Source: Planctomycetota bacterium (lineage in GTDB: Bacteria; Planctomycetota; UBA1135; UBA2386). From it: a stretch of 64,000 nt of DNA. The notes beneath the pieces were generated by a model. It was given only the letters and a program-made list of their open reading frames with translations, was not told the DNA's origin and made no database searches. The position numbers and the translations under genes were made by a program. Shown here piece by piece: positions 1 to 64,000 of the stretch; the first letter of the stretch is position 1, and each line of letters starts with the position of its first letter. The DNA lies in assembly GCA_020849665.1 (NCBI GenBank), contig JADLFX010000011.1, positions 1 to 64,000 on the forward strand. The letters are read 5' to 3'.

Positions 1-1
1 C

Positions 2-361
2 ACGCCGTGGATCGGCTTCCAGGACCGTGGCCAGCGCCTGGCGCGGATCCAGCTCCACGGCGCGGAGCCGGGCGCACCGGCGTTCCTCCTGTTGGGACTG
101 TCCACGGAACGCTTCGGCGCGCTGGGCCTGCCGGCGGGACTCGAGACCCTGGGCCTGCCGGGCTGCGCGCTGCACACGTCGGTGGAGGTGGTGGGCGTGG
201 CGCGCACGGGCACGAGCGGCCTGGAGCGCGGCTACGCGTGGCTGGAGGTGCCGGGGGGTGTGCGGGGCACGAGCCCGTGGAGCGCGCAGTGGCTGGTGTT
301 CCCACGCGCGGGCACGTGGCCGCCGTCGGCGATCACGCCCGCGCTGCTCTGGGGGTGGTGA
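2..361 (+). CDS. C-terminal part of a secreted hypothetical protein
   Basis: This frame is open from the left edge and ends at TGA 359-361, leaving 119 residues. The visible part holds TPWIGFQDRG near the edge, then LLLGLST, GLPGCALHTSV and a Trp-rich tail ending LLWGW. Short C-terminal domains with an 'LPGC-LHTS' motif recur in secreted planctomycete proteins, so I infer an exported protein whose N-terminal, functional part lies outside the window. No enzyme motif is visible. Bases 130-189 are repeated at 6351-6410. The ORF track shows only the last 89 codons because it requires an ATG. Confidence 0.6.
   Translation, partial: TPWIGFQDRGQRLARIQLHGAEPGAPAFLLLGLSTERFGALGLPAGLETLGLPGCALHTSVEVVGVARTGTSGLERGYAWLEVPGGVRGTSPWSAQWLVFPRAGTWPPSAITPALLWGW
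130..189 (+). repeat. 60-bp direct repeat, copy A (inside the partial CDS)
   Basis: This copy encodes the PAGLETLGLPGCALHTSV segment of the left-edge gene. It matches 6351-6410 with about 4 mismatches in 60 bases, same strand and same reading frame. Confidence 0.85.
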
Positions 362-426
362 GGGCACCTGCGCCAGCGGGCGCGCGCCCCTGCGGCACCG
401 CTCTTCGAGCGGCTAAGCTCCCGAGC

Positions 427-3399
427 GTGAGCCACCGTCTGCGCCGCTCTCTCCTGCTCCTCGGGTTCGTTCTCCTACCCGGGCTCGCCCCGGCCCAGGA
501 CGACTCGTACGAGGCCGACCTGCGCGAGGCCCAGCACAACCTGCTCAAGGGCCGGCACGCCCGCGCCCGCGAGGCCTTCACGTCGATCCTGACCGCGGCG
601 CGCGAGGAGCCGGAGGGCGACCGGCCGTCTGCGGCCGTGCAGCGGGCCGCCCAGGAGGGGATGTGGCGCCTCGACCTGGTGGGTGGCCGCTACGAGGAGG
701 TACGCAAGGGCGTGGCGGCCCTGGGAACACCCGAGGCACGGGGTCGGGTCGCGACGCAGCTCCTGGTGGAGAGCCTGCTGGCCACGGGCGCGCACGAAGC
801 AGCGCAGGCCGAGCTCGAAGCCTGGATCTCCCGCCACCCAGACGATGCCGAGCCGCGCTACCGGCTGGGCGCGCTGCACCGGGAGCTCGGCCGGCGCACC
901 GAAGCGCGTGCCGCGTTCGACGCCGCCCTGGCGAAGCTGCCTGCCGCGGCCAAGGACTTCCCGCAAGCCGAGGGGAGCGGGCTGCAGCTCGCCTGGCTCG
1001 GTCGTTGCCTGATGGCGCTCGGCGGCCGCGACGACCTGGAGCGTGCCAGCTACGTGCTGGTGGAATCGGTGAAGCGTTCGCCCGAGCTGCCGCACGCGCG
1101 CCTCGCCCTGGCCGAGCTCTACTTCACGGTCTACGGCGAGGCCGCCGGCTTCCCCAGCGGCGAACCCGAGTTCAAGAAGGTCCTGGAGCAGAACGGCGAT
1201 CTGGAGGAGGCGCTCCTCGGCATCTACCGGCTGCGCATCAGCAACTTCCAGCTCGACCCCGGCAAGACCGAGCAGTACCTGTCGCGCGTCCTGGCCATCA
1301 ATCCGCGCTCGGTCCCGGCGCTGGTCGAGAGCGGCAAGCTGCTGGTCGACGATCGGCGCTTCGAGGAGGGCGCCGATCGTCTCGACGCGGCGCTGGACGT
1401 GAATCCGCGCGACAAGCGTGCCCTGGCCCATCGCGCCGCCGTGGCGCTCCTGCGTGGCGAAGCAGACCGTGCGGAGGCGTTCCGGCGCCGCGCCCTCGCG
1501 ATCGACCCGATCTTCGCCGGCCTCGACACGATCCTGGGCGACCATCTGGTGGCGCTCTACCGCTTCGCAGACGCGGCGCCGTGCTTCGAGCGCGCCCTGG
1601 AGGTCGACGCCGAGCACGTGCCGGCCCTGCACGGGCTGGCGCGCGCGCGGATCTACACCGGGCGCGGCCCCGAAGCCGTGCCGCTGCTGGAGCAGGCGCG
1701 CAAGCTGCAGGAAGGCTTCCGCAATCCGTGGCGGGCGAACGCGCTCGCCGTCGAGAAGCTCCTGGCCGAGGAGTACGCCACGGTCGAGGCGGGGGAGTTC
1801 GTGTTCCGGATCCACCGCGACGACCGCGACGTGCTGGCGGGATACCTGACCCGCTGGCACCAGCAGGTGTTCGAGGAGCTCGGGCGGAAATACGGCTACA
1901 CGCCCGAGGGCAAGGTGCGGGTCGAGGTGCTGCAGGAATGGGCCGACTTCTCGGTGCGCACGATCGGGTTCCGCGGCTTCTCGGCCCTCGGCGCCTGCTT
2001 CGGCCGCTTCATCACCCTGGTCTCGCCCGTGGACCGGCTGCTGCGCCAGCAGGACTTCATGTGGTCGGCCACCGTGTGGCACGAGTACGCGCACGTGCTC
2101 ACGCTCGGGCTGAGCAAGCAGCGCGTGCCGCGCTGGCTCACCGAGGGCATCTCGGTGCACGAGGAGCGTGCCAAGAACCAGGCCTGGGAGCGCGGAATGG
2201 ACCGCGAGCTCCTCGACGCCTGGCACAACGACGAGATCTACCCGATCCGTCTGCTCAACCAGGCGTTCCGCGGGCCGCGCATCCTCTTCGGCTACTACCA
2301 GGGCGGCTTGCTGGTCGACTTCCTCACCGCCGGCCACGGTTTCGCCAAGGTGGTGGAGGCGCTCAAGCTCTACGGCCAGGATCTCGCGGCCGAGGAGATC
2401 TTCGCGCGAGTGTTCGGTGTGGCCACCTCCGAGCTGGACCGCCGGTTCAAGGAATGGGTGTGGAAGACCCGGCTGGAGGAGCTGAAGGTCGTGCCGCGCT
2501 TGAACGAGCGCGGAATGGAGCGCGCGCTGCAGCGCCTGGTGCGCAAGCCAGACGACCACGAGGCGCGGCTCTGGGTGGCGTGGGCCCACGTGCGCAACGA
2601 CAACCCGGTGGACGCCGGGTTGCTCCTGGCCGAGGTGAAGAAGCGCGATCCTGGCAACGCCCAGGGCCTGCTCCTCGAGGCCGAGCTGCAGCGGCGGCGC
2701 CAGGGCAAGGACGAGGCCATGGAGCTGTTCCGTCGCGGATTCGCGGCCGGGGCGGATCACTTCGACGCGCGCATCGCCTACGGCGACCTGCTGCGCGACG
2801 CCGGCGAAGTGGACGCGGCGCTGGAGCAGTACCGCGCCGCCAAGCGCTGCTGGCCGCGCTGCACCGACCAGGGCGTCGCGCCGCAGCTGCGGATCGCGCG
2901 GCTCCTCCGGCAGCAGCGGCGCGCCGCCGAGGCCATGGAGGAGCTGCGTGAGTACTGCACGCTGACCGCGCGGGCGTTCCAGCCGCGGATCGATCTTGCC
3001 GCATTCGAGCGGGAACGCGGGGACCGCGCCGCGGAGATCCGCTTCCTCGAAGAGGCCGCGCAGATCGACCCGTTCTACCGCGCGCTGCACGTGCAGCTCG
3101 GGGAGGCCTACCTGGCCACGGGCCGCGCCGCGGACGCGGTCGAATCGTGGCGCGTCGCCCTGGCGGTGCGGCCGAAGCTGGACCGCGCCCACATGGCCGC
3201 GCCGCCCGAGCAGGTCCCCGGCGAGGAGAGCCCCGCCGAGAAGGCGGCGCGCGCGGGTCTCGCGCTGCGCATCGGCAAGACCCTGCTCGACCTCGGCCGG
3301 CGCGACGAGGCGCTGCCGTTCCTCCGCCGTGCCGTGCAGGAGGCGCCGGAGGACGACGCCGGGCGCGAGGCGAAGGCGCTACTGGAACGCAAGGGCTGA
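427..3399 (+). CDS. Secreted TPR protein with peptidase-MA-like HExxH domain
   Basis: The track ORF opens at base 7, but its first 140 codons overlap the left-edge gene in another frame. The GTG at 427 gives MSHRLRRSLLLLGFVLLPG, a clear signal peptide ending near AQA/AQD, so I choose it (990 aa). TPR-like helical repeats fill roughly residues 30-480 and 690-990. Between them lies a zincin-like domain with HEYAH at residues 552-556 and the candidate third zinc ligand Glu573 in WLTEG, as in gluzincins of the peptidase MA group. It is probably a periplasmic or surface protease or scaffold. The substrate is unknown. A second, unrelated TPR plus HExxH protein lies at 48586. Confidence 0.85.
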   Translation: MSHRLRRSLLLLGFVLLPGLAPAQDDSYEADLREAQHNLLKGRHARAREAFTSILTAAREEPEGDRPSAAVQRAAQEGMWRLDLVGGRYEEVRKGVAALGTPEARGRVATQLLVESLLATGAHEAAQAELEAWISRHPDDAEPRYRLGALHRELGRRTEARAAFDAALAKLPAAAKDFPQAEGSGLQLAWLGRCLMALGGRDDLERASYVLVESVKRSPELPHARLALAELYFTVYGEAAGFPSGEPEFKKVLEQNGDLEEALLGIYRLRISNFQLDPGKTEQYLSRVLAINPRSVPALVESGKLLVDDRRFEEGADRLDAALDVNPRDKRALAHRAAVALLRGEADRAEAFRRRALAIDPIFAGLDTILGDHLVALYRFADAAPCFERALEVDAEHVPALHGLARARIYTGRGPEAVPLLEQARKLQEGFRNPWRANALAVEKLLAEEYATVEAGEFVFRIHRDDRDVLAGYLTRWHQQVFEELGRKYGYTPEGKVRVEVLQEWADFSVRTIGFRGFSALGACFGRFITLVSPVDRLLRQQDFMWSATVWHEYAHVLTLGLSKQRVPRWLTEGISVHEERAKNQAWERGMDRELLDAWHNDEIYPIRLLNQAFRGPRILFGYYQGGLLVDFLTAGHGFAKVVEALKLYGQDLAAEEIFARVFGVATSELDRRFKEWVWKTRLEELKVVPRLNERGMERALQRLVRKPDDHEARLWVAWAHVRNDNPVDAGLLLAEVKKRDPGNAQGLLLEAELQRRRQGKDEAMELFRRGFAAGADHFDARIAYGDLLRDAGEVDAALEQYRAAKRCWPRCTDQGVAPQLRIARLLRQQRRAAEAMEELREYCTLTARAFQPRIDLAAFERERGDRAAEIRFLEEAAQIDPFYRALHVQLGEAYLATGRAADAVESWRVALAVRPKLDRAHMAAPPEQVPGEESPAEKAARAGLALRIGKTLLDLGRRDEALPFLRRAVQEAPEDDAGREAKALLERKG

Positions 3400-3555
3400 G
3401 TGCACGGCCGCCCACCCGGCACGTGCGGATGCGAGGCCTGCATCCCCGCGCTACTCGCTCGCCGTTGGTTCGGATAGCCTGCGGGGTCCCGTCGCCGCTC
3501 GCGCCACTCCGAGGCACGTGCCCTCCGCCGGACCGATCGCTCCCACACCCTGCGC

Positions 3556-4767
3556 ATGTCCGATCTCCTCCGCGAAGCCTGGAATCGCCTGCAGCCTGCG
3601 CTCGCCGCGCGGGTGGGCGAGGCGGCGCACTCGGCCTGGGTGGCAGGCCTGCGGCCGCTCGCGCTGGAGCGCGGCGTGGCGTACCTCGAGGCGCGCAATC
3701 GCCTGATCGCCGACCAGGTGCAGCGCCTCTACCTGTCGGAGATCGAGGCCTGCCTGGAGCAGGAGTTCGGGCTGCGCGTGGTGGCCAACCTGGTCGTGGC
3801 CCCGGACGCACTCGCGCCGGACCGCCTCGAGGTGAGTCCGGTGCAGCCGGTCCTGGACGAGGGCAACCGCACCGCCTACCTCGTCCTGCAGGCGCTGCTC
3901 GGGGATCGCCCGCTGCCGGGCCGGCTCTTCTTCTTCCATGGGCCCTCCGGCACCGGCAAGAGCTTCCTGCTGCGCTGGTGGGCGGCGCGGACGCGCCCGC
4001 AACCGATGTGGTTCGACCTGCCGCGGCTCTTCGAGCGCTTCCAGCGCGCGGCACAGGTCCATCAGACCGATGCGCTGCGCGCCGAACTCTCCGCGGACGC
4101 GCCCTTGATCCTCGACGAGGTGCATCGGGTGGCCGGCAAGCCGGAGTTCCAGACCCTGCTGCGCGCGGTGCTGGCGGCGCGGGAGCTGGTTCCGCACGTG
4201 ACGATCCTGGCGTCGCGCTGGCATCCGCGGGAGATCTGGGGCCTGGATCCCGGCCTGGGCACGCGGATGCTCGCCGGCTTCGTGGCGCGCCTGGACCACC
4301 CCGGCCCCGCGGCCCGCCTGCAGTACCTGCGCGCGCTGGAGGGCACCCCGTCGCGCAATGGCCGGGCCGAGGCGATCGAGCGGCTGGCGCGCAGCGTGCA
4401 CGGCTCCTATCCCGACGTGCGGCGCGCGTGGGTGGTCGAGCGGCAGGGCATCGCCCCCGAGATCGCCTCGCACTACCTCCGCCTGATCGACCCGCGTTCG
4501 GTGTTCCAGCGGGTCCTGGCGCGGGTGGAATCGCGCATCGGCGTGAGCGCGGCGGAAGTGCAGGGCAAGAGCCAGCACCGGCGAGTCAGTCTGGCGCGCC
4601 AGATCCTTGCGCTCGCCTGCGTGCGTGAGGGACTCAGCCAGGCCGAGGTGGCGCGGTTCCTGGGCGGCCGCACGCGCGCCTCGGTGCACTACGCGATCCA
4701 CGCCCTGGAACAACGGATGCAGCGCTGCGCGGAGACCCGCCGGCGTGTGGAGGAAGTCCTGTCATGA
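3556..4767 (+). CDS. dnaA: Divergent DnaA-family AAA+ initiator
   Basis: 403 aa with the full DnaA layout. Residues ~5-75 resemble domain I, and the linker is short. The AAA+ domain has Walker A GPSGTGKS, Walker B LILDEVHRV, and a sensor/arginine-finger stretch resembling the DnaA 'SRF..GL...I.PP..ETR..IL' block. The C-terminal domain IV reads RRVSLARQI...GGRTRASVHYAIHALEQ, equivalent to the DnaA signature. Two features are unusual: Walker B has DE where bacterial DnaA has DD, and the GGRDHTTV DNA-contact motif is changed (see findings). It overlaps tmk by 4 bp. It could be the chromosomal initiator or a specialised paralog. I see no DnaA-box cluster in the 156-bp upstream gap, only a weak -10-like TAGCCT at 3475-3480. 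Confidence 0.8.
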   Translation: MSDLLREAWNRLQPALAARVGEAAHSAWVAGLRPLALERGVAYLEARNRLIADQVQRLYLSEIEACLEQEFGLRVVANLVVAPDALAPDRLEVSPVQPVLDEGNRTAYLVLQALLGDRPLPGRLFFFHGPSGTGKSFLLRWWAARTRPQPMWFDLPRLFERFQRAAQVHQTDALRAELSADAPLILDEVHRVAGKPEFQTLLRAVLAARELVPHVTILASRWHPREIWGLDPGLGTRMLAGFVARLDHPGPAARLQYLRALEGTPSRNGRAEAIERLARSVHGSYPDVRRAWVVERQGIAPEIASHYLRLIDPRSVFQRVLARVESRIGVSAAEVQGKSQHRRVSLARQILALACVREGLSQAEVARFLGGRTRASVHYAIHALEQRMQRCAETRRRVEEVLS

Positions 4768-5399
4768 GTCTGTACCTGGTCCTGGACGGAGTGGACGGCT
4801 GCGGCAAGAGCTCGCAGGCGTCCCTGCTGACCGCATGGGCGATCGATCGCGGGCACGAGGTCGTGCACCTGCGCGAGCCCGGTTCCACGCCGTTGGGCGA
4901 GGCGCTGCGCCGCCTGCTCCTCGACCGTGACGGCGCGGCGATGTCGCCTCTCACCGAGGCCCTGCTCTTCACCGCCGCTCGGGCCGAGATGGTGCGCGAG
5001 CTGGTGGCGCCGGCGTTGGCCAAAGGCAAGGTGGTGATCGCCGAGCGCTGCTTCCTGTCGACCCTGGTGTACCAGGGCATCGCTCCGGCCGACGAGAGCG
5101 CGCGCGTGCCGCTGCCCCTGCTGCGCGAGCTGGGCCGGCGCGCACACGGCATCACCATGCCCGATCGCATCGTCGTGCTGGATCTCGACGTGGACGTGGC
5201 GCGGGCCCGGCGCGCGCACCAGAACCCCGATCGGATCGAGGCGCGCGAGCGCGGCTACCACCAGCGGGTGCGCGAGGGCTTCCTGGGGCTCGCGCGCGAG
5301 GAGGCGCACTGCACGGTCGTCGATGCCAGCGGGTCGCACGAGGACGTGCAACGCAGGCTGCGCGCGGTCGTGGAACCCCTCCTGCCCAGACCGCGGTGA
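4764..5399 (+). CDS. tmk: Thymidylate kinase
   Basis: 211 aa, the normal length for Tmk, which phosphorylates dTMP to dTDP for DNA precursor supply. The N-terminal P-loop is DGVDGCGKSS. The dTMP-binding REPGSTPLGE follows, and ERCFLSTLVYQG matches the DR(Y/F)xxSxxAYQ motif with Glu replacing the usual Asp of the DR pair. The LID region near RARRAHQNPDR is Arg-rich. The ATG overlaps the dnaA stop by 4 bp and its own stop overlaps holB, so dnaA-tmk-holB is a tightly coupled operon. The tmk-holB pairing is common across bacteria. Confidence 0.93.
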   Translation: MSLYLVLDGVDGCGKSSQASLLTAWAIDRGHEVVHLREPGSTPLGEALRRLLLDRDGAAMSPLTEALLFTAARAEMVRELVAPALAKGKVVIAERCFLSTLVYQGIAPADESARVPLPLLRELGRRAHGITMPDRIVVLDLDVDVARARRAHQNPDRIEARERGYHQRVREGFLGLAREEAHCTVVDASGSHEDVQRRLRAVVEPLLPRPR

Positions 5400-6346
5400 G
5401 CGCGCTGGCGATGTTCGGCCAGGGCGAGGACTTCGCCCGGCTCGTGGCCCAGGCGCGTGCCTTGCGCGCCCCGCATGCCCTCCTGCTGGTGGGTGGCCAG
5501 GGGCGTGGCAAGAGCCACGCCCTGGCGGTCCTCGCCCAGGCTCTCCTGTGCGAGGCACCCGGCGGCGAGGCCGCATGCGGCACGTGCGCGGCGTGCCGCA
5601 AGGTGGCGCAGGACGGCCACCCCGACCTGCACAGCGTGGGCGTCCCCGAGGGCAAGAAGGACATCCCGGTGGAGGAGGTGCGCGCGCTGGAGTCGGTGCT
5701 GCGGCTGGCCCCCGCCGAGGGCCGCGCGCGCGTGGCGCGGATCGATCCCGCGGACCGGCTCAACGAGGAGGGCCAGAACGCGCTGCTCAAGACCCTGGAG
5801 GAGCCGCGCGCCAACACGTTCCTGCTCCTGGCGGCCCGGTCGGCCGAGACCCTCCTGGCCACGGTGCGTTCGCGCGTGCAGGTGGTGGAGGTGCTGCCCC
5901 TGCGCGAGGACCAGGTGCGCATGCGCCTGCGCGCCGCCGGCATCGAGGCCGGCGACGACGAGTTCGCGGCGGCGGTGCTCGCGCGCGGCTCGCTCGGGTT
6001 GGCGCTGGACCTCCTGAATCCGCCGGCGCGCGCCCTGGCGGGGGAGCTCGCGACCTTCCTGGCCGAGCCGGGCAGCGCCGGCGCACTCGGTCTGGTGCGT
6101 GCGTGGCTGGGCGGCGGCGAGGGGCGGCGTGAGGTGGTGCAGCGCGCGCACCTCGTCCTCACCGTGGTGCGCGTCCTGCTGGAGGCGCGCCTCGAGTCCA
6201 GCGTCGAGGAACCCGCTGCGCGCGACGCGTGGATCGCGCTGGCGGAGGGGGCTCTGCAGGCCGAGCGCGACCTGGAGCTGGGGATCGCACCCGAAGTCGC
6301 GCTGCTCGAGCTCTTCACCGGCGCGGCGGGCGTGACGCGCGGCTGA
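5396..6346 (+). CDS. holB: DNA polymerase III delta-prime subunit
   Basis: 316 aa from a GTG that overlaps the tmk stop as GTGA. It is an AAA+ clamp-loader subunit. The P-loop region reads GGQGRGKSHA, followed by a zinc-binding knuckle CGTCAAC. A delta-prime/gamma core follows, with NALLKTLEEP (the LLKxLEEP box) and an SRVQVVEVLPL segment matching the 'SRC' sensor region, though the usual Cys is Val here. The C-terminal third is helical and less conserved, as usual. It loads the beta clamp with the other DnaX-complex subunits. The stop lies 4 bp before a duplicated gene fragment. Confidence 0.88.
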   Translation: MSALAMFGQGEDFARLVAQARALRAPHALLLVGGQGRGKSHALAVLAQALLCEAPGGEAACGTCAACRKVAQDGHPDLHSVGVPEGKKDIPVEEVRALESVLRLAPAEGRARVARIDPADRLNEEGQNALLKTLEEPRANTFLLLAARSAETLLATVRSRVQVVEVLPLREDQVRMRLRAAGIEAGDDEFAAAVLARGSLGLALDLLNPPARALAGELATFLAEPGSAGALGLVRAWLGGGEGRREVVQRAHLVLTVVRVLLEARLESSVEEPAARDAWIALAEGALQAERDLELGIAPEVALLELFTGAAGVTRG

Positions 6347-6350
6347 GTCG

Positions 6351-6410
6351 GCCGGCGGGACTCGAGGTCCTGGGCCTGCCGGGCTGCGCGCTGCACACAT
6401 CGGTGGCGGT
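6351..6410 (+). pseudogene. Degraded duplicate of the left-edge gene's 3' region (repeat copy B)
   Basis: Sixty bases nearly identical to 130-189 still read GLEVLGLPGCALHTSVAV in frame, but no start codon or full domain surrounds them. A later stretch near 6490-6540 (WVPIPVSHQISVPG) might be more of the same gene after frameshifts. The rest of the 431-bp gap 6347-6777 shows no convincing gene, RNA or repeat. A TAGCCT at 6603-6608 could be a -10 element. I read this as a relic of a paralogous secreted-protein gene. Confidence 0.6.
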
Positions 6411-6777
6411 CCGAGCCTGCACGACGGCCAGCGACCGATCGCCGGCGCGATGGCCGCACGAGTTTCTGCGAGCGCGAGGCGCACGACACGTTGGGTGCCC
6501 ATCCCGGTGTCGCACCAGATCTCGGTGCCGGGCCGCCTAAGGAAACCCGAACCCGGGCCAGCCGAGGCAGGCAGGTGATTGCACGGATGCGTCGCGGTGC
6601 TCTAGCCTGCGGCGGTTTCGCCCGGCTCCGTGCGGGCGATGACAAGGCGGGAGGGTGCACCGTGGCCGGAAGCGGACCGCGGTGGTCGGAGCCTTCAAGG
6701 CGCGGATTCGCAGGTGCCGATATCCCCGCCGCGGGCCGCAACGGTCCGAGGCTCCCGACAACCAAGCCAACACGAAC

Positions 6778-7206
6778 ATGGGCTGGCCCACCGCCAACGA
6801 AGGCCTCGAGGAACGCATCGTGGAGATCCGCCGGCGCGACCGGCGCTTCGCGCGCAACGCGTACTTCTTCATCCTCGACTGCCTGGACTTCACCATGCAG
6901 ACCCTCGGCCGGGATCGCAAGACGGGCGCCGAGCGCCATGTCGGTGGCCGCGAACTGCTGGAGGGGATCAAGGAGATGGCGGCCGAGCATTTCGGCCCGA
7001 TGGCGGCGGCGGTGTTCCAGCGCTGGGGCATCCAGCGCACCGAGGACTTCGGCGAGATCGTGTTCAACCTGATCGACTGCGGACTCCTCACGCGGCGGCC
7101 GGAAGACTCGCGGCTCGACTTCGCGGGCGGCTACGACTTCGAGCAGACCTTCGCCGAACTCTTCCGCGAACGCATCGCGACCATCTCCTACCCCAACCAG
7201 GGCTAG
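6778..7206 (+). CDS. Minf_1886 family (TIGR04138) conserved protein
   Basis: 142 aa from ATG 6778. The track start at 6655 adds 41 unlikely residues. The sequence runs LEERIVEIRRRD, then HVGGRELLEGIKEMA, WGIQRTEDFGEIVFNLID and FAGGYDFEQTF, which together match the Minf_1886/Plancto_Ver_chp family found mainly in Planctomycetes and Verrucomicrobia. Its function is not established. The protein is small and soluble, without signal peptide or membrane segment, and is a useful taxonomic marker for the window. Confidence 0.85.
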   Translation: MGWPTANEGLEERIVEIRRRDRRFARNAYFFILDCLDFTMQTLGRDRKTGAERHVGGRELLEGIKEMAAEHFGPMAAAVFQRWGIQRTEDFGEIVFNLIDCGLLTRRPEDSRLDFAGGYDFEQTFAELFRERIATISYPNQG

Positions 7207-7216
7207 GAGCTGCGCG

Positions 7217-8356
7217 GTGCCGGCCCTCCGGGACGCGGTCGTGAGCCGGGAACTCGCGCAGCCGGGTCCGGGCCCGCGCCCCGCCGAACCCACGCGCCGC
7301 CAGACGCGGATCGCGGCGCTGGTGGTAGGGGCCGCGGTGCTGCTGGGCCTGCTGGTGGTCTACTGGTACCGGCCGGTGTTCGGCCCGCTGCTCATCGCGC
7401 TGGCGCTCGCCTACATCCTCGAGCCCCTGGTCGGCAAGATCGAGCGGCGCGGCTTCTCACGCCACTTCGCGGTGGTGTGCGTGTTCCTGGCCGCGGCGCT
7501 CACCAGCACGGTGCTCGTGCTCCTGGTGGCGTACCAGGTGACCGAGCTGGTGTCGTTCCTGGGGCAGCCCAACTCCCCGGTGCGCGAGGGCTTCGAGAAG
7601 CTCGCCGACACGATGACGGTGACCGTGGGCGGCGACGTGGGCGATCGGATCCAGAAGGTGGTGCGGGACGCCACCGGCTCCGGCGTGGCACGTTCGTCGG
7701 CCGAGTTCTTCGCGAACCTGTTCACCACCATGGGCACCGGCCTGGTCTCGGCGGTGAACCTGCTCAGCATCCTGATCCTGCTGCCGGTGTATCTGGTGTA
7801 CCTCATGCTGATGCTGCCCGAGCTGAAGGCGCGGGCGCGCGCGCTGCTGCCCCACTTCGATCGGGAGCGGACCCTGCGCGTGCTGGGGGAGCTGCACCAC
7901 GGCATGTCCGAGTTCCTGCGCGGACGCGTGGTCGTGGCGCTGCTCAAGGGGGCGATGACCAGCCTCGGGCTGGCGCTCTGCGGGACGCCGTTCGCGCTGG
8001 CCGTGGGGATGCTGGCCGGCGTGCTCTCGGTGCTGCCCTACGTGGGCGCGGTGATCGGCTTCGCCTCGGCCGCGGCCATGACCGTCGCGGAGCAGGGCGC
8101 CCTGCAGCCGCTGCTCTGGGTGGCGGTGGTGTTCGTGGTGGCGGAGATCGTCGAGGGCTACGTGCTCACGCCCTGGATCATGGGGCCCGGGGTGCAGCTC
8201 AGCCCGCTCACCATGCTCTTCTGCGTGGTGTTCTGGGGCTACGCCCTGGGGCTCTTCGGTGCGCTCGTGGCGATCCCCCTGACCTTCGTGCTGAAGGTGC
8301 TGCTGCGCGCCTACGTGCTGCCCTCGGTGCAGCGCCTCGCGGAAGCCCCGGACTGA
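7217..8356 (+). CDS. AI-2E family (PerM-type) membrane transporter
   Basis: 379 aa from GTG 7217, 10 bp after the previous stop. A ~35-residue cytosolic N-terminus is followed by paired hydrophobic helices (LVVGAAVLLGLLVVYW, then PLLIALALAYILEPLV), a soluble amphipathic middle segment of ~100 residues, and about four more helices including the family-typical LPYVGAVIGF and a C-terminal 'GALVAIP' region. The family exports or flips small molecules (AI-2 for TqsA) or acts in Na+/H+ antiport. The substrate cannot be told from sequence. Confidence 0.87.
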   Translation: MPALRDAVVSRELAQPGPGPRPAEPTRRQTRIAALVVGAAVLLGLLVVYWYRPVFGPLLIALALAYILEPLVGKIERRGFSRHFAVVCVFLAAALTSTVLVLLVAYQVTELVSFLGQPNSPVREGFEKLADTMTVTVGGDVGDRIQKVVRDATGSGVARSSAEFFANLFTTMGTGLVSAVNLLSILILLPVYLVYLMLMLPELKARARALLPHFDRERTLRVLGELHHGMSEFLRGRVVVALLKGAMTSLGLALCGTPFALAVGMLAGVLSVLPYVGAVIGFASAAAMTVAEQGALQPLLWVAVVFVVAEIVEGYVLTPWIMGPGVQLSPLTMLFCVVFWGYALGLFGALVAIPLTFVLKVLLRAYVLPSVQRLAEAPD

Positions 8357-8394
8357 GCGGGCCCCCTGCGCTGGGTGCGTGGTAGAACCCCGGC

Positions 8395-9315
8395 ATGGAT
8401 CGGCGCACCTTCCTGCGCCACGCCGCCTGCGGCGTGGCCGGCGCGGCTCTCGCTCCCCTGACCCTGGTGGGCCAGGGCCCGGCCAGCCGGCCGGAACCCT
8501 GGTTCCGGATCTCCCTGGCGCAGTGGTCCCTGCATCGCCGGCTCTTCGGCCGGGCCGAGCCGAAGCTCGACCCGCTCGGGTTCGCCGCCGCCGCGCGGGG
8601 GTTCGGCATCGACGCGATCGAGTACGTCAACCAGTTCTATCGCGAGCGGGTGCGCGAGCGCGGCCTAGGCGCGGCGCTGCGCCAGCGCGCCAAGGACCAC
8701 GGCGTGCAGAGCCTCCTGATCATGTGCGACGGCGACGGCGCTCTGGGCGACCCGGACGCCGCGGCCCGTGCCCGCGCGGTCGAGAATCACCGCAAGTGGC
8801 TCGAGCTCGCCGCCGATCTCGGTTGCCATGCGATCCGCGTGAACGCTGCCAGCCAGGGGGCGCGCGACGAGCAGGAGCGGCTGGCTGCGGACGGCCTGCG
8901 GCGCCTCTGCGAGGTGGCGGACGGGTTCCGCCTCTCGGTGCTGGTCGAGAACCACGGCGGCCTGTCCTCGGACGGCGCGTGGCTCGCGGCGGTGATGAAG
9001 CGCGTGGCCCACGCGCGGATCGGGACGCTGCCCGACTTCGGCAACTTCACGGTCGCCAAGGGCCAGGACTACGACCGCTACCGCGGGGTCGAGGAGCTGC
9101 TGCCCTTCGCCAGGGCGGTCAGCGCCAAGAGCTACGAGTTCGACGCCAAGGGCGACGAGACCACGATCGACTACCTGCGCATGCTGCGCCTGGTGCGGGC
9201 CGCCGGCTACCGGGGCCACGTGGGGATCGAGTACGAGGGCGGGCGGCTCGACGAGGCCGCCGGCATCCTGGCCACGAAGCAGCTGCTCGAGCGGGTGTGC
9301 GAGCGGTTGGCGTGA
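8395..9315 (+). CDS. Tat-exported sugar phosphate isomerase/epimerase-like TIM barrel protein
   Basis: 306 aa. The N-terminus MDRRTFLRHAACGVAGAAL is a twin-arginine signal (RRTFLRH) with a hydrophobic core, so the enzyme is probably folded before export. The mature part is an AP-endonuclease-2/xylose-isomerase-like barrel: FRISLAQWSLH on strand 1, VENHGG with an active-site-type Glu, PDFGNF, and a late HVGIEYEG. Such proteins are abundant in planctomycetes and act on sugars or polyols with a divalent metal. The substrate is unknown. A TAGAAC at 8383-8388 lies just before the ATG, with no Shine-Dalgarno. The gene converges on the S41 protease with an 12-bp gap. Confidence 0.82.
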   Translation: MDRRTFLRHAACGVAGAALAPLTLVGQGPASRPEPWFRISLAQWSLHRRLFGRAEPKLDPLGFAAAARGFGIDAIEYVNQFYRERVRERGLGAALRQRAKDHGVQSLLIMCDGDGALGDPDAAARARAVENHRKWLELAADLGCHAIRVNAASQGARDEQERLAADGLRRLCEVADGFRLSVLVENHGGLSSDGAWLAAVMKRVAHARIGTLPDFGNFTVAKGQDYDRYRGVEELLPFARAVSAKSYEFDAKGDETTIDYLRMLRLVRAAGYRGHVGIEYEGGRLDEAAGILATKQLLERVCERLA

Positions 9316-9327
9316 GCGCCGGGAGGC

Positions 9328-11664
9328 TCAGCGCCCCTTGGGCTCCACCGGCTTGCGCTCGGTCTCGCTGGCGATCTTGAGCACGCCTTCGAACTCGCGC
9401 AGCGTGCGGATGTCCTGGCCCTTCTTGTCCAGCAGCACGCGCATCGCCTCCTGCAGCTGGCCGTCCTCCTGGTAGTCGCCGAGCGCCCGGCCGCCGGGGA
9501 ACGGCTTCTTGCGCAGGTCGGCCACCTCGTCGCGCAGGGTGTAGCGCAGCCAGCGGCGGACGTCGTCCTTGTTCAGCCTGGTGTCGAGGCCCTGGTAGAA
9601 CGCATCGAACCCGGGGTAGCGGGACACGTCGCCGTTGTCGCCCTCGGCCAGCTGCACGAAGAGCTTGTTGTGTTCGCCCATGTTGGCGCGCACGTACTTG
9701 CGGAACACGTCCTTCTGCAGGAGCTCGTACACCTCCGCGTTCTTCCACGCGTCCTTGGCGACGAACTCGCGCAGTTCCACCTCGCGGTCGGGAACGACGC
9801 CCCAGTCGGGATTCACCACCTTGCCGGTGGCCTCGTCGATGTCCTTGTGCAGGCAGCGGCCGCTGGGCAGGTGGTAGCGGGCCACGGTGAGCTTGAGGCG
9901 CGGTCCGACGTCGTACTTGCCGTTCTTGTTGGCGTCGACGTAGGTCTCCCACTCGTCGCGCACGCCGTTCTTGTTCTCGTCCTCGAAGCGTTCGCCCTGC
10001 TCGCTGCGCAGCTCGATGAGGCTCTGCACGCTGCCCTTGCCGAACGAGCGCTTGCCGACCACCGTCGCGCGCTTGTGGTCCTGCAGCGCGCCGGCCACGA
10101 TCTCGGAGGCGGACGCCGAGTACTCGTTGATCAGCACGGCCATCGGGACGTCGGGCGCGATCGCGCGGTCGCGGGTGAAGTACTCCTGCTTGGGCTCGAC
10201 CCGGCTCTCGGTGTAGACCACGAGCTGCTTGCCGGGCACGAACGCCTCGACCACGTCGCGCGCCGCCAGCAGGTAGCCGCCGGTGTTGTTGCGCAGATCG
10301 AGCACCAGCGACTCCATGCCGCGCTGCTTGAGGTCCTGCAGCGCGCTGGCCAGTTCCTCGGCGGTGTTCTGGCCGAAGGTGAGCACCTCCACGTAGCCGA
10401 CCTTGGCGGGCAGCAGCTCGTGGTTCACCGACGGCACGTGGATCTCCTCGCGGACGATCGAGACCTCCTTGGGCTCCTGCAGGCCCGGACGCAGGAAGCG
10501 CAGCGACACCTTGGAGCCCGGCTGGCCCTTGAGCCGCGCGATGATCTCGTCGCTGGTGTGGCCCTGGGTCTCCCAGCCGTCGACTTCCAGGATCTTGTCG
10601 CCGCTGCGCAGCCCGGCGCGGTACGCGGGCCCGGAGTAGATCGGCCGCACGATCGAGAACACCTCGTCCTGGTCGAAGTTCACGAACGCGCCGATGCCGC
10701 CGTACTCGCGGTTGAGGTCGAAGAAGAACCGCTGGAACTCCTCGGAGGTGAAGTACGAGGAGTGGCGGTCGAGGTACTGCAGCATGCCCTTGGCCGCCTG
10801 CTGCAGGAGTTCACGGTCGGAGATCTTCTCGCCGCGCGGATGGGCCATGCGGATCCGGCGCATGACCTCGCGCAGGAGTGCGTACTCGTCGCTGCGCCCG
10901 GAGCTCCCGGCGGCATCGCCCTTGTCGTCCACCAGCTTCTGCAGCACCGACTCGAACTGGCGCCGGTCGTTCTCCATCTGCAGGAAGGCGCGTGCCAGCC
11001 GGCCCTCGGGCGTGGGTTCCTCGGCCAGCTCGGTGAGGACCTGGCGGGCCGGGGTGGTCACCTGGTTGATCTCGGCCAGGGTGAGCGCGCCCTGGATCCT
11101 GAGGTTGCGATCGGTGGAATTGAGGAACGTCTGGATGGTGGTCCGTGCCGTGCTGCGCTGCACATCGGTGCCGATCTCCCACAGGGCACGTCCGGCGGCC
11201 AGGCGCACGCGCGGGTCGGCGGTGTCGGCCTGCAGGGGCTTCAGGAGCAGCGCCTGGGCGTCGCCGAGCGCCTTGCGCCCGAAGGTCTTGCGGCCCACCA
11301 GCGCCAGCGCGGCGGCGCGCACCTCGGCCTCCTCCGCATCGAGCACGGGCCGCAGCGTGTCCAGGACTTCCGCGCCGAACGCCTCGCCATCGGCCAGATC
11401 GGCCAGGGCCGCGGCCAGGGCGATGCGCCCCTTGGGGCCCGCCTTGCCCGCGGCGGCCAGGATGGCGCGCGCGAGGGCATCCTCGCTCGCCTCCAGGTTG
11501 GCGACCTTCCGGCCGAATTCGTAGACCCGATCCAGCGGCACCGCCTCGGCCTCCAGGGAGATCCGGGCCACCTTGGCGGCCACGTCGTCCTGCGCGCGCG
11601 GCGCCGGGGCGAGGAAGGGGAGCAGCAGGACCAGGGCCAGGGGAAGCGGGTTCTTGGTCAGCAT
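9328..11664 (-). CDS. Secreted C-terminal processing protease (S41/CtpA/Prc type) with HEAT-like N-terminus
   Basis: I start at ATG 11664 (778 aa), because MLTKNPLPLALVLLLPFLAP is a signal peptide; the track start is 10 codons upstream. Residues ~30-230 are helical and repeat-like (HEAT/armadillo type). A Tsp-like N-terminal segment (YLDRHSSYFTSEEF) follows. The PDZ domain spans ~310-400 with GGIGAF and SGDKILEVDGW. The S41 core has LRNNTGG, NEYSASASEI and GKRSFGKGSV, giving the expected dyad Ser518/Lys543. Between the catalytic Lys and the LKLTVARYHLPSGR strand there is an extra ~37-residue insertion with two EF-hand-like loops. It cleaves periplasmic proteins from the C-terminus. Its divergent neighbour is moaC, with a ~213-bp shared upstream region. 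Confidence 0.9.
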   Translation of the reverse strand: MLTKNPLPLALVLLLPFLAPAPRAQDDVAAKVARISLEAEAVPLDRVYEFGRKVANLEASEDALARAILAAAGKAGPKGRIALAAALADLADGEAFGAEVLDTLRPVLDAEEAEVRAAALALVGRKTFGRKALGDAQALLLKPLQADTADPRVRLAAGRALWEIGTDVQRSTARTTIQTFLNSTDRNLRIQGALTLAEINQVTTPARQVLTELAEEPTPEGRLARAFLQMENDRRQFESVLQKLVDDKGDAAGSSGRSDEYALLREVMRRIRMAHPRGEKISDRELLQQAAKGMLQYLDRHSSYFTSEEFQRFFFDLNREYGGIGAFVNFDQDEVFSIVRPIYSGPAYRAGLRSGDKILEVDGWETQGHTSDEIIARLKGQPGSKVSLRFLRPGLQEPKEVSIVREEIHVPSVNHELLPAKVGYVEVLTFGQNTAEELASALQDLKQRGMESLVLDLRNNTGGYLLAARDVVEAFVPGKQLVVYTESRVEPKQEYFTRDRAIAPDVPMAVLINEYSASASEIVAGALQDHKRATVVGKRSFGKGSVQSLIELRSEQGERFEDENKNGVRDEWETYVDANKNGKYDVGPRLKLTVARYHLPSGRCLHKDIDEATGKVVNPDWGVVPDREVELREFVAKDAWKNAEVYELLQKDVFRKYVRANMGEHNKLFVQLAEGDNGDVSRYPGFDAFYQGLDTRLNKDDVRRWLRYTLRDEVADLRKKPFPGGRALGDYQEDGQLQEAMRVLLDKKGQDIRTLREFEGVLKIASETERKPVEPKGR

Positions 11665-11877
11665 CGGTGTCGCGGGCCGGGTTCGCCCTAGCATCGGCCG
11701 GGGCCGGCAGGAGCATCAAGCAAAACGCCGCCACGGCTCCCAGGACTCCCCGGCGCCACGGTGGCGGGGGGCGTCCCTCGGATCGTGGCCGCAGCCAGGT
11801 GCTTCTACGTCGCGGAGCAGCCGAGGACACAGGGTTTGTGCCGCGTCCTGCGACGGTTAGCCTCTGCCCGTCCAGAT

Positions 11878-12384
11878 ATGGACACGCACGCGCAGGAGCC
11901 GGGCGGGCTTTCGCATCTCGATGCGGAAGGTCGCGTGAAGATGGTGGACGTCTCGGCGAAGGCGCCCACCGTGCGCCTCGCCAGGGCCGAGGCGCTGGTC
12001 GAGATGCGCCCCGAGGTACGCGCCCGCGTGCTCGCCGGGGGCCTGGCCAAGGGGGAGGCACTGGCCGTGGCGCGGATCGCGGGCATCCAGGCCGCCAAGG
12101 ACACCGCCCGGCTGATCCCGCTCTGCCATCCGCTGCCCCTGAGCGATGTCCAGGTCGAGCTCGGCCCGAGCGGGGAGCAGGCCGTGCGGATCGTGGCCGA
12201 AGTGCGCTGCGTCGCCAGCACCGGCGTCGAGATGGAGGCCATGACCGCCGCGAGCGTTGCGGCCCTGGCGCTCTACGACATGGTCAAGGGCGTGGACCGG
12301 GGGGCGCGGATCGCTGCCGTCCAGCTCCTGCACAAGTCGGGCGGCAAGTCCGGCACCTGGGAGCGCACGGAGGCGCGGCCATGA
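11878..12384 (+). CDS. moaC: Cyclic pyranopterin monophosphate synthase
   Basis: 168 aa from ATG 11878. The track starts 39 codons earlier in non-coding sequence. Family blocks visible are [36 protein letters not shown], the [10 protein letters not shown] block and [10 protein letters not shown] near the C-terminal catalytic Lys/Asp, then [10 protein letters not shown]. It makes cPMP from the MoaA product in molybdenum cofactor synthesis. No other moa gene is present here. A TTGTGC/TAGCCT pair (11836-11863, 16-bp spacer) could be its promoter, giving a very short leader. It overlaps asd by 4 bp. Confidence 0.93.
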
Positions 12385-13376
12385 GCCGGGCACGGCGCGT
12401 CGCGGTGGTGGGGGCCACCGGGGCGGTGGGCCAGGAGTTCCTGGCGGTGCTGGCGGAGCGGCGCTTCCCCCTGGCGTCCCTGCGCCTGCTGGCCTCGCCC
12501 CGCTCGGCGGGCCGGCGGCTGCGCTTCGCGGGCGAGGAGCTGCCGGTCGAGCCGCTCACACCGGACGCGTTCCGGGGCGTGGACCTCGCGCTCTTCTCCG
12601 CCGGCGGCACGGTCGCGCGCGAGTACGCCAGGCACGCCGTGGCCGCGGGGGCCGTGGTCGTCGACAACTCCTCGGCGTTCCGGATGGACCCGAACGTGCC
12701 GCTGGTCGTGCCGGAGATCAACCTGGCGGCGGCCCGGAACCACCAGGGCGTGATCGCCAACCCCAACTGCTCGACCATCCTCCTCTGCCTGACGCTGCGG
12801 CCGCTGCAGGTGGCGGCCGGCCTGCGCCGCGTCGTGGTCTCGACGTACCAGGCGGCATCGGGGGCCGGCCAGCGGGCGATGGAGGAGCTGCGCGCCGCCA
12901 CGACGTCGCTGGTGCTCGAAGGCCGGCGGCCCGCGCCGAAGGTGCTGCCGCACTCGCTGGCCTTCAACCTCTTCCCGCAGGTGGACGTGTTCACCGAGGG
13001 CGGGTTCACCCGGGAGGAGGACAAGATGCAGAACGAGACGCGCAAGATCCTCGACTTGCCCGACCTGCCCGTGGAGGCGACCTGCGTGCGGGTGCCGGTC
13101 GAGCGCTGCCACAGCGAATCGGTGAGCGTGGAGCTGGACCGGAGCCTGACGCCCGCGGCGGCCCGGGAGGCCTTCGTCCGCGCGGCCGGCGTGGTGGTGG
13201 TGGATGGCGACCCCGCCTATCCCATGCCCGTGTTCGTGGCCGGCACCGATCCGGTCGCGGTGGGCCGGATCCGCGCCAGCCGCGCCTTCGCGCACGGACT
13301 CTGCTACTGGCTGGTCGGGGACCAGCTGCGCAAGGGTGCAGCCTTGAACGCGGTGCAGATCGCGGAGAACCTGTAG
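12381..13376 (+). CDS. asd: Aspartate-semialdehyde dehydrogenase
   Basis: 331 aa, usual length. It reduces aspartyl phosphate to the semialdehyde for lysine/diaminopimelate, methionine and threonine synthesis. It has the Rossmann start [14 protein letters not shown], the SAGG and [10 protein letters not shown] segments, the catalytic Cys in [15 protein letters not shown] and the active-site His in RCHSES. The ATG at 12381 overlaps the moaC stop; the pairing with moaC looks incidental rather than functional. Confidence 0.94.
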
Positions 13377-13435
13377 CGAATCCACCGTCCGGCCGGACCC
13401 CTCGTCTCCGGGCGCCATCGATCCGCGATCCCTAC

Positions 13436-14002
13436 ATGGCCGCCAAGCGCTCCCGCAGCAAGCCCCGCCCCAGCCCCGCCGAAGCCCCGAACCGCCCTGC
13501 CCGCGGCGGCGCAGGGCCCGGGGAGGACCGCGTCGAGCAGGTGCAGCGCCTGGTCGACGTGATGACCGCCCGGGGGGTCGTCGAGGTGGAACTGGAGGAC
13601 GCGGCCGGTCGGGTCCGGGTGCGCCTGAAGGAGGACCGGGCCGTCGCCCTGGCCGCGCCGGCGCCCTTCCTGGCCGCTCCCGTGCCCGCCTCGGCGGGGC
13701 ATGCCCCCGCGCCCGCGGCCCGCCCCGAGTCCGGACCGGCGCCTGCGGCTCCGGCGCCGCGCGAGGGCAAGGTGTTCGAGTCGCCGATGGTCGGCACCTT
13801 CTACGTCGCGTCCTCGCCCGACGCGGAGCCGTTCGTCAAGGTCGGCGACCGGGTCAAGCCGGAGACCACGCTCTGCATCATCGAGGCGATGAAGGTGATG
13901 AACGAGATCAAGGCCGAGTGCGACGGCACGGTGCTCGAGGTGCTCGCCCAGAACGGCGAGTCGGTCGAGTACGGCCAGCCCCTCTTCCGGATCAAGGGCT
14001 GA
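13436..14002 (+). CDS. accB: Biotin carboxyl carrier protein of acetyl-CoA carboxylase
   Basis: 188 aa. The start is a Lys/Arg-rich segment ([11 protein letters not shown]), then an amphipathic region typical of BCCP N-termini, and an Ala/Pro-rich mobile linker (~75-110). The C-terminal biotinyl domain has SPMVGTFY and EAMKVMNE, with the biotin-accepting Lys at residue 153. It carries CO2 from biotin carboxylase to the carboxyltransferase for fatty acid synthesis. accC follows 10 bp later; accA and accD are not in the window. Confidence 0.94.
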
Positions 14003-14012
14003 GGCCGGACCC

Positions 14013-15359
14013 GTGTTCCGCCGCATCCTGATCGCGAACCGGGGCGAGATCGCGCTCCGGATCCTGCGCGCCTGCAAGGAGCTCGGCATCGAGACCGTCG
14101 CGGTCTACTCCGAAGCCGACCGCAACGCGCTGCACCTGCGCTACGCCGACGACACGGTGTGCATCGGCCCGCCGCCCAGCCGCCAGAGCTACCTGGACAT
14201 CCCCTCCCTGATCGCCGCGGCCGAGATCGGCGACGTGGAGGCGATCCACCCGGGCTATGGCTTCCTGTCCGAGAACGCGCACTTCGTCGAGGTGTGCCAG
14301 AGCTGCAACATCAAGTTCATCGGCCCGTCGCCCGAGTCGATCGCCCTGGTCGGCGACAAGGTCGCGGCGCGCGAGCTGGCCAAGAAAGCCGACGTGCCCA
14401 CCGTGCCCGGCAGCGATGGCCCGGTCGAGACCGAGGCCGAGGCCACCGCGATCGCGCGCACGATCGGCTACCCGGTGCTGATCAAGGCGGCGGCCGGCGG
14501 CGGCGGGCGCGGGATGCGCGTCGCCCACAACGAGCCGAGCCTGCTCAACGGGTACCACCAGGCGCGGGCCGAGGCCGAGAGCGCGTTCAAGAACCCGACC
14601 GTCTACATCGAGAAGTACGTCGAGCGGCCGCGCCACGTCGAGATCCAGATCCTCGGCGACCAGCACGGCAACCTCGTGCACCTGGGCGAACGCGACTGCT
14701 CCCTGCAGCGCCGCCACCAGAAGCTGCTCGAGGAGAGCCCCTGCCTGGTGCTGGACGAGAACACCCGGCTGGCGATGGGCGCCGCGGCGGTGCGCATCGC
14801 CAAGGCCGCAGGCTACTACTCGGCCGGCACGGTGGAGTTCCTCCTCGACCGGGAGGGCAACTTCTACTTCATCGAGGTCAACTCGCGCATCCAGGTCGAG
14901 CACCCGGTCACCGAATCGGTCACCGGCATGGACCTCATCCAGGCCATGATCCGGATCGCCGCGGGCGAACGCATGAACCTGCGCCAGGAGGACATCACCT
15001 GGTCCGGGCACGCGATCGAGTTCCGCATCAACGCCGAGGACCCGGACCAGGGCTTCAAGCCCAGCCCGGGGACCATCACCGGGTTCGTGGCCCCGGCCGG
15101 ACCCGGCGTGCGCTGGGACAGCCATGCCTACCAGGGCTACACGGTGCCGCCGTACTACGACTCGATGGTCGGCAAGCTGATCGTGCACCGGCGGGACCGC
15201 CGCAGCGCGATCGCCACCGCGCGGCGCGCCCTGGAGGAGATGGTGGTGGAGGGGATCCAGACCACGATCCCGCTCTTCCGCAAGATCATCGACCACTCGG
15301 ACTTCATGAGCGGCGAGGTCGACACCGGCTTCATCGAGCGCTACTTCACGCCCCGCTGA
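14013..15359 (+). CDS. accC: Biotin carboxylase subunit of acetyl-CoA carboxylase
   Basis: 448 aa from GTG 14013. The start [16 protein letters not shown] is diagnostic. The ATP-grasp core shows [11 protein letters not shown], the glycine-rich loop [32 protein letters not shown] and [16 protein letters not shown] with the catalytic residues in place. It forms carboxybiotin from ATP and bicarbonate on AccB. Length matches free-standing AccC, not a longer acyl-CoA carboxylase. Confidence 0.96.
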
Positions 15360-15438
15360 GGTCTTCACCGCCGCCCCGCGGCGATCGATCATGGACGCAA
15401 CCAGCACGACGCGCCGCCGCAGCGGTGATTGAGGAGCC

Positions 15439-16137
15439 GTGGAGCACGACCTCGGCAGACTCGGGCGACGGACCCTCCTGGCGCTGAACGTGCTGGCCGG
15501 CGTGACCGCGGCGGTCCTGGTCGTGCTCCACTACCTGGTCCCCGAGCGCCTCGGCTACCCGGCGTTGATCCCCGGAGTGCCGATCGGGTCCAGCGGGCAC
15601 GTGATCCTCGTGCCGCTGCGCACCACCGCCGCGACCCTCGGCTTCGTCGCGGCGGTCGCGTTGCTGGTGGTGGACCTGCTCTGGCTGATCTATGGCCGGC
15701 AGCGGCGCCACCCGCTGCGCCACGTGCTGAGCGAGGCGCCGGGCGGGACCGTGCGGATCACGCGCGACGCGCTGGAGGCAGCCCTGCGCAGCGCGGGCGA
15801 GGCCCTGCCGGAGGTGGCGCGCCTGCGGGTGATGCTGGCCGGCGCGGGGCCCAAGCGGATCGTGGTGAAGGTGCAGTTCCAGGCTCCCGAAGGCGTGGCC
15901 AACCTGGATGCCAGCCGCGCCCTGCGGGCCGCCCTGCAGCAGCGCTTCCAGGAGATGGTGCGGCTGACCGACGGGCAGCGGGTCGAGTACGACCTGGAGT
16001 TCCTCGGGTTCTCGGGCAAGGGCGCGCGCAAGGCGGAGGCCGCGGCGCCGGCCGCGGAGCCGGATGCGCCGTTCACGGGACCGAAGTACCCGATCGAGGA
16101 CGAGGACGATCCGTACGAGTCCAAGCGATCGGTGTGA
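15439..16137 (+). CDS. AmaP/Asp23-related membrane protein
   Basis: 232 aa from GTG. Two hydrophobic segments at ~12-30 and ~52-80 are followed by a cytosolic domain beginning GGTVRITRDALEAALRSAGEALPEVARLRVML. This has the shape of the Asp23/AmaP (DUF322) fold, which pairs two membrane helices with an Asp23-like domain. The acidic tail (IEDEDDPYESK) is low complexity. In Gram-positives AmaP anchors Asp23 under the membrane. No separate Asp23 gene is visible here, so the role is open. A TTC-poor 153-bp gap with no evident feature follows. Confidence 0.6.
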   Translation: MEHDLGRLGRRTLLALNVLAGVTAAVLVVLHYLVPERLGYPALIPGVPIGSSGHVILVPLRTTAATLGFVAAVALLVVDLLWLIYGRQRRHPLRHVLSEAPGGTVRITRDALEAALRSAGEALPEVARLRVMLAGAGPKRIVVKVQFQAPEGVANLDASRALRAALQQRFQEMVRLTDGQRVEYDLEFLGFSGKGARKAEAAAPAAEPDAPFTGPKYPIEDEDDPYESKRSV

Positions 16138-16290
16138 GCGCGGCGCCGGCCGCCTCGCGTCCACCGACGCGGCCCTGGCGATTGCATCCCGCGCGCGCCT
16201 CGCGGAGCATGCTGCGTACATGGGCCTGCCGCAGATCGATGCGACCAACCACCCGGACGGGATGAGCGCCGCCGCGCCGCGAGGTCGGCG

Positions 16291-17361
16291 ATGAGCGAGG
16301 GCCCCTCCGCCATGCGCGTGGGCATCCTCACCGGTGGCGGCGACGCCCCTGGCCTGAACGCGGCGATCTGCGGCGTGTGGCGCCGCCTCCAGGACGTGGA
16401 AGCCGTGCTCGTGCCGTTCCGCGACGGCTGGGGCGGTGTGATCGAGGATCGGGTCGTCCACCTCGACCCGCGCCACATGCACGAGCTGGTCACCCGGGGC
16501 GGCACGATCCTGGGCTCCTCCTCCGCCAACCCGTACCGCGACCCCGGGCGGGACGTGCCGCGGGTGAAGGCCACGTTCGCGCGGCGGCGCCTGGATGCGC
16601 TGGTGGCCATCGGCGGCGAGGGCACGCTGCTGGCCGCGGAGCGGCTGCACCGCGAGGAGGGGCTGCCCGTGGTGGGCGTGCCCAAGACCATCGACAACGA
16701 CCTGAGCGCGACCGACTTCACGTTCGGCTTCTTCACCGCGGTGGACCGGGCCATGACCATGATCGACCAGCTCCGGACCACCGCGGACTCGCACCACCGG
16801 GTGATGGTGGTGGAGTGCATGGGCCGGCACGCCGGCTGGATCACCGCGTACGCCGGCGTCGCGGCGGGCGCCGAGGTGATCCTGGTGCCGGAGCGTCCGG
16901 TCGAGCTGAACGAGGTGTTCCAGCGCCTGCGCACGCTGCGCGCGACGGGCAAGGAGTCGGCGGTGGTCGCGGTGGCCGAGGGCTGCCGCATCCTCGAGGA
17001 CGGCCGCCTCCTGTCCAGCGACGAGAAGGACGAATACGGCTGCTACAAGGTGGGCGGCGCGGGCGAGATGGTGGCGCGGCGCATCCAGCACGCCCTGGGC
17101 TGGGAGGCGCGGGCGATCGTGCTGGGTCACCTGCAGCGCTCCGGGCCGCCCGGCGCGTTCGACCGGATCTTCGCGCTGCGCCTCGGCGCCAAGGCTGCGC
17201 GACTGGTCATGGAGCGCCGCTTCGGCCGGATGTCCGCGTTGCGCAACGGCGACGTGACCGATGTCGCGCTCAGCGAGGCCGTGGGCGAGCGCAAGGTGCT
17301 GAGCCCGACGTTCATCGACCGCTACCAGGACTTCTTCCTCGTGCCCGCGCTGAGTCCATGA
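16291..17361 (+). CDS. pfkA: 6-phosphofructokinase, group III-like
   Basis: 356 aa. It phosphorylates fructose 6-phosphate to the 1,6-bisphosphate in glycolysis. [10 protein letters not shown] forms the nucleotide loop, [10 protein letters not shown] the donor site, and PKTIDNDL carries the catalytic Asp pair. MGRHAGW and the C-terminal [10 protein letters not shown] follow. At the two positions that distinguish ATP from PPi enzymes it has Gly (GGEG) plus Lys (PKTIDND), the combination seen in actinomycete ATP-PFKs of group III. ATP is therefore the likelier donor, not certain. ATG 16312 is an alternative start. It overlaps the next gene by 4 bp. Confidence 0.9.
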
Positions 17362-18544
17362 ACCGCCTCGCATCGACCGCGCCCGCGGTGCTCGCCCTGA
17401 CCGGGAGCCTCCTGGCCCAGGTCTGGCCGTATCAGGGGTATCAGGGCTACCAGGGCTATCCGGGCTACCCGTACCCCATGGGCCCCAGCTCGATCCTGCG
17501 GGCGCAGACCCAGGACCCGCGCGCCGCGGCGCCGATGTTCCCGACCGCGCCCGGCATGGGCGGCGCGAGTCCGTACGGCTTCCAGCGCGAGGGGGTCCCG
17601 TCGCCCAACTTCGCACCTGGGTTCCCCGGCCAGCGCTCCCTCTACCCGCTCTTCCCCACGGCGCCTCGGACCCCGGCGGAGACCCCCGGATACGGCGCCT
17701 ACCCCGGCGTCGGCGCGGGGGCGGGGCAGGCGCAGCCGGGCCCGGGGATCCCGGGCCGCCAGCCCCTGCCGCGGGCCGACCTCACGCAGGACCTGTGGCC
17801 TGCGTGGATGGAGTTCCCCGAAGGCATGGGTCCGACGAAGCGGACCCCGGAGCAGGGCCTGCTGGTGCGGACCGGCGAGCGCGTGTGGTTCCTCGATCCC
17901 GACGAGCCGGCCTTCGTGCCCCTGCCGTTCTTCGAGAAGATGCGCATCGTCCGCAAGGGCACGGTCGTCGAGGTGCGCCAGCGCGGGGAGTTCCTGTGCT
18001 GGTTCCACGACGACGCCCGGCTGCGCTCGAGCGGGCCCGCGCGGCTGAGTGTCGTGGATCTCGACGCCTCCGCCGCCACGCTGCGACTGGAGTCCCTCAC
18101 CCGCGTGATGCTCGCCACGCGGGTGCGGCCGCTGCGGGTCACCCTGCCGGACGGCGCGCTGCTGGAGACCACGCCGGGGCACGTGGACCTCGTCGCGGAG
18201 GAGGGCATCGGCCGGGTGATGAACCACGGACCCGGCACGGTCCGATACACGGGGAGCATGGGCTCCGTGGACATCCCGCGCGGTACGCGTCTGGCGTTCT
18301 TCCTCACCGGAGCCGAGGAGGTCCTGCCCGGGGCGGCGCTGGAGGTACGGGGCTCGGTGACCCAGCAGCGCAAGGGACGCACGCTCGAGGTCGAAGGCGG
18401 CGCCGAAGGCGGCACCGTGACCTGGAGCGGCGCGCAGTTCTCCCTGCGCCAGGGCGCGCGCCTCCGCCTGGATCCCCTGGGCGGGCGCGAATTCCCCGAC
18501 CACAAGGCTGCCGCCTCGAGACCCTCCGGCACTCCCACCACGAA

Positions 18545-18548
<4 letters not shown>
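17358..18548 (+). CDS. Secreted Tyr/Gly/Pro-rich hypothetical protein
   Basis: 396 aa from ATG 17358 overlapping the pfk stop. The track start lies inside pfk. A signal peptide ([21 protein letters not shown]) leads into a short [16 protein letters not shown] repeat and a Pro/Gly-rich region to ~residue 150. After this the protein becomes a structured, beta-rich domain ([45 protein letters not shown]). The last part resembles FecR-type or organic-solvent-tolerance-type beta repeats only loosely. I do not recognise the family. It overlaps the next gene by 4 bp, so it sits at the head of the sugar-nucleotide run and may be a cell-envelope protein. Confidence 0.75.
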
Positions 18549-19528
<980 letters not shown>

Positions 19529-19622
19529 CCATGGGCGGGACGTCCTGCGAGGCCACGGGGGCGGGGCCGGTGCCCGTCCGCGTGCGGGTGCCGGGCCGGA
19601 CGCGGCGCGGGGCACGGGTCCG

Positions 19623-20594
19623 ATGAACCGGGTGCTGGTGACCGGCGGTGCCGGCTTCCTGGGCGCGCACGTTGCCGAGCAGCTGCTGCGCCGCGGCGAT
19701 CGGGTGCGCACCCTCGACAACCTCGACCCGTTCTACGACGTGCGGATCAAGCGTCGCAACCTCGAGCGGCTGCGTGCCGCCGGCGGAGCGCACCACGAGT
19801 TCGTGTACGGCGACCTGCGCGACGCACGCACCTGTGCGCGGGTGGTGGACGGCGTGGACGGCGTGGTGCACCTCGCGGCATTGGCCGGCGTGCGTCCCTC
19901 GATCCAGGATCCGGGCCGCTACATGGACGTGAACGTGACCGGCAGCCAGGTCCTGCTCTCGGCGCTGGCCGGGCAGCGCCGGCAGGTGCCGGTGGTGTTT
20001 GCGTCGTCGTCGTCGGTGTACGGCGGCAACACCAAGGTGCCGTTCGCCGAGAGCGATCCGGTGGACCGCCCGGTGTCGCCGTACGCGGCCAGCAAGAAGG
20101 CCGGCGAGGTGCTCTGCCACACGTTCCACCACCTCACCGGCACGCCGGTCACCTGCCTGCGGTTCTTCACGGTGTACGGACCTGGCCAGCGCCCGGAGAT
20201 GGCCATCCACCAGTTCACGCGGCGGCTGGTGTCGGGCGAGGCGCTGCCGTTCTTCGGCGACGGCAGCACGCGCCGCGACTACACCTACGTCGACGACGTG
20301 GTGGCCGGCGTGCTCGCGGCTCTCGACCGCGCGGCGGGCTACCGGATCTACAACCTGGGCGGTGCCGAGACCACGTCGCTCGCCGACATGGTGCGGATCC
20401 TCGCGGAGGCCCTGGACCGTCCGGCGCGGTTGGAGCGCCTCCCGGAGCAGCCGGGCGACGTGCGCATCACCTACGCCGACACCACGCTGGCGCAGCGCGA
20501 TCTGGGCTGGCGCGCCAAGGTGCCGATCCGCGAGGGAGTGCAGCGCTTCGTGGCCTGGTACCTGGCCGAGCGCGCCGCGGGAGGCGTCGCATGA
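19623..20594 (+). CDS. NAD-dependent UDP-sugar 4-epimerase (UDP-glucuronate type likely)
   Basis: 323 aa SDR. TGGAGFLGAHV, then LDNLDPFYDVRIKRRN, a segment typical of UDP-glucuronate 4-epimerases, HLAALAGVRPSI, SSSSVYGGN, the catalytic YAASKK and RFFTVYGPGQRP. The DNLDPFYD and AGVRPS motifs favour UDP-glucuronate to UDP-galacturonate over UDP-glucose epimerisation. Substrate assignment is by motif only. It overlaps the next epimerase by 4 bp. Confidence 0.8.
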   Translation: MNRVLVTGGAGFLGAHVAEQLLRRGDRVRTLDNLDPFYDVRIKRRNLERLRAAGGAHHEFVYGDLRDARTCARVVDGVDGVVHLAALAGVRPSIQDPGRYMDVNVTGSQVLLSALAGQRRQVPVVFASSSSVYGGNTKVPFAESDPVDRPVSPYAASKKAGEVLCHTFHHLTGTPVTCLRFFTVYGPGQRPEMAIHQFTRRLVSGEALPFFGDGSTRRDYTYVDDVVAGVLAALDRAAGYRIYNLGGAETTSLADMVRILAEALDRPARLERLPEQPGDVRITYADTTLAQRDLGWRAKVPIREGVQRFVAWYLAERAAGGVA

Positions 20595-21526
20595 AGGAGG
20601 TGCTGGTGACCGGCGGCGCCGGCTTCGTGGGCTCGCACGTCGTGGACGCCCTGCTGGCGCGCGGCGACCGCGTGCGCGTGCTGGACGACCTCAGCACCGG
20701 GCGGCGGGCCAACCTGCCCTCGGACGCGCATCGGCTCAGCATCGTCGAGGGGTCGATCCTCGACGCGGCGCTGGTCGCCGAGGCCTGTGCCGGCGCGGAT
20801 GCGATCGTGCACTTCGCGGCGCTGCCCTCCGTGTCGCGCAGCGTCGTGGATCCGGTGGCCTCGCACGAAGTGAACGCCACCGGCACGCTGCGGATCCTCG
20901 ACGCGGCCCGCGCCCGCCGCACGCGCGTGATCTACGCCGGCTCGTCGTCGGCCTACGGCGACCAGGACGCGGCCGCCAAGCACGAGGAGATGCGCGAGCG
21001 GCCGCTCTCGCCGTACGCCGCCAGCAAGCTCGCGGGCGAGCTCTACTGCCGCGCGTTCGCGCGTGTCTACGGCCTGCCGGTCGTGGTCACCCGGTTCTTC
21101 AACGTGTACGGGCCGCGCCAGGTGCCGGACAGCCCATACTCCGGTGTCATCGCGGCCTTCTGCCACGCGCTCTGCGTCGGCCGGGCTCCCCGGATCGAGG
21201 GCGACGGCGGGCAGGCACGCGACTTCACGTACGTGAGCGACGTCGTGCGCGGCGTCCTCCTCGCGGTGGATGGCGGCACCGAGGGTTGTCATACTGTGAA
21301 CCTCGCCGCGGGCGGCTCGCACACGATCCTGGAGCTGCTCGCAACCCTGCAGGAGATCGCGGGCACGCGTCTGGCGCCCGAGTTCGTCCCGGCGCGGCGC
21401 GGCGACGTCAGGCACTCGCAGGCCGATGTACGGCAGGCGAAGGCGCTGCTCGGTTTCTCTGCCTCCGTGTCGTTCGCGGAGGGCCTGCGGCGCACCTACG
21501 AGTGGTATCGGAGCAAACAGGCATGA
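20591..21526 (+). CDS. NAD-dependent UDP-hexose 4-epimerase
   Basis: 311 aa SDR. TGGAGFVGSHV, LDDLSTGRRAN, HFAALPSVSRSV, SSSAYGDQ, catalytic YAASK and RFFNVYGPRQ. The LSTGRRAN and PSVSRSV segments resemble UDP-GlcNAc/UDP-glucose 4-epimerases of the WbpP/Gne group. It probably provides UDP-galactose or UDP-GalNAc for surface glycan. It is translationally coupled to both neighbours by 4-bp overlaps. Confidence 0.8.
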   Translation: MKEVLVTGGAGFVGSHVVDALLARGDRVRVLDDLSTGRRANLPSDAHRLSIVEGSILDAALVAEACAGADAIVHFAALPSVSRSVVDPVASHEVNATGTLRILDAARARRTRVIYAGSSSAYGDQDAAAKHEEMRERPLSPYAASKLAGELYCRAFARVYGLPVVVTRFFNVYGPRQVPDSPYSGVIAAFCHALCVGRAPRIEGDGGQARDFTYVSDVVRGVLLAVDGGTEGCHTVNLAAGGSHTILELLATLQEIAGTRLAPEFVPARRGDVRHSQADVRQAKALLGFSASVSFAEGLRRTYEWYRSKQA

Positions 21527-22257
21527 AGGGCGTGATCCTCGCTGGCGGCCTCGGCACCCGGCTCTACCCGCTGACCAAGGTGACCAACAAGCACCTGCTG
21601 CCGGTCTACAACAAGCCGATGATCTACTACCCGATCCAATGCCTGATCAACGCGGGCATCACGGACATCCAGGTGGTGACCGGCGGCAACAGCGCGGGGC
21701 ACTTCCTGCAGCTGCTGGGCAATGGCTCGGACTTCGGCCTGAAGGACATCCAGTACACCTACCAGCAGGGCGAAGGCGGAATCGCCGACGCCCTGCGCCT
21801 GGCCGAGAACTTCGTGAAGGGCGACAAGGTGTGCGTCGTGCTGGGCGACAACATCATCGAAGGGAACATCAAGAAGGCGGTCGACGAGTTCGGCCGCCAG
21901 GGGAAGGGCGCCAAGATCCTGCTCAAGGAGGTCCACGACCCCGAGCGCTTCGGCGTGGCGACGATCCGGGACGGCAAGGTGATGAAGATCGTCGAGAAAC
22001 CCAAGCAGCCCGAGTCGAACCTCGCGGTGATCGGCATCTATCTCTACGACGCGCAGGTGTTCGAGATCTGCAAGACCCTGAAGCCCTCGGCGCGCGGCGA
22101 GCTGGAGATCACCGACGTCAACAACTGGTACATCGACCACGGCCAGATGACGTACGAGGTCCTGAAGGGCTGGTGGACCGACGCCGGCACCTTCGACTCG
22201 CTGCTGCGCGCCAGCAACATGATCCACGACGGCGGCGCCAACCGGATGGACCTGTGA
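21523..22257 (+). CDS. rmlA: Glucose-1-phosphate thymidylyltransferase, short form
   Basis: 244 aa against ~290 for classical RmlA; it lacks the C-terminal allosteric helices. The pyrophosphorylase motif GGLGTRLYPLTKVTNKHLLP opens the protein. Then come YYPIQCLINAGI, VVLGDNII for the metal-binding Asp, VEKPKQPESNLAVIGIY and WTDAGTFDSL. It makes dTDP-glucose from dTTP and glucose 1-phosphate. The gene starts at ATG 21523 within the previous stop. rmlD follows after 37 bp. Confidence 0.9.
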   Translation: MKGVILAGGLGTRLYPLTKVTNKHLLPVYNKPMIYYPIQCLINAGITDIQVVTGGNSAGHFLQLLGNGSDFGLKDIQYTYQQGEGGIADALRLAENFVKGDKVCVVLGDNIIEGNIKKAVDEFGRQGKGAKILLKEVHDPERFGVATIRDGKVMKIVEKPKQPESNLAVIGIYLYDAQVFEICKTLKPSARGELEITDVNNWYIDHGQMTYEVLKGWWTDAGTFDSLLRASNMIHDGGANRMDL

Positions 22258-22294
22258 ACCGGCGGCCGATCCAGCGGCGCGGCACGGCGGCGGG

Positions 22295-23185
22295 GTGAAC
22301 GACGGCATGGCCACCGGCGGCGGGGTCCTGATCACCGGGGCGCGCGGCCAGCTCGGCCGCGTCACGGTGGAGGCGGCGCGGCGCCGCGGCCTGCACGTCG
22401 TGGGCCTCGGCCACGCCGAGCTGCCGGTCGAGGACGCGGCCGTGGTGCAGCAGGCGTTCGCGACGATCCGCCCGGCGCTGGTCCTGCACTGCGCGGCGTG
22501 GACCGACGTGGACGGCTGCGAGCGCGACCCGGCCCGCGCCACGCTGGTGAACGCCGACGGCACGGCCCGCGTCGCCGACGCCTGCGTCCGGTTCGGCGCG
22601 CGCCTGGTCTACGTGAGCACCGACTTCGTCTTCGATGGCACCGCGCGCGCGCCGTATCGGCCCGAGGACGCCCCCAATCCGATCTCGCACTACGGGGCCA
22701 GCAAGCTCGCGGGCGAGCGGCACGTCCTGGGCCACGCGCGCGCGGACTTCCACGTGCTGCGCGTCAGCTGGGTGTTCGGTCCGGGCGGGCGCAACTTCCC
22801 CAGGGCGATCCTCGACCGCGCCCGATCCGGGCAGCCTCTCCAGGTGGTGGAGGACGAGGTCGGCTCGCCGTCGTTCACCCGCGACCTCGCCGAGGCGATG
22901 CTCGACCTGGCCGCCGCGCACGCACCGGGCGGGGTCTACCACGCCTGCAACGAGGGCGTGATCAGCCGCCACAGGTTCGCCGAGGACATCGTGCGCCTCG
23001 CGGGCCTGCGCGTGGCGGTGGGCCGCATGCGTGCCACGGAGCTGGTCCGCCCCGCCCGCCGCCCGGCCTTCTCCGCACTCGACTGTGGCAAGCTGGCCCT
23101 GGTCCGGGGCCGCACCCTGCCGAACTATCTGGACGCGTTGGAACGCTACCTCGGCGAGGAATCGGCCGGAGCGGATCCACGATGA
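22295..23185 (+). CDS. rmlD: dTDP-4-dehydrorhamnose reductase
   Basis: 296 aa from GTG 22295; an ATG five codons in (22307) is possible. It is a short-type SDR with ITGARGQLG at the cofactor site, [20 protein letters not shown], catalytic YGASK, and [13 protein letters not shown]. It performs the last step to dTDP-L-rhamnose. The 3,5-epimerase rmlC that should supply its substrate is not between rmlA and rmlD and not elsewhere in the window. Confidence 0.9.
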
Positions 23186-23228
23186 GGCGCGTGGTCCGGG
23201 GCGCGACCCCGGCGCCGCAGATCCCAAC

Positions 23229-24251
23229 ATGAGCAAGATCCTGGTCACTGGCGGAGCCGGCTTCATCGGCTCCAACTTCGTGCGCCTGCTGCTGGCGCAG
23301 CGACGTCACTCGGTCGTCAATCTCGACAAGCTCACCTACGCGGGCAATCTCGAGAACCTGAAGGATGTCGAATCCGACCCGCGGTACGCGTTCGTCAAGG
23401 CCGACATCGCCGACCGCCCGGCCATGGAACGCGTGTTCGCCGAGCATCGGCCCGAGGTGGTCGTGCACCTGGCCGCCGAGAGCCACGTCGATCGCTCGGT
23501 GCTGGACGCCAGCGCGTTCGTCCTCACCAACGTGCTCGGCACGCAGGTCCTGCTCGACGTCGCGCGCCAGCACGGCGTGCAGCGCTTCGTGCACGTCAGC
23601 ACCGACGAGGTGTACGGCTCGCTGGGTGCGACCGGCAAGTTCAGCGAGACCACGCCGCTGGCGCCCAATTCGCCGTACTCGTCGAGCAAGGCCGGCAGCG
23701 ACCTGCTGGTGCGCGCGGCGTTCCACACGCATCACTTCCCGGCCATCATCACCCGCTGCTCGAACAACTACGGCCCGTACCAGTTCCCGGAGAAGCTGAT
23801 CCCGCTGATGATCGCCAACGCGCTGGAGGGCAAGAAGCTGCCGGTATACGGCGACGGCCGCAACGTGCGGGACTGGATCTACGTCACCGACCACTGCGAG
23901 GCGATCGCGCTGGTGATGGAGAAGGGCCGCGACGGCGAGGTCTACAACATCGGCGGTGACGCGGAGCGCGAGAACCTGCACGTGGTGCGCACGATCCTGA
24001 AGCTCCTGGGCAGGGGCGAAGACCTGATCCAGTACGTCAAGGACCGCCCCGGGCACGACCGGCGCTACGCCATCGACCACACCAAGATCGCCGGCGAACT
24101 CGGCTGGCGGCCGCGCCACGACTTCGAGACCGCGCTGGCCAGGACCGTGGAGTGGTACGTGCAGAACCGGCCGTGGTGGGAGCGGGTGCGCAGCGGCGCG
24201 TACCGCACGTACTACGAGACCCAGTACGGCGGCCGGCTGAAGGGCGGCTGA
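23229..24251 (+). CDS. rmlB: dTDP-glucose 4,6-dehydratase
   Basis: 340 aa from ATG 23229. The track opens 66 codons earlier inside rml[13 protein letters not shown] binds [27 protein letters not shown] and STDEVYGSL are RmlB signatures; the last contains the active-site Asp-Glu. YSSSKAGSD holds the catalytic Tyr/Lys, and [18 protein letters not shown] is nearly invariant in the family. It dehydrates dTDP-glucose to the 4-keto-6-deoxy sugar. Confidence 0.95.
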
Positions 24252-24406
24252 GTCGCGCGCCGGCCGCGTGCGGCAGCCGGCGCTGGGCGCCACGGCGGCG
24301 TGCCGCGCGGGGAGCGGGCAACGGGGCTCGGCGGAGGCGCCGATGGCGTCGGGCCGCCGCTGCCGGGCACGGTTTTCCGTCAGGGGCAAGCCCGGCAAGT
24401 TCCGAT

Positions 24407-24441
24407 AGCAAGGGGACCTGCGCCCAGGTCCGGTCTTTGCT
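24407..24441 (+). promoter_or_regulatory. Leader hairpin upstream of the polysaccharide export gene
   Basis: In the 257-bp gap before the wza-like gene, GGACCTG (24414-24420) and CAGGTCC (24425-24431) form a perfect 7-bp stem on a 4-base loop, flanked by AGCAA and TTGCT that could extend it across small bulges. No U-run follows, so it is not a standard terminator. It lies about 68 bases before the TTG start and could be an RNA leader structure or an operator. The rest of the gap shows nothing clear. Confidence 0.4.
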
Positions 24442-24508
24442 CGGGGTGGGAGGGTTCCTAACATGCGGAACGCCGTCGTCCTCGCTCGCCCGCGACCCTG
24501 GAGCCGTC

Positions 24509-25351
24509 TTGAACGCAGAATCCCGTTGCACCCTGGTCACCCGATGGATCGCAATGCTGGTGGCCCTCCTGCTCGCCGCGTGCGCGGGAGTGGAGGAGAA
24601 GCGCGTCCGCCAGCTGCTGGTGGAGAAGGGCTTCGGGACCGTGGCCCAGGGCGTCGCCGCGCAGGAGGACTACATCGGGGCCGGCGACGGCGTGATCTTC
24701 TACTTCGATCCGGCCCTCGCGTTGACGCCCGGCATGGAACGCCTCGCGCTGCTGGCGACGCCGCAGACGCCGGGACTCGACGGGACCATCTGGGTGCCCT
24801 ACGTGGGGCCGGTGAAGGTGCTGGGCATGACGGCGCGCGAGCTCGGCACGCTGCTGAGCGAGCAGCTGCAGGCCCAGTTCAAGCCCGAGATCCTGATCGA
24901 GTGCCGGGTGATCAGCGCCGGCAAGGGGTTCTACGCGTTCGGGGAGACCATGGCCCGCGGCTGGCAGCCGTTCCTCAAGCCGGACTTCACGGTGATGGAG
25001 GCGATCGCGCGCCTGGGCACGACCGATTTCGCCAACCTGGGGCGCGTGCGTCTCGTGCGCCCGGATGCGCAGAATCCGCTCGTGGTCGTGATCAACTTCC
25101 GCGAGATGGTGCTCACCGGCAACACGACCTACAACCTCACCCTGCAGGAGAACGACATCCTGTACGTGCCCGCCACGTTCTTCGGCACGGTGGCGCGCTT
25201 CATTGCCAAGCTGCTGCAGCCGCTGGGCCTGATGGTGAACGCCGTGTTCGGCTTCGCCTCGGTGCGCAGCGCGTACGAGTACCTGCAGGATCCGGACGCC
25301 TACGGGCTCTACTACCCGCCCTACTACGGCGGCGGGTACTACCGCTTCTGA
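24509..25351 (+). CDS. Outer-membrane polysaccharide export lipoprotein (Wza/poly_export family)
   Basis: 280 aa from TTG 24509, chosen because GGAG sits 5 bases upstream and this start gives a basic n-region (NAESRCTLVTRW) before the LLLAAC lipobox. ATG 24554 would remove it. The mature protein has YIGAGDGVIFYFDP and DGTIWVPYVGPVKVLGMTARELGTLL, the two core motifs of the poly_export domain, then an SLBB-like region (FYAFGETMARGWQPFL) and QENDILYVP. A Tyr/Gly tail (YYPPYYGGGYYRF) ends it. It would form the outer-membrane exit for polysaccharide with the Wzz-like protein that follows. Confidence 0.85.
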   Translation: MNAESRCTLVTRWIAMLVALLLAACAGVEEKRVRQLLVEKGFGTVAQGVAAQEDYIGAGDGVIFYFDPALALTPGMERLALLATPQTPGLDGTIWVPYVGPVKVLGMTARELGTLLSEQLQAQFKPEILIECRVISAGKGFYAFGETMARGWQPFLKPDFTVMEAIARLGTTDFANLGRVRLVRPDAQNPLVVVINFREMVLTGNTTYNLTLQENDILYVPATFFGTVARFIAKLLQPLGLMVNAVFGFASVRSAYEYLQDPDAYGLYYPPYYGGGYYRF

Positions 25352-25468
25352 GCCGCCAACGCCGCCGCACCGCGGTCGCCGCCATGGACAGAGCCGCATC
25401 CCCGACCCGCCGCGGCGTCCGCCGCGCGCGGCTGCACCGGCCGCCGGGCCGGCGCCTGGAGGCGTGCC

Positions 25469-27088
25469 ATGGCTGAGCTGGAGCTGCCGCAGATCTCGTT
25501 CGCGCGCTATCTCGACCTGCTCAAGCGGCGGCGCTGGCAGGTCGTGCCGGTGAGCCTGCTGGGGCTGGTGATCGGCGCGGTCGTGGCGTTCTTCATCCCG
25601 CGCTACTACGTGGCGCGGACCACGGTGCAGTTCTACGGGCGCCTCGACGGCCAGGGACGCAGCGTCGGCGAGGATCCCCTCGCCCAGGCCGTGCAGAGCG
25701 CGGCGATCACCATCCGCGCACTGGTGCCCGAGGCCCTGACCAGGCTGGGCTGGCCCGAGGCCATGGTCGAGGACCCCAACGGCCGGCGGGCCTTCGCCGA
25801 GGAGGTGCGTGGCCGGCTGGAGGTGAACGATCTCGGCCCGCGCGAGCGGGGCCGCACCTCGACCAACCTCGAGATCGTGTACCGGGACACCAACGGCCCG
25901 CGATCCAAGGAGCTGGCCGACACGCTGCGCGACGTGTGGATCCGGCGCGAGAAGGAGCTGATCGAGCAGAGCCTGCGCCAGCAGATCGATCTCGTGAACC
26001 AGGCCATGGACACGGCGCGCAAGACCAAGGTCGCCGCCGAGAAGGCCGTGTTCACGTTCGAACGCGAGCACCAGATCAACCCCGAGGACTTCCTCGGCGA
26101 CCGCCAGGGAGAGATCAGCGCCCTGAGCGCCGAGATCCGCGAACTGGAGCGCAGCATCGCCACCTACGGCGGCGAGATCGACGGCATCGACGCGCAGCTC
26201 ACCGCGCTGCGCGAGCGCGAGCGCAGCGGCGCGGTGCCGAAGGAGATCGAGCAGGTCAGGACCATGGCGCCGGAGCTGCGCAAGGTCCACGAGGAGCTGC
26301 AGTTCCGCGTGGCCTACGCGCGCAGCGCGTTCGAGAGCGTGACCCCCGCGAACCAGCGCTTCGGGCAGTTCCAGCGCGCGGTGGAGGAGGCCGAGCGGCG
26401 CCTGAAGGAATTCGAACGCACGGTGGGGGGCAGCCCGGTCGAGCGGATCGCCAACCCGGAGTGGATCGGACTCCGCAACGAGATCCGGACCCTCGAGCTG
26501 CGGCGCGAGAGCCGCAGCGCGGACCTGGCCGCGGCGCGGCGCCTGCTGGACGAGGCGGAGAAGCGCCGCACGGCGAACGCTGTGATCTACCGCGACTACC
26601 GCAGCCTCTCCGAGCAGCGGCGCAGCGCCGAGGAGGAGGTGCGCAGGATCGACCGCCAGCTGGCGGAACTGGAGGCGCGCCAGCGCGAGGTGCTGGCCGT
26701 GAACACGTACGAGGTGCTCAGCTACGCGTGGGTGCCGCCACGCCCGACCGAGCCGAGCGCCTTCCTCCTGGCCATCGTCGGGAGCGTGCTGGGGCTGGCC
26801 GCCGCGATCGCGCTGATCCTGCTGCTCGACGTCCTGCGCACTTCGTTCAAGACCGTCGAGGACGTGGAGCGCGGCCTCGCCGTGCCGGTGCTGGGCGGCA
26901 TGAGCCACCTGGAGACCGAGGAGGCCCGGCGCGCAGGCGTGGTGCGGCGGCGGCGCATCTCGGTGGCCGCCGGGGCCTTCCTGGTGCTCGTGGTGTCGGT
27001 GGTCACGGTCTACTACGTGAAGCCCACCAGCCTGCCGGGCTTCGTGTGGAAGACCCTGGACCTGCTGCTCGGCCGCACCCAGGAGTAG
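25469..27088 (+). CDS. Wzz/GumC-type chain-length determinant and co-export protein
   Basis: 539 aa with a good GGAGG upstream. The N-terminal SFARYLDLLKRRRWQVVPVSLLGLVIGAVVAF is the Wzz start, with its first membrane helix at ~28-48. A long charged coiled-coil region (~150-420) follows with many ERER and REL heptads. A second helix near 425-447 and a third near 505-525 follow. There is no BY-kinase domain; the C-terminus stops after the membrane helices, and no separate kinase gene is nearby. It spans inner membrane and periplasm and sets polymer length or links to the Wza-like protein. Confidence 0.83.
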   Translation: MAELELPQISFARYLDLLKRRRWQVVPVSLLGLVIGAVVAFFIPRYYVARTTVQFYGRLDGQGRSVGEDPLAQAVQSAAITIRALVPEALTRLGWPEAMVEDPNGRRAFAEEVRGRLEVNDLGPRERGRTSTNLEIVYRDTNGPRSKELADTLRDVWIRREKELIEQSLRQQIDLVNQAMDTARKTKVAAEKAVFTFEREHQINPEDFLGDRQGEISALSAEIRELERSIATYGGEIDGIDAQLTALRERERSGAVPKEIEQVRTMAPELRKVHEELQFRVAYARSAFESVTPANQRFGQFQRAVEEAERRLKEFERTVGGSPVERIANPEWIGLRNEIRTLELRRESRSADLAAARRLLDEAEKRRTANAVIYRDYRSLSEQRRSAEEEVRRIDRQLAELEARQREVLAVNTYEVLSYAWVPPRPTEPSAFLLAIVGSVLGLAAAIALILLLDVLRTSFKTVEDVERGLAVPVLGGMSHLETEEARRAGVVRRRRISVAAGAFLVLVVSVVTVYYVKPTSLPGFVWKTLDLLLGRTQE

Positions 27089-27095
27089 GCGCGGC

Positions 27096-28457
27096 GTGCG
27101 CGACTTCTTGGTCTTCGCGGTGGTGATGCTGGGGCTGCCGTACGCCTACCGCCGTCCGTTCCTGGGCCTGCTGCTCTTCTCCTGGCTGGCGTACATGCGC
27201 CCGCAGGACCTGTGCTGGGGCTTCGCCCGCGACATGCGGTTCAGCTTCTACGTCGGCTTCACCATGATCTTCGGGTGGTGGGTGAACGAGGCCGGCCGCC
27301 GGCGCTTCACGCGCATGGACGTGCGCGCCTGGTGCATGGTGCTGCTGCTCGGGCTGATGACCCTGAGCCTGCTCCTGGCCGAGCGCCAGGACGCGTACGT
27401 GATCCAGTACTACATCGAGTACGTGAAGATCATCTTCGTGGCGCTGTTCACCATCGGACAGGTGGACTCGCGCCAGCGCCTGCGCTGGATGCTGTGGACG
27501 ATCTGCCTGAGCCTCGCCTTCTTCGGCGTGAAGGGCGGCGTGTTCGGGGTGCTCACGGGCGGTGCGCCGATCCTGCGCGGTCCGGGCGGCATGATCGAGG
27601 ACAACAACGACTTCGCGCTCGCGCTGGTGATGAACGTGCCGCTGCTCTTCTACCTGGCGCGCAGCGAACAGCGCGCCTGGCTGCGGCTCGCCGCCGACGT
27701 GGGCGTGGTCCTCACCCTGGTCACGGTGCTGCTCACCCACTCGCGCGGCGGGTTCCTGGCCGCGGGGTGCGCCCTGGTGCTGATGGCGTGGCGCGCCGGC
27801 AGGCTGCTGCCCGCGCTGGGCGGTCTCGCGCTCCTGGGCGCGCTCTTCCTGGCCTTCGCGCCGGCGAGCGTGAAGGAGCGCCTCGGCACGATCACCGCAG
27901 GCGAGCAGGAGTCCTCGATCGCCGCGCGCTTCAAGTCCTGGTCGATCGCGATGCACATGATCGAGGACAACCCGGTGCTGGGGGTGGGGCTGCGCAACTT
28001 CCAGGCCCACTGGCCCAAGTACTACCCGGAGGTCACCGGCCGCCCGCCGGGGTTCGCCTACGTGGCCCACAACTCCTACCTGCAGATCTGGGCGGAGGGC
28101 GGCACGATCGCCTTCACGGTCTATCTCGTGCTGCTGGGCTCGGTGTTCGCGGCGGCGGCGTGGCTGCGCCGCTACACGCGCAGGCGGGCCGACCTGGCCT
28201 GGGCGTTCGACTACGCCCGGCTCTTCGAGACCACCACGGTGGGGTTCATGGTCGGGGCCGTGTTCCTGAATCGCGGCCACTTCGACCTCCTGTACCACGT
28301 GATGGCCCTGGTCTCCGCCACCATGTTCGTGGTGCGGGGCGCACTGGCGCGCGAGCCGGCGCCGGCCGGCGCCGACGTGCGGCCCCCCCTGCGCCTGGGC
28401 CGGCGACCGGTCGTGGTCACCGCGTCGCGGCTGCCGCGCTGGGAGCGGGCGCGCTGA
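27096..28457 (+). CDS. Exosortase-associated O-antigen ligase/polymerase-like protein
   Basis: 453 aa from GTG 27096. It has about ten hydrophobic helices. The opening MRDFLVFAVVMLGLPYAYRRP with WLAYMRPQDLCWGFA is typical of the 'putative O-glycosylation ligase, exosortase A-associated' family (TIGR03097). THSRGGFLA and HNSYLQIWAEGG are the conserved periplasmic/ligase motifs with the usual Arg and His. It likely polymerises or transfers the polysaccharide on the periplasmic side. It shares one base with the next gene (TGATG). Confidence 0.88.
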   Translation: MRDFLVFAVVMLGLPYAYRRPFLGLLLFSWLAYMRPQDLCWGFARDMRFSFYVGFTMIFGWWVNEAGRRRFTRMDVRAWCMVLLLGLMTLSLLLAERQDAYVIQYYIEYVKIIFVALFTIGQVDSRQRLRWMLWTICLSLAFFGVKGGVFGVLTGGAPILRGPGGMIEDNNDFALALVMNVPLLFYLARSEQRAWLRLAADVGVVLTLVTVLLTHSRGGFLAAGCALVLMAWRAGRLLPALGGLALLGALFLAFAPASVKERLGTITAGEQESSIAARFKSWSIAMHMIEDNPVLGVGLRNFQAHWPKYYPEVTGRPPGFAYVAHNSYLQIWAEGGTIAFTVYLVLLGSVFAAAAWLRRYTRRRADLAWAFDYARLFETTTVGFMVGAVFLNRGHFDLLYHVMALVSATMFVVRGALAREPAPAGADVRPPLRLGRRPVVVTASRLPRWERAR

Positions 28458-30316
28458 TGTGCGGGATCGGCGGGATCTTCGCTACGCGACGCGACGTGCC
28501 GGTGGATTCCGGCGAACTCGCGGTCATGGCCCGGGCCCTGGCGCATCGCGGCCCGGACGGCCAGGGAGTCCACACCGGGCCCGGGTTCGGCCTCGCGCAT
28601 CGGCGCCTGGCCATCGTGGACCTCGCCCAGGGCGCCCAGCCGATGGACGACGGGACCGGGGCGGTGTGGGTCACGTTCAACGGCGAGATCTACAACCACC
28701 TGGAGCTGCGGGCCGAACTGGAGGCCGCCGGGCACCGCTTCCGCACCCGTTCGGACACCGAGGTCCTCGTGCACGGGTGGCGGGCCTGGGGCGAGGCCCT
28801 GCCGGAGCGGCTGCGGGGCATGTTCGCGTTCGCGCTGGTGGACACCGCCACGCACACGCTCTTCCTGGCCCGCGACCGCCTGGGCAAGAAGCCGCTGCAC
28901 TACCTGCAGCTCGGCGACCAGCTGCTCTTCGCCTCCGAGCTGAAGGGCCTGCTCGCCCTGCCGCGGGTGCCGCGGCGCGTGCGGCCGGAGGCGCTGGCCT
29001 GGTTCTACGCGCTGCGCTACGTGCCGGATCCGCACACGGCGTTCGCCGGCATCCACAAGCTGCCGCCGGCGCACAGCCTGGTGGTCCGGGACGGCAGGCT
29101 CACGCTGCGGCGCTACTGGGCGCTCTCGTTCGCGCACGAGGCCGGCGGCGCCCTGGCGGATCTCGAGACCCGCGCCCTGGAGCTGCTCGACGACGCCGTG
29201 CGGGTCCGCCTCATGGGCGAGGTGCCGCTCGGCGCGTTCCTGTCCGGCGGAGTGGACAGCTACGCGGTGGTCGAGAGCATGGCGCGCGCGACGCCCGGCA
29301 GGGTGGTGGCGTGCACGATCGGGTTCCCCGACCCCGCGCACGACGAACGCGCGGCGGCGCGGGCCGCCGCGGCGGCGTGCCGGGCGACCCTGCACGAGGC
29401 GGAGGTCGGTGCCGCGGACCTGCTCGACCAGGAGTGGTTCGCCAGCACGTTCGACGAGCCGTTCGCGGACGAGAGCGCGGTGCCGACCTACCACGTGAGC
29501 CGGCTGGCGCGGAGCCACGTGACCGTCGCGTTGTCCGGCGACGGGGGCGACGAGGCGTTCGCCGGCTACCGGCGCTACCGCTTCGACCGGATCGAGAACC
29601 GCGTGCGCGGGCTCCTGCCGCGCGCGCTCTGGTCGGTCCTGGGAAGCGTGTGGCCGAAGGCGGACTTCCTGCCCCGCTGGCTGCGCGGCAAGCGCACGCT
29701 GCAGAACCTGGCGCTGGACCCCGCCGAGGCGTACGCGCGCTCCGTGTCGGCGGCGCTCCCCGAGGAGGTGCTGCCGCTGCTGCGCCCGCTGGGGCTGCCC
29801 GCAGGATTCCAGCCGCTGCAGCCGGTGCTGGACGCCTACCGGGCCAGCGACGCGCGCGAGCCGCTGGGCCGGGCCGCGGCCGCAGACTTCGCCACCTACC
29901 TGCCCGGGGACATCCTGGCGAAGGTGGACCGTGCCTCGATGGCGGTGTCCCTGGAGGTGCGCTGCCCGCTCCTCGACCACCGGGTGGTCGAGTTCGCCGC
30001 CGCGTTGCCCGCGCGCCTCAAGCTGCTGGGCGGGGCCAGCAAGGGCTTCCTGCGCCACGCGCTGCGCGGCCGGCTGCCGGCCACGGCGCTGCGCCGGCGC
30101 AAGCAGGGCTTCTCGCCGCCGCTGCGGCGCTGGCTGGCCGGGCCGCTCGGCACCGCGCTGGAGGCCGCCCTGCGCGAGGGCCGGATCCGCGGGTACCTCG
30201 ATGTCGATCGGCTGGGCCGGCTCCTCGGCCGGCACCGCGCCGGCGTCGCGGACCACACGACGCTGCTCTGGGCCTCGCTGGTCCTCGAGCGTTTCCTGCG
30301 GCGGTGGCAGCCATGA
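28457..30316 (+). CDS. XrtA-associated amidotransferase (asparagine synthase-like)
   Basis: 619 aa. MCGIGGIF provides the N-terminal catalytic Cys of a class II glutamine amidotransferase. RGPDGQG, HRRLAIVDL and FNGEIYNH follow. The synthetase half has PLGAFLSGGVDSY (PP-loop), SGDGGDEAFAGY and KVDRASMAVSLEVRCPLLD. Length and neighbours match the exosortase A system-associated amidotransferase 1 group rather than house-keeping AsnB, so its target is probably a sugar or peptide of the surface polymer. This is inferred from context. Confidence 0.88.
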   Translation: MCGIGGIFATRRDVPVDSGELAVMARALAHRGPDGQGVHTGPGFGLAHRRLAIVDLAQGAQPMDDGTGAVWVTFNGEIYNHLELRAELEAAGHRFRTRSDTEVLVHGWRAWGEALPERLRGMFAFALVDTATHTLFLARDRLGKKPLHYLQLGDQLLFASELKGLLALPRVPRRVRPEALAWFYALRYVPDPHTAFAGIHKLPPAHSLVVRDGRLTLRRYWALSFAHEAGGALADLETRALELLDDAVRVRLMGEVPLGAFLSGGVDSYAVVESMARATPGRVVACTIGFPDPAHDERAAARAAAAACRATLHEAEVGAADLLDQEWFASTFDEPFADESAVPTYHVSRLARSHVTVALSGDGGDEAFAGYRRYRFDRIENRVRGLLPRALWSVLGSVWPKADFLPRWLRGKRTLQNLALDPAEAYARSVSAALPEEVLPLLRPLGLPAGFQPLQPVLDAYRASDAREPLGRAAAADFATYLPGDILAKVDRASMAVSLEVRCPLLDHRVVEFAAALPARLKLLGGASKGFLRHALRGRLPATALRRRKQGFSPPLRRWLAGPLGTALEAALREGRIRGYLDVDRLGRLLGRHRAGVADHTTLLWASLVLERFLRRWQP

Positions 30317-31473
30317 GCGCGCGGATCGTGACCTTCACGAACCTGTTCCCGTCCGCGGCATTCCCCAACCACGGGGTGTTCGTGCGGGATCGGATGCAGC
30401 GCGTCGTGGCGCGCCTCGGCGTCGAATGGACCGTGGTGTGTCCGGTGCCCGAGGCGCCGTGGCCGCTGCGGCGCTGGGTGTACCGCCGCCAGGCGGCCAT
30501 GCCCGCGGAGGAACGGGTCGGGGGCGTGCAGGTGCTGCATCCGCGCTACCGCCACCTGCCCGGGCTCGGGGTGTCGGGGCAGGCCCGCGCCATGGCGCGG
30601 GGTGCGGCGGCGGCGCTGGCGGCCCTCGTGCGGCGGGAGCGCTGCGTGGTGGATGCCCACTACGCGTATCCCGACGGCGTGGCCGCCGCGCAGCTGGCCG
30701 CGTCCCTCGGTGTGCCGTTCACGATCACCGCGCGCGGCACGGACGTGAACGTGCTCCTGCGCCGGCCCGCGCTGCAGCGCCAGATCCGCGCCTGCGCGCC
30801 TGGCGCAGGGGCGCTGTTCGCGGTGAGCGAGGCCCTGCGGCGGGCCTTCGTGGCCGTGGCCGGCGTGCCGGACGCCGCGGTGCGCCTGGCCCGCAACGGC
30901 GTGGACCTCGAGCGGTTCCGGCCCGGCGACCGCGCCGCGGCGCGCGTGGCGCTGGGCCTGCCGGACCGCGGCCCGCTGGTGCTCGGCGTCGGCCGGCTGG
31001 TCCGGGCCAAGGGCTTCCACGATCTGCTGGCCGCCCTGCGGGACCTGCCGGGCGCCACGCTGGTCCTGGTCGGCGAGGGACCCGAGCGGCACCGGCTCGA
31101 ACGCCGCGCTCCCGCCGGACGCCTCCTCTGCCTGGGGCCCTTGCCGCAGGCGCGGCTCTTGCTCGCCTATCAGGCCTGCGACGTGCTGGCCCTCCCCTCG
31201 CAGCGCGAGGGCTGGCCGAACGTCATCACCGAGGCCCTGGCCTGCGGCGTGCCGGTGGTGGCCTACGCGGCGGGCGGCATCCCGGAGATCCTCACCGATC
31301 CGCACAGCGGCACGGTCGTGCCGATCGGCGATCGCGCCGCGTTGGCCGGCGCGCTGCGGCGCTTCCTCGCGAGCCCGCCCACGCCAGGGTCGGTGCGCGC
31401 GTTTGCGACGCGCTTCGCCTGGGACGAGCCGGTGGAGCTGCTCTGCCGCACCTTCGGGGGACTCCTGGGGTGA
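30313..31473 (+). CDS. GT4-family glycosyltransferase
   Basis: 386 aa from ATG 30313 inside the stop of the previous gene. It is a GT-B fold enzyme: an N-terminal domain starting IVTFTNLFPSAAFPNHGVFV and DAHYAYPDG, a hinge at RNGVDLERFRPGD, then VLGVGRLVRAKGF and the nucleotide-sugar-binding LPSQREGWPNVITEALACGVPVVA with the retained EGxxxxxxE pair. It probably adds one sugar during repeat-unit assembly in the cytosol. Donor and acceptor cannot be told. Confidence 0.88.
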   Translation: MSARIVTFTNLFPSAAFPNHGVFVRDRMQRVVARLGVEWTVVCPVPEAPWPLRRWVYRRQAAMPAEERVGGVQVLHPRYRHLPGLGVSGQARAMARGAAAALAALVRRERCVVDAHYAYPDGVAAAQLAASLGVPFTITARGTDVNVLLRRPALQRQIRACAPGAGALFAVSEALRRAFVAVAGVPDAAVRLARNGVDLERFRPGDRAAARVALGLPDRGPLVLGVGRLVRAKGFHDLLAALRDLPGATLVLVGEGPERHRLERRAPAGRLLCLGPLPQARLLLAYQACDVLALPSQREGWPNVITEALACGVPVVAYAAGGIPEILTDPHSGTVVPIGDRAALAGALRRFLASPPTPGSVRAFATRFAWDEPVELLCRTFGGLLG

Positions 31474-32642
31474 GCGGCTATCGCATCCTCTACCACCACC
31501 GCATCCGGGCCGACGACGGTCAGGCCGTGCACGTACGCGAGCTGATCGGTGCGCTGCGCGCCGAGGGGCACGAGGTCCTGGAATGCGCGCTGGTGGCCAA
31601 GTCCGGCGCGGCCCAGGCCGGCGGCGGCGCGGCTGGCACGGGGTGGCTGCGCCACCTGCGCCTGCCGCGGCTGCTGACCGAGGCGCTGGAGATCGTGTAC
31701 GGGACGGCGGGCGCGCGGCGGGTGGTGGCCGCCGGACGGTCGTTCCGCCCGCACTTCGTCTACGAGCGCTGCGCGCTGCACTGCAGGGTGGGCCTGCTCG
31801 CCGCCCGCGCGCTCGGCGTGCCCCTGCTCCTGGAGGTGAACTCGCCGCACGTCGACGAGATGCGCGCGCTGGGCCTCCTGCGCTTCGCCGCGCGCGCGCG
31901 GGCCAGCGAGCGGATGGTGCTGGCCGGCGCCGACCGGGTCCTGGCCGTCACCCGGGTCCTGGCCGACCTGCTGGTGGCGCGCGGCGCCCGGGCCGAGACC
32001 GTGCGCGTGATTCCCAACGGTGCCGAGCCGGACCGCTACGGCCCCGAGGCCGGCGCGGCGTCCCGGACCCTGCGTGCGGGACTGCGCCTGCCGGGCGAGG
32101 CGTTCCTGCTAGGCTTCGTCGGCTACCTGCGGCCCTGGCACCGCCTCGATCTCGTGCTGGAGGCGATGCGCCGGCCCGGCCTCGAGGCCCTGCACCTGGT
32201 CCTGATCGGCGATGGTCCGGCGCTGCGGCCCACCCTGGCCGCGGCCGGGAGCGCAGGGCTCGCCGGTCGCGTGCATGCGCTGGGCCGCGTGCCGCCCGCC
32301 GACCTGCCGCCGCGGGTGGCCATGTGCGACGCGCTGCTGGTGCCGGCGATCAACGCGTACGCGTCGCCGCTGAAGCTCTTCGACGCCCTGGCGGCGGGCG
32401 TGGCGGCCGTGGCGCCGCGCCAGCCGAATCTCGAGGAGGTGTTGCGTGACGGCGAGGACGGGGTGCTCTTCCCGCCCGGCGACGCCGCGGGCCTGGCCGA
32501 ACGCCTGCGCTGGCTGGTGGACGACCGCACGCGCGCCGTGCGCCTGGGCGCGGCCGGGCGGGCCAGCCTGCTCGCGCACGAGTGGACCTGGCGGGGCAAC
32601 GCGCGCCGGGTCGTGCGGGCCTTCGAGGAGGTGGCGCAGTGA
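31470..32642 (+). CDS. GT4-family glycosyltransferase
   Basis: 390 aa from GTG 31470, 4-bp overlap. GT-B fold: YHHRIRADDGQAVHVRELIGAL at the start, LLLEVNSPHVDEM, RVIPNGAEPDRYGPE hinge, FVGYLRPWHRLDLVL, and VPAINAYASPLKLFDALAAGVAAVA in the donor site. The start motif is frequent in glycosyltransferases of exosortase-linked EPS clusters. It overlaps the exosortase gene by 4 bp. Confidence 0.86.
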   Translation: MSGYRILYHHRIRADDGQAVHVRELIGALRAEGHEVLECALVAKSGAAQAGGGAAGTGWLRHLRLPRLLTEALEIVYGTAGARRVVAAGRSFRPHFVYERCALHCRVGLLAARALGVPLLLEVNSPHVDEMRALGLLRFAARARASERMVLAGADRVLAVTRVLADLLVARGARAETVRVIPNGAEPDRYGPEAGAASRTLRAGLRLPGEAFLLGFVGYLRPWHRLDLVLEAMRRPGLEALHLVLIGDGPALRPTLAAAGSAGLAGRVHALGRVPPADLPPRVAMCDALLVPAINAYASPLKLFDALAAGVAAVAPRQPNLEEVLRDGEDGVLFPPGDAAGLAERLRWLVDDRTRAVRLGAAGRASLLAHEWTWRGNARRVVRAFEEVAQ

Positions 32643-33457
32643 GCCGCTTCGCCGTGTTCTTCCTGCCCCTGCTGATCGCGTATGCCGCGACCCTGCATTG
32701 GATGTGGGAGGTGTGGACCCTGCCCGAGTCGTACTACTCGCACGGTCCGCTCGTGCCGCTGGTGGCCGCCCTGGTCGTCTGGGCGCGGGCCGCGGCGTGG
32801 CGCGACCTGCCCGCGGCCACCGACCTGCGCGGCTTCCGGCTGCTGGCCCCGGCGCTTGCGCTGCATCTCGCTGCCGCCGCGCTCACCATCGACTCGCTCT
32901 CGGCCGCGAGCCTGGTCCTGGCCGTTCCCGGCGCGGCGTGGCTGGCCCTGGGCGCGGCGCGCGCGCGCGCCCTTGCGCCAGTGCTCGGCCTGACGGCGTT
33001 CTGCGTTCCCCTGCCGCTCTTCGTGAGCGGCCGGGTGGCGTTCACGCTCAAGGAGTGGGCCACCGGCGCTGCCCTGACGCTGGCCAACGGGACGGGCCTG
33101 GGTGCGACCCGCGCCGGCGCGTTCCTGCACGTGCCCGGCCAGGACGCCCCGCTCCTGGTGGCCGATGCCTGCGGCGGCCTGCGTTCGCTCGTGGCCCTGG
33201 CCACCCTCGGGTACTGCATCGCGTTCTTCCTGGGCGAGCAGCGCGGCGCACGGCGCTGGATCCTCCTGGCCCTGGCCCTGCCGATCGCGTTCGTGGTGAA
33301 CGTCGTGCGCATCGTGGCGCTGTGCTGGCTGGCGCGCCTGCACTCGGTGGAGTTCGCGGCCGGCAACGGCCACGACCTCGTCAACGCCCTGGCCTGGATC
33401 GTGGCGTTGGTGCTCCTGGTGCTCTGCGACCGCCTGCTGTCGCGGAGGCGGGCATGA
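32639..33457 (+). CDS. xrtA: Exosortase (XrtA-like transpeptidase)
   Basis: 272 aa from GTG 32639, mostly hydrophobic with about eight helices. SYYSHGPLVPLVAALVVW is the N-terminal exosortase signature. The catalytic triad is present: Cys178 in ADACGGLRS, Arg224 in NVVRIVALC, His245 in NGHDLVN. Exosortases cut C-terminal PEP-CTERM-like sorting signals and attach the protein to another molecule. No protein with such a tail is encoded in the window, so substrates are elsewhere. epsI follows in a 4-bp overlap, as in the XrtA group. Confidence 0.92.
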   Translation: MSRFAVFFLPLLIAYAATLHWMWEVWTLPESYYSHGPLVPLVAALVVWARAAAWRDLPAATDLRGFRLLAPALALHLAAAALTIDSLSAASLVLAVPGAAWLALGAARARALAPVLGLTAFCVPLPLFVSGRVAFTLKEWATGAALTLANGTGLGATRAGAFLHVPGQDAPLLVADACGGLRSLVALATLGYCIAFFLGEQRGARRWILLALALPIAFVVNVVRIVALCWLARLHSVEFAAGNGHDLVNALAWIVALVLLVLCDRLLSRRRA

Positions 33458-34089
33458 GGGCCGGCATCGGACGCCGCGGGGTGCTCGCCGGCGCGCTCCT
33501 GTGGACGCTGGCTCCGGCCCTGCTCTGGCTCAGCCTGCACCGCCCGTTCGCGCCGAGCCAGGGGCGTGCCGCCGCGCTGCCCGCGCGCCTGGGCGGGTTC
33601 ACCCTGGTGGACGACTACGCGCTGACCCCGCGCCACCTCGAACTGCTGGGCACCGCGGATGCCGTGTGGCGGACCTACCGGGACGGGCGCGGGCGCGAGA
33701 TCGTGGTCGTGCTCGTGCACCACGGCGCCAACTGGAAGAGCGTGCATCCGCCGCACCTGTGCATCGAGGGCAGCAACATGACCATCCGCAGCGATGGCCG
33801 CGCGGCGCTGCCGGGCGGCGGCGAGGCCGGCCGGATCCTGGCCTGGTCGCACGACCAGCAGCGTCTGGCGGTGAACCTCTACGCGTACGGCGCCCGCGGC
33901 CTGGTCACGCCGAGCTACGCGCGCTTCGTGCTGCACCATGCGCCGCGCGCGCTGTTCCGCGCCGCCACCGCCGGCTTCCTGATCCGCGTGGCGGCCTGGG
34001 CCGACGGCGAGGACGCCGCCGCTGGCGAAGCGCTCTGCGCGGAGTTCCTGGCCCTCGCGCTGCCGGCGGCCACCGAGGTGCTGCCGTGA
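33454..34089 (+). CDS. epsI: EpsI family exosortase-associated protein
   Basis: 211 aa. One N-terminal membrane anchor (GVLAGALLWTLAPALLWLSL) leads to a periplasmic domain with LPARLGGFTLVDDYAL, HHGANWKSVHPPHLCIEGSNM and SHDQQRLAVNLYAYG. The HPPxxCIEG motif is the hallmark of EpsI (DUF3485). The family is always near exosortases and is sometimes fused to them; its biochemical role is unsettled. It overlaps both neighbours by 4 bp. Confidence 0.9.
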   Translation: MRAGIGRRGVLAGALLWTLAPALLWLSLHRPFAPSQGRAAALPARLGGFTLVDDYALTPRHLELLGTADAVWRTYRDGRGREIVVVLVHHGANWKSVHPPHLCIEGSNMTIRSDGRAALPGGGEAGRILAWSHDQQRLAVNLYAYGARGLVTPSYARFVLHHAPRALFRAATAGFLIRVAAWADGEDAAAGEALCAEFLALALPAATEVLP

Positions 34090-34964
34090 AGCACGCGCTC
34101 TCGGTCGACGTCGAGGACTGGTTCCAGGTGCTCAACATGCGCGACGCCGTGGCGCGCGAGCGGTGGCCGGATCTGCCGCTGCGCTGCGTCGACGCGACCC
34201 GCCGTCTGCTGGACGTGCTGGCGCGGCACGAGGCCAGGGCCACGTTCTTCTTCCTGGGTTGGATCGCCGAGCGAGCGCCGGAGCTGGTGGCCGACGTGGC
34301 CCGTGCCGGGCACGAGATCGGCTCGCACGGCTACGACCACAGGGTGCTCGGCGAGCTGGGACCCGAGGGCTTCGCGACCGACCTGGAGCGCACCGAGTCG
34401 ATCCTGCGCGGGATCACCGGCAGTCGTCCGGAGGTGTTCCGCGCGTGCACGTGGTCGATCACCGGCCGCACGCTCTGGGCCCTGCCCGTCCTGGCCGGGC
34501 GCGGCTACCGCATCGACAGCTCGGTGTTCCCGGTGCTGCACCCCGAGTACGGCATCCGCGCGGCGCCGGCCGTGCCGTACCGGATCACGACTCCGTCGGG
34601 GACGCTGGCCGAGTTCCCGCCGCTCACGCTGCGCGTGCTCGGCCGCAGGCTGGCGGTGGGGGGCGGCGGCTACCTGCGCCTCTTCCCCGTGCGCCTCCTG
34701 GAGGCCGGCCTCCTGCAGATGGAGCGCGCCGGCTGGCCCGGCTGCGTCTACCTGCATCCCTGGGAGGTCGATCCGCAGCAGCCGCGGCAGCGGCTCGGGT
34801 TCCTGCGCGGCTTCCGCCACTACGTGAACTTGCACCGCACCCTGCCCAAGCTGGAGGTCCTGCTGCGCCGCCACGCCTTCACGACCCTGTCGGAGGCCCT
34901 GGCTCAGAGCCCGAGCTGGACCGCGAAGTGCGCCGAGTTCTCCTGGAACGGGCTCTCGGGATAG
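34086..34964 (+). CDS. Polysaccharide deacetylase, exosortase-associated
   Basis: 292 aa from GTG 34086. NodB homology domain: HALSVDVEDWFQV with the DxxDW start typical of the XrtA-associated deacetylases (TIGR03006), ATFFFLGWIAER, HEIGSHGYDHR with metal-binding His residues, RACTWSITGRT and YLHPWEVDPQQPRQ. It likely N- or O-deacetylates the surface polysaccharide. The last 61 bp overlap the 3' end of the opposite-strand TPR gene. Similarity to the family ends near TTLSEALA, so the last ~18 residues may be an extension. Confidence 0.87.
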   Translation: MKHALSVDVEDWFQVLNMRDAVARERWPDLPLRCVDATRRLLDVLARHEARATFFFLGWIAERAPELVADVARAGHEIGSHGYDHRVLGELGPEGFATDLERTESILRGITGSRPEVFRACTWSITGRTLWALPVLAGRGYRIDSSVFPVLHPEYGIRAAPAVPYRITTPSGTLAEFPPLTLRVLGRRLAVGGGGYLRLFPVRLLEAGLLQMERAGWPGCVYLHPWEVDPQQPRQRLGFLRGFRHYVNLHRTLPKLEVLLRRHAFTTLSEALAQSPSWTAKCAEFSWNGLSG

Positions 34965-37900
34965 CCGGCGGCCAGCGCGGCGAAGAGCTCGCGCGCGCGC
35001 GCCTTGGCCTCGGGCGTGGGCAGGGGCAGGTTGGCCAGCGCGCGGAAGTAGAGATGGCTGCCGTCGGCGCGGGGCTCCGTACCGGCGAGCAGTTCCTCCG
35101 CCAGGGCGTAGCGGGCCCCGCGCAGGGCCAGCAGGCCGCGGGCGTAGCGCACGGCGGGAAGGTCGGCCTGTGCGGGCGCCAGGGCGCGTGCCAGGGCGTC
35201 CTCGTCGGAAGGCAGCGAGAGTCCTGACTCCGCCCCGATCCGCGCCACTTCGGTGAGCAGGGCCGGGTCCGGCAGGTACCCCGCGACGGCGCGCAGCTCG
35301 CGCAGCGCGCGCGGCGTCTGGCCGTCCTGGTCCAGCAGGCGCGCGCGCAGGATCCAGAGCCCTACCAGCGACGGGTCGCGCGCCAGGGTCGCGTGCAGGC
35401 GTGCCAGGACCGGGGCGCGACCCTCGCGGCGCGCCAGCCGTTCGAGGCTCTGCACCGCGGTCACGGAGTCCGGATCCTTGCCGGCGGCGAAGAGGTCGAG
35501 GTGGGCGCGCAGGAGCGCGATCTCGCGGTTGCGCGCCGCGACGGCCGCGGCGTCGTTCGGACGGCGGAGGCCGCTCGCGGCCGGCGTGGCGAGGTCCACG
35601 ATCAGGTGCACGAGGGATCCGTACGCGCCGTACTGCGTGCGCGATGCCTCCGCGCGCTCCAGCAGGCGCTGGCGCGTGGCGTCGTCGGGGGTGCGCGCGA
35701 GGATCGCCCGGGCCAGGCGCGTGTACTCGGCGTAGAAGGCGCTGCGCCCCGCCTCGGGGACCTTGGCCTCCAGGAAGGCGAGCAGCTGGCGCGCGGCCTC
35801 GACCTTGCCGGCGAGGATCAGCGTCTCGACTTCCTGCACGCCCGCACGGCTGGCCTCGGGGGAGATCACCCAGAGGTTGCCCAGGAGCTGCACCGCGCTG
35901 TCCACGTCCCCCTGGCCGACCAGGATCATCTCCGCCACGCCGCGGGTGGCCACCGCCACCATGCGTGGCGTGGCCAGCTTGCCGCTCTCCTGCACGATGC
36001 GATGCAGCTCGTGGACCAGGTAGGGATCGGCCAGACGGGCCGGATCGCTGCGCTCCAGGATGCGCAGCATCTCGTCGTAGGCGGCCACGTAGCCCGGCTG
36101 CAGGAGCAGCACGCCGGTGAGGGTCTCGAGTGCGGGGATGCGCTCGTTGGCGGCGGCGAGGGCGCGGGCCAGCAGGAACCGCGAGGTGGCCTGCGGTGCC
36201 ATGCGCTCGTCCAGCGCGCGTGCCAGGGCCACGGCCCGCGGCGCCAGGCCGGCGATCGCCGGCAGGGTGAGCACGTCGAGGAGCAGTTCCGGCTCGCGCG
36301 TGGCGAGGACGCGGATCTCCTCGTGCAGGCCGCTGCCCTCCGTACCCGGCGCGAGGAGCGCGCGCAGGGCCAGCGCCGCCACGTCGGTCGGCGCGTCGCG
36401 CAGGTGCGCCTCGAGGACGGGCTGGGCCAGCGCCCCCAGGCGCAGCCGTGCCGCGACCGCGGCGCCGGCGAAGTCGGTCACCTTCACGCCGCGGAACACC
36501 TCGCGGGCCTCCTCGATGCGATTGCCCAGGGCGAGCAGCGCGGCCAGCGGCAGGGCCGCGGCCCGCCCGTCGGCGAACGTGCACGCGGCGGTGAGGTGGC
36601 GCTCCGCCGCGGCGTCGCGCCCCGCCGCGAGGGCGAGGGTGCCCGCCAGGAGGAAGACGCGGCCGTTGCGGAACGGCGCGGCCACCGGGCCATCCAGGGC
36701 CGGCTCCAGCACCCGATAGGCCGCCTCGGGCTGGCGGCGTTCGGCGAGGATCTCGGCGAGGTCCACGAGCCGGGCCGGGCGATCGCGCAGGAGTTCGCGC
36801 GCGGCGATCGCGGCGACGGCCACCGGTTCCGGCGCACCGCCCTCGGCCAGGAGCGCGGCATAGCGCAGCGCGGCTTCGCCCGCGCTGGTCAGGTCCTCGG
36901 GGAACACCACGGGGATCTGCTGCAGCAGCGCGAGCGCGGCCTCGCGCGCGCCGGACCGGGCCAGCACGTCGGCCACGCGCAGCAGTCCCACGGCCTCGGC
37001 AGGCTTGCGGGCCAGGAGGTTCGCGCCCAGGAGCTGCGCCGGTCCCAGCTCGCCGCGCGCGAGCAGCGCCTCCAGCATGCGGCGGGCGATCCAGGGGTCG
37101 AAGCCGCCCTGGAGGAGCAGGTCGAGGGTGAGGTCGTCCTCGCTCTGGCCCGTGGCGCGGCGCGCGGCGCGCAGCAGGGGCAGGGCCTCCGCATCGCCGG
37201 GATGGAACTGCAGCAGGGTCTCGAGCGCGCGGGCCGCCTCGTCGTGGGCCGCCATGCGCGTGGCCGCGCGCGCCTGCAGGAGGCGCGGCCAGCGCGCCCA
37301 GTTGAAGAGCCGCGCGGCGCGGCGCGCGCACCCAAGGGCGATCCAGGCATGGCCGCGTTCGAGCGCGAGTTCGCCGGTGGCGAGCAGCAGCACGTCGTCG
37401 CTGACGTCCTCGGGCGTGTCGCGGCCCAGCGTGAGGCACTGCGCCAGGAGCGCCTCGGCTCCCTGTCCCGACTGGGCCGCGGCCTTCTCGCTGGCCTCCG
37501 CGCGCACCCGGAGTGCCGCCTCGTCCTGCCCTGCGAGCTGCAGGCCGCGGCTGGCGTCCATCTTGGCCGGCCCGAAGTGGCCGAGGGCGACCTGCTGCCG
37601 GGCGCGATACAGGAACGCCTCCGGCCGCGCCGGGCGGACCTTGATCCACAGGGCGAAGTGCTCGTCCAACCGTGCCTGCGGCGCGCCACTCGCCTCGAGG
37701 GCACGCAGGCGCCGGTCCATCGCCCAGTGGAAGGCGTCGATCGGCCCGCGCGGCGGAGCCTGCACGCTGGCGTCCTGCACGTACCACCAGAGATGGTCGG
37801 CGACCTGCGCCGGGTGGCCCGCCAGGTCCTGGTCGAGGGCGGCCATCGCCTGCACCTCCGGCATGAGGTCCAGCATGCGCTTGCCCTGGATGTTCCACGC

Positions 37901-38962
37901 CGCGGCGACCAGCCTGGCCAGCTGCGCGGCGTCCTTGCGGCGCCACAGCACCTCGGCCTGGCCGAGGAGCATCCGGCGGGCCTCCGGCAGGAGCCGGCCC
38001 TCGCGGGCGAGGTCGACCAGGCGGTCGACCGGCGCGACCCGCTGGACCAGCTCCAGCAGCGCGTCTTCGCGCCCTTGATCCAGGTGCAAGGCGCCCAGAT
38101 CCAGCGCGGCGAGGGTGCGCCACGAGTGGTCGAAGCGCCGCAGGTAGATCTCGGCCAGCGCCTGGAGGTCGTCGAAGCGGCGGCCCTGGCGCAGGGCGAA
38201 CGCCAGTCCGCTGTAGGCCGCCACCGGCTGGCCGGGGAGTTCCAGGGTGCGGCGGAAGTGTGCCTGCGCCTTCGCGGTCCACGTGCGGATGGCGTCGATC
38301 TCCGCGTCGTAGCGCCCGGTGACCGCGTCCTCGGGACGGTTCTGGTAGAGGATCTCCTGGAAGCGCTGGCGCCCGCGCAGCGCCAGCGGATCGTCGGCGG
38401 CGCGGTAGAGCACCGGCAGCAGCGCCTCCAACACGTCGCGGTAGACCTCCGCGGCCAGCTTCGCCCTCAGCTCCTGCACCAGCTTCGCGATGCGCTCCTG
38501 GTAGACGACCTGCGCCGCCTCGCCCGCCAGCTCCGTGGCGCGGCCGTGATCCGGGTGCTTGTCGAGGAAGCCCAGCGCCTGCCGGTAGGCCTCCTCTGCC
38601 TTCCCGCTCTGCACCAGGAGCGTGTAGCGCTCGAGGGCGAGGCCCGGTTCGTCGGGGGCGTGGGACTCGACCAGGCGGTTGAGGTCGGCGAGCGCGAGTG
38701 TCTTGTTGTCGAGCGCGAGGTGGGCGCGGTACCGCACCTCCAGGATCTGGCGCCGGAGATCGTTGTGACCCGCCGGGCCCAGGTCGCGCTCGGCGGTGTC
38801 GAGGATGCGCACCGCTTCGCTGTAGCGACCCGTGGCGAACGCCTGCTGGGCGTTCTGCAGGGCGGTCTTGGGGCCGGAGAAGCCCAGGAGCGCGTAGCCC
38901 AGCGTCAGGACCAGCCCCAGGCACACGAAGCCGAAGAAGATCAGCAGCGTCCGGCGCAACAT
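34904..38962 (-). CDS. Large membrane-anchored TPR protein (PrsT-like by context)
   Basis: 1352 aa. A single N-terminal anchor (MLRRTLLIFFGFVCLGLVLTLGYALL) has no lipobox, and the rest is helical repeats of TPR type across the whole length, for example NAQQAFATGRYSEAVRILD near residue 37. No enzyme motif is seen. In proteobacterial exosortase loci a long TPR lipoprotein (PrsT) accompanies PrsK/PrsR; this gene is downstream of a kinase-like and an activator gene in the same order, though it is not a lipoprotein. It probably scaffolds the export or sorting complex in the periplasm. Confidence 0.8.
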   Translation of the reverse strand: MLRRTLLIFFGFVCLGLVLTLGYALLGFSGPKTALQNAQQAFATGRYSEAVRILDTAERDLGPAGHNDLRRQILEVRYRAHLALDNKTLALADLNRLVESHAPDEPGLALERYTLLVQSGKAEEAYRQALGFLDKHPDHGRATELAGEAAQVVYQERIAKLVQELRAKLAAEVYRDVLEALLPVLYRAADDPLALRGRQRFQEILYQNRPEDAVTGRYDAEIDAIRTWTAKAQAHFRRTLELPGQPVAAYSGLAFALRQGRRFDDLQALAEIYLRRFDHSWRTLAALDLGALHLDQGREDALLELVQRVAPVDRLVDLAREGRLLPEARRMLLGQAEVLWRRKDAAQLARLVAAAWNIQGKRMLDLMPEVQAMAALDQDLAGHPAQVADHLWWYVQDASVQAPPRGPIDAFHWAMDRRLRALEASGAPQARLDEHFALWIKVRPARPEAFLYRARQQVALGHFGPAKMDASRGLQLAGQDEAALRVRAEASEKAAAQSGQGAEALLAQCLTLGRDTPEDVSDDVLLLATGELALERGHAWIALGCARRAARLFNWARWPRLLQARAATRMAAHDEAARALETLLQFHPGDAEALPLLRAARRATGQSEDDLTLDLLLQGGFDPWIARRMLEALLARGELGPAQLLGANLLARKPAEAVGLLRVADVLARSGAREAALALLQQIPVVFPEDLTSAGEAALRYAALLAEGGAPEPVAVAAIAARELLRDRPARLVDLAEILAERRQPEAAYRVLEPALDGPVAAPFRNGRVFLLAGTLALAAGRDAAAERHLTAACTFADGRAAALPLAALLALGNRIEEAREVFRGVKVTDFAGAAVAARLRLGALAQPVLEAHLRDAPTDVAALALRALLAPGTEGSGLHEEIRVLATREPELLLDVLTLPAIAGLAPRAVALARALDERMAPQATSRFLLARALAAANERIPALETLTGVLLLQPGYVAAYDEMLRILERSDPARLADPYLVHELHRIVQESGKLATPRMVAVATRGVAEMILVGQGDVDSAVQLLGNLWVISPEASRAGVQEVETLILAGKVEAARQLLAFLEAKVPEAGRSAFYAEYTRLARAILARTPDDATRQRLLERAEASRTQYGAYGSLVHLIVDLATPAASGLRRPNDAAAVAARNREIALLRAHLDLFAAGKDPDSVTAVQSLERLARREGRAPVLARLHATLARDPSLVGLWILRARLLDQDGQTPRALRELRAVAGYLPDPALLTEVARIGAESGLSLPSDEDALARALAPAQADLPAVRYARGLLALRGARYALAEELLAGTEPRADGSHLYFRALANLPLPTPEAKARARELFAALAAGYPESPFQENSAHFAVQLGL

Positions 38963-39060
38963 CTGCGTTCGTCCTTAGCCGCCCCGGTGCGCCAGGGGAA
39001 GGGGAGCCGGGCGCCGCGTGGCCGCAGGCCGTCCCGCCGGGCGCTTGCACAGGGTCGGAG

Positions 39061-40431
39061 TCACGAGAGGCCGTACCTGCGCATCTTGTGGAAGAGCGTG
39101 CTCCGGTTGATGCCGAGGCTCTCCGCGGTGGCGAGGCGGTTGCCGCCGTGGTGCTCCAGCGCGCGCTGGAGCAGCGCCTTCTCGGCCACTTCCAGGGCGG
39201 CGCGCAGGGGCAGGAGGTGGGCGTCGTGCGGCAGACCCGGTTCCGTGCCGTGTGCGCCGGGGCGCCGCGTCAGCTCCTCGGGCAGGTCCGCCGGAGTGAT
39301 CACGTCGCCCTCCGCCAGGACGACGGCGCGCTCCATCACGTTCTCGAGTTGGCGCACGTTCCCCGGCCACTCCGCCTGTTCGAGGATCCGCAACGCGTCC
39401 GGGGCGATGCCGCGCAGGGTCTTCTGGTTCTCGTGGGCGAAGCGTTGCAGGAAGCGCTCGGCCAGCACGGGGACGTCGGAGCGGCGTTCGCGCAGCGGCG
39501 GCACGTGCAGGTTGACGACGTGGATCCGGTAGTAGAGGTCGGCGCGGAACGTGCCGGCCTGCACCGCCTCCGCCAGATCGGAGTTGGTGGCCAGGATCAC
39601 CCGCACGTCGACCGGGATGGGCCGCGAGTCGCCCACGCGTTCCAGCACGCGATCCTGCAGCACGCGCAGCAGTTTCACCTGGAAGCCGGGCGAAGACGTG
39701 CCGATCTCGTCCAGGAAGATCGTGCCGCCGTGCGCGGCCTCGAACTTGCCGGCGCGATCCTTGACGGCGCCGGTGAACGCGCCGCGCACGTGGCCGAAGA
39801 GCTCCGACTCGAGGAGGCTCTCGGGCAGCGCCCCGCAGTTCACCTCGACGAAGGGCCCCTTGCCGCGCGGCGAGAGGCTGTGGATCGCGCGCGCCAGCAG
39901 GGTCTTGCCGGTGCCGGACTCGCCGGTGATCAGCACCGTGCTGCGGCTGCCGGCGACCGCGCGTGCGGTCTTGAAGAGCGCGGTCATCTTCGCGTCGCCG
40001 CCGACCAGGTTGAAGAGGCGCAGGCGGTCGTCGAGCGCCGCACGCAGGTCCTGGTTCTCGCGCAGGAGCCTGGCCTTGTCGAGCGCGCGCTCGATCGCCA
40101 GCGACACCTCCTCGGCGGAGAGCGGCTTGCTGAGGAAGTCGTCGGCGCCCTCGCGCATCGCCGCCACGGCGTCCTCGACCGTGCCGAACGCCGCCAGCAG
40201 GATGAAGGCCTGGTCGGCGTGCAGCCGGTGTGCCTCGCGCAGCAACTGGAGGCCGTCCATCCCGGGGAGCTGCAGCTCGGCCAGGACCAGGTCCACGTCC
40301 TCGTCGGTGAGGGTGCGGAGCGCCGCGGCCCCGTCCTCGGCGAGGACCGGATCGTGGCCGCGCCGCCGCAGGTGCTCGAGCAGGTCCTGCTGGGTGGCAG
40401 GATCGGGGTCGGCGATGAGGATTCTGGCCAT
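39061..40431 (-). CDS. Sigma-54-dependent activator with degenerate receiver domain (PrsR-like)
   Basis: 456 aa, NtrC-type. The receiver (~1-120) keeps the acidic pocket (DPD) and Lys103 in FLSKPL. The phospho-acceptor position is Glu52 (VLAELQLPGMDG; GAG codon read on the strand) and the conserved Thr/Ser is Ala80. The AAA+ domain is intact: GESGTGKT, the sigma-54 contact loop GAFTGAVKDRAGKFE, GGTIFLDEIG, and FRADLYYRI. A Fis-type helix-turn-helix ends the protein (NRLATAESLGINRSTLFHKM). It should activate sigma-54 promoters, perhaps without phosphorylation. It is preceded by the kinase-like gene (130-bp gap) and followed by the TPR gene (98 bp). Confidence 0.9.
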   Translation of the reverse strand: MARILIADPDPATQQDLLEHLRRRGHDPVLAEDGAAALRTLTDEDVDLVLAELQLPGMDGLQLLREAHRLHADQAFILLAAFGTVEDAVAAMREGADDFLSKPLSAEEVSLAIERALDKARLLRENQDLRAALDDRLRLFNLVGGDAKMTALFKTARAVAGSRSTVLITGESGTGKTLLARAIHSLSPRGKGPFVEVNCGALPESLLESELFGHVRGAFTGAVKDRAGKFEAAHGGTIFLDEIGTSSPGFQVKLLRVLQDRVLERVGDSRPIPVDVRVILATNSDLAEAVQAGTFRADLYYRIHVVNLHVPPLRERRSDVPVLAERFLQRFAHENQKTLRGIAPDALRILEQAEWPGNVRQLENVMERAVVLAEGDVITPADLPEELTRRPGAHGTEPGLPHDAHLLPLRAALEVAEKALLQRALEHHGGNRLATAESLGINRSTLFHKMRRYGLS

Positions 40432-40561
40432 GGGCTGCGGGACCGCGGCCCGGGCACCGGTTGCCCGGCTGCAACGCGCGTTGCGGCGCCGCGACCCAGG
40501 GTCCTATCGGCGCAACGCGGGTGCGGGATTGACCGAGGCGCCCGCCCGCCGGCCGGACGCC

Positions 40562-41614
40562 TCAGGACGCCACGGGCAGGGCGATCTCCAGGAGCACGGT
40601 GCGGTCGGCGCGGCGGCGGGCCAGCGCCTCGCCGCCATGCGCGTGGACGATGGTCTGCACGAGGAGCAGGCCCAGCCCGAGGCTGGTGTTGCGCAGGACG
40701 CGGCCGAGCCTGTGGGGTTCGAAGGTCGGTGGCAGCTGCCAGTCGGCGATGGCCGGCGCGAGCAGTTCGAGGTGCAGGATCACGCGATCGCCCTCGACCC
40801 TGGCGGTGAGGCCGCGCAGCGGTTCCTGGCGGGCGATCTCGATCGCGCAGCGCAGCAGGTGCTCGAGGGCGGCACCCAGCAGCTCGGGATCGCCGCGCAG
40901 CGCCGCGTCGGTGGCGGTGGGGTCGAGGAAGAGGGCGACCTCGCAGCCCACCCGCGCGCGCACCGTGCGCGTCGCCTCCGTGAGCAGGGCGGCGAGGCCG
41001 AGGCGCTGGCCCTGACCCAGCGCGCACACGGCACGGGTGAACGTGCGCACCTTCTCCATCGCGGCGTGGATGCGCTGCAGGCTCGAGTCCATGGCGCGCA
41101 GGCGGCCCTGCATGTCCGTGACCTTGCCTTCCCCGCCGCCCTGCTGGATCAGCTGCAGGTGTCCGGCCACGAAGAGCAGCGGGTTGTTCACCTCGTCGGA
41201 GATCGCGCGGGCGAACTCGACCAGGACCTCCATCGCCTCGGCGGCGAGGGGATGCGTGACCAGACCCAGCGCCTCGGCGACGTCCTCCGGGGCGAACGGC
41301 TGCAGCAGCAGCGCGGCGCCCAGTTGGCGTGCCATGGGCTTGAGCACCGCCTCGCGCTCGCGCGCCACGACCAGCACCACGCTGAGTGCCGGCTGCAGGC
41401 TGCGCAGGAGGCGCAGGGCGCCGATCTCCGCCTCGCCGGGCTCGCCCTGCGCGTGGATCAGGACGCGCGGTTGGAAGTGCAGGATCGCCTCGCCGTCCGC
41501 GAACAGGTCCGCGAACGCCCGGACCAGCGGGCGGCTGGGCAGCGAGTGCAGCGCCGTGAGGAGCTGACCCGGCTCGCCGGACACCATGGCGATGCGAGGC
41601 TGTCCGACGTTCAT
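40562..41614 (-). CDS. Histidine-kinase-like protein lacking catalytic residues (PrsK-like position)
   Basis: 350 aa from ATG 41614. The track start at 41863 adds 83 Arg-rich residues from non-coding sequence. The N-terminal ~120 residues look like a receiver-type alpha/beta domain without its phospho-Asp pattern. A HisKA-like helix pair follows: VEFARAISDEVNNPLLFVAGH has Asp140 where the phosphorylated His belongs. In the ATPase-like region the N-box is HLLRCAIEIA (Cys for Asn) and no DxGxG loop is found, though GLGLLLVQTIVHAHGG matches the late G2 region. It is soluble. It probably senses or binds without phosphotransfer. Confidence 0.8.
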   Translation of the reverse strand: MNVGQPRIAMVSGEPGQLLTALHSLPSRPLVRAFADLFADGEAILHFQPRVLIHAQGEPGEAEIGALRLLRSLQPALSVVLVVAREREAVLKPMARQLGAALLLQPFAPEDVAEALGLVTHPLAAEAMEVLVEFARAISDEVNNPLLFVAGHLQLIQQGGGEGKVTDMQGRLRAMDSSLQRIHAAMEKVRTFTRAVCALGQGQRLGLAALLTEATRTVRARVGCEVALFLDPTATDAALRGDPELLGAALEHLLRCAIEIARQEPLRGLTARVEGDRVILHLELLAPAIADWQLPPTFEPHRLGRVLRNTSLGLGLLLVQTIVHAHGGEALARRRADRTVLLEIALPVAS

Positions 41615-41697
41615 CGTGCTTGCGTGCGAGAAGGTCCCCGGCGGCGCGAGGGGTGCGCCACGGCGCCGCAGCGTAGCCCGCGCACGGCGACGTGCCA

Positions 41698-41714
41698 TTG
41701 GCGCCGCGCACGCA
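41698..41714 (+). promoter_or_regulatory. Possible sigma-54 promoter (-24/-12)
   Basis: TTGGCGCCGCGCACGCA has GG and GC at the 12-base offset required for -24/-12 elements, with a matching TTGGC start. The TT before GC is absent, so the match is partial, and in DNA this GC-rich a chance hit is quite possible. It lies between the divergent kinase-like gene and the zinc-ribbon gene (ATG 41749), which suits control by the activator encoded at 39061-40431. Confidence 0.25.
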
Positions 41715-41748
41715 ATCCGGAGGGCCGATCCGGCCGATAGGAAGCGCG

Positions 41749-42189
41749 ATGCCCATGAGCGAATACCCGGCCGGACCGTGCACGCGCTGTGGCTCCGCCG
41801 TCGAGGACGGCCGGTGCCCGCGCTGCACGGGTGGCGACGAGCACGGCGCGCGCCTCGTGGCACTGCCGACCCTGCGCGATGGGGCGGCGCGGAGCTCGGG
41901 CCCGGTACGCCTGGTGCGCGAGTACAAGGGCGCGACGGTCAGCGACCTGCTGATGCGCGACGAGGCGGTGGCGAACCGTCTGCCGGGTGAGCTGCGTGGC
42001 GTGCTCGACGCGGTGCGGGAGGGCAATCTCGCTGCAGCGGAACAGGCGCTGGACTCCGCCTTGGGAAGGGTGCTGCGCGGCCCGGGTGCGGCGCGCTCGC
42101 GGCGCCGGGCGGTCTGGTTCTGGGTGGTCGTCGGACTCTGGTTCCTGATGTTGGCGACCCTGCTCGTCCTGCACTCGCGCGGGCTCTGA
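41749..42189 (+). CDS. Small zinc-ribbon protein with C-terminal membrane helix
   Basis: 146 aa from ATG 41749 (AGGAAG 4 bases before it), or 144 from ATG 41755. CTRCGSAVEDGRCPRC is a zinc-ribbon with two CxxC pairs. A middle helical region (YKGATVSDLLMRDEAVANRL) follows, then a basic stretch (RSRRR) and a single C-terminal helix (WFWVVVGLWFLMLATLLVL). It is tail-anchored, with the ribbon probably in the cytosol. I do not know the family. It is divergent from the kinase-like gene and heads the GT2 pair, 109 bp away. Confidence 0.7.
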   Translation: MPMSEYPAGPCTRCGSAVEDGRCPRCTGGDEHGARLVALPTLRDGAARSSGPVRLVREYKGATVSDLLMRDEAVANRLPGELRGVLDAVREGNLAAAEQALDSALGRVLRGPGAARSRRRAVWFWVVVGLWFLMLATLLVLHSRGL

Positions 42190-42298
42190 TGACGCCGCCC
42201 GGCGAGGTCCGTATGGTGAGCGGCGCAGTGCGAGACCCATCGATCCGACCGGTCTGCCGGGGCCCCGGCCAGGGCGCGCGACGCGTGCCGCGCACGAG

Positions 42299-43333
42299 GT
42301 GCCAGACGTGAATCCGGACGCGAGCGGCGCGCCTGCCACGGATCCGGCGCGACGTAATCCGGTCGATCCCGGTCCGGCCGCCGCGCTGCACCTCAGCGTC
42401 GTGGTGCCGCTGTTCAACGAGGAGCGCAACGTCCCCGTGCTGCACGAGGCCCTGACCCACGCGCTGCGCGGCATCGGCTGCACCTACGAGATCGTGGTGG
42501 TCGACGACGGCTCCAGCGACGGCACGCCGCAGCTGCTGCGCGCCCTGGCGCAGGACGATCCGCACCTGCGCGTGATCCAGTTCCGGCGCAACTACGGGCA
42601 GACCGCGGCGATGTCGGCCGGCTTCGACCACGCGCGCGGCGAGTACGTCGTGTCGATGGACGGCGACCTGCAGAACGACCCTGCGGACATCCCGCGGCTG
42701 CTCGCGCTGCTGGAGGAGGGCTACGACATCGTGTGCGGATGGCGCCGGCACCGGAAGGACGCGTGGCTGTCGCGCCTCCTGCCCTCCAAGCTGGCCAACT
42801 TCCTGATCCGCCGTGCCACGCGCGTGCCGATCCACGACACCGGGTGCTCGCTGAAGGCGTATCGGGCCTGGGTGGTGCGCAGCCTCGACCTGTACTCCGA
42901 CATGCACCGCTTCATCGCCGCGCTCGCCGCGGGCCTCGGCGCGCGCGTCGCGGAGATCCCGGTACGCCATCATCCGCGCCGCTATGGCCGGTCCAAGTAC
43001 GGGCTCGGCCGGATCTTCCGGGTCGTGGCCGACCTGTTGACGATCAAGATGCTGATCCAGTTCTCGGCTCACCCGATCCGCTGGTTCACGCTCCTGGCGC
43101 TGCCCCTGCTGCTGGCCTCCCCCGCGCTCCTGGTGATCGGCACGTTCCGCTTCGACGCCGGGGCCATCGAGCTGGCCAGCCGCTTCGACACCTACTACAT
43201 GACCGCCGCCGCGGTGACGACGATGGTGGCGGTGAACGTCTTCCTGCTGGGTTTCCTGGCCGAGCTGCAGATCCGTGCCTCGCGCTTCTTCGCGCGCCGG
43301 ATCTCGGTGGCCGCCAAGGAGGCCGCACAGTGA
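42299..43333 (+). CDS. GT2-family glycosyltransferase (DPM1/ArnC-like)
   Basis: 344 aa from GTG 42299. A standard GT-A domain opens with LSVVVPLFNEERNVPVL, then VVVDDGSSDGT, RRNYGQTAAMSAGF and SMDGDLQNDP with the metal-binding DGD at residues 121-123. GSLKAYR-type region GCSLKAYR and RYGRSKYG are typical for enzymes using polyprenyl phosphate. Two C-terminal membrane helices complete it. It probably moves a sugar to a lipid carrier. It overlaps the fused gene by 4 bp; the next protein begins with a degenerate copy of this domain. Confidence 0.9.
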   Translation: MPDVNPDASGAPATDPARRNPVDPGPAAALHLSVVVPLFNEERNVPVLHEALTHALRGIGCTYEIVVVDDGSSDGTPQLLRALAQDDPHLRVIQFRRNYGQTAAMSAGFDHARGEYVVSMDGDLQNDPADIPRLLALLEEGYDIVCGWRRHRKDAWLSRLLPSKLANFLIRRATRVPIHDTGCSLKAYRAWVVRSLDLYSDMHRFIAALAAGLGARVAEIPVRHHPRRYGRSKYGLGRIFRVVADLLTIKMLIQFSAHPIRWFTLLALPLLLASPALLVIGTFRFDAGAIELASRFDTYYMTAAAVTTMVAVNVFLLGFLAELQIRASRFFARRISVAAKEAAQ

Positions 43334-45471
43334 ATCCCGCCACCGCGTTGCCCCGCCCCCCCGCGCCGGGCGAGGCCGTCACGCCGGTGGCGTCGGCCGG
43401 CACGCCGGAGCGCGCGCCGCTGGTGTCGGTGGTGATCGCCGTGACCGAGAACGGCGTGCCGGTGCGCCAGCTGGTGGAGGCCTATGGCACACCCCTGCGC
43501 GACGCGGCCTACGACCACGAGTTCGTGTTCGTCCTCGACGGCGTGAGCCCGGCGGTCGAGCGCGAAGTGCAGGAGCTGCGCGCCTCCCTGCCGGTGGATT
43601 GGGTGCGGCTGCAGGGCAGCGGCCTGGGGGAGTCGATCGCGCTCTCGGCGGGCGTGGGGCGCGCCGCGGGGCGCTTCATCCTGAACGCACCCCAGTACCT
43701 GCAGGCGGAGCCCGCCGACGTCGTGAAGGTGGTGCAGGCCCTCGAGCAGGGCGCGGACTTCGTGACCACGTGGCGCCATCCGCGCGTGGATCCGTGGTTC
43801 AACCGGCTGCAGTCGCGCTTCTTCAACTGGGTGCTGCGCTTCGTCATGGGCATCCGCTTCCACGACCTCAACTCGTCGCTGCGCGGCATGCGGCGCGAGG
43901 TCCTGGAGGAGGTGAACGTGTACGGCGAGCTGTACCGCTTCCTGCCCGTGCTCGCGCAGCGCCAGGGCTTCCACGTCGTGGAGGTCAAGGTCCGGCATCG
44001 CGAGGAACGCGGGCGCAAGGGCTTCTTCGGGGTCGGCGTCTACACGCGACGCCTGCTCGACATCCTGGCGATCTCGTTCCTGACCCGGTTCACGCAGAAG
44101 CCGCTGCGCTTCTTCGGCATGCTCGGCTTCGCGTCGATGCTGGTCGGATTGGCGCTCTGCGCCATGCCCGTGTGGGAGAAGCTCACCGGCGAGGCCGGCT
44201 TCCAGAACCGGCCGGTCGTCGTGCTGGGCGCGATCCTCGTGGCCTTCGGGATCCAGCTGATCGGGTTCGGGCTGGTGGGGGAGATCATCATCTTCACCCA
44301 GGCCGCGAACCTGCGCGGCTACAAGATCCAGGAGTCAGGGGCCGCGCCCGGGGACGCGGACGCGGCACCCGCAGGCGCGCCCGCCCGCGGCGCGACGCCG
44401 GCCGCGCCCGAGCCGGCCGCGGCGTCCGCCGCGATGCCGGTGCGGGTGCGCGAACTCGTGCCGGGCGAGGACGCACGGTTCGACGCGTTCGTGCGCCAGC
44501 ACCCGCTGGGCACGTTCTTCCACCTCAGCGGCTGGCGCAAGGTGGTGGAGGACGTGTTCCATCACGAGCCCCACTACCTGGTCGCCGAGCAGGGCCGCCA
44601 GTGGCGCGGGGTCCTGCCGCTCTTCCTGGTGCGCAGCCCGTTCCTGGGCCGCAACCTCGTGAGCGTCCCGTACGGCGTGTACGGCGGCGTGCTGGCGGAC
44701 GCGGAGCCCGTGCAGCAGGAGCTGTTGGCGGCGGCGGAGGCGCTGGGACGGGCGCAGCGCGCCGGCTACGTGGAGCTGCGCCATCTCGAGGCGCGCCCGG
44801 GCGAACGGCGCCGCTCGCAGCTCTACGTGACCTTCCGCAAGGTGCTCCCGGCCACCGCCGAGGCCATCCTGCAGGAGATCCCGAAGAAGGCGCGCGCCGA
44901 AGTGCGCCGCGCCCGCGACCGCTTCGGCCTCACCTGCAGGCCCGAGGACGACCTGGCCACGCTGCACCGGCTCTTCTCCGCCAACAAGCGCCGCCTCGGC
45001 TCGCCGTCGCTCCCGCTCGCCTGGTTCGAGGCGCTGCGCGAGGAGTTCGGCCGGCAGGTCGTGGTGCACGTGGTGCGCACGCCGCAGGGCGAGGCGATCG
45101 CCGCGGTGATGAGCTTCTGCCTGGGCGACACGGTGTACGCCTACTACTCGGGCTCGCGCGAGGACCAGCACAAGACCGGCGTCAACGACTTCCTCTACCA
45201 CGAGATCATGCGCTGGGCCCTGGAGCAGGGCTACCGCCGCTTCGACTTCGGCCGCAGCCGCCGGGACACCGGCGCGGCGGCGTTCAAGCGCAACATGGGC
45301 TTCGCCGAGGAGCCCCTGCACTACGAGTACCTGCTGCTCAAGGCCGGGGCGACGCCGCCCGAGTTCCACCCCAGCAACCCGCGCCTCGGCCTGCCGCGCA
45401 AGGTGTGGGCGCACCTGCCGCTCTTCCTCACCGCGCGCCTGGGCAGCCGGCTCTCGCGCTACCTGCCCTGA
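43330..45471 (+). CDS. Fusion: degenerate GT2 domain plus FemAB/GNAT acyltransferase
   Basis: 713 aa from GTG 43330. Residues ~30-335 align along their length with the preceding GT2 (SLRGMRREVLEEV, RHREERGRKGFFG, two C-terminal helices). The acidic motif is gone: ILNAPQYLQAEP replaces SMDGDLQNDP, and VLDGVSPAVE replaces the VVDDGSSDGT block. An Ala/Pro linker (~338-368) joins a FemAB domain from Met369: HPLGTFFHLSGWRKVVEDVF, NKRRLGSPSLP, YYSGSREDQHKTGVNDFLYHE, FDFGRSRRDTGAAAFKRNMGF. That half fits the PEP-CTERM/exosortase-associated FemAB family (TIGR03019). It may tether an acyl or aminoacyl transfer to lipid-linked glycan. The frame is unbroken across the junction. Confidence 0.85.
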   Translation: MNPATALPRPPAPGEAVTPVASAGTPERAPLVSVVIAVTENGVPVRQLVEAYGTPLRDAAYDHEFVFVLDGVSPAVEREVQELRASLPVDWVRLQGSGLGESIALSAGVGRAAGRFILNAPQYLQAEPADVVKVVQALEQGADFVTTWRHPRVDPWFNRLQSRFFNWVLRFVMGIRFHDLNSSLRGMRREVLEEVNVYGELYRFLPVLAQRQGFHVVEVKVRHREERGRKGFFGVGVYTRRLLDILAISFLTRFTQKPLRFFGMLGFASMLVGLALCAMPVWEKLTGEAGFQNRPVVVLGAILVAFGIQLIGFGLVGEIIIFTQAANLRGYKIQESGAAPGDADAAPAGAPARGATPAAPEPAAASAAMPVRVRELVPGEDARFDAFVRQHPLGTFFHLSGWRKVVEDVFHHEPHYLVAEQGRQWRGVLPLFLVRSPFLGRNLVSVPYGVYGGVLADAEPVQQELLAAAEALGRAQRAGYVELRHLEARPGERRRSQLYVTFRKVLPATAEAILQEIPKKARAEVRRARDRFGLTCRPEDDLATLHRLFSANKRRLGSPSLPLAWFEALREEFGRQVVVHVVRTPQGEAIAAVMSFCLGDTVYAYYSGSREDQHKTGVNDFLYHEIMRWALEQGYRRFDFGRSRRDTGAAAFKRNMGFAEEPLHYEYLLLKAGATPPEFHPSNPRLGLPRKVWAHLPLFLTARLGSRLSRYLP

Positions 45472-45548
45472 GCCGCGACCGGCGCGGTGGCAGATCCCGC
45501 CACCGCGAGGTTGGCGGGCGCGGGCGCCTGCGCGAAGATCCCTCCGCC

Positions 45549-45773
45549 ATGCCCGGCTCCGCGAACGAGACCACCACCTTCTCCCCCGGCCTCATCGGCT
45601 TCTACCTGGCCGTCGGCTTCGCGATGCTCGGCGGCTGCGTGGGCGCGATCGGCGTGTTCCTGCTCGAGGAGAGCGATGCGCGCACGCCGGTGCTGGTGGT
45701 CGGCTGCGCGATGTTCGTCCTGGGCTTCCTCGGCTCGATCCGCTTCCTGAAAGCAGCGCGGCACGAGACGTGA
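45549..45773 (+). CDS. Small two-helix membrane protein
   Basis: 74 aa from ATG 45549. It is absent as an independent ORF from the track, where it sits at the end of a longer shadow frame. Two hydrophobic helices (GLIGFYLAVGFAMLGGCVGAIGVFLL and VLVVGCAMFVLGFLGSIRFL) are separated by a short acidic turn. There is no recognisable family. It begins 77 bp after the fusion gene and could be part of the same transcript. The 288-bp gap that follows holds a gene remnant. Confidence 0.55.
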   Translation: MPGSANETTTFSPGLIGFYLAVGFAMLGGCVGAIGVFLLEESDARTPVLVVGCAMFVLGFLGSIRFLKAARHET

Positions 45774-45858
45774 TCCGCGCGTGCGGATCCCGTCCCGTGC
45801 CGGGATGGGACGCAGCCGGCGGGGCCGCCCTGGCGACCCCGCGGCGCCCCTGGTCGGC

Positions 45859-46061
45859 TCAGCTCTGGATCTTGAAGTAGTGGTTGTTCGAGATCGCGCC
45901 GATGCCCAGCGGCTGCTGCGGGTCGAGGGCGAACACCGGACGCTTGCATGGTCGGGACGGATCCGGCGCGGATCGAGGTGGCTGCGCACCCGGGGGTCGA
46001 AGGCGAGGCTCTCGGAATGGAGCACGCGGCCGCCGCGGATCGCGGCTACCTGCCGAAAGCA
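45859..46061 (-). pseudogene. Remnant of a protein 3' end
   Basis: On the minus strand VAAIRGGRVLHSESLAFDP runs to about 45950, then coding sense continues in another frame as KRPVFALDPQQPLGIGAISNNHYFKIQS with a stop at 45859. The two pieces look like one C-terminus broken by a frameshift, and the upstream part is missing, replaced by gmhB. The phrase GIGAISNNHYFKIQS looks like real protein. I do not recognise the family. A sequencing error cannot be excluded. Confidence 0.4.
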
Positions 46062-46652
46062 TCAGCGCCCCGTCCCGCACTCCCCGTCCAAGCCACCCAG
46101 GATCCATGCCACCGCGCCGGGCAGGTCCTCGGCCACGTGGGCCGGTGGCGATGCCCTGCGCCGCAACTCCGCGAGGTGCTCCTCCCAGGGCTTGCCGCTG
46201 CGGACCAGGATCGTGCGCAGGGGGGTGCCGGCCGCGGGCAGGAGATCGCGTGCGCTGTCGCCGACCAGGAACGAGCGCGCGAGGTCCAGCGCCGGGTAGA
46301 GCCGCACGGCCTCGTGCAGGAGCCCGGGCGCGGGCTTGCGGCAGGCGCATTCCGTGCCGTAGGGGCGGCCCGCAGCCTCGGGATGGTGCGGGCAGTGCAG
46401 GATGGCGTCCAGGGCGTGGCCCACGCGCGCCTGCAGGGCCTCGTGCACCCGTGCCAGCCGGGCCTCGTCGTAGAGGCCCCGCGCGATCCCGGACTGGTTG
46501 GTGAGGACGATGCAGCGGAAGCCCGCGCGGCGCAGGAGCCCGAGCGCCTGCGGCACACCGGGCAGGACCTCCAGCTCGCCCACGTCCGTGACGAACCCCC
46601 GCTCCCGGTTCAGGGTGCCGTCCCGGTCCAGGAACACCGCGCGCTCGCTCAC
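46062..46652 (-). CDS. gmhB: Heptose-1,7-bisphosphate phosphatase-like HAD protein
   Basis: 196 aa from GTG 46652. The track start adds 27 residues of Pro/Ala-rich leader. HAD-IIIA phosphatase: FLDRDGTLN holds the nucleophile Asp, TNQSGIARG the second motif, and VGDSARDLL the metal-binding motif III/IV. The loop CPHHPEAAGRPYGTECAC is the Cys/His zinc site specific to GmhB. It would make D,D-heptose 1-phosphate for lipopolysaccharide core or glycan synthesis. No other heptose gene is near. Confidence 0.88.
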   Translation of the reverse strand: MSERAVFLDRDGTLNRERGFVTDVGELEVLPGVPQALGLLRRAGFRCIVLTNQSGIARGLYDEARLARVHEALQARVGHALDAILHCPHHPEAAGRPYGTECACRKPAPGLLHEAVRLYPALDLARSFLVGDSARDLLPAAGTPLRTILVRSGKPWEEHLAELRRRASPPAHVAEDLPGAVAWILGGLDGECGTGR

Positions 46653-46710
46653 CGCGCCACCTGCCCCCCGTGCCGGGGCTGCGCCCGAGCCGCGCGTGGC
46701 GGGCGCCGCG

Positions 46711-47172
46711 TCATTCCCGGGCGCCGGCCGCACCCTCGGGCGCGGCCTGGGAAGCCGGGTCCTCGCGCAGCGGGGCCTGGCCCTCGCGGTAGAGCCGCGC
46801 GTGCACCTCGTGCGGCACGTAGCGCCACTTGATGGCGAACGGCGTCACCACGTCCCCGGCAGTCCAGAAGAACGGGAACGACCACACCTCGATCGCCGCG
46901 GCGCCGTCGATCCACCGCGAGCCGTAGAGCTGGCGGTAGTGGGTGACCTGGCGCTCCTCGTCGCTGAAGCCGCGCTTGCGCAGGGTGATGACGTGGTGGT
47001 CGCCGAAGAAGCCGTCCAGCTCCAGGAGCGCCGGCGTGGTCTTCCCCGTGGGCTGGCCGTCGACCAGGATCTCGGCGCCGGGGGGCGTGCTGGTGACCAG
47101 CACGCTGGGGTCCCCGTCCAGGAACGTGCAGGCCGGGAGGAAGGCCAGCAGTGCGGCAGCCAGGGGGCGCAT
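46711..47172 (-). CDS. PEGA-domain lipoprotein
   Basis: 153 aa. The N-terminus MRPLAAALLAFLPACTF carries a lipobox (LPAC). A single PEGA repeat follows: VLVTSTPPGAEILVDGQPTGKTTPALL, a domain thought to bind surface glycans or layers. The rest is a beta-type region and an acidic tail. PEGA lipoproteins are common in planctomycetes. The gene is 58 bp upstream of gmhB on the same strand and may share its transcript. It is divergent from the SH3-like gene at 47335. A TAGGAT near 47170 may belong to its promoter. Confidence 0.83.
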   Translation of the reverse strand: MRPLAAALLAFLPACTFLDGDPSVLVTSTPPGAEILVDGQPTGKTTPALLELDGFFGDHHVITLRKRGFSDEERQVTHYRQLYGSRWIDGAAAIEVWSFPFFWTAGDVVTPFAIKWRYVPHEVHARLYREGQAPLREDPASQAAPEGAAGARE

Positions 47173-47251
47173 GGATGGATCCTATCGGCATCCGGCTGGC
47201 GGTGGCAGGATGCCGGCGGCCCGAACCTCGCGGTTCCGGCCCGCTGGCCGC

Positions 47252-47279
47252 TGGACACCGTCCGGCCCGGGTCTATCCT
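47252..47279 (+). promoter_or_regulatory. Probable sigma-70-type promoter
   Basis: TGGACA (47252-47257), a 16-bp spacer, and TATCCT (47274-47279) lie about 55 bases before the ATG at 47335, which itself has a strong AGGGAGG ribosome site. The -35 matches TTGACA at five of six positions and the -10 matches TATAAT at four. Confidence 0.55.
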
Positions 47280-47334
47280 CCGCGCGTCGCCGGATCCGGG
47301 GTCGGCCGGGCCGCGCGCACATCAGGGAGGCGAC

Positions 47335-48453
47335 ATGACGAACACGAGTTTGGGCGGAATCCTCGTTGCGGCGGCGTTGGCCGCGGGTCTCGTGGCGCAG
47401 AGCGCGCCCGACTTCGGGCACGCGAAGGTCAAGAACAAGGAGCTGCGGCTGCGCTGTTTCGGCACCGAGCGCTCGCCCACGTTCGAAGATGCGCTCGCGG
47501 AGGGCGAGGTGTTGGAGGTCGCGAAGGCGGCGGGCGTGCTGCGCCTCGCACGGGTGCCGATGGGACCCACGGGCTACGTGGCCAAGCGCTTCACGTCCGT
47601 CCCCGAGCAGGGCATCGTGCGGCCGCTCGGCAGCGACGTGGCGTTCCGCTATCGCCCGGTCACGGGCGAGGCCCCCGTGACCACGATGGCCAAGGACACG
47701 GCGCTGGTCGTCGTGGGCGAGGCCGGTGAGTGGTGGAAGGTGCGCCACGCGACCGCAGAGACCTGGGTGAGCGAGACCGAGGTCGAATTCGTCACCGATG
47801 CCGCGGCTGCGGAATCGCTCGCCAGACTGGAGGCGCGCCGCCGCGCCGAGGCGCAGGAGGGTTGGACCGCCATCGAGAAGACCTTGGTGGCCAAGCGGCA
47901 GGTCGAGGAGGCCCGCGGCAAGCTGGTGGACTACCAGCGCCGCCTCGTCGAGAGCAGCGCCGAGGCGAAGGGTGACCGCGTGAAGCAGGTGGAGGCCCTG
48001 AACCAGCTCTCTGTGGAGGTGGGTACCCTCGCCGCCACGCTCACGGAGGGCAGCGAGGAGCGCAAGGCCGCCGAGGCGCTGCGCGAGCGCATCGACAAGC
48101 AGGCGCTGATCACGCGCGCGCTGGTGGTGCGCGACGAGCCCCTGCGCCCGGACAAGGAGACGCGCGAACGCCAGATCGTGCGCCCGGCGACTCCCGATCC
48201 CCTGGCCCGGTTCGCGGAGGTCGGCTGGATCCGGGTGGTCCAGAAGGCCGCGCCTGCGGAGCAGGTACGGATCGAGAAGGGCGGGCAGGTGCTGGCCTAC
48301 CTCGTGAACCGCAACCGCCGCTACGACCTGCGCGTCTTCGACGGCGCGGAAGTCGGGATCACGGGCGTCTACGACCGGGACGAAGGCCAGACCGTCCGCA
48401 CGCTCAACGTCGATCGCATGGAGGTGATCACCGCTCCACGTCTGGAGCCGTGA
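47335..48453 (+). CDS. Secreted protein with two SH3-like domains and a coiled coil
   Basis: 372 aa from ATG 47335; the track start is far upstream in another gene's region. A signal peptide (SLGGILVAAALAAGLVAQSA) precedes two bacterial SH3-like modules, ~25-85 (ELRLRCFGTERSP, GPTGYVAKRFTS) and ~95-155 (TALVVVGEAGEWWKVRHATAETWVSETEVEF). A charged coiled coil follows (~160-250), and then a C-terminal beta domain (GWIRVVQKAAPAEQVRIEKGGQVLAYL). SH3-like modules often bind peptidoglycan or proline-rich peptides. Function is unknown. Confidence 0.75.
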   Translation: MTNTSLGGILVAAALAAGLVAQSAPDFGHAKVKNKELRLRCFGTERSPTFEDALAEGEVLEVAKAAGVLRLARVPMGPTGYVAKRFTSVPEQGIVRPLGSDVAFRYRPVTGEAPVTTMAKDTALVVVGEAGEWWKVRHATAETWVSETEVEFVTDAAAAESLARLEARRRAEAQEGWTAIEKTLVAKRQVEEARGKLVDYQRRLVESSAEAKGDRVKQVEALNQLSVEVGTLAATLTEGSEERKAAEALRERIDKQALITRALVVRDEPLRPDKETRERQIVRPATPDPLARFAEVGWIRVVQKAAPAEQVRIEKGGQVLAYLVNRNRRYDLRVFDGAEVGITGVYDRDEGQTVRTLNVDRMEVITAPRLEP

Positions 48454-48585
48454 TCCCTCGGGGCCGGTCCGCGCGGGTGCGCCCGGGACCCCGCGGGCGA
48501 GGATGCTCCGCCGCGCCCGCCCCGGGCGCGCCGCCGGGCTAGACTCCTCGCGCGGGGAGTCTCCGGCTCTGCCCGCGCGGCCGCG

Positions 48586-50133
48586 ATGCTCCACCTCACC
48601 CGCCTCCTGCTGGTCCTGGGACTCTGGCTGCCCCTTTTGCGGGCCCAGGGCCCCGCGGTGCTGGCGGCGCCTGCGGGCGGAACCGCCGAAGCCGGCGGCC
48701 TCCTGCTGGCCGAGGGTCACGCCCACCTGCGCGCCGAGGATCCGGTCTCGGCCCTCGAGTCGTTCCGGGCCGCCCTGGTGCTGCTCCCCGATCCGATCGA
48801 GCCGCTGCTGGGTCTCGGCGAGGCGTGGCTCCTGCAGGGCCAGGGCGAACTCGCGCGGCGCTATGCCGAGGCCGCGCGCCGGCTGGACCCGGCGGAGGCG
48901 CGCGCCGACGCGCTCCTGGTGAACGCGCTGCTGCGCCTGCGGCGCTTCGACGATGCGGTCGCCGCGGCGCGCGCCGGTGTCGGCCGGCACCAGGACCCGC
49001 CGGCCGCGTTGCTGGCCGCGCTGGCCACGGCCCTGTTCCGCGTGCAGGCCAACGCCGAGGCCGCGCGCTGGTACCAGGCCGCGCTGGTCCGCGACGCGGG
49101 CCACGCGGAGGCGCACCTGCGCCTGGGCTCGGGACTCCTGCCTCCGCACGCGTCCCCGCCGACCCTGGAACTCGAGCGGGGCGTCGCCGCGCTGCAGGCG
49201 CGCGACCCGCAGAGTGCGCGTGCGCACTTCGCCGCCGCGGTCCGCGACCAGCAGGGTGCGGTGGCGCATCGGCTCCTGGGCGAGACGCTCTTCTCCTTGC
49301 GGGCACGGGATTCGTTCCTCGCGGCGACACCCGAGTTCGCCACGCTGCGCGCGTTGCTGCCCGAGCCGGATCTGCGGGCGGTGCCCGTGGAGCGCTTCCT
49401 TCCGGGCATCGACGCGCTGGCCGCCGAGCGGCGCGGCGTGGCGCAGCGCGCGCTGGCGCTCTTCGCGCCGCACCTGCCGAAGCTCGTGGCCATGGGGGGC
49501 CGGCACGACCTGCTGGGCGCGCTGGAGCGCACCACCGACGCGCCGGCCCGCGAGGGGCTGCGCGGCCGGCGCACGTTCGATGGTCGCGTGTGGGACGACG
49601 TGCGCGGCATGGGCGGGCTGCAGGCGGCCACGGGGATCGAGGCGTTGGACGAGGCGTACGAGCACGGCTTCGACACGCTCGCCCACGAGGTCGCGCACCA
49701 GGCACATCTGTATTCCTTCGCCATGGCGGACCGGCTGCGCATCCGTGAGCTCTACCGGGCCGCGCGCGACGCGGGTCGCTGCCTGGACTACTACGCGGCC
49801 AGCAACGAGGCCGAGTACTTCGCCCAGGGCGTCGAGGCGTTCGTGAGCCTCGTGAAGCGCCCGGGTACCGAGGTGACGCACGGCCACACGCGCTTCGAGC
49901 TGCGGCGCGTGGACCCCGGCTTGCACGAACTCATCCAGCGGCTGGTGCGCTACGACCCCCTGGGCAGGGCCGAGGACCGTGCCCGGCTCCTGCCGCTGGC
50001 GTTCGCCCTCGCCCTGCGCTGCGGCCGGCCCGAGGACGCCAGGGAGGCCGCCGCCATGATGGACCCGGGGCCGCAACGCGAGGCGCTGCTGCGCCGGGCC
50101 GAGCGGGCGATCCTGGTGTCCCGGCCGCTCTGA
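48586..50133 (+). CDS. Secreted TPR protein with lethal-factor-like zincin domain
   Basis: 515 aa. A signal peptide (MLHLTRLLLVLGLWLPLL) leads to TPR-like helices over ~35-200. Residues ~350-420 carry DTLAHEVAHQAHLY with the HExxH at 367-371 and SNEAEYFAQGVEAFVS, whose Glu is placed like the third zinc ligand of the anthrax lethal factor-like (ATLF) metallopeptidases. Catalysis is likely but the substrate is unknown. A TAGACT (48540-48545) may be its -10. The S9 peptidase gene follows 69 bp later. Confidence 0.8.
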   Translation: MLHLTRLLLVLGLWLPLLRAQGPAVLAAPAGGTAEAGGLLLAEGHAHLRAEDPVSALESFRAALVLLPDPIEPLLGLGEAWLLQGQGELARRYAEAARRLDPAEARADALLVNALLRLRRFDDAVAAARAGVGRHQDPPAALLAALATALFRVQANAEAARWYQAALVRDAGHAEAHLRLGSGLLPPHASPPTLELERGVAALQARDPQSARAHFAAAVRDQQGAVAHRLLGETLFSLRARDSFLAATPEFATLRALLPEPDLRAVPVERFLPGIDALAAERRGVAQRALALFAPHLPKLVAMGGRHDLLGALERTTDAPAREGLRGRRTFDGRVWDDVRGMGGLQAATGIEALDEAYEHGFDTLAHEVAHQAHLYSFAMADRLRIRELYRAARDAGRCLDYYAASNEAEYFAQGVEAFVSLVKRPGTEVTHGHTRFELRRVDPGLHELIQRLVRYDPLGRAEDRARLLPLAFALALRCGRPEDAREAAAMMDPGPQREALLRRAERAILVSRPL

Positions 50134-50202
50134 GCCGCGCCCCGGCGGGCGCCGATTCCTGGACGCTGGCCCGGAGCAGGGCGGCCCTGCATCCTCTGCG
50201 CC

Positions 50203-52230
50203 ATGAAGGCCCTGCTGGTGCTGGTCGCGTCCTGCCTCGCGGTCGTCGGATCCGTCGCTCGTGCCCAGGAGCGCCTGACTCCGGAGCTGCTCTTCCAGCT
50301 GCGCCGGGTGAGCGACCCCCAGGTAAGTCCCGACGGCAGGCAGGTTCTCTATCACGTGCGCACGGTCGACCTCGCCAGGAACCGCGGCGAGACCCAGCTC
50401 TTCGTGGCGAGCACCGCCGGCGGCGGGCGCCGCCAGCTCACCTTCCACGGCAGCAACAGCAACGGACGCTGGGCGCCGGATGGCCGGAGCATCGCGTTCC
50501 TGTCCACACGCGGCGGCGCGCCGCAGGTGTACGTGATGCCCTGCGACGGGGGCGAGGCGCGGCAGGTCAGCGACCAGGCGGGCGGTGTGCAGGGCCTGCT
50601 GTGGTCGCCGAAGGGCACGCACCTCGCGTATGTCGCCGAGGTGCAGGTGGACCCCACCATGCAGCAGCGCCACCCCGACCTGCCGCTCGCCAGGGCCGAG
50701 GTGTACGACGGGCTCATGATCCGCCACTGGGACGAGTGGCGCAGCGGCCGCTACAGCCACCTCTTCGTGGTGCCGGCCGAGGGGGGCAAGGCCACCGACC
50801 TGATGCCGGGCGAGCGCGTGCACACGCCCCTGCGGCCGTTCGGCGGGATCGAGCAGATCGCCTGGTCGCCCGATGGCCGGCAGATCGCCTACACCGCCAA
50901 GAAGGTCGCCGACGAGGCGCGCAGCACGAACAGCGACATCTACCTGGTCGAGATCGGCGGCGGCGCGACGCGCAACCTCACCGAGGGCATGCCCGGCTAC
51001 GAGGTCGAGCCGCGCTTCGCCCCCGATGGCGCGCGGATCGCGTTCCTCAGCATGGCGCGCGGTGGCTTCGAGGCGGACAAGAACCGCCTCATGGTGCAGG
51101 ACCTGCGCGGCGGCGCGCGCGTGGAGCTCACCGAGGCCCTGGATCAGTCGGCGGCCGAGCCGACCTGGACTCCGGACGGCGCCGCGCTCCTCTTCGCCTC
51201 GGAGACCCGCGGCACCACGCATGTCTACCGCGTGACCGTGGCCGAGCGGCGCATCGAGCCGCTCACGCGCGGCCGCTACGAGTACCACGGCCTCTCCCTC
51301 TCGGCGGACGGCCAGGTCCTGGTGGCGCTGCGCCAGCAGACCGAGCGGCCGTACGAGGTCGTGCGCGTGCCACTGGCCGGCGGCGAGGTCACGGCGCTCA
51401 GCGACGAGAACGGCGCGACCTTCGCCCGGCTCGCGCTCCCCAAGGTCGAGGAACGCACCTTCGCCACCACCGACGGCAAGTCCCTGCACGCGTGGGTCGT
51501 GCTGCCCCCCGACTTCGATCCGGCCCGCAGCTATCCGATGCTGCTCTACTGCCAGGGCGGGCCGCAGAGCATGGTGGGACAGTGGTTCAGCTACCGCTGG
51601 AACTTCCACCTGATGGCCGCCAAGGGCTACATCGTGCTGGCACCCAATCGCCGCGGGCTGCCTGGCTTCGGCCAGTCGTGGAACGACCAGATCAGCGGCG
51701 ACTGGGGCGGGCAGGCGATGCAGGACCTCCTGGCCGCGACCGACGCGATGCAGAAGGAACCGTACGTGGATCGGCGGCGCACCGCCGCGGTGGGCGCCAG
51801 CTTCGGCGGCTACACGATCTACTGGCTGATGGGCAACGACGACAAGGAGCGCTTCTGCGCGATGATCGCGCACTGCGGCGTGTTCAACCTGGAGAGCATG
51901 TACCACGCCACCGAGGAGCTCTTCTTCGTCGACTGGGACCTGGGCGGCCCATACTGGAAGTCCCCCGAGGTGCGCGAGCGCTACGAGCGCTTCTCACCGC
52001 ACCGCTTCGCCGGCAACTGGCGCACGCCGCTCCTGGTGATCCACGGCGAGAAGGACTACCGGGTGCCGGTCACGGAAGGCATCCAGGCGTTCACCGCGGC
52101 GCAGCTGCGCGGTGTGCCGTCGCGCTTCCTGTACTTCCCGGAGGAGGGCCACTGGGTGCTCTCGCCGCAGAACGGCGTGCTCTGGCAGCGCGAGTTCTTC
52201 GCCTGGCTGGAGCGCTGGTGCAAGGGCTGA
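50203..52230 (+). CDS. Secreted S9-family prolyl oligopeptidase/acylaminoacyl peptidase
   Basis: 675 aa with a signal peptide ending near VARAQ. Residues ~25-400 form a beta-propeller built of WD-like or TolB-like repeats (VSPDGRQVLYHVR, WAPDGRSIAFLS, WSPDGRQIAYTAKK, FAPDGARIAFLS). The C-terminal alpha/beta-hydrolase has GASFGGY (catalytic Ser), HGEKDYRVPV (Asp) and EEGHWV (His). It trims peptides in the periplasm. It ends 10 bp from the convergent GT2 gene. Confidence 0.92.
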   Translation: MKALLVLVASCLAVVGSVARAQERLTPELLFQLRRVSDPQVSPDGRQVLYHVRTVDLARNRGETQLFVASTAGGGRRQLTFHGSNSNGRWAPDGRSIAFLSTRGGAPQVYVMPCDGGEARQVSDQAGGVQGLLWSPKGTHLAYVAEVQVDPTMQQRHPDLPLARAEVYDGLMIRHWDEWRSGRYSHLFVVPAEGGKATDLMPGERVHTPLRPFGGIEQIAWSPDGRQIAYTAKKVADEARSTNSDIYLVEIGGGATRNLTEGMPGYEVEPRFAPDGARIAFLSMARGGFEADKNRLMVQDLRGGARVELTEALDQSAAEPTWTPDGAALLFASETRGTTHVYRVTVAERRIEPLTRGRYEYHGLSLSADGQVLVALRQQTERPYEVVRVPLAGGEVTALSDENGATFARLALPKVEERTFATTDGKSLHAWVVLPPDFDPARSYPMLLYCQGGPQSMVGQWFSYRWNFHLMAAKGYIVLAPNRRGLPGFGQSWNDQISGDWGGQAMQDLLAATDAMQKEPYVDRRRTAAVGASFGGYTIYWLMGNDDKERFCAMIAHCGVFNLESMYHATEELFFVDWDLGGPYWKSPEVRERYERFSPHRFAGNWRTPLLVIHGEKDYRVPVTEGIQAFTAAQLRGVPSRFLYFPEEGHWVLSPQNGVLWQREFFAWLERWCKG

Positions 52231-52240
52231 GGCCCCCGGT

Positions 52241-53197
52241 TCACGCACGCACCGGCGGAGCCTGCAGGATCGGCGCCCGCAACCGGGCCACGTGCTCCGC
52301 GCGGCGCTTGCCGACCAGGGCGCGCAACCCTGCCTTCAAGGCGAACGAGGCCACCTCGGTGAGTTCCGCGAGGCCGGCCGCGAGCACGCCATGGTGCTTG
52401 CGCATGTAGTGGAAGCGGCTCTGGAAGTAGTGCTCGGCGATGCAGCCGCCGAAGAGCTGGCTCTGCGTGGTCCTGGCCGAGTGCCCGGGGGTGTGGCGCG
52501 CGAGCGCCGCACCGACGGTCCAGGTCTGGAAGCCCAGGGACAGGGCCCGGCGGCACAGGTCGGTCTCCTCGAAGTAGAGGAAGTAGCGCGGGTCGAAGCC
52601 TCCCAGGCGATCCAGCAGATCCTTGCGGATCAGCAGGCAGGCACCGCACACCCAGTCGGCGCGGAACGGCGGGGCCCCGTGCTGGATGCGCGCCGCCGGC
52701 GGGAGTGGCAGCAGGGGGATCAGGGCGGTGCGGATCACGCTCAGCGGCGTCGGGAACGCGCCGGCGTTCTGGTCGATCCGTCCGTCGTTCTCGATCGCCG
52801 GACCGACGATGCCGGCCTCGGGATGGGCCTCCAGGAAGCCGGTGAGCAGGTCCAGGTCCTCCGCGGTGATCCAGGCATCGGGGTTGAGGAACAGGACGTA
52901 GGGCGTGTCCACGTGCGGCAGCGCCAGGTTGTTGCCCCGACCGAATCCGACGTTCGCGGGCGAACGGATCAGCGTCGCCCAGGGGAAGCCCTCGGCCACG
53001 CGCTGGGCCGTGCCGTCGTCGCTGCAGTTGTCCACGACGAGGACGCGGGCCGCGCCGCGTTCGTGCAGCGGCTGCAGGGCCGCGAGCGTGCGACCGATCG
53101 TCTGCGCCGAGCGGTAGGTCACGATCACCACGCTGACGCGCGGCCTCGCGGGCTCCCGCTCCGTGGCAGGAGTCTCGTGGGTCACTGGGCTGGGCAT
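52241..53197 (-). CDS. GT2-family glycosyltransferase (rhamnosyltransferase-like)
   Basis: 318 aa from ATG 53197. The track extends it to 53968 across the opposite-strand methyltransferase, which is not credible. GT-A motifs: VSVVIVTYRSAQTIGRTL, VVDNCSDDGT, FGRGNNLAL, FLNPDAW with the metal-binding Asp, CGACLLIRKDLLDRLGGFD and YFEETDLCRRAL. This layout is typical of WbbL-type transferases that add rhamnose to surface glycans, so it may use the dTDP-rhamnose made upstream. The donor assignment is by motif only. Confidence 0.87.
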   Translation of the reverse strand: MPSPVTHETPATEREPARPRVSVVIVTYRSAQTIGRTLAALQPLHERGAARVLVVDNCSDDGTAQRVAEGFPWATLIRSPANVGFGRGNNLALPHVDTPYVLFLNPDAWITAEDLDLLTGFLEAHPEAGIVGPAIENDGRIDQNAGAFPTPLSVIRTALIPLLPLPPAARIQHGAPPFRADWVCGACLLIRKDLLDRLGGFDPRYFLYFEETDLCRRALSLGFQTWTVGAALARHTPGHSARTTQSQLFGGCIAEHYFQSRFHYMRKHHGVLAAGLAELTEVASFALKAGLRALVGKRRAEHVARLRAPILQAPPVRA

Positions 53198-53269
53198 TCC
53201 GGTGCGGGCACTTCGCGTCCGAGCAGGTGCCTCAAGTCTAGCCCCCGCGTATCCTCGCCCGCCAAGACC

Positions 53270-53986
53270 GTGAAGGCCCGTCCGGAACCGGAGTTGCAGA
53301 CCACCACGCTGTGGGACTTCCCGTCCCGCACCTATGGGCCGGGGCGCCAGGGCGACGACCAGTACGCCGGCGCCACGCCCAGCCACGTCATCTGGAACCT
53401 GCTGCACCGCTACACGCGGCCTGCGGACCTCGTCGTGGACCCGATGTGCGGCAGCGGCACGACGCTCGACGTGGCGCGCGACCTGGGGCGCCGCGGACTC
53501 GGCTACGACCTGCAGCCGCAGCGGCGCGACATCTACAAGGCCGATGCCCGCAAGCTGCCGCTCGAGGACGGCAAGGCCGACTTCGTGTTCGTGGACCCGC
53601 CGTACTCCACGCACCTGCGCTACTCGGGCCAGGAATCGTGCGTGGGCGAGCTCGACGCCCACGACCCCGGCTACTTCGCCGCCATGGACACGGTGTTCGG
53701 GGAGCTGCACCGCATCCTGCACGCCGACCGGGCACTGGCCGTGTACGTGGGCGACACCTGGGACCAGAAGCGCGGCTTCGTGCCGATCGCGTTCCGGCTC
53801 CTGGGGCTCCTGGAGAAGCGCTTCACGCCGTTGGACGTGATCGCGGTGCGGCGCCACAACCAGAGCCTGCGCCGGCCCGAGTACCATCGCGCCGCGCGCG
53901 AGCAGGGGTTCTTCCTGCGCGGATTCCAGTACCTGCTGCTCTGCGCCAAGGGCGACCCGCGCCGCCACCTCGCCGACCGACCCTGA
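53270..53986 (+). CDS. Solitary DNA methyltransferase (N4/N6 amino-MTase type)
   Basis: 238 aa from GTG 53270. The track start lies in the opposite gene. [34 protein letters not shown] combines motif X with the SAM-binding motif I (DPMCGSGTT, from residue 57), and [15 protein letters not shown] holds the catalytic DPPY at 109-112. The order motif I then IV fits gamma-like or permuted amino-methyltransferases. There is no obvious target-recognition domain, and no restriction enzyme or specificity subunit is near. It could instead modify another nucleic acid. TATCCT at 53250-53255 may be its -10. Confidence 0.78.
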
Positions 53987-53997
53987 CCTGGAGTGTG

Positions 53998-58739
<4,742 letters not shown>

Positions 58740-58743
<4 letters not shown>

Positions 58744-59468
58744 GCGCCTCGGACGTCCTGGACCGGCCCCAGCGCGTCTACGTCTGGCTGACCGGGCTCT
58801 TCGTCACGGCACTCCTGGTCGCGAACCTCACCGGCCCGAAGTTCTTCCACTTCGGCGCGGTCGGCGTCGCCGGCTGGACCCTCCGCCTCGAGCACTCGGT
58901 CGGGATGTTCTCGTTCCCGATCACGTTCCTCCTGACGGACATCGTGAACGACTACTTCGGCGCCAAGGGAGCGCGCCGGATGACGCTGATCGGCATGGTC
59001 ATGGCGGCGCTCACCGCCGGACTCCTCTGGTTGGCGCGCGCCGCGCCGGCCGCGCCCGCGGACCGCACCTACGTGCCCGAGGAGATGTTCCAGCAGGTGT
59101 TCGGCCAGTCGTCCCTGCTCTTCGTCGCGTCGCTCTGCGCGTATGTGCTGGGCCAGTTCTGCGACATCTTCGTGTTCGGCGTGTTCAAGCGCTGGAGTGG
59201 TGGCCGGATGCTCTGGCTGCGCGCCACCGGCAGCACGGTGCTGAGCCAGATGGTGGACTCCCTCACCATCTCGTTCCTCCTGGGCTACGGCAGCCTGCTC
59301 GCGAGCGGCACCGGCGCCAGCCTCGGGTTCATCCTGGAGACCGCGGCCAAGGGGTATGCGCTGAAGTTCCTGATCGCGATCGCGATCACGCCGTTGCTGT
59401 ACCTCGGCCATGGCTTCGTGCGCCGGGTTCTGGGCCTGCAGCCGCTGGCGGTGGAGGAGCGCCCCTGA
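58740..59468 (+). CDS. YhhQ-type queuosine precursor transporter
   Basis: 242 aa from GTG 58740. It has about six hydrophobic helices with the family motifs FPITFLLTDIVNDYFGAKGARRM near the first loop and AYVLGQFCDIFVFGVFKRW. STVLSQMVDSLTIS is the conserved late helix. YhhQ/QPTR imports queuosine precursors such as preQ0/preQ1 for tRNA modification. Linkage to guaA is noteworthy because these precursors derive from GTP. No other queuosine gene is in view. Confidence 0.87.
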
Positions 59469-59476
59469 TCTCGCCC

Positions 59477-61996
59477 ATGAGACCCAGGATCCTGCTGCTC
59501 CTGGTCCTGGCGTGCACCGTGGGCACCCTGCTGCTGCTGCGGCACGGAACGTCGGGCGATGCGCCCGCGCCCCCGCCCTCTCGCGTCGCTGGCCCCGACG
59601 CACCGTCCGGGACCTTTCCTGCGATCGTGAGCGAACCCCGCCGTGGCGAGCTGCCGGCGGATCTCGTGACCGTGCTGGGGCAGGTGGTGCACGCGGGGTC
59701 TCTTGCGCCGGTACCTGGAGCCGGGATCCGCTGCCAGGCGCGGTCGGTCGAGGGCAAGGCGCCCTCCAAGGAGCTGCGCACCGCTCTCGCCGCCATGCGG
59801 ACGCAGACGCGCGCGGATGGAGGGTTCGCCCTGGTTCTCGAGCGCAACCACGCCACTCAGTCGGACATCGTCGTGCAGCACGGGCTCGCGGAGTTCCGCG
59901 TATCGGTTCCGGCAGTCCTCCACTCGAACCAGCACGATCTGGGCCGCATCGTGGTTCACGGATCGTTCGCTCTGCAGGGTGTGGTGCTCGACGAGGCGGG
60001 CACGCCCGTGCCGGGGGCGCGGTTGGTCGTGCTCCCGTTGCCCGGCGACCCGCAGGCCTCCACGGATGTGGCGTCGCGCACTCCGATCCTGGTTCGGGCG
60101 GATGCGGAGGGGCGCTTCACAACCAGCGAGGGAATCGTTCCCGGGATCTGGACCATCAGGGTCCGGCAGGAACTCGCGCTCGTTTCCGCACCGGAGCTCT
60201 TCTGTGACGAAGACGGGCTCCTGCCCCGAGGCCCGGTGCGCGTGGTCGTACGTCGCCTGGGCGAATGCGTTCTCGCGGGTACCGTGGTCGACGAGCAAGG
60301 CGCACCGGTGGCGGGGGCAATGGTCACCGCATTCTCTGCCGCAGGGATGGGTTTCGCTCGGACGATGGCGGATGGGTCGTTCGCGTTGGTGGAAGCATCC
60401 GAGTTCACCGGCCCCGTGCGATCTCTGCACGTCACGGGGGCCTCGGAGGTGCACGCGGCGCGTGTCGTTCCTGGTCCTTGGCCCAAGGGAACGACCGGCC
60501 TGCGCGTGGTCCTGCGCCCGGCCGGCAGGCTGCGCGTCCGAGTCGTGGATGCTGAGCTCGGCCAAGCCGTGGCGCCCTACATGCTTCACGTGCTCGCTCC
60601 CTCCTCGTCCGGCTCGCCCCGCGTGCGCGTTGGGAAGCCGGCGGATCAGGGAAGCCGCACCCATCGCTGCGAGGGTGCGGACGCCACGCTGGACATCGGC
60701 GGCCTGCCCGAAGGCAATCGCACTCTGTGGATCATCGCCGATGATCCCGCTTACGCGGGATCGGGACCGGTCGTCGTTCCGGAGGCGGAGCGCGAACTCG
60801 TCGTGCGCCTGCCGCGCGCGGACGTGCGGATCGCCGTACGGGATGCCGCAGGACGGGCGATCGTGGGGGCTCTCGTGGAGGTCGAGGAAGAGTTCGCGCG
60901 TGGGGTGCCGGGCGCCGGAACACTCGTACTGCCGCGCGCGGAACTCCAACGTGGGCTTCTGGATGGCGGCATCACCGTGTTCACGCTTGGCGCCTCCGCG
61001 CATACGGATGCGGAGGGCAGGGTGCTCCTCGGCGTCCCACGAGGTGCACGTGGCCGGTTGCGGGTGACGGCCCCCGGATACTGCGAGTTCCTTAGAGAGG
61101 CGTGGGATCCGCGCCGCCTGCCGGGTGAGGAAGTCGTGGTGCTGCAGACCGGCGGTGCGCTCGAGGGGACCATCCGCGACTGGAACACATCGACCTACGC
61201 GAAGTCCTCGATGCCACAGGGACTCGCGATGGAGAGTATCGACGAGCCTGGCTTGTGGGTGCCGCGGACACCTCGGCGGATACCCGTCCAGCCGGACGGT
61301 CGCTTCGAGTTCCGCGAGGTCCCTGCGGGACGTTGGAACGTCTGGTTCTTCTTGCCCTACGAGGGCGGCGAGAACGGCCGTCTGTGGCTGGGCGAACAAC
61401 GTGTGGTCCAGGGTGCCACCGCCCGCCTCGAGGCAGGGCTGGTCGGGCAGACGATGGTCGACGTCGAGGGCACGGTCACGCTCGACGGCGCGCCGTACCT
61501 CGGCCGCCTGCACTTCGTGCGGGTCGGCCCCGGCGGCGACGGGCTCTCGTGGCTCGAGGACGCTCCGCGGATCGGCACCGATCGGAATGGGTCGTTCCGA
61601 GCGCGCCTGCGTCTCGGTTCCTACGTTGTGAGCCTGGAGGCCAACGGCAGGGACGTGCCGCAGCGGATCGACGCGCCCATACGGATTCCGGTGCGCGCGG
61701 GAGAGAGGCTGCAACTCGCGGTCCAGCGCGGCTCCATCGAGTTCGTGCTCCGGGGCCTTCCTGCCCCGATCGCAGACGGCGAAGTCCGCTTCCAGGTGCT
61801 CTCGTTGCGCTCAGGGTCACGCGAAGTCGCCGTGCGGGAGGGTCGCCTCGTGCTGGATCCGGCCCCCGGCGAGCCGTTCCACCTCCGTTGTCTGGAGTAC
61901 CCGGCCCGCCCGGACCTGAGTGGCAGGAGCTTCGGGCCATTCCAGGTCGACGCCGGCGGCCCCGCCAGACAGCGCCGCATTCTTGCATTGGACTGA
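59477..61996 (+). CDS. Large secreted carboxypeptidase-regulatory-like domain protein
   Basis: 839 aa. The N-terminal helix MRPRILLLLVLACTVGTLLLL is a signal or anchor; a Pro-rich spacer follows. Several beta-sandwich modules of CarboxypepD_reg/Ig type repeat across the protein: VTVLGQVVHAGSLAPVPG, ALQGVVLDEAGTPVPGARL, CVLAGTVVDEQGAPVAGAMV, AVRDAAGRAIVGALVEV. There is no catalytic domain. It should be an extracellular structural or adhesive protein. Its codons appear to use more A/T third positions than its neighbours, by eye. It starts 8 bp after the transporter. Confidence 0.78.
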   Translation: MRPRILLLLVLACTVGTLLLLRHGTSGDAPAPPPSRVAGPDAPSGTFPAIVSEPRRGELPADLVTVLGQVVHAGSLAPVPGAGIRCQARSVEGKAPSKELRTALAAMRTQTRADGGFALVLERNHATQSDIVVQHGLAEFRVSVPAVLHSNQHDLGRIVVHGSFALQGVVLDEAGTPVPGARLVVLPLPGDPQASTDVASRTPILVRADAEGRFTTSEGIVPGIWTIRVRQELALVSAPELFCDEDGLLPRGPVRVVVRRLGECVLAGTVVDEQGAPVAGAMVTAFSAAGMGFARTMADGSFALVEASEFTGPVRSLHVTGASEVHAARVVPGPWPKGTTGLRVVLRPAGRLRVRVVDAELGQAVAPYMLHVLAPSSSGSPRVRVGKPADQGSRTHRCEGADATLDIGGLPEGNRTLWIIADDPAYAGSGPVVVPEAERELVVRLPRADVRIAVRDAAGRAIVGALVEVEEEFARGVPGAGTLVLPRAELQRGLLDGGITVFTLGASAHTDAEGRVLLGVPRGARGRLRVTAPGYCEFLREAWDPRRLPGEEVVVLQTGGALEGTIRDWNTSTYAKSSMPQGLAMESIDEPGLWVPRTPRRIPVQPDGRFEFREVPAGRWNVWFFLPYEGGENGRLWLGEQRVVQGATARLEAGLVGQTMVDVEGTVTLDGAPYLGRLHFVRVGPGGDGLSWLEDAPRIGTDRNGSFRARLRLGSYVVSLEANGRDVPQRIDAPIRIPVRAGERLQLAVQRGSIEFVLRGLPAPIADGEVRFQVLSLRSGSREVAVREGRLVLDPAPGEPFHLRCLEYPARPDLSGRSFGPFQVDAGGPARQRRILALD

Positions 61997-62024
61997 AGGC
62001 CCGCGCGATCCCGGCTCAAGTTCC

Positions 62025-62050
62025 GACCGTCCTAGCTCGATAGGACGGTC
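62025..62050 (+). promoter_or_regulatory. Perfect palindromic operator overlapping the GntR ribosome site
   Basis: GACCGTCCTA (62025-62034), GCTCGA spacer, TAGGACGGTC (62041-62050): 10-bp perfect inverted repeats ending immediately before ATG 62051. AGGA of the right arm is the only plausible Shine-Dalgarno for the gene. The site would suit dimer binding by the GntR product itself. Confidence 0.8.
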
Positions 62051-62443
62051 ATGCACTGCCGCATCGACCCGCACAGCCACGTCCCGCCGAGCCAGCAGCT
62101 CGTGGACGCGGTCCTGGACGAGATCGCTTCCGGCGCGCGGGTGCCGGGCGAGGCGCTGCCGAGCGTGCGGGTTCTGGCGGCCCAGGTGCTGGTCAACCCC
62201 AACACGGTGGCCCGCGCCTACCGTGACCTGCAACAGCTCGGGGTGGCCGAGGGTCGCAACGGCAGCGGGGTGTTCGTGACGGATGCGGGGCCGCAGCGGG
62301 CGCGGGCGCGCCGGCAGGCCGAGACACTCGCGGCGTTCCGCGCGGCGCGCGACGCGGCGCTGCGCGCGGGGCACGACGCGCGCGTCCTGGCAGACGAGGT
62401 GGAGCGGGCGCACGGCACGCAGCCCGCAGGGGGGAGGCGATGA
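62051..62443 (+). CDS. YtrA-subfamily GntR transcriptional regulator
   Basis: 130 aa. The N-terminal winged helix has PPSQQLVDAVLDEIASGARVPGEALPSVRVLAAQVLVNPNTVARAYRDL, the classic GntR DNA-binding region. Only a short helical tail (~50 residues) follows, with no UTRA or FCD effector domain. This fits the YtrA group, which represses its own operon of ABC transporter genes. It lies just after the palindrome 62025-62050 and overlaps the ATPase gene by 4 bp. Confidence 0.9.
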   Translation: MHCRIDPHSHVPPSQQLVDAVLDEIASGARVPGEALPSVRVLAAQVLVNPNTVARAYRDLQQLGVAEGRNGSGVFVTDAGPQRARARRQAETLAAFRAARDAALRAGHDARVLADEVERAHGTQPAGGRR

Positions 62444-63186
62444 GCGAGACGGCGATCCGGATCCAGGGCATCCACCACCGCTACGGCCGCAAGGCGGTGC
62501 TCTGCGGTGTGGACCTGGAGGTTCCCGTGGGCTCGGTCACGGTGCTGCTCGGCACCAATGGCGCGGGCAAGACCACGCTCCTCCGTCTGGCGCTGGGGGC
62601 CTTGCGCCCGGGCGGCGGACGGGTCGAGGTGCACGGCCTCGACGTGCTGCGGCACACGCGCGTGGTCCGCGAGCAGGTCGGCTACGTCCCCGACGCGCCG
62701 GACGCGCCGGGCTGGATGACGCTGCGCGACCTCTGTCGATTCCTGGCCGCGCACTACCCGACCTGGGACCAGCGCCATGCCGACGGGCTGGCCGGGCAGC
62801 TCGGCGTGCCCACCCGCACGCGGCTCGACCGCATGTCCAAGGGCGAGGGGATGAAGGCGATGCTGGTCGCGGCGCTGGCGCCGCGGCCCCGCACCCTGCT
62901 CCTGGACGAGCCGTTCGGCGGCCTCGATCCGTTGGCGCGGGGCGCGGTCCTGGCCGGCGTGTTCTCCGCGTTGCGGGACGAGGGCACGACGGTGCTGGTG
63001 AGTACGCACGAGCTCGACGTGGCGGCACGTCTCGCCGAGCGCGTGGCGATCCTGGCTGGAGGGCGGATCGCGCGTGCCGGCACGGTGGCCGAGGTCCTGG
63101 GACAGGACGAGCCGGCACGCGTGCCCGAGGCACTGGAGGCGGCGCTGGCGGAGAGCGTGGCGGCGGATGCAGGGGGGCACCCATGA
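62440..63186 (+). CDS. ABC transporter ATP-binding protein
   Basis: 248 aa. Walker A GTNGAGKTTLLRL, a Q-loop around REQVGYVPDAPD, signature MSKGEGMK in place of LSGGQ, Walker B TLLLDEPFGGLD and STHELD switch His. The altered signature MSKGE is common in YtrB-like ATPases next to YtrA regulators. It should pair with the membrane protein encoded next. Cargo is unknown; relatives handle antibiotics, lipid II-cycle stress or small molecules. Confidence 0.9.
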   Translation: MSETAIRIQGIHHRYGRKAVLCGVDLEVPVGSVTVLLGTNGAGKTTLLRLALGALRPGGGRVEVHGLDVLRHTRVVREQVGYVPDAPDAPGWMTLRDLCRFLAAHYPTWDQRHADGLAGQLGVPTRTRLDRMSKGEGMKAMLVAALAPRPRTLLLDEPFGGLDPLARGAVLAGVFSALRDEGTTVLVSTHELDVAARLAERVAILAGGRIARAGTVAEVLGQDEPARVPEALEAALAESVAADAGGHP

Positions 63187-64000
63187 GGGCGTTGCTCGCC
63201 CTGGCCTGGGTGGAGGTGCGCACGCACCGGATGGCGCTGGGGCTCTACCCGCTGCTCCTGGCCGGGATCACCGCGATCCTCGCCTTCCAGGCCAGCGAGC
63301 GCGCCGCCACGGTGGTCGTCCCGATCCTCCTCTACTCCAGCCTGGCCTACGGCCTGATCGCGATCGCCGCGGAGGCGATGCCGCGCGAGGGCCGCACGCT
63401 GCTCTTCTTCGATCGTGGGCCGCACGGCCTGAGTCTGGCGTTCGTCGCCAAACTCGGATTCGCCTGGCTCGCCCTCGCGGGAATCGTCGGCATGGCGTGG
63501 GGGGCCATCGCGCTGGTGCGGGCAGCCAATCCGCCGCAGGCGACCTGGTCCGCGATCTCGCTGCGCTACGACGCGGTGCCGCCGCACGTGTACTGGGGCG
63601 CGTTTGCCGCCGTGCCGTGGCTCGTCGCCAGCACGGCCTGGAGCCACAGGGGCGCCCTGGCCGCGCTCATCGCAGGTTGCGCCCTCGCGCCCCATGCGCT
63701 CTGGGCGCTGGCCGATCCCCGCCACCTCCCGGTCTTCCCGGTGCTGACCCACGTGCCGTGGCTCCTGCCCGCCGGCGCGGGCGTGGCGTGGACCTCGTTC
63801 GTCCTCGGACGCGGGCGCGGCGGCTCGTGCCTGCGCGCCGTCGGCCTCGGCTCGGCCGCGGCCGCCTGCCTCCTCGCTCCCTTGTGGGGTCAACTCGGCT
63901 GGTGGGCGTACCGGTTCGCCGTGCCTGCACCCGGGGATTCCCTGATCCTCGATGCGGTGCTCGCACCGGAGAGCGGGTTCGCCTACGTCACGCTGCAGAG
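63183..64000 (+). CDS. ABC transporter membrane protein, cut by the window end
   Basis: The frame from ATG 63183, overlapping the ATPase stop by 4 bp, stays open for at least 272 codons to the right edge. It is missing from the track because no stop is reached. It starts MRALLALAWVEVRTHRMALGLYPLLLAG and contains at least six hydrophobic helices (ATVVVPILLYSSLAYGLIAIAAEAM, GFAWLALAGIVGMAWGAIALV, AALIAGCALAPHALWALA). It is the expected permease partner of the YtrA-type operon. Confidence 0.8.
   Translation, partial: MRALLALAWVEVRTHRMALGLYPLLLAGITAILAFQASERAATVVVPILLYSSLAYGLIAIAAEAMPREGRTLLFFDRGPHGLSLAFVAKLGFAWLALAGIVGMAWGAIALVRAANPPQATWSAISLRYDAVPPHVYWGAFAAVPWLVASTAWSHRGALAALIAGCALAPHALWALADPRHLPVFPVLTHVPWLLPAGAGVAWTSFVLGRGRGGSCLRAVGLGSAAAACLLAPLWGQLGWWAYRFAVPAPGDSLILDAVLAPESGFAYVTLQ

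Follow-up and report, generated by a model that had tools for sequence, protein, structure and literature searches.

The locus and its two degenerate regulators

The DNA analysed is a window of 64,000 nucleotides from contig JADLFX010000011.1 of a Planctomycetota bacterium (GCA_020849665.1). It encodes, at positions 40562..41614 of the minus strand, a pseudo-histidine kinase of 350 residues, P0001, which comprises a receiver-like (Rec-like) domain (residues 1 to 120), a DHp domain (122 to 197) and a CA/HATPase-like domain (201 to 350). The reading frame opens with ATG, and its GC content by codon position, 0.81/0.46/0.94, is typical for coding sequence in this DNA. On the same strand lie the gene for a 456-residue sigma-54 activator, P0002 (39061..40431), and, downstream of it, that for a 1352-residue TPR-repeat protein (34904..38962), a conserved neighbour of the activator. 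A GT2 glycosyltransferase gene (42299..43333, plus strand) is divergent from P0001, with a second GT2 gene just downstream. An exosortase/polysaccharide cluster occupies 25469..34089 of the plus strand and holds a chain-length determinant-like gene, a PEP_O_lig_1 ligase (the exosortase-A-associated ligase), a GT4 and an EpsI-domain protein. A sequence-only reading of this DNA had placed the pair beside an exosortase cluster, and this location is confirmed.

The same reading had described the genes as PrsK-PrsR-PrsT-like, which holds for their order but not for the protein families. No protein of the genome matches the PrsK model TIGR02916 above its cut-off of 300 bits, P0001 being absent from the matches, and a true PrsK elsewhere in the genome was rejected on this ground. 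P0002 scores 408.7 bits against the PrsR model TIGR02915 (cut-off 502.6 bits) and 467.9 bits against the AtoC model, a value above its TIGR02915 score and below AtoC's own cut-off. For the TPR protein, a search of the NCBIfam models, PrsT (TIGR02917) included, gave no match with E of 1 or below.

P0001 carries the box AISDEVNNPL, the counterpart of AHExNNPL in the active kinases of its group. In an alignment with orthologues and kinases, Asp140 (codon GAC, 41195..41197, minus strand) falls in the column of the HisKA phospho-His. Cys256 (LLRCAIEIA) stands at the N-box Asn column, and Leu284, Ala286 and Ala288 stand at those of DxGxG; the CA-like domain (40565..41014, minus strand) retains a residual GLGL at 313 to 316. 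All three losses had been proposed from the sequence and are borne out by the alignment. P0001 therefore has neither the phospho-acceptor His nor the N-box Asn and DxGxG loop of an active HisKA histidine kinase, and its Pfam matches stay under the curated cut-offs (HisKA, 24.9 bits; HATPase_c, 17.8 bits).

The AlphaFold2 model of P0001 (mean pLDDT 85.6) consists of a receiver-like (beta-alpha)5 fold at residues 7 to 120, two long helices (122 to 158 and 165 to 197) and an ATPase-like sandwich domain whose lid region (300 to 305) is unresolved in the model. The N-terminal domain (41255..41614, minus strand) is seen only in this model and has no Pfam Response_reg match. A Foldseek search of the PDB returned LvrB as the top fold match, followed by HK853 and DivL. 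At about 0.35, the global TM-scores for LvrB are low, which a different orientation of the domains would lead one to expect. The model, the fold search and the residues together identify P0001 as a pseudo-histidine kinase, a kinase fold without catalytic residues, with the Rec-DHp-CA architecture of the LvrB type.

P0002 is an NtrC-type sigma-54 activator (Sigma54_activat, 231.9 bits; HTH_8, 47.5 bits; ELFGHVRGAFTGA present) with a degenerate receiver, an AAA+ domain whose Walker A (GESGTGKT) and GAFTGA motifs are intact, and a Fis-type HTH. Its receiver has Pro9 at the second acidic position (DD2), Glu52 (codon GAG, 40276..40278, minus strand) at the phospho-Asp column and Ala80 at the Thr/Ser column, and keeps Lys102. 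By a published definition, a receiver in which at least one of DD1, DD2, D, T and K is missing is a pseudo-receiver (PMC12632262), and P0002, having lost DD2, D and T, is one.

The two proteins are exceptions among the examined kinases and receivers of their own genome. The assembly has 41 HisKA matches, P0001 among them, and the H-box His is intact in all 30 loci that make up the best 30 of these matches; the receiver site is likewise intact in the 11 paralogous sigma-54 regulators examined (11/11). Published rates are 0.9% of HisKA domains without the His and 2.0% of receivers without the Asp (PMC12632262). The two exceptional genes adjoin each other. Judged from their sequences, classical His-Asp phosphotransfer is very likely impossible for this genome's pair.

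Conservation of the losses among relatives

A genome search recovered orthologues of P0001, at about 31 to 41% identity, from almost all the other genomes of its family in the first sample; they are full-length apart from a few cut by contig ends. Five sister-family (f6) genomes also have full-length orthologues. All the genomes carrying them are metagenome-assembled and belong to uncultured Planctomycetota. We surveyed 34 orthologues from these two families, 32 aligned over their full length and two truncated by contigs, looking for the loss of the same residues and for close homologs with an intact His in the same column. Every one of the 34 has Asp there. In an alignment of 25 sequences with 21 to 38% identity to P0001, the Asp140 column is one of ten that are invariant. 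Asn144 (His+4) is nearly invariant, and the N-box and DxGxG are missing in all aligned orthologues. In a quick tree, built without the Asp/His column, a single branch divides the Asp-bearing proteins from the His-bearing kinases without exception; its support is not strong (SH-aLRT 86). P0001 itself forms a long branch in this tree.

The substitution of Asp for His in P0001 is thus a family-wide feature and not a local accident. The metagenomic origin of the data and the long branch of P0001 could point to a sequencing error or a decaying pseudogene. Both are contradicted by the open frame, by the codon bias and by the recurrence of these substitutions in 34 orthologues, so that we consider such an origin extremely improbable; for a sequencing error, the Asp present in all orthologues is decisive.

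More eroded relatives of P0001 occur in another family, f8 (L105, L110, L063, L106, L112, L113). They have a long low-complexity insert and an invariant ADLAD motif, and no recognisable NNPL box. Their homology to P0001 is supported by hhalign (E 1.6e-11); they were left out of the Asp counts because the helix carrying the site is unreliably aligned to Asp140.

The receiver was surveyed in 50 P0002 orthologues, 30 of them, P0002 included, from the same family. Glu at the phospho-Asp column is sporadic (7/50 overall, 5/30 within the family), and Asp is kept in the other 43 (25/30 within the family). The second acidic residue, a direct Mg ligand, is replaced by Pro, Ser or Ala in all 30 family receivers. 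The full five-residue active site remains in two of the 50, from genomes G027 and G033, and G033 combines it with a pseudo-kinase; the pseudo-receiver definition thus covers 48 of the 50 in total. Most of the receivers retain Asp, Ser/Thr and Lys. Since the phospho-Asp column is Asp or Glu in 50/50 and the Lys column Lys or Arg in 50/50, part of the receiver site still looks constrained. Across the orthologues, the more general defect of the receiver is therefore a missing second acidic Mg ligand rather than a change from Asp to Glu. The sequence-only reading had held that both partners lack the residues for His-Asp phosphotransfer, and the losses do recur in relatives. For the activator, Glu52 and the shared loss of the Mg site agree with it, but the Glu is not fixed, Asp being kept in most of the family.

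Because these losses are shared across orthologues, the locus is a conserved pseudo-kinase/pseudo-receiver module beside an exosortase/polysaccharide cluster.

An intact version of the locus occurs in G027, which belongs to another family of the same taxonomic order. There, the activator has a fully intact receiver, and a short intact kinase (AHELNNPL, NLLRNA, DDGPGI) lies directly upstream of the activator; this is the only genome in which an intact kinase was found next to it. At L060:10339-12396, a degenerate Rec-like (kinase-like) protein, the intact short kinase and the intact sigma-54 regulator stand side by side, with the degenerate protein directly upstream of the kinase. The locus is a possible intermediate of active-kinase loss. 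In other planctomycete classes, Rec-HisKA-HATPase proteins keep the His, mostly keep the ATP site and often directly follow a second kinase. A two-kinase layout of this kind, with the His-bearing Rec-HisKA-HATPase protein after a second intact kinase and before a receiver protein, recurs at L203, L204 and L205 (G160, G227, G498). From these few genomes, we infer that an ancestral two-kinase arrangement lost its active kinase.

Gene neighbourhood and correlated divergence

The two divergent GT2 genes accompany the pseudo-kinase gene in all 25 loci checked. The pseudo-kinase, activator and TPR genes are contiguous in 10 of the 22 family genomes that are well sampled. The arrangement is split in at least 12 relatives, the pseudo-kinase staying with the glycosyltransferases and the activator lying elsewhere with the TPR gene. 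The earlier description of the pair as co-encoded thus applies to the contiguous genomes, this one included, but not to these relatives. Several of the split loci sit on long contigs. The split loci include L030, L031, L036 and L037, and the separation concerns a subclade in which both the pseudo-kinase gene and the activator-TPR gene pair are kept. In the sister family f6 the kinase-like gene and the activator are mostly contiguous, so that the linkage looks ancestral and the split derived. In the f1 and f6 genomes examined, neither this locus nor the surroundings of the activator contained an intact kinase, and the split genomes had none beside the activator either.

The divergent spacer between the pseudo-kinase and glycosyltransferase genes shows no consistent excess of sigma-54 promoters across 26 loci. 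In L028, L029, L037 and L042, a repeated TGTCACC-N4-(T/C)(T/C)GC-like string lies upstream of the pseudo-kinase gene, at a distance of about 90 bp; it resembles a sigma-54 site in which GT replaces GG.

Divergence of the two proteins was compared over 22 genomes, with four proteins or domains (glycosyltransferases, the AAA+ domain and the TPR protein) as controls. The method detects correlated divergence, not binding, and about 44 pair tests were made; among these, the P0001 Rec-like domain and the P0002 receiver gave a partial r of 0.57 (p < 0.001), and the P0001 DHp domain and the same receiver an r of -0.03. The correlation between the Rec-like domain and the receiver is 0.55 (p 0.001) where the genes are adjacent and a weak 0.19 (p 0.2) where they are apart. 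These values hint at a Rec-Rec contact rather than the classical contact between DHp and receiver.

Proposed mechanism and comparison with known systems

Control of P0002 through binding by P0001 is the best explanation of these sequence data, and we put its chances at about even. On this view, the pair would descend from a Rec-controlled histidine kinase and an NtrC-type partner and would have been conserved without phosphorylation. P0001 keeps the Rec-DHp-CA fold but has Asp where the phospho-His should be and lacks a usable ATP site; in P0002, the sigma-54 AAA+ motifs and the HTH persist, and the receiver has lost the Mg site and carries Glu here at the phospho-Asp column. Besides these shared losses, the explanation draws on G027, where kinase and receiver are both intact, and on the correlated divergence. 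This correlation and the conserved neighbourhood may reflect a continuing place of P0001 in a signalling network. P0001 may then bind P0002, most likely through its Rec-like domain and the P0002 receiver, and this binding would gate the receiver dimer that controls assembly of the AAA+ hexamer. The putative regulon would be surface polysaccharide/exosortase genes. Evidence against control by binding comes from the intact receiver site accompanying a pseudo-kinase in G033, the separation of the genes in the split genomes with their weak Rec-Rec correlation, the Asp, Ser/Thr and Lys kept by most receivers, and the lack of a sigma-54 promoter signal in the divergent spacer. A wider proposal is tentative and has the odds against it: a phosphorylation-free 'two-component' system may have been inherited as a unit across several planctomycete families, with a Rec-like/pseudo-receiver heterodimer gating the sigma-54 AAA+ activator and the invariant Asp lying within a structural or binding switch.

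An activator that acts alone would fit its having moved away from a pseudo-kinase that stays beside the GT2 pair. Its unphosphorylated receiver would be fixed in an active or permissive state, with its level set by expression, and the pseudo-kinase would serve other partners such as the adjacent glycosyltransferases. Glu at the phospho-Asp column can be phosphomimetic in many regulators (PMC12632262), and Glu52 could be so here, but only 7/50 orthologues have Glu. As f6 mostly keeps both genes contiguous, their linkage looking ancestral, and the Rec-like and receiver domains diverge in step, we regard independent action as unlikely. The Asp kept in 43/50 receivers and the nearly invariant Asn144 would suit an activator that still receives phosphate, from acetyl phosphate or a different kinase, with P0001 as a residual phosphatase or adaptor using that Asn; HisKA phosphatase activity does not require the His (PMC12632262). 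This is improbable given the loss of the direct Mg ligand in nearly all receivers and of the ATP/ADP site in P0001. It is weakened further because the same DE(V/I)NNPL or DAINNPL box is retained in the Glu lineages G000, G003, G008, G013 and G021, where a phosphatase would have no substrate.

Signalling in the reverse direction, in which P0001 would read another receiver, as DivL reads DivK (PMC4211667, PMC5361649), or its own Rec-like domain and modulate a different, intact kinase, finds support in that precedent, in the degenerate gene directly upstream of the intact kinase in G027 and in the second intact kinase that precedes Rec-HisKA-HATPase proteins of other classes. The f1 and f6 genomes examined offer no such kinase at the locus or beside the activator, and we give this possibility little weight. 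The sequencing error or pseudogene discussed above carries next to none. Control by binding thus remains the explanation that we prefer.

Pseudo-kinases and pseudo-receivers are known separately, and both are co-inherited here at one locus, for which the intact version in G027, from the same taxonomic order, serves for comparison. The locus thus offers a natural system in which to study how two-component partners continue to signal once phosphate is no longer used, a question tied here to surface polysaccharide control in planctomycetes. How pseudo-receivers switch has been described as unknown (PMC12632262). In our literature searches, which covered open-licence papers, no earlier description of a pseudo-kinase matched with a pseudo-receiver was found.

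At the His column DivL carries Tyr, and active kinases belong to the network in which it works. P0001 differs in having Asp at this column and in being accompanied by a degenerate receiver. The two are alike in keeping the kinase fold, and DivL (4q20; PMC4211667), which acts by binding a response regulator, is a pseudo-histidine kinase. LvrB of Leptospira (8vc9; PMC13269768) shares the Rec-DHp-CA architecture of P0001, but it has a phosphorylatable Rec domain and the His and autophosphorylates, whereas P0001 is without the His, the N-box and DxGxG. In kinases of the LvrB type, phosphorylation of Rec drives autophosphorylation, and P0001 lacks the kinase-core residues that this requires. The Rec domains of LvrB dimerise via 4-5 / 4-5-5 surfaces, as NtrC-family receivers do (PMC13269768). 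The PrsK, PrsR and PrsT proteins of the proteobacterial PEP-CTERM/EpsH system (PMC1569441, PMC9850573) resemble the present locus in the order of kinase, sigma-54 regulator and TPR protein near an exosortase/EPS cluster. According to published descriptions, however, PrsK is a transmembrane histidine kinase; P0001 lacks the catalytic residues, and its Rec-like domain is soluble. Finally, bacterial pseudo-receivers such as WhiI with BldM, and CmrT, make heterodimer control a known possibility (reviewed in PMC12632262); unlike these, the pseudo-receiver described here has an NtrC-type output and is co-inherited with a pseudo-kinase.

Follow-up and report, generated by a model that had tools for sequence, protein, structure and literature searches.

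The window analysed here is a stretch of 64,000 nucleotides from a planctomycete contig (JADLFX010000011.1). At its centre of interest one open reading frame joins a glycosyltransferase family 2 (GT2)-like domain with altered catalytic motifs (called pseudo-GT2 for simplicity) to a FemAB transferase domain. The relevant genes and features are listed below.

32582-33457, forward strand: exosortase (TIGR02602, 122 bits)
34089-34964, forward strand: TIGR03006 polysaccharide deacetylase, located upstream of the module here and in Pla86 and Pla163
39061-40431, reverse strand: AtoC-like sigma-54 response regulator, a divergent neighbour conserved in 15 of 20 neighbourhoods
40562-41863, reverse strand: histidine kinase, a divergent neighbour also found in ten related neighbourhoods of family f1
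42299-43333, forward strand: intact ArnC/GtrB-type GT2 (polyprenyl-phosphate glycosyltransferase) with DGD motif (PF00535, 128 bits)
43316-43322, forward strand: Shine-Dalgarno sequence AAGGAGG, 7 nt 5' of the GTG start at 43330
43330-45471, forward strand: fused pseudo-GT2/FemAB gene, product of 713 residues (translation, AF2 model, 41 fused homologous loci)
43405-44334, forward strand: pseudo-GT2 domain (residues 26-335)
43690-43698, forward strand: PQY in the position of DGD (residues 121-123)
44005-44007, forward strand: E226, aligned with the GtrB R200-equivalent arginine (acceptor phosphate) in the homologue alignment
44101-44301, forward strand: two long C-terminal helices, taken as membrane helices (residues 258-285 and 295-324; AF2/DSSP)
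44335-44463, forward strand: Ala/Pro-rich linker, predicted to be mostly disordered (AF2), of varying length between homologues
44473-45468, forward strand: FemAB (GNAT-fold) transferase domain, TIGR03019 (profile match, Foldseek)
46062-46733, reverse strand: GmhB-like HAD-IIIA phosphatase, a convergent neighbour conserved in 17 of 20 neighbourhoods

The GTG start of the fused gene overlaps the TGA stop of the upstream GT2 (GTGA). Residues 26-335 are collinear with this upstream enzyme (30% identity over 296 aligned residues, E=2e-36) and score 21.9 bits against the Pfam GT2 cut-off of 23.3, i.e. below threshold. Residues 382-713 match TIGR03019 with 329 bits (cut-off 260) over positions 1-330 of the 330-position model, and this domain is the single PF13480 match in the whole genome. 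The AF2 model of the fused protein is a confident two-domain model (mean pLDDT 87.6): a full GT-A fold is followed by two long helices at its C-terminal end, a disordered linker (low-confidence residues 326-361) and a complete FemAB fold. Foldseek searches matched the first half to ArnC; the intact GT2 likewise has ArnC structures as its best PDB relatives (9hwj, 9bhc and 8vxh) and as its fold match (9asc). The coordinates, frame and two-domain content given in the initial annotation are thereby confirmed, as are the collinearity with the upstream GT2, the complete FemAB domain behind the linker and, if the two modelled helices are taken as membrane helices, their retention. An assembly or sequencing artefact as the source of the fusion was ruled out by 41 other loci carrying the same fused frame.

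Aligned with the intact GT2 and anchored on the shared Q125, the DGD triad is replaced by P121-Q122-Y123. The loss of DGD had been noticed before with APQ as the replacement, a reading that is off by one residue, Q125 being common to both proteins; the reported alteration of the VVDDGSSDGT block stands, this segment reading VLDGVSPAV with its second aspartate (D70) retained. Conservation of the lost motif was checked in homologues: DXD is absent from 101/101 non-redundant pseudo-GT2s, the second aspartate being tyrosine in all 101 and the first proline in 89, and is present in 103/103 adjacent intact GT2s. The arginine that is invariant in intact GT2s at the GtrB R200-equivalent position is glutamate in 100/101 pseudo-GT2s, and the SKYG motif is gone from essentially all of them. 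The pseudo-GT2s retain arginines in the places of GtrB R122 and R125 (R149 in 101/101 and R152 in 100/101), and for the proposed catalytic acid D157 of GtrB no equivalent could be placed with certainty in the pseudo-GT2. In GtrB, activity is lost on mutation of donor-site or acceptor-site residues, including R122 and R200 (PMC4728340). Judged from these alignments, the pseudo-GT2 has lost the GT2 catalytic motifs and probably also glycosyltransferase activity. The same fusion with an intact DXD, which the initial annotation had named as evidence against its reading, was searched for among the homologues and none was found.

A locally degenerate GT2 copy, as initially supposed, is not what the homologues describe: the pseudo-GT2s form an old, strictly conserved paralogue family, a single clade apart from the intact GT2s with a support of 100/100. 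Of their near-invariant residues 33 are specific to them and 25 are shared with the intact paralogue, in which a further 28 positions are invariant that are not so in the pseudo-GT2. Both proteins are equally conserved (median identity to the window of 0.498 for the pseudo-GT2 and 0.487 for the intact GT2), which together with the specific near-invariant residues argues for a selected function and not for decay. Conserved pseudo-GT2 positions that line the pocket in catalytic relatives are Y123, Q125, R149, R152, D179, N181 and E226. Recent pseudogenisation or an artefactual joining of two genes has only the missing motif in its favour; it is refuted by about 100 non-redundant homologues from many families that are in the identical state and by the 41 fused loci, so that we assign it a negligible probability. 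The weaker matches L149-L153 proved to be ordinary GT2s. Among polyprenyl-phosphate GT2s, a second case of a conserved paralogue that has probably lost its activity is not known to us. Compared with ArnC, GtrB and DPMS (9asc, 9hwj, 5ekp, 5mlz), the pseudo-GT2 shares the GT-A fold, the juxtamembrane part, the two C-terminal helices and the R122/R125-equivalent arginines, but differs in the missing DXD, R200-equivalent arginine and SKYG, in its own invariant residues and in the FemAB that is fused to it or follows it.

The three genes occur in the order intact GT2, pseudo-GT2 and FemAB across many planctomycete families. In the first homologue search matches were obtained in all 61 genomes, most of which have the three genes in this order; family f5 was without the module. 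In three families (f1, f3 and f6, the 41 loci of the collected set) one frame encodes both pseudo-GT2 and FemAB, with linkers of varying length that are mostly Ala/Pro/Glu-rich, and outside these families each has its own gene, the order being unchanged and sometimes one gene lying between them. The unfused arrangement being far more widespread, the fusion looks like a derived form of a wider three-gene module. Most genomes in the analysis are MAGs; the complete genomes Pla86, Pla163 and Poly30 encode the unfused module. Among the best 80 of 329 loci kept from a scan of named genomes, the source is a planctomycete wherever the record title gives a fitting group, some titles saying "bacterium". 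Plasmid records gave, among the matches listed, only FemAB and GT2 matches, none covering 80% of the fusion. In agreement with the earlier remark that the architecture is not known from described exosortase systems, no account of a GT2-FemAB link was found in the literature searched, where FemAB with PEP-CTERM appeared in one table entry.

Most unfused loci encode a PMT/ArnT-like GT-C, which lies either between pseudo-GT2 and FemAB or behind FemAB. Among loci with enough sequence, such a neighbour was present at 35/45 unfused versus 0/31 fused loci; of the seven GT-C seeds several match PMT families weakly, and L140 does so solely via its similarity to the other seeds. GT-C genes adjoin or lie within the unfused module at L134, L135, L136 and L140, and also at unfused loci such as L102 and L111. 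Since GT-C genes are common in module genomes, one may act from elsewhere in the fused lineages. The phosphatase at 46062-46733, which scores below the GmhB cut-offs, is a conserved neighbour of FemAB whether or not the lineage has the fusion. Between deacetylase and response regulator lies a gene for a protein of 1352 residues (34904-38962, reverse strand) that has no Pfam match at E<=1e-4 and has homologues in six neighbourhoods.

The window exosortase is part of an XrtA-type polysaccharide locus, and the FemAB domain had been called "exosortase-type". We used a sample of 392 planctomycete genomes, in which the pseudo-GT2 was called at E<=1e-80 and counts were tallied by hand from tables. 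The pseudo-GT2 was present in 61/392 genomes, all of which (61/61) encode a TIGR03019 FemAB, a family found in 97/392. TIGR02602 exosortase was present in 22/61 pseudo-GT2 genomes and absent from 39/61, 33 of these 39 being also without PF09721. The module as a whole is thus independent of exosortase, and dependence on it was rejected; the TIGR03019 match is sound and "exosortase-type" is a family name only. Pla86 and Pla163 are without TIGR02602, yet carry the TIGR03006 deacetylase upstream of the module. At the pseudo-GT2 homologues L145 and L148, FemAB is missing from the fetched locus and present on another contig of the genome.

Several observations concern further copies. The genome of the window contains a second, divergent exosortase-like gene (G000:C59:37662-38426, reverse strand) that scores below the TIGR02602 cut-off and above that of PF09721. 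The related genome G003 has a second, more distant FemAB (G003:C209:20493-21494) about 2.5 kb from a PMT_2 match. FemAB (TIGR03019) occurs without pseudo-GT2 in 36 sampled genomes, 30 of which have TIGR02602 exosortase, indicating that FemAB can work alone.

The FemAB half resembles, by Foldseek, FemX and the aminoacyl-tRNA-dependent synthases Sbb17 and Sba18, solved with streptothrisamine (1xe4, 9wqx and 9wqy; TM-scores to the target of about 0.68-0.78). The likeness extends to the FK..GF region, which is kept in 96/97 FemAB domains, and the CoA motif is not conserved. Both the fold and the unconserved CoA motif suggest that the domain may use aminoacyl-tRNA. For FemX and the streptothricin synthases we know of no GT2 partner. 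With Gly-tRNA, a related FemABX-like enzyme named Orf11 makes glycylthricin from streptothrisamine (PMC12945691). The match to the XrtA/PEP-CTERM FemAB family TIGR03019 is full-length and above cut-off; the difference is that FemAB is here fused to or near a pseudo-GT2 and that 39/61 of the genomes have no TIGR02602. MprF, an aminoacyl-tRNA lipid transferase acting on phosphatidylglycerol, also joins a membrane domain to a GNAT-fold transferase, but the fold match is weak and its membrane domain is unrelated to that of the fused protein.

The coupling of pseudo-GT2 and FemAB is well supported by gene order, by fusion and by co-occurrence in every sampled pseudo-GT2 genome. What the pair does is drawn from these likenesses, and we give about even chances to reading the fused protein as a membrane-bound transferase of acyl or aminoacyl groups in which a neofunctionalised GT2 of the ArnC/GtrB type forms the N-terminal half, in a route resembling the Arn pathway. 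The upstream intact GT2 would use a nucleotide-sugar to load polyprenyl phosphate with a sugar, and the pseudo-GT2, alone or in a putative mixed oligomer with the intact GT2, would hold the resulting lipid-linked sugar in its altered pocket, on the cytoplasmic side of the membrane. FemAB, on the flexible linker in the fused form or expressed from the following gene in the unfused one, would then acylate an amino group of the sugar. The group added would most likely be an amino acid supplied by aminoacyl-tRNA; a different acyl carrier could serve as donor, and a polysaccharide or a protein glycan as acceptor. The TIGR03006 deacetylase is a possible source of free amines. The presumed product, a modified sugar, would serve outside the cell as substrate of an ArnT/PMT-like GT-C in most unfused lineages. 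In fused ones it would go to the polysaccharide machinery encoded at the locus, and downstream steps must differ there because an adjacent GT-C is missing. With the Arn pathway (ArnC, ArnD, ArnT) the module has in common a GT2 resembling ArnC and a deacetylase, joined by a PMT/ArnT-like GT-C in most of the unfused lineages; it differs in adding pseudo-GT2 and FemAB, and nothing found here points to Ara4N or lipid A. The loss of R200 and SKYG counts against the proposed mechanism, as it speaks for a mode of polyprenyl phosphate binding other than that of GtrB, if any. Also weighing against it are the 36 genomes that have FemAB without pseudo-GT2, the loci L145 and L148, and the missing adjacent GT-C in fused lineages.

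Other roles of the pseudo-GT2 were weighed against the substrate-binding one. The initial annotation had suggested a membrane tether or lipid-glycan platform, which fits in general, but a plain tether leaves the conserved pocket positions unexplained. That a GT2 remnant merely attaches FemAB to the membrane would agree with the two long C-terminal helices and the flexible linker; however, the GT-A domain is conserved as strongly as a working enzyme, and unfused lineages retain a separate pseudo-GT2 that covalently anchors nothing, making a mere anchor very improbable. The new invariant residues Y123, E226 and R241 at or near catalytic positions, with D70, R149, R152 and D179 retained, could also belong to a glycosyltransferase that still works, either metal-independently or with another donor or acceptor, which we regard as unlikely since both DXD aspartates, the acceptor arginine and SKYG are absent in essentially all homologues.

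A stronger competitor, though still doubtful, is a pseudo-GT2 that needs no ligand of its own and supports or regulates the intact GT2 as its partner in a mixed tetramer, recruiting FemAB to the site of lipid-linked sugar synthesis. The pseudo-GT2 always lies immediately 3' of the intact paralogue and has FemAB as its fusion partner, and GtrB, which has the same GT2 and C-terminal helix architecture, is a tetramer (PMC4728340). Constraint on an interface alone, however, would not obviously explain the conservation of Y123, Q125, R149, R152, D179, N181 and E226. We keep, as a tentative proposal with somewhat more against it than for it, a pseudo-GT2 acting as substrate-binding subunit of a FemAB that would aminoacylate polyprenyl-phosphate-linked sugars in a tRNA-dependent, exosortase-independent manner, widespread in Planctomycetota.

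To our knowledge, a tRNA-dependent aminoacylation step has not been described in lipid-linked sugar metabolism. In the module a GT2 paralogue that is probably dead has been kept by many families, always together with one partner, to which it has become fused. As the pseudo-GT2 is, in the sampled genomes, never found without FemAB and often without exosortase, the role of the "exosortase-associated" FemAB becomes testable, and the unfused module in the complete genomes is open to genetics where a system exists. The conserved module suggests that membrane-linked sugars are decorated in a manner not described so far.
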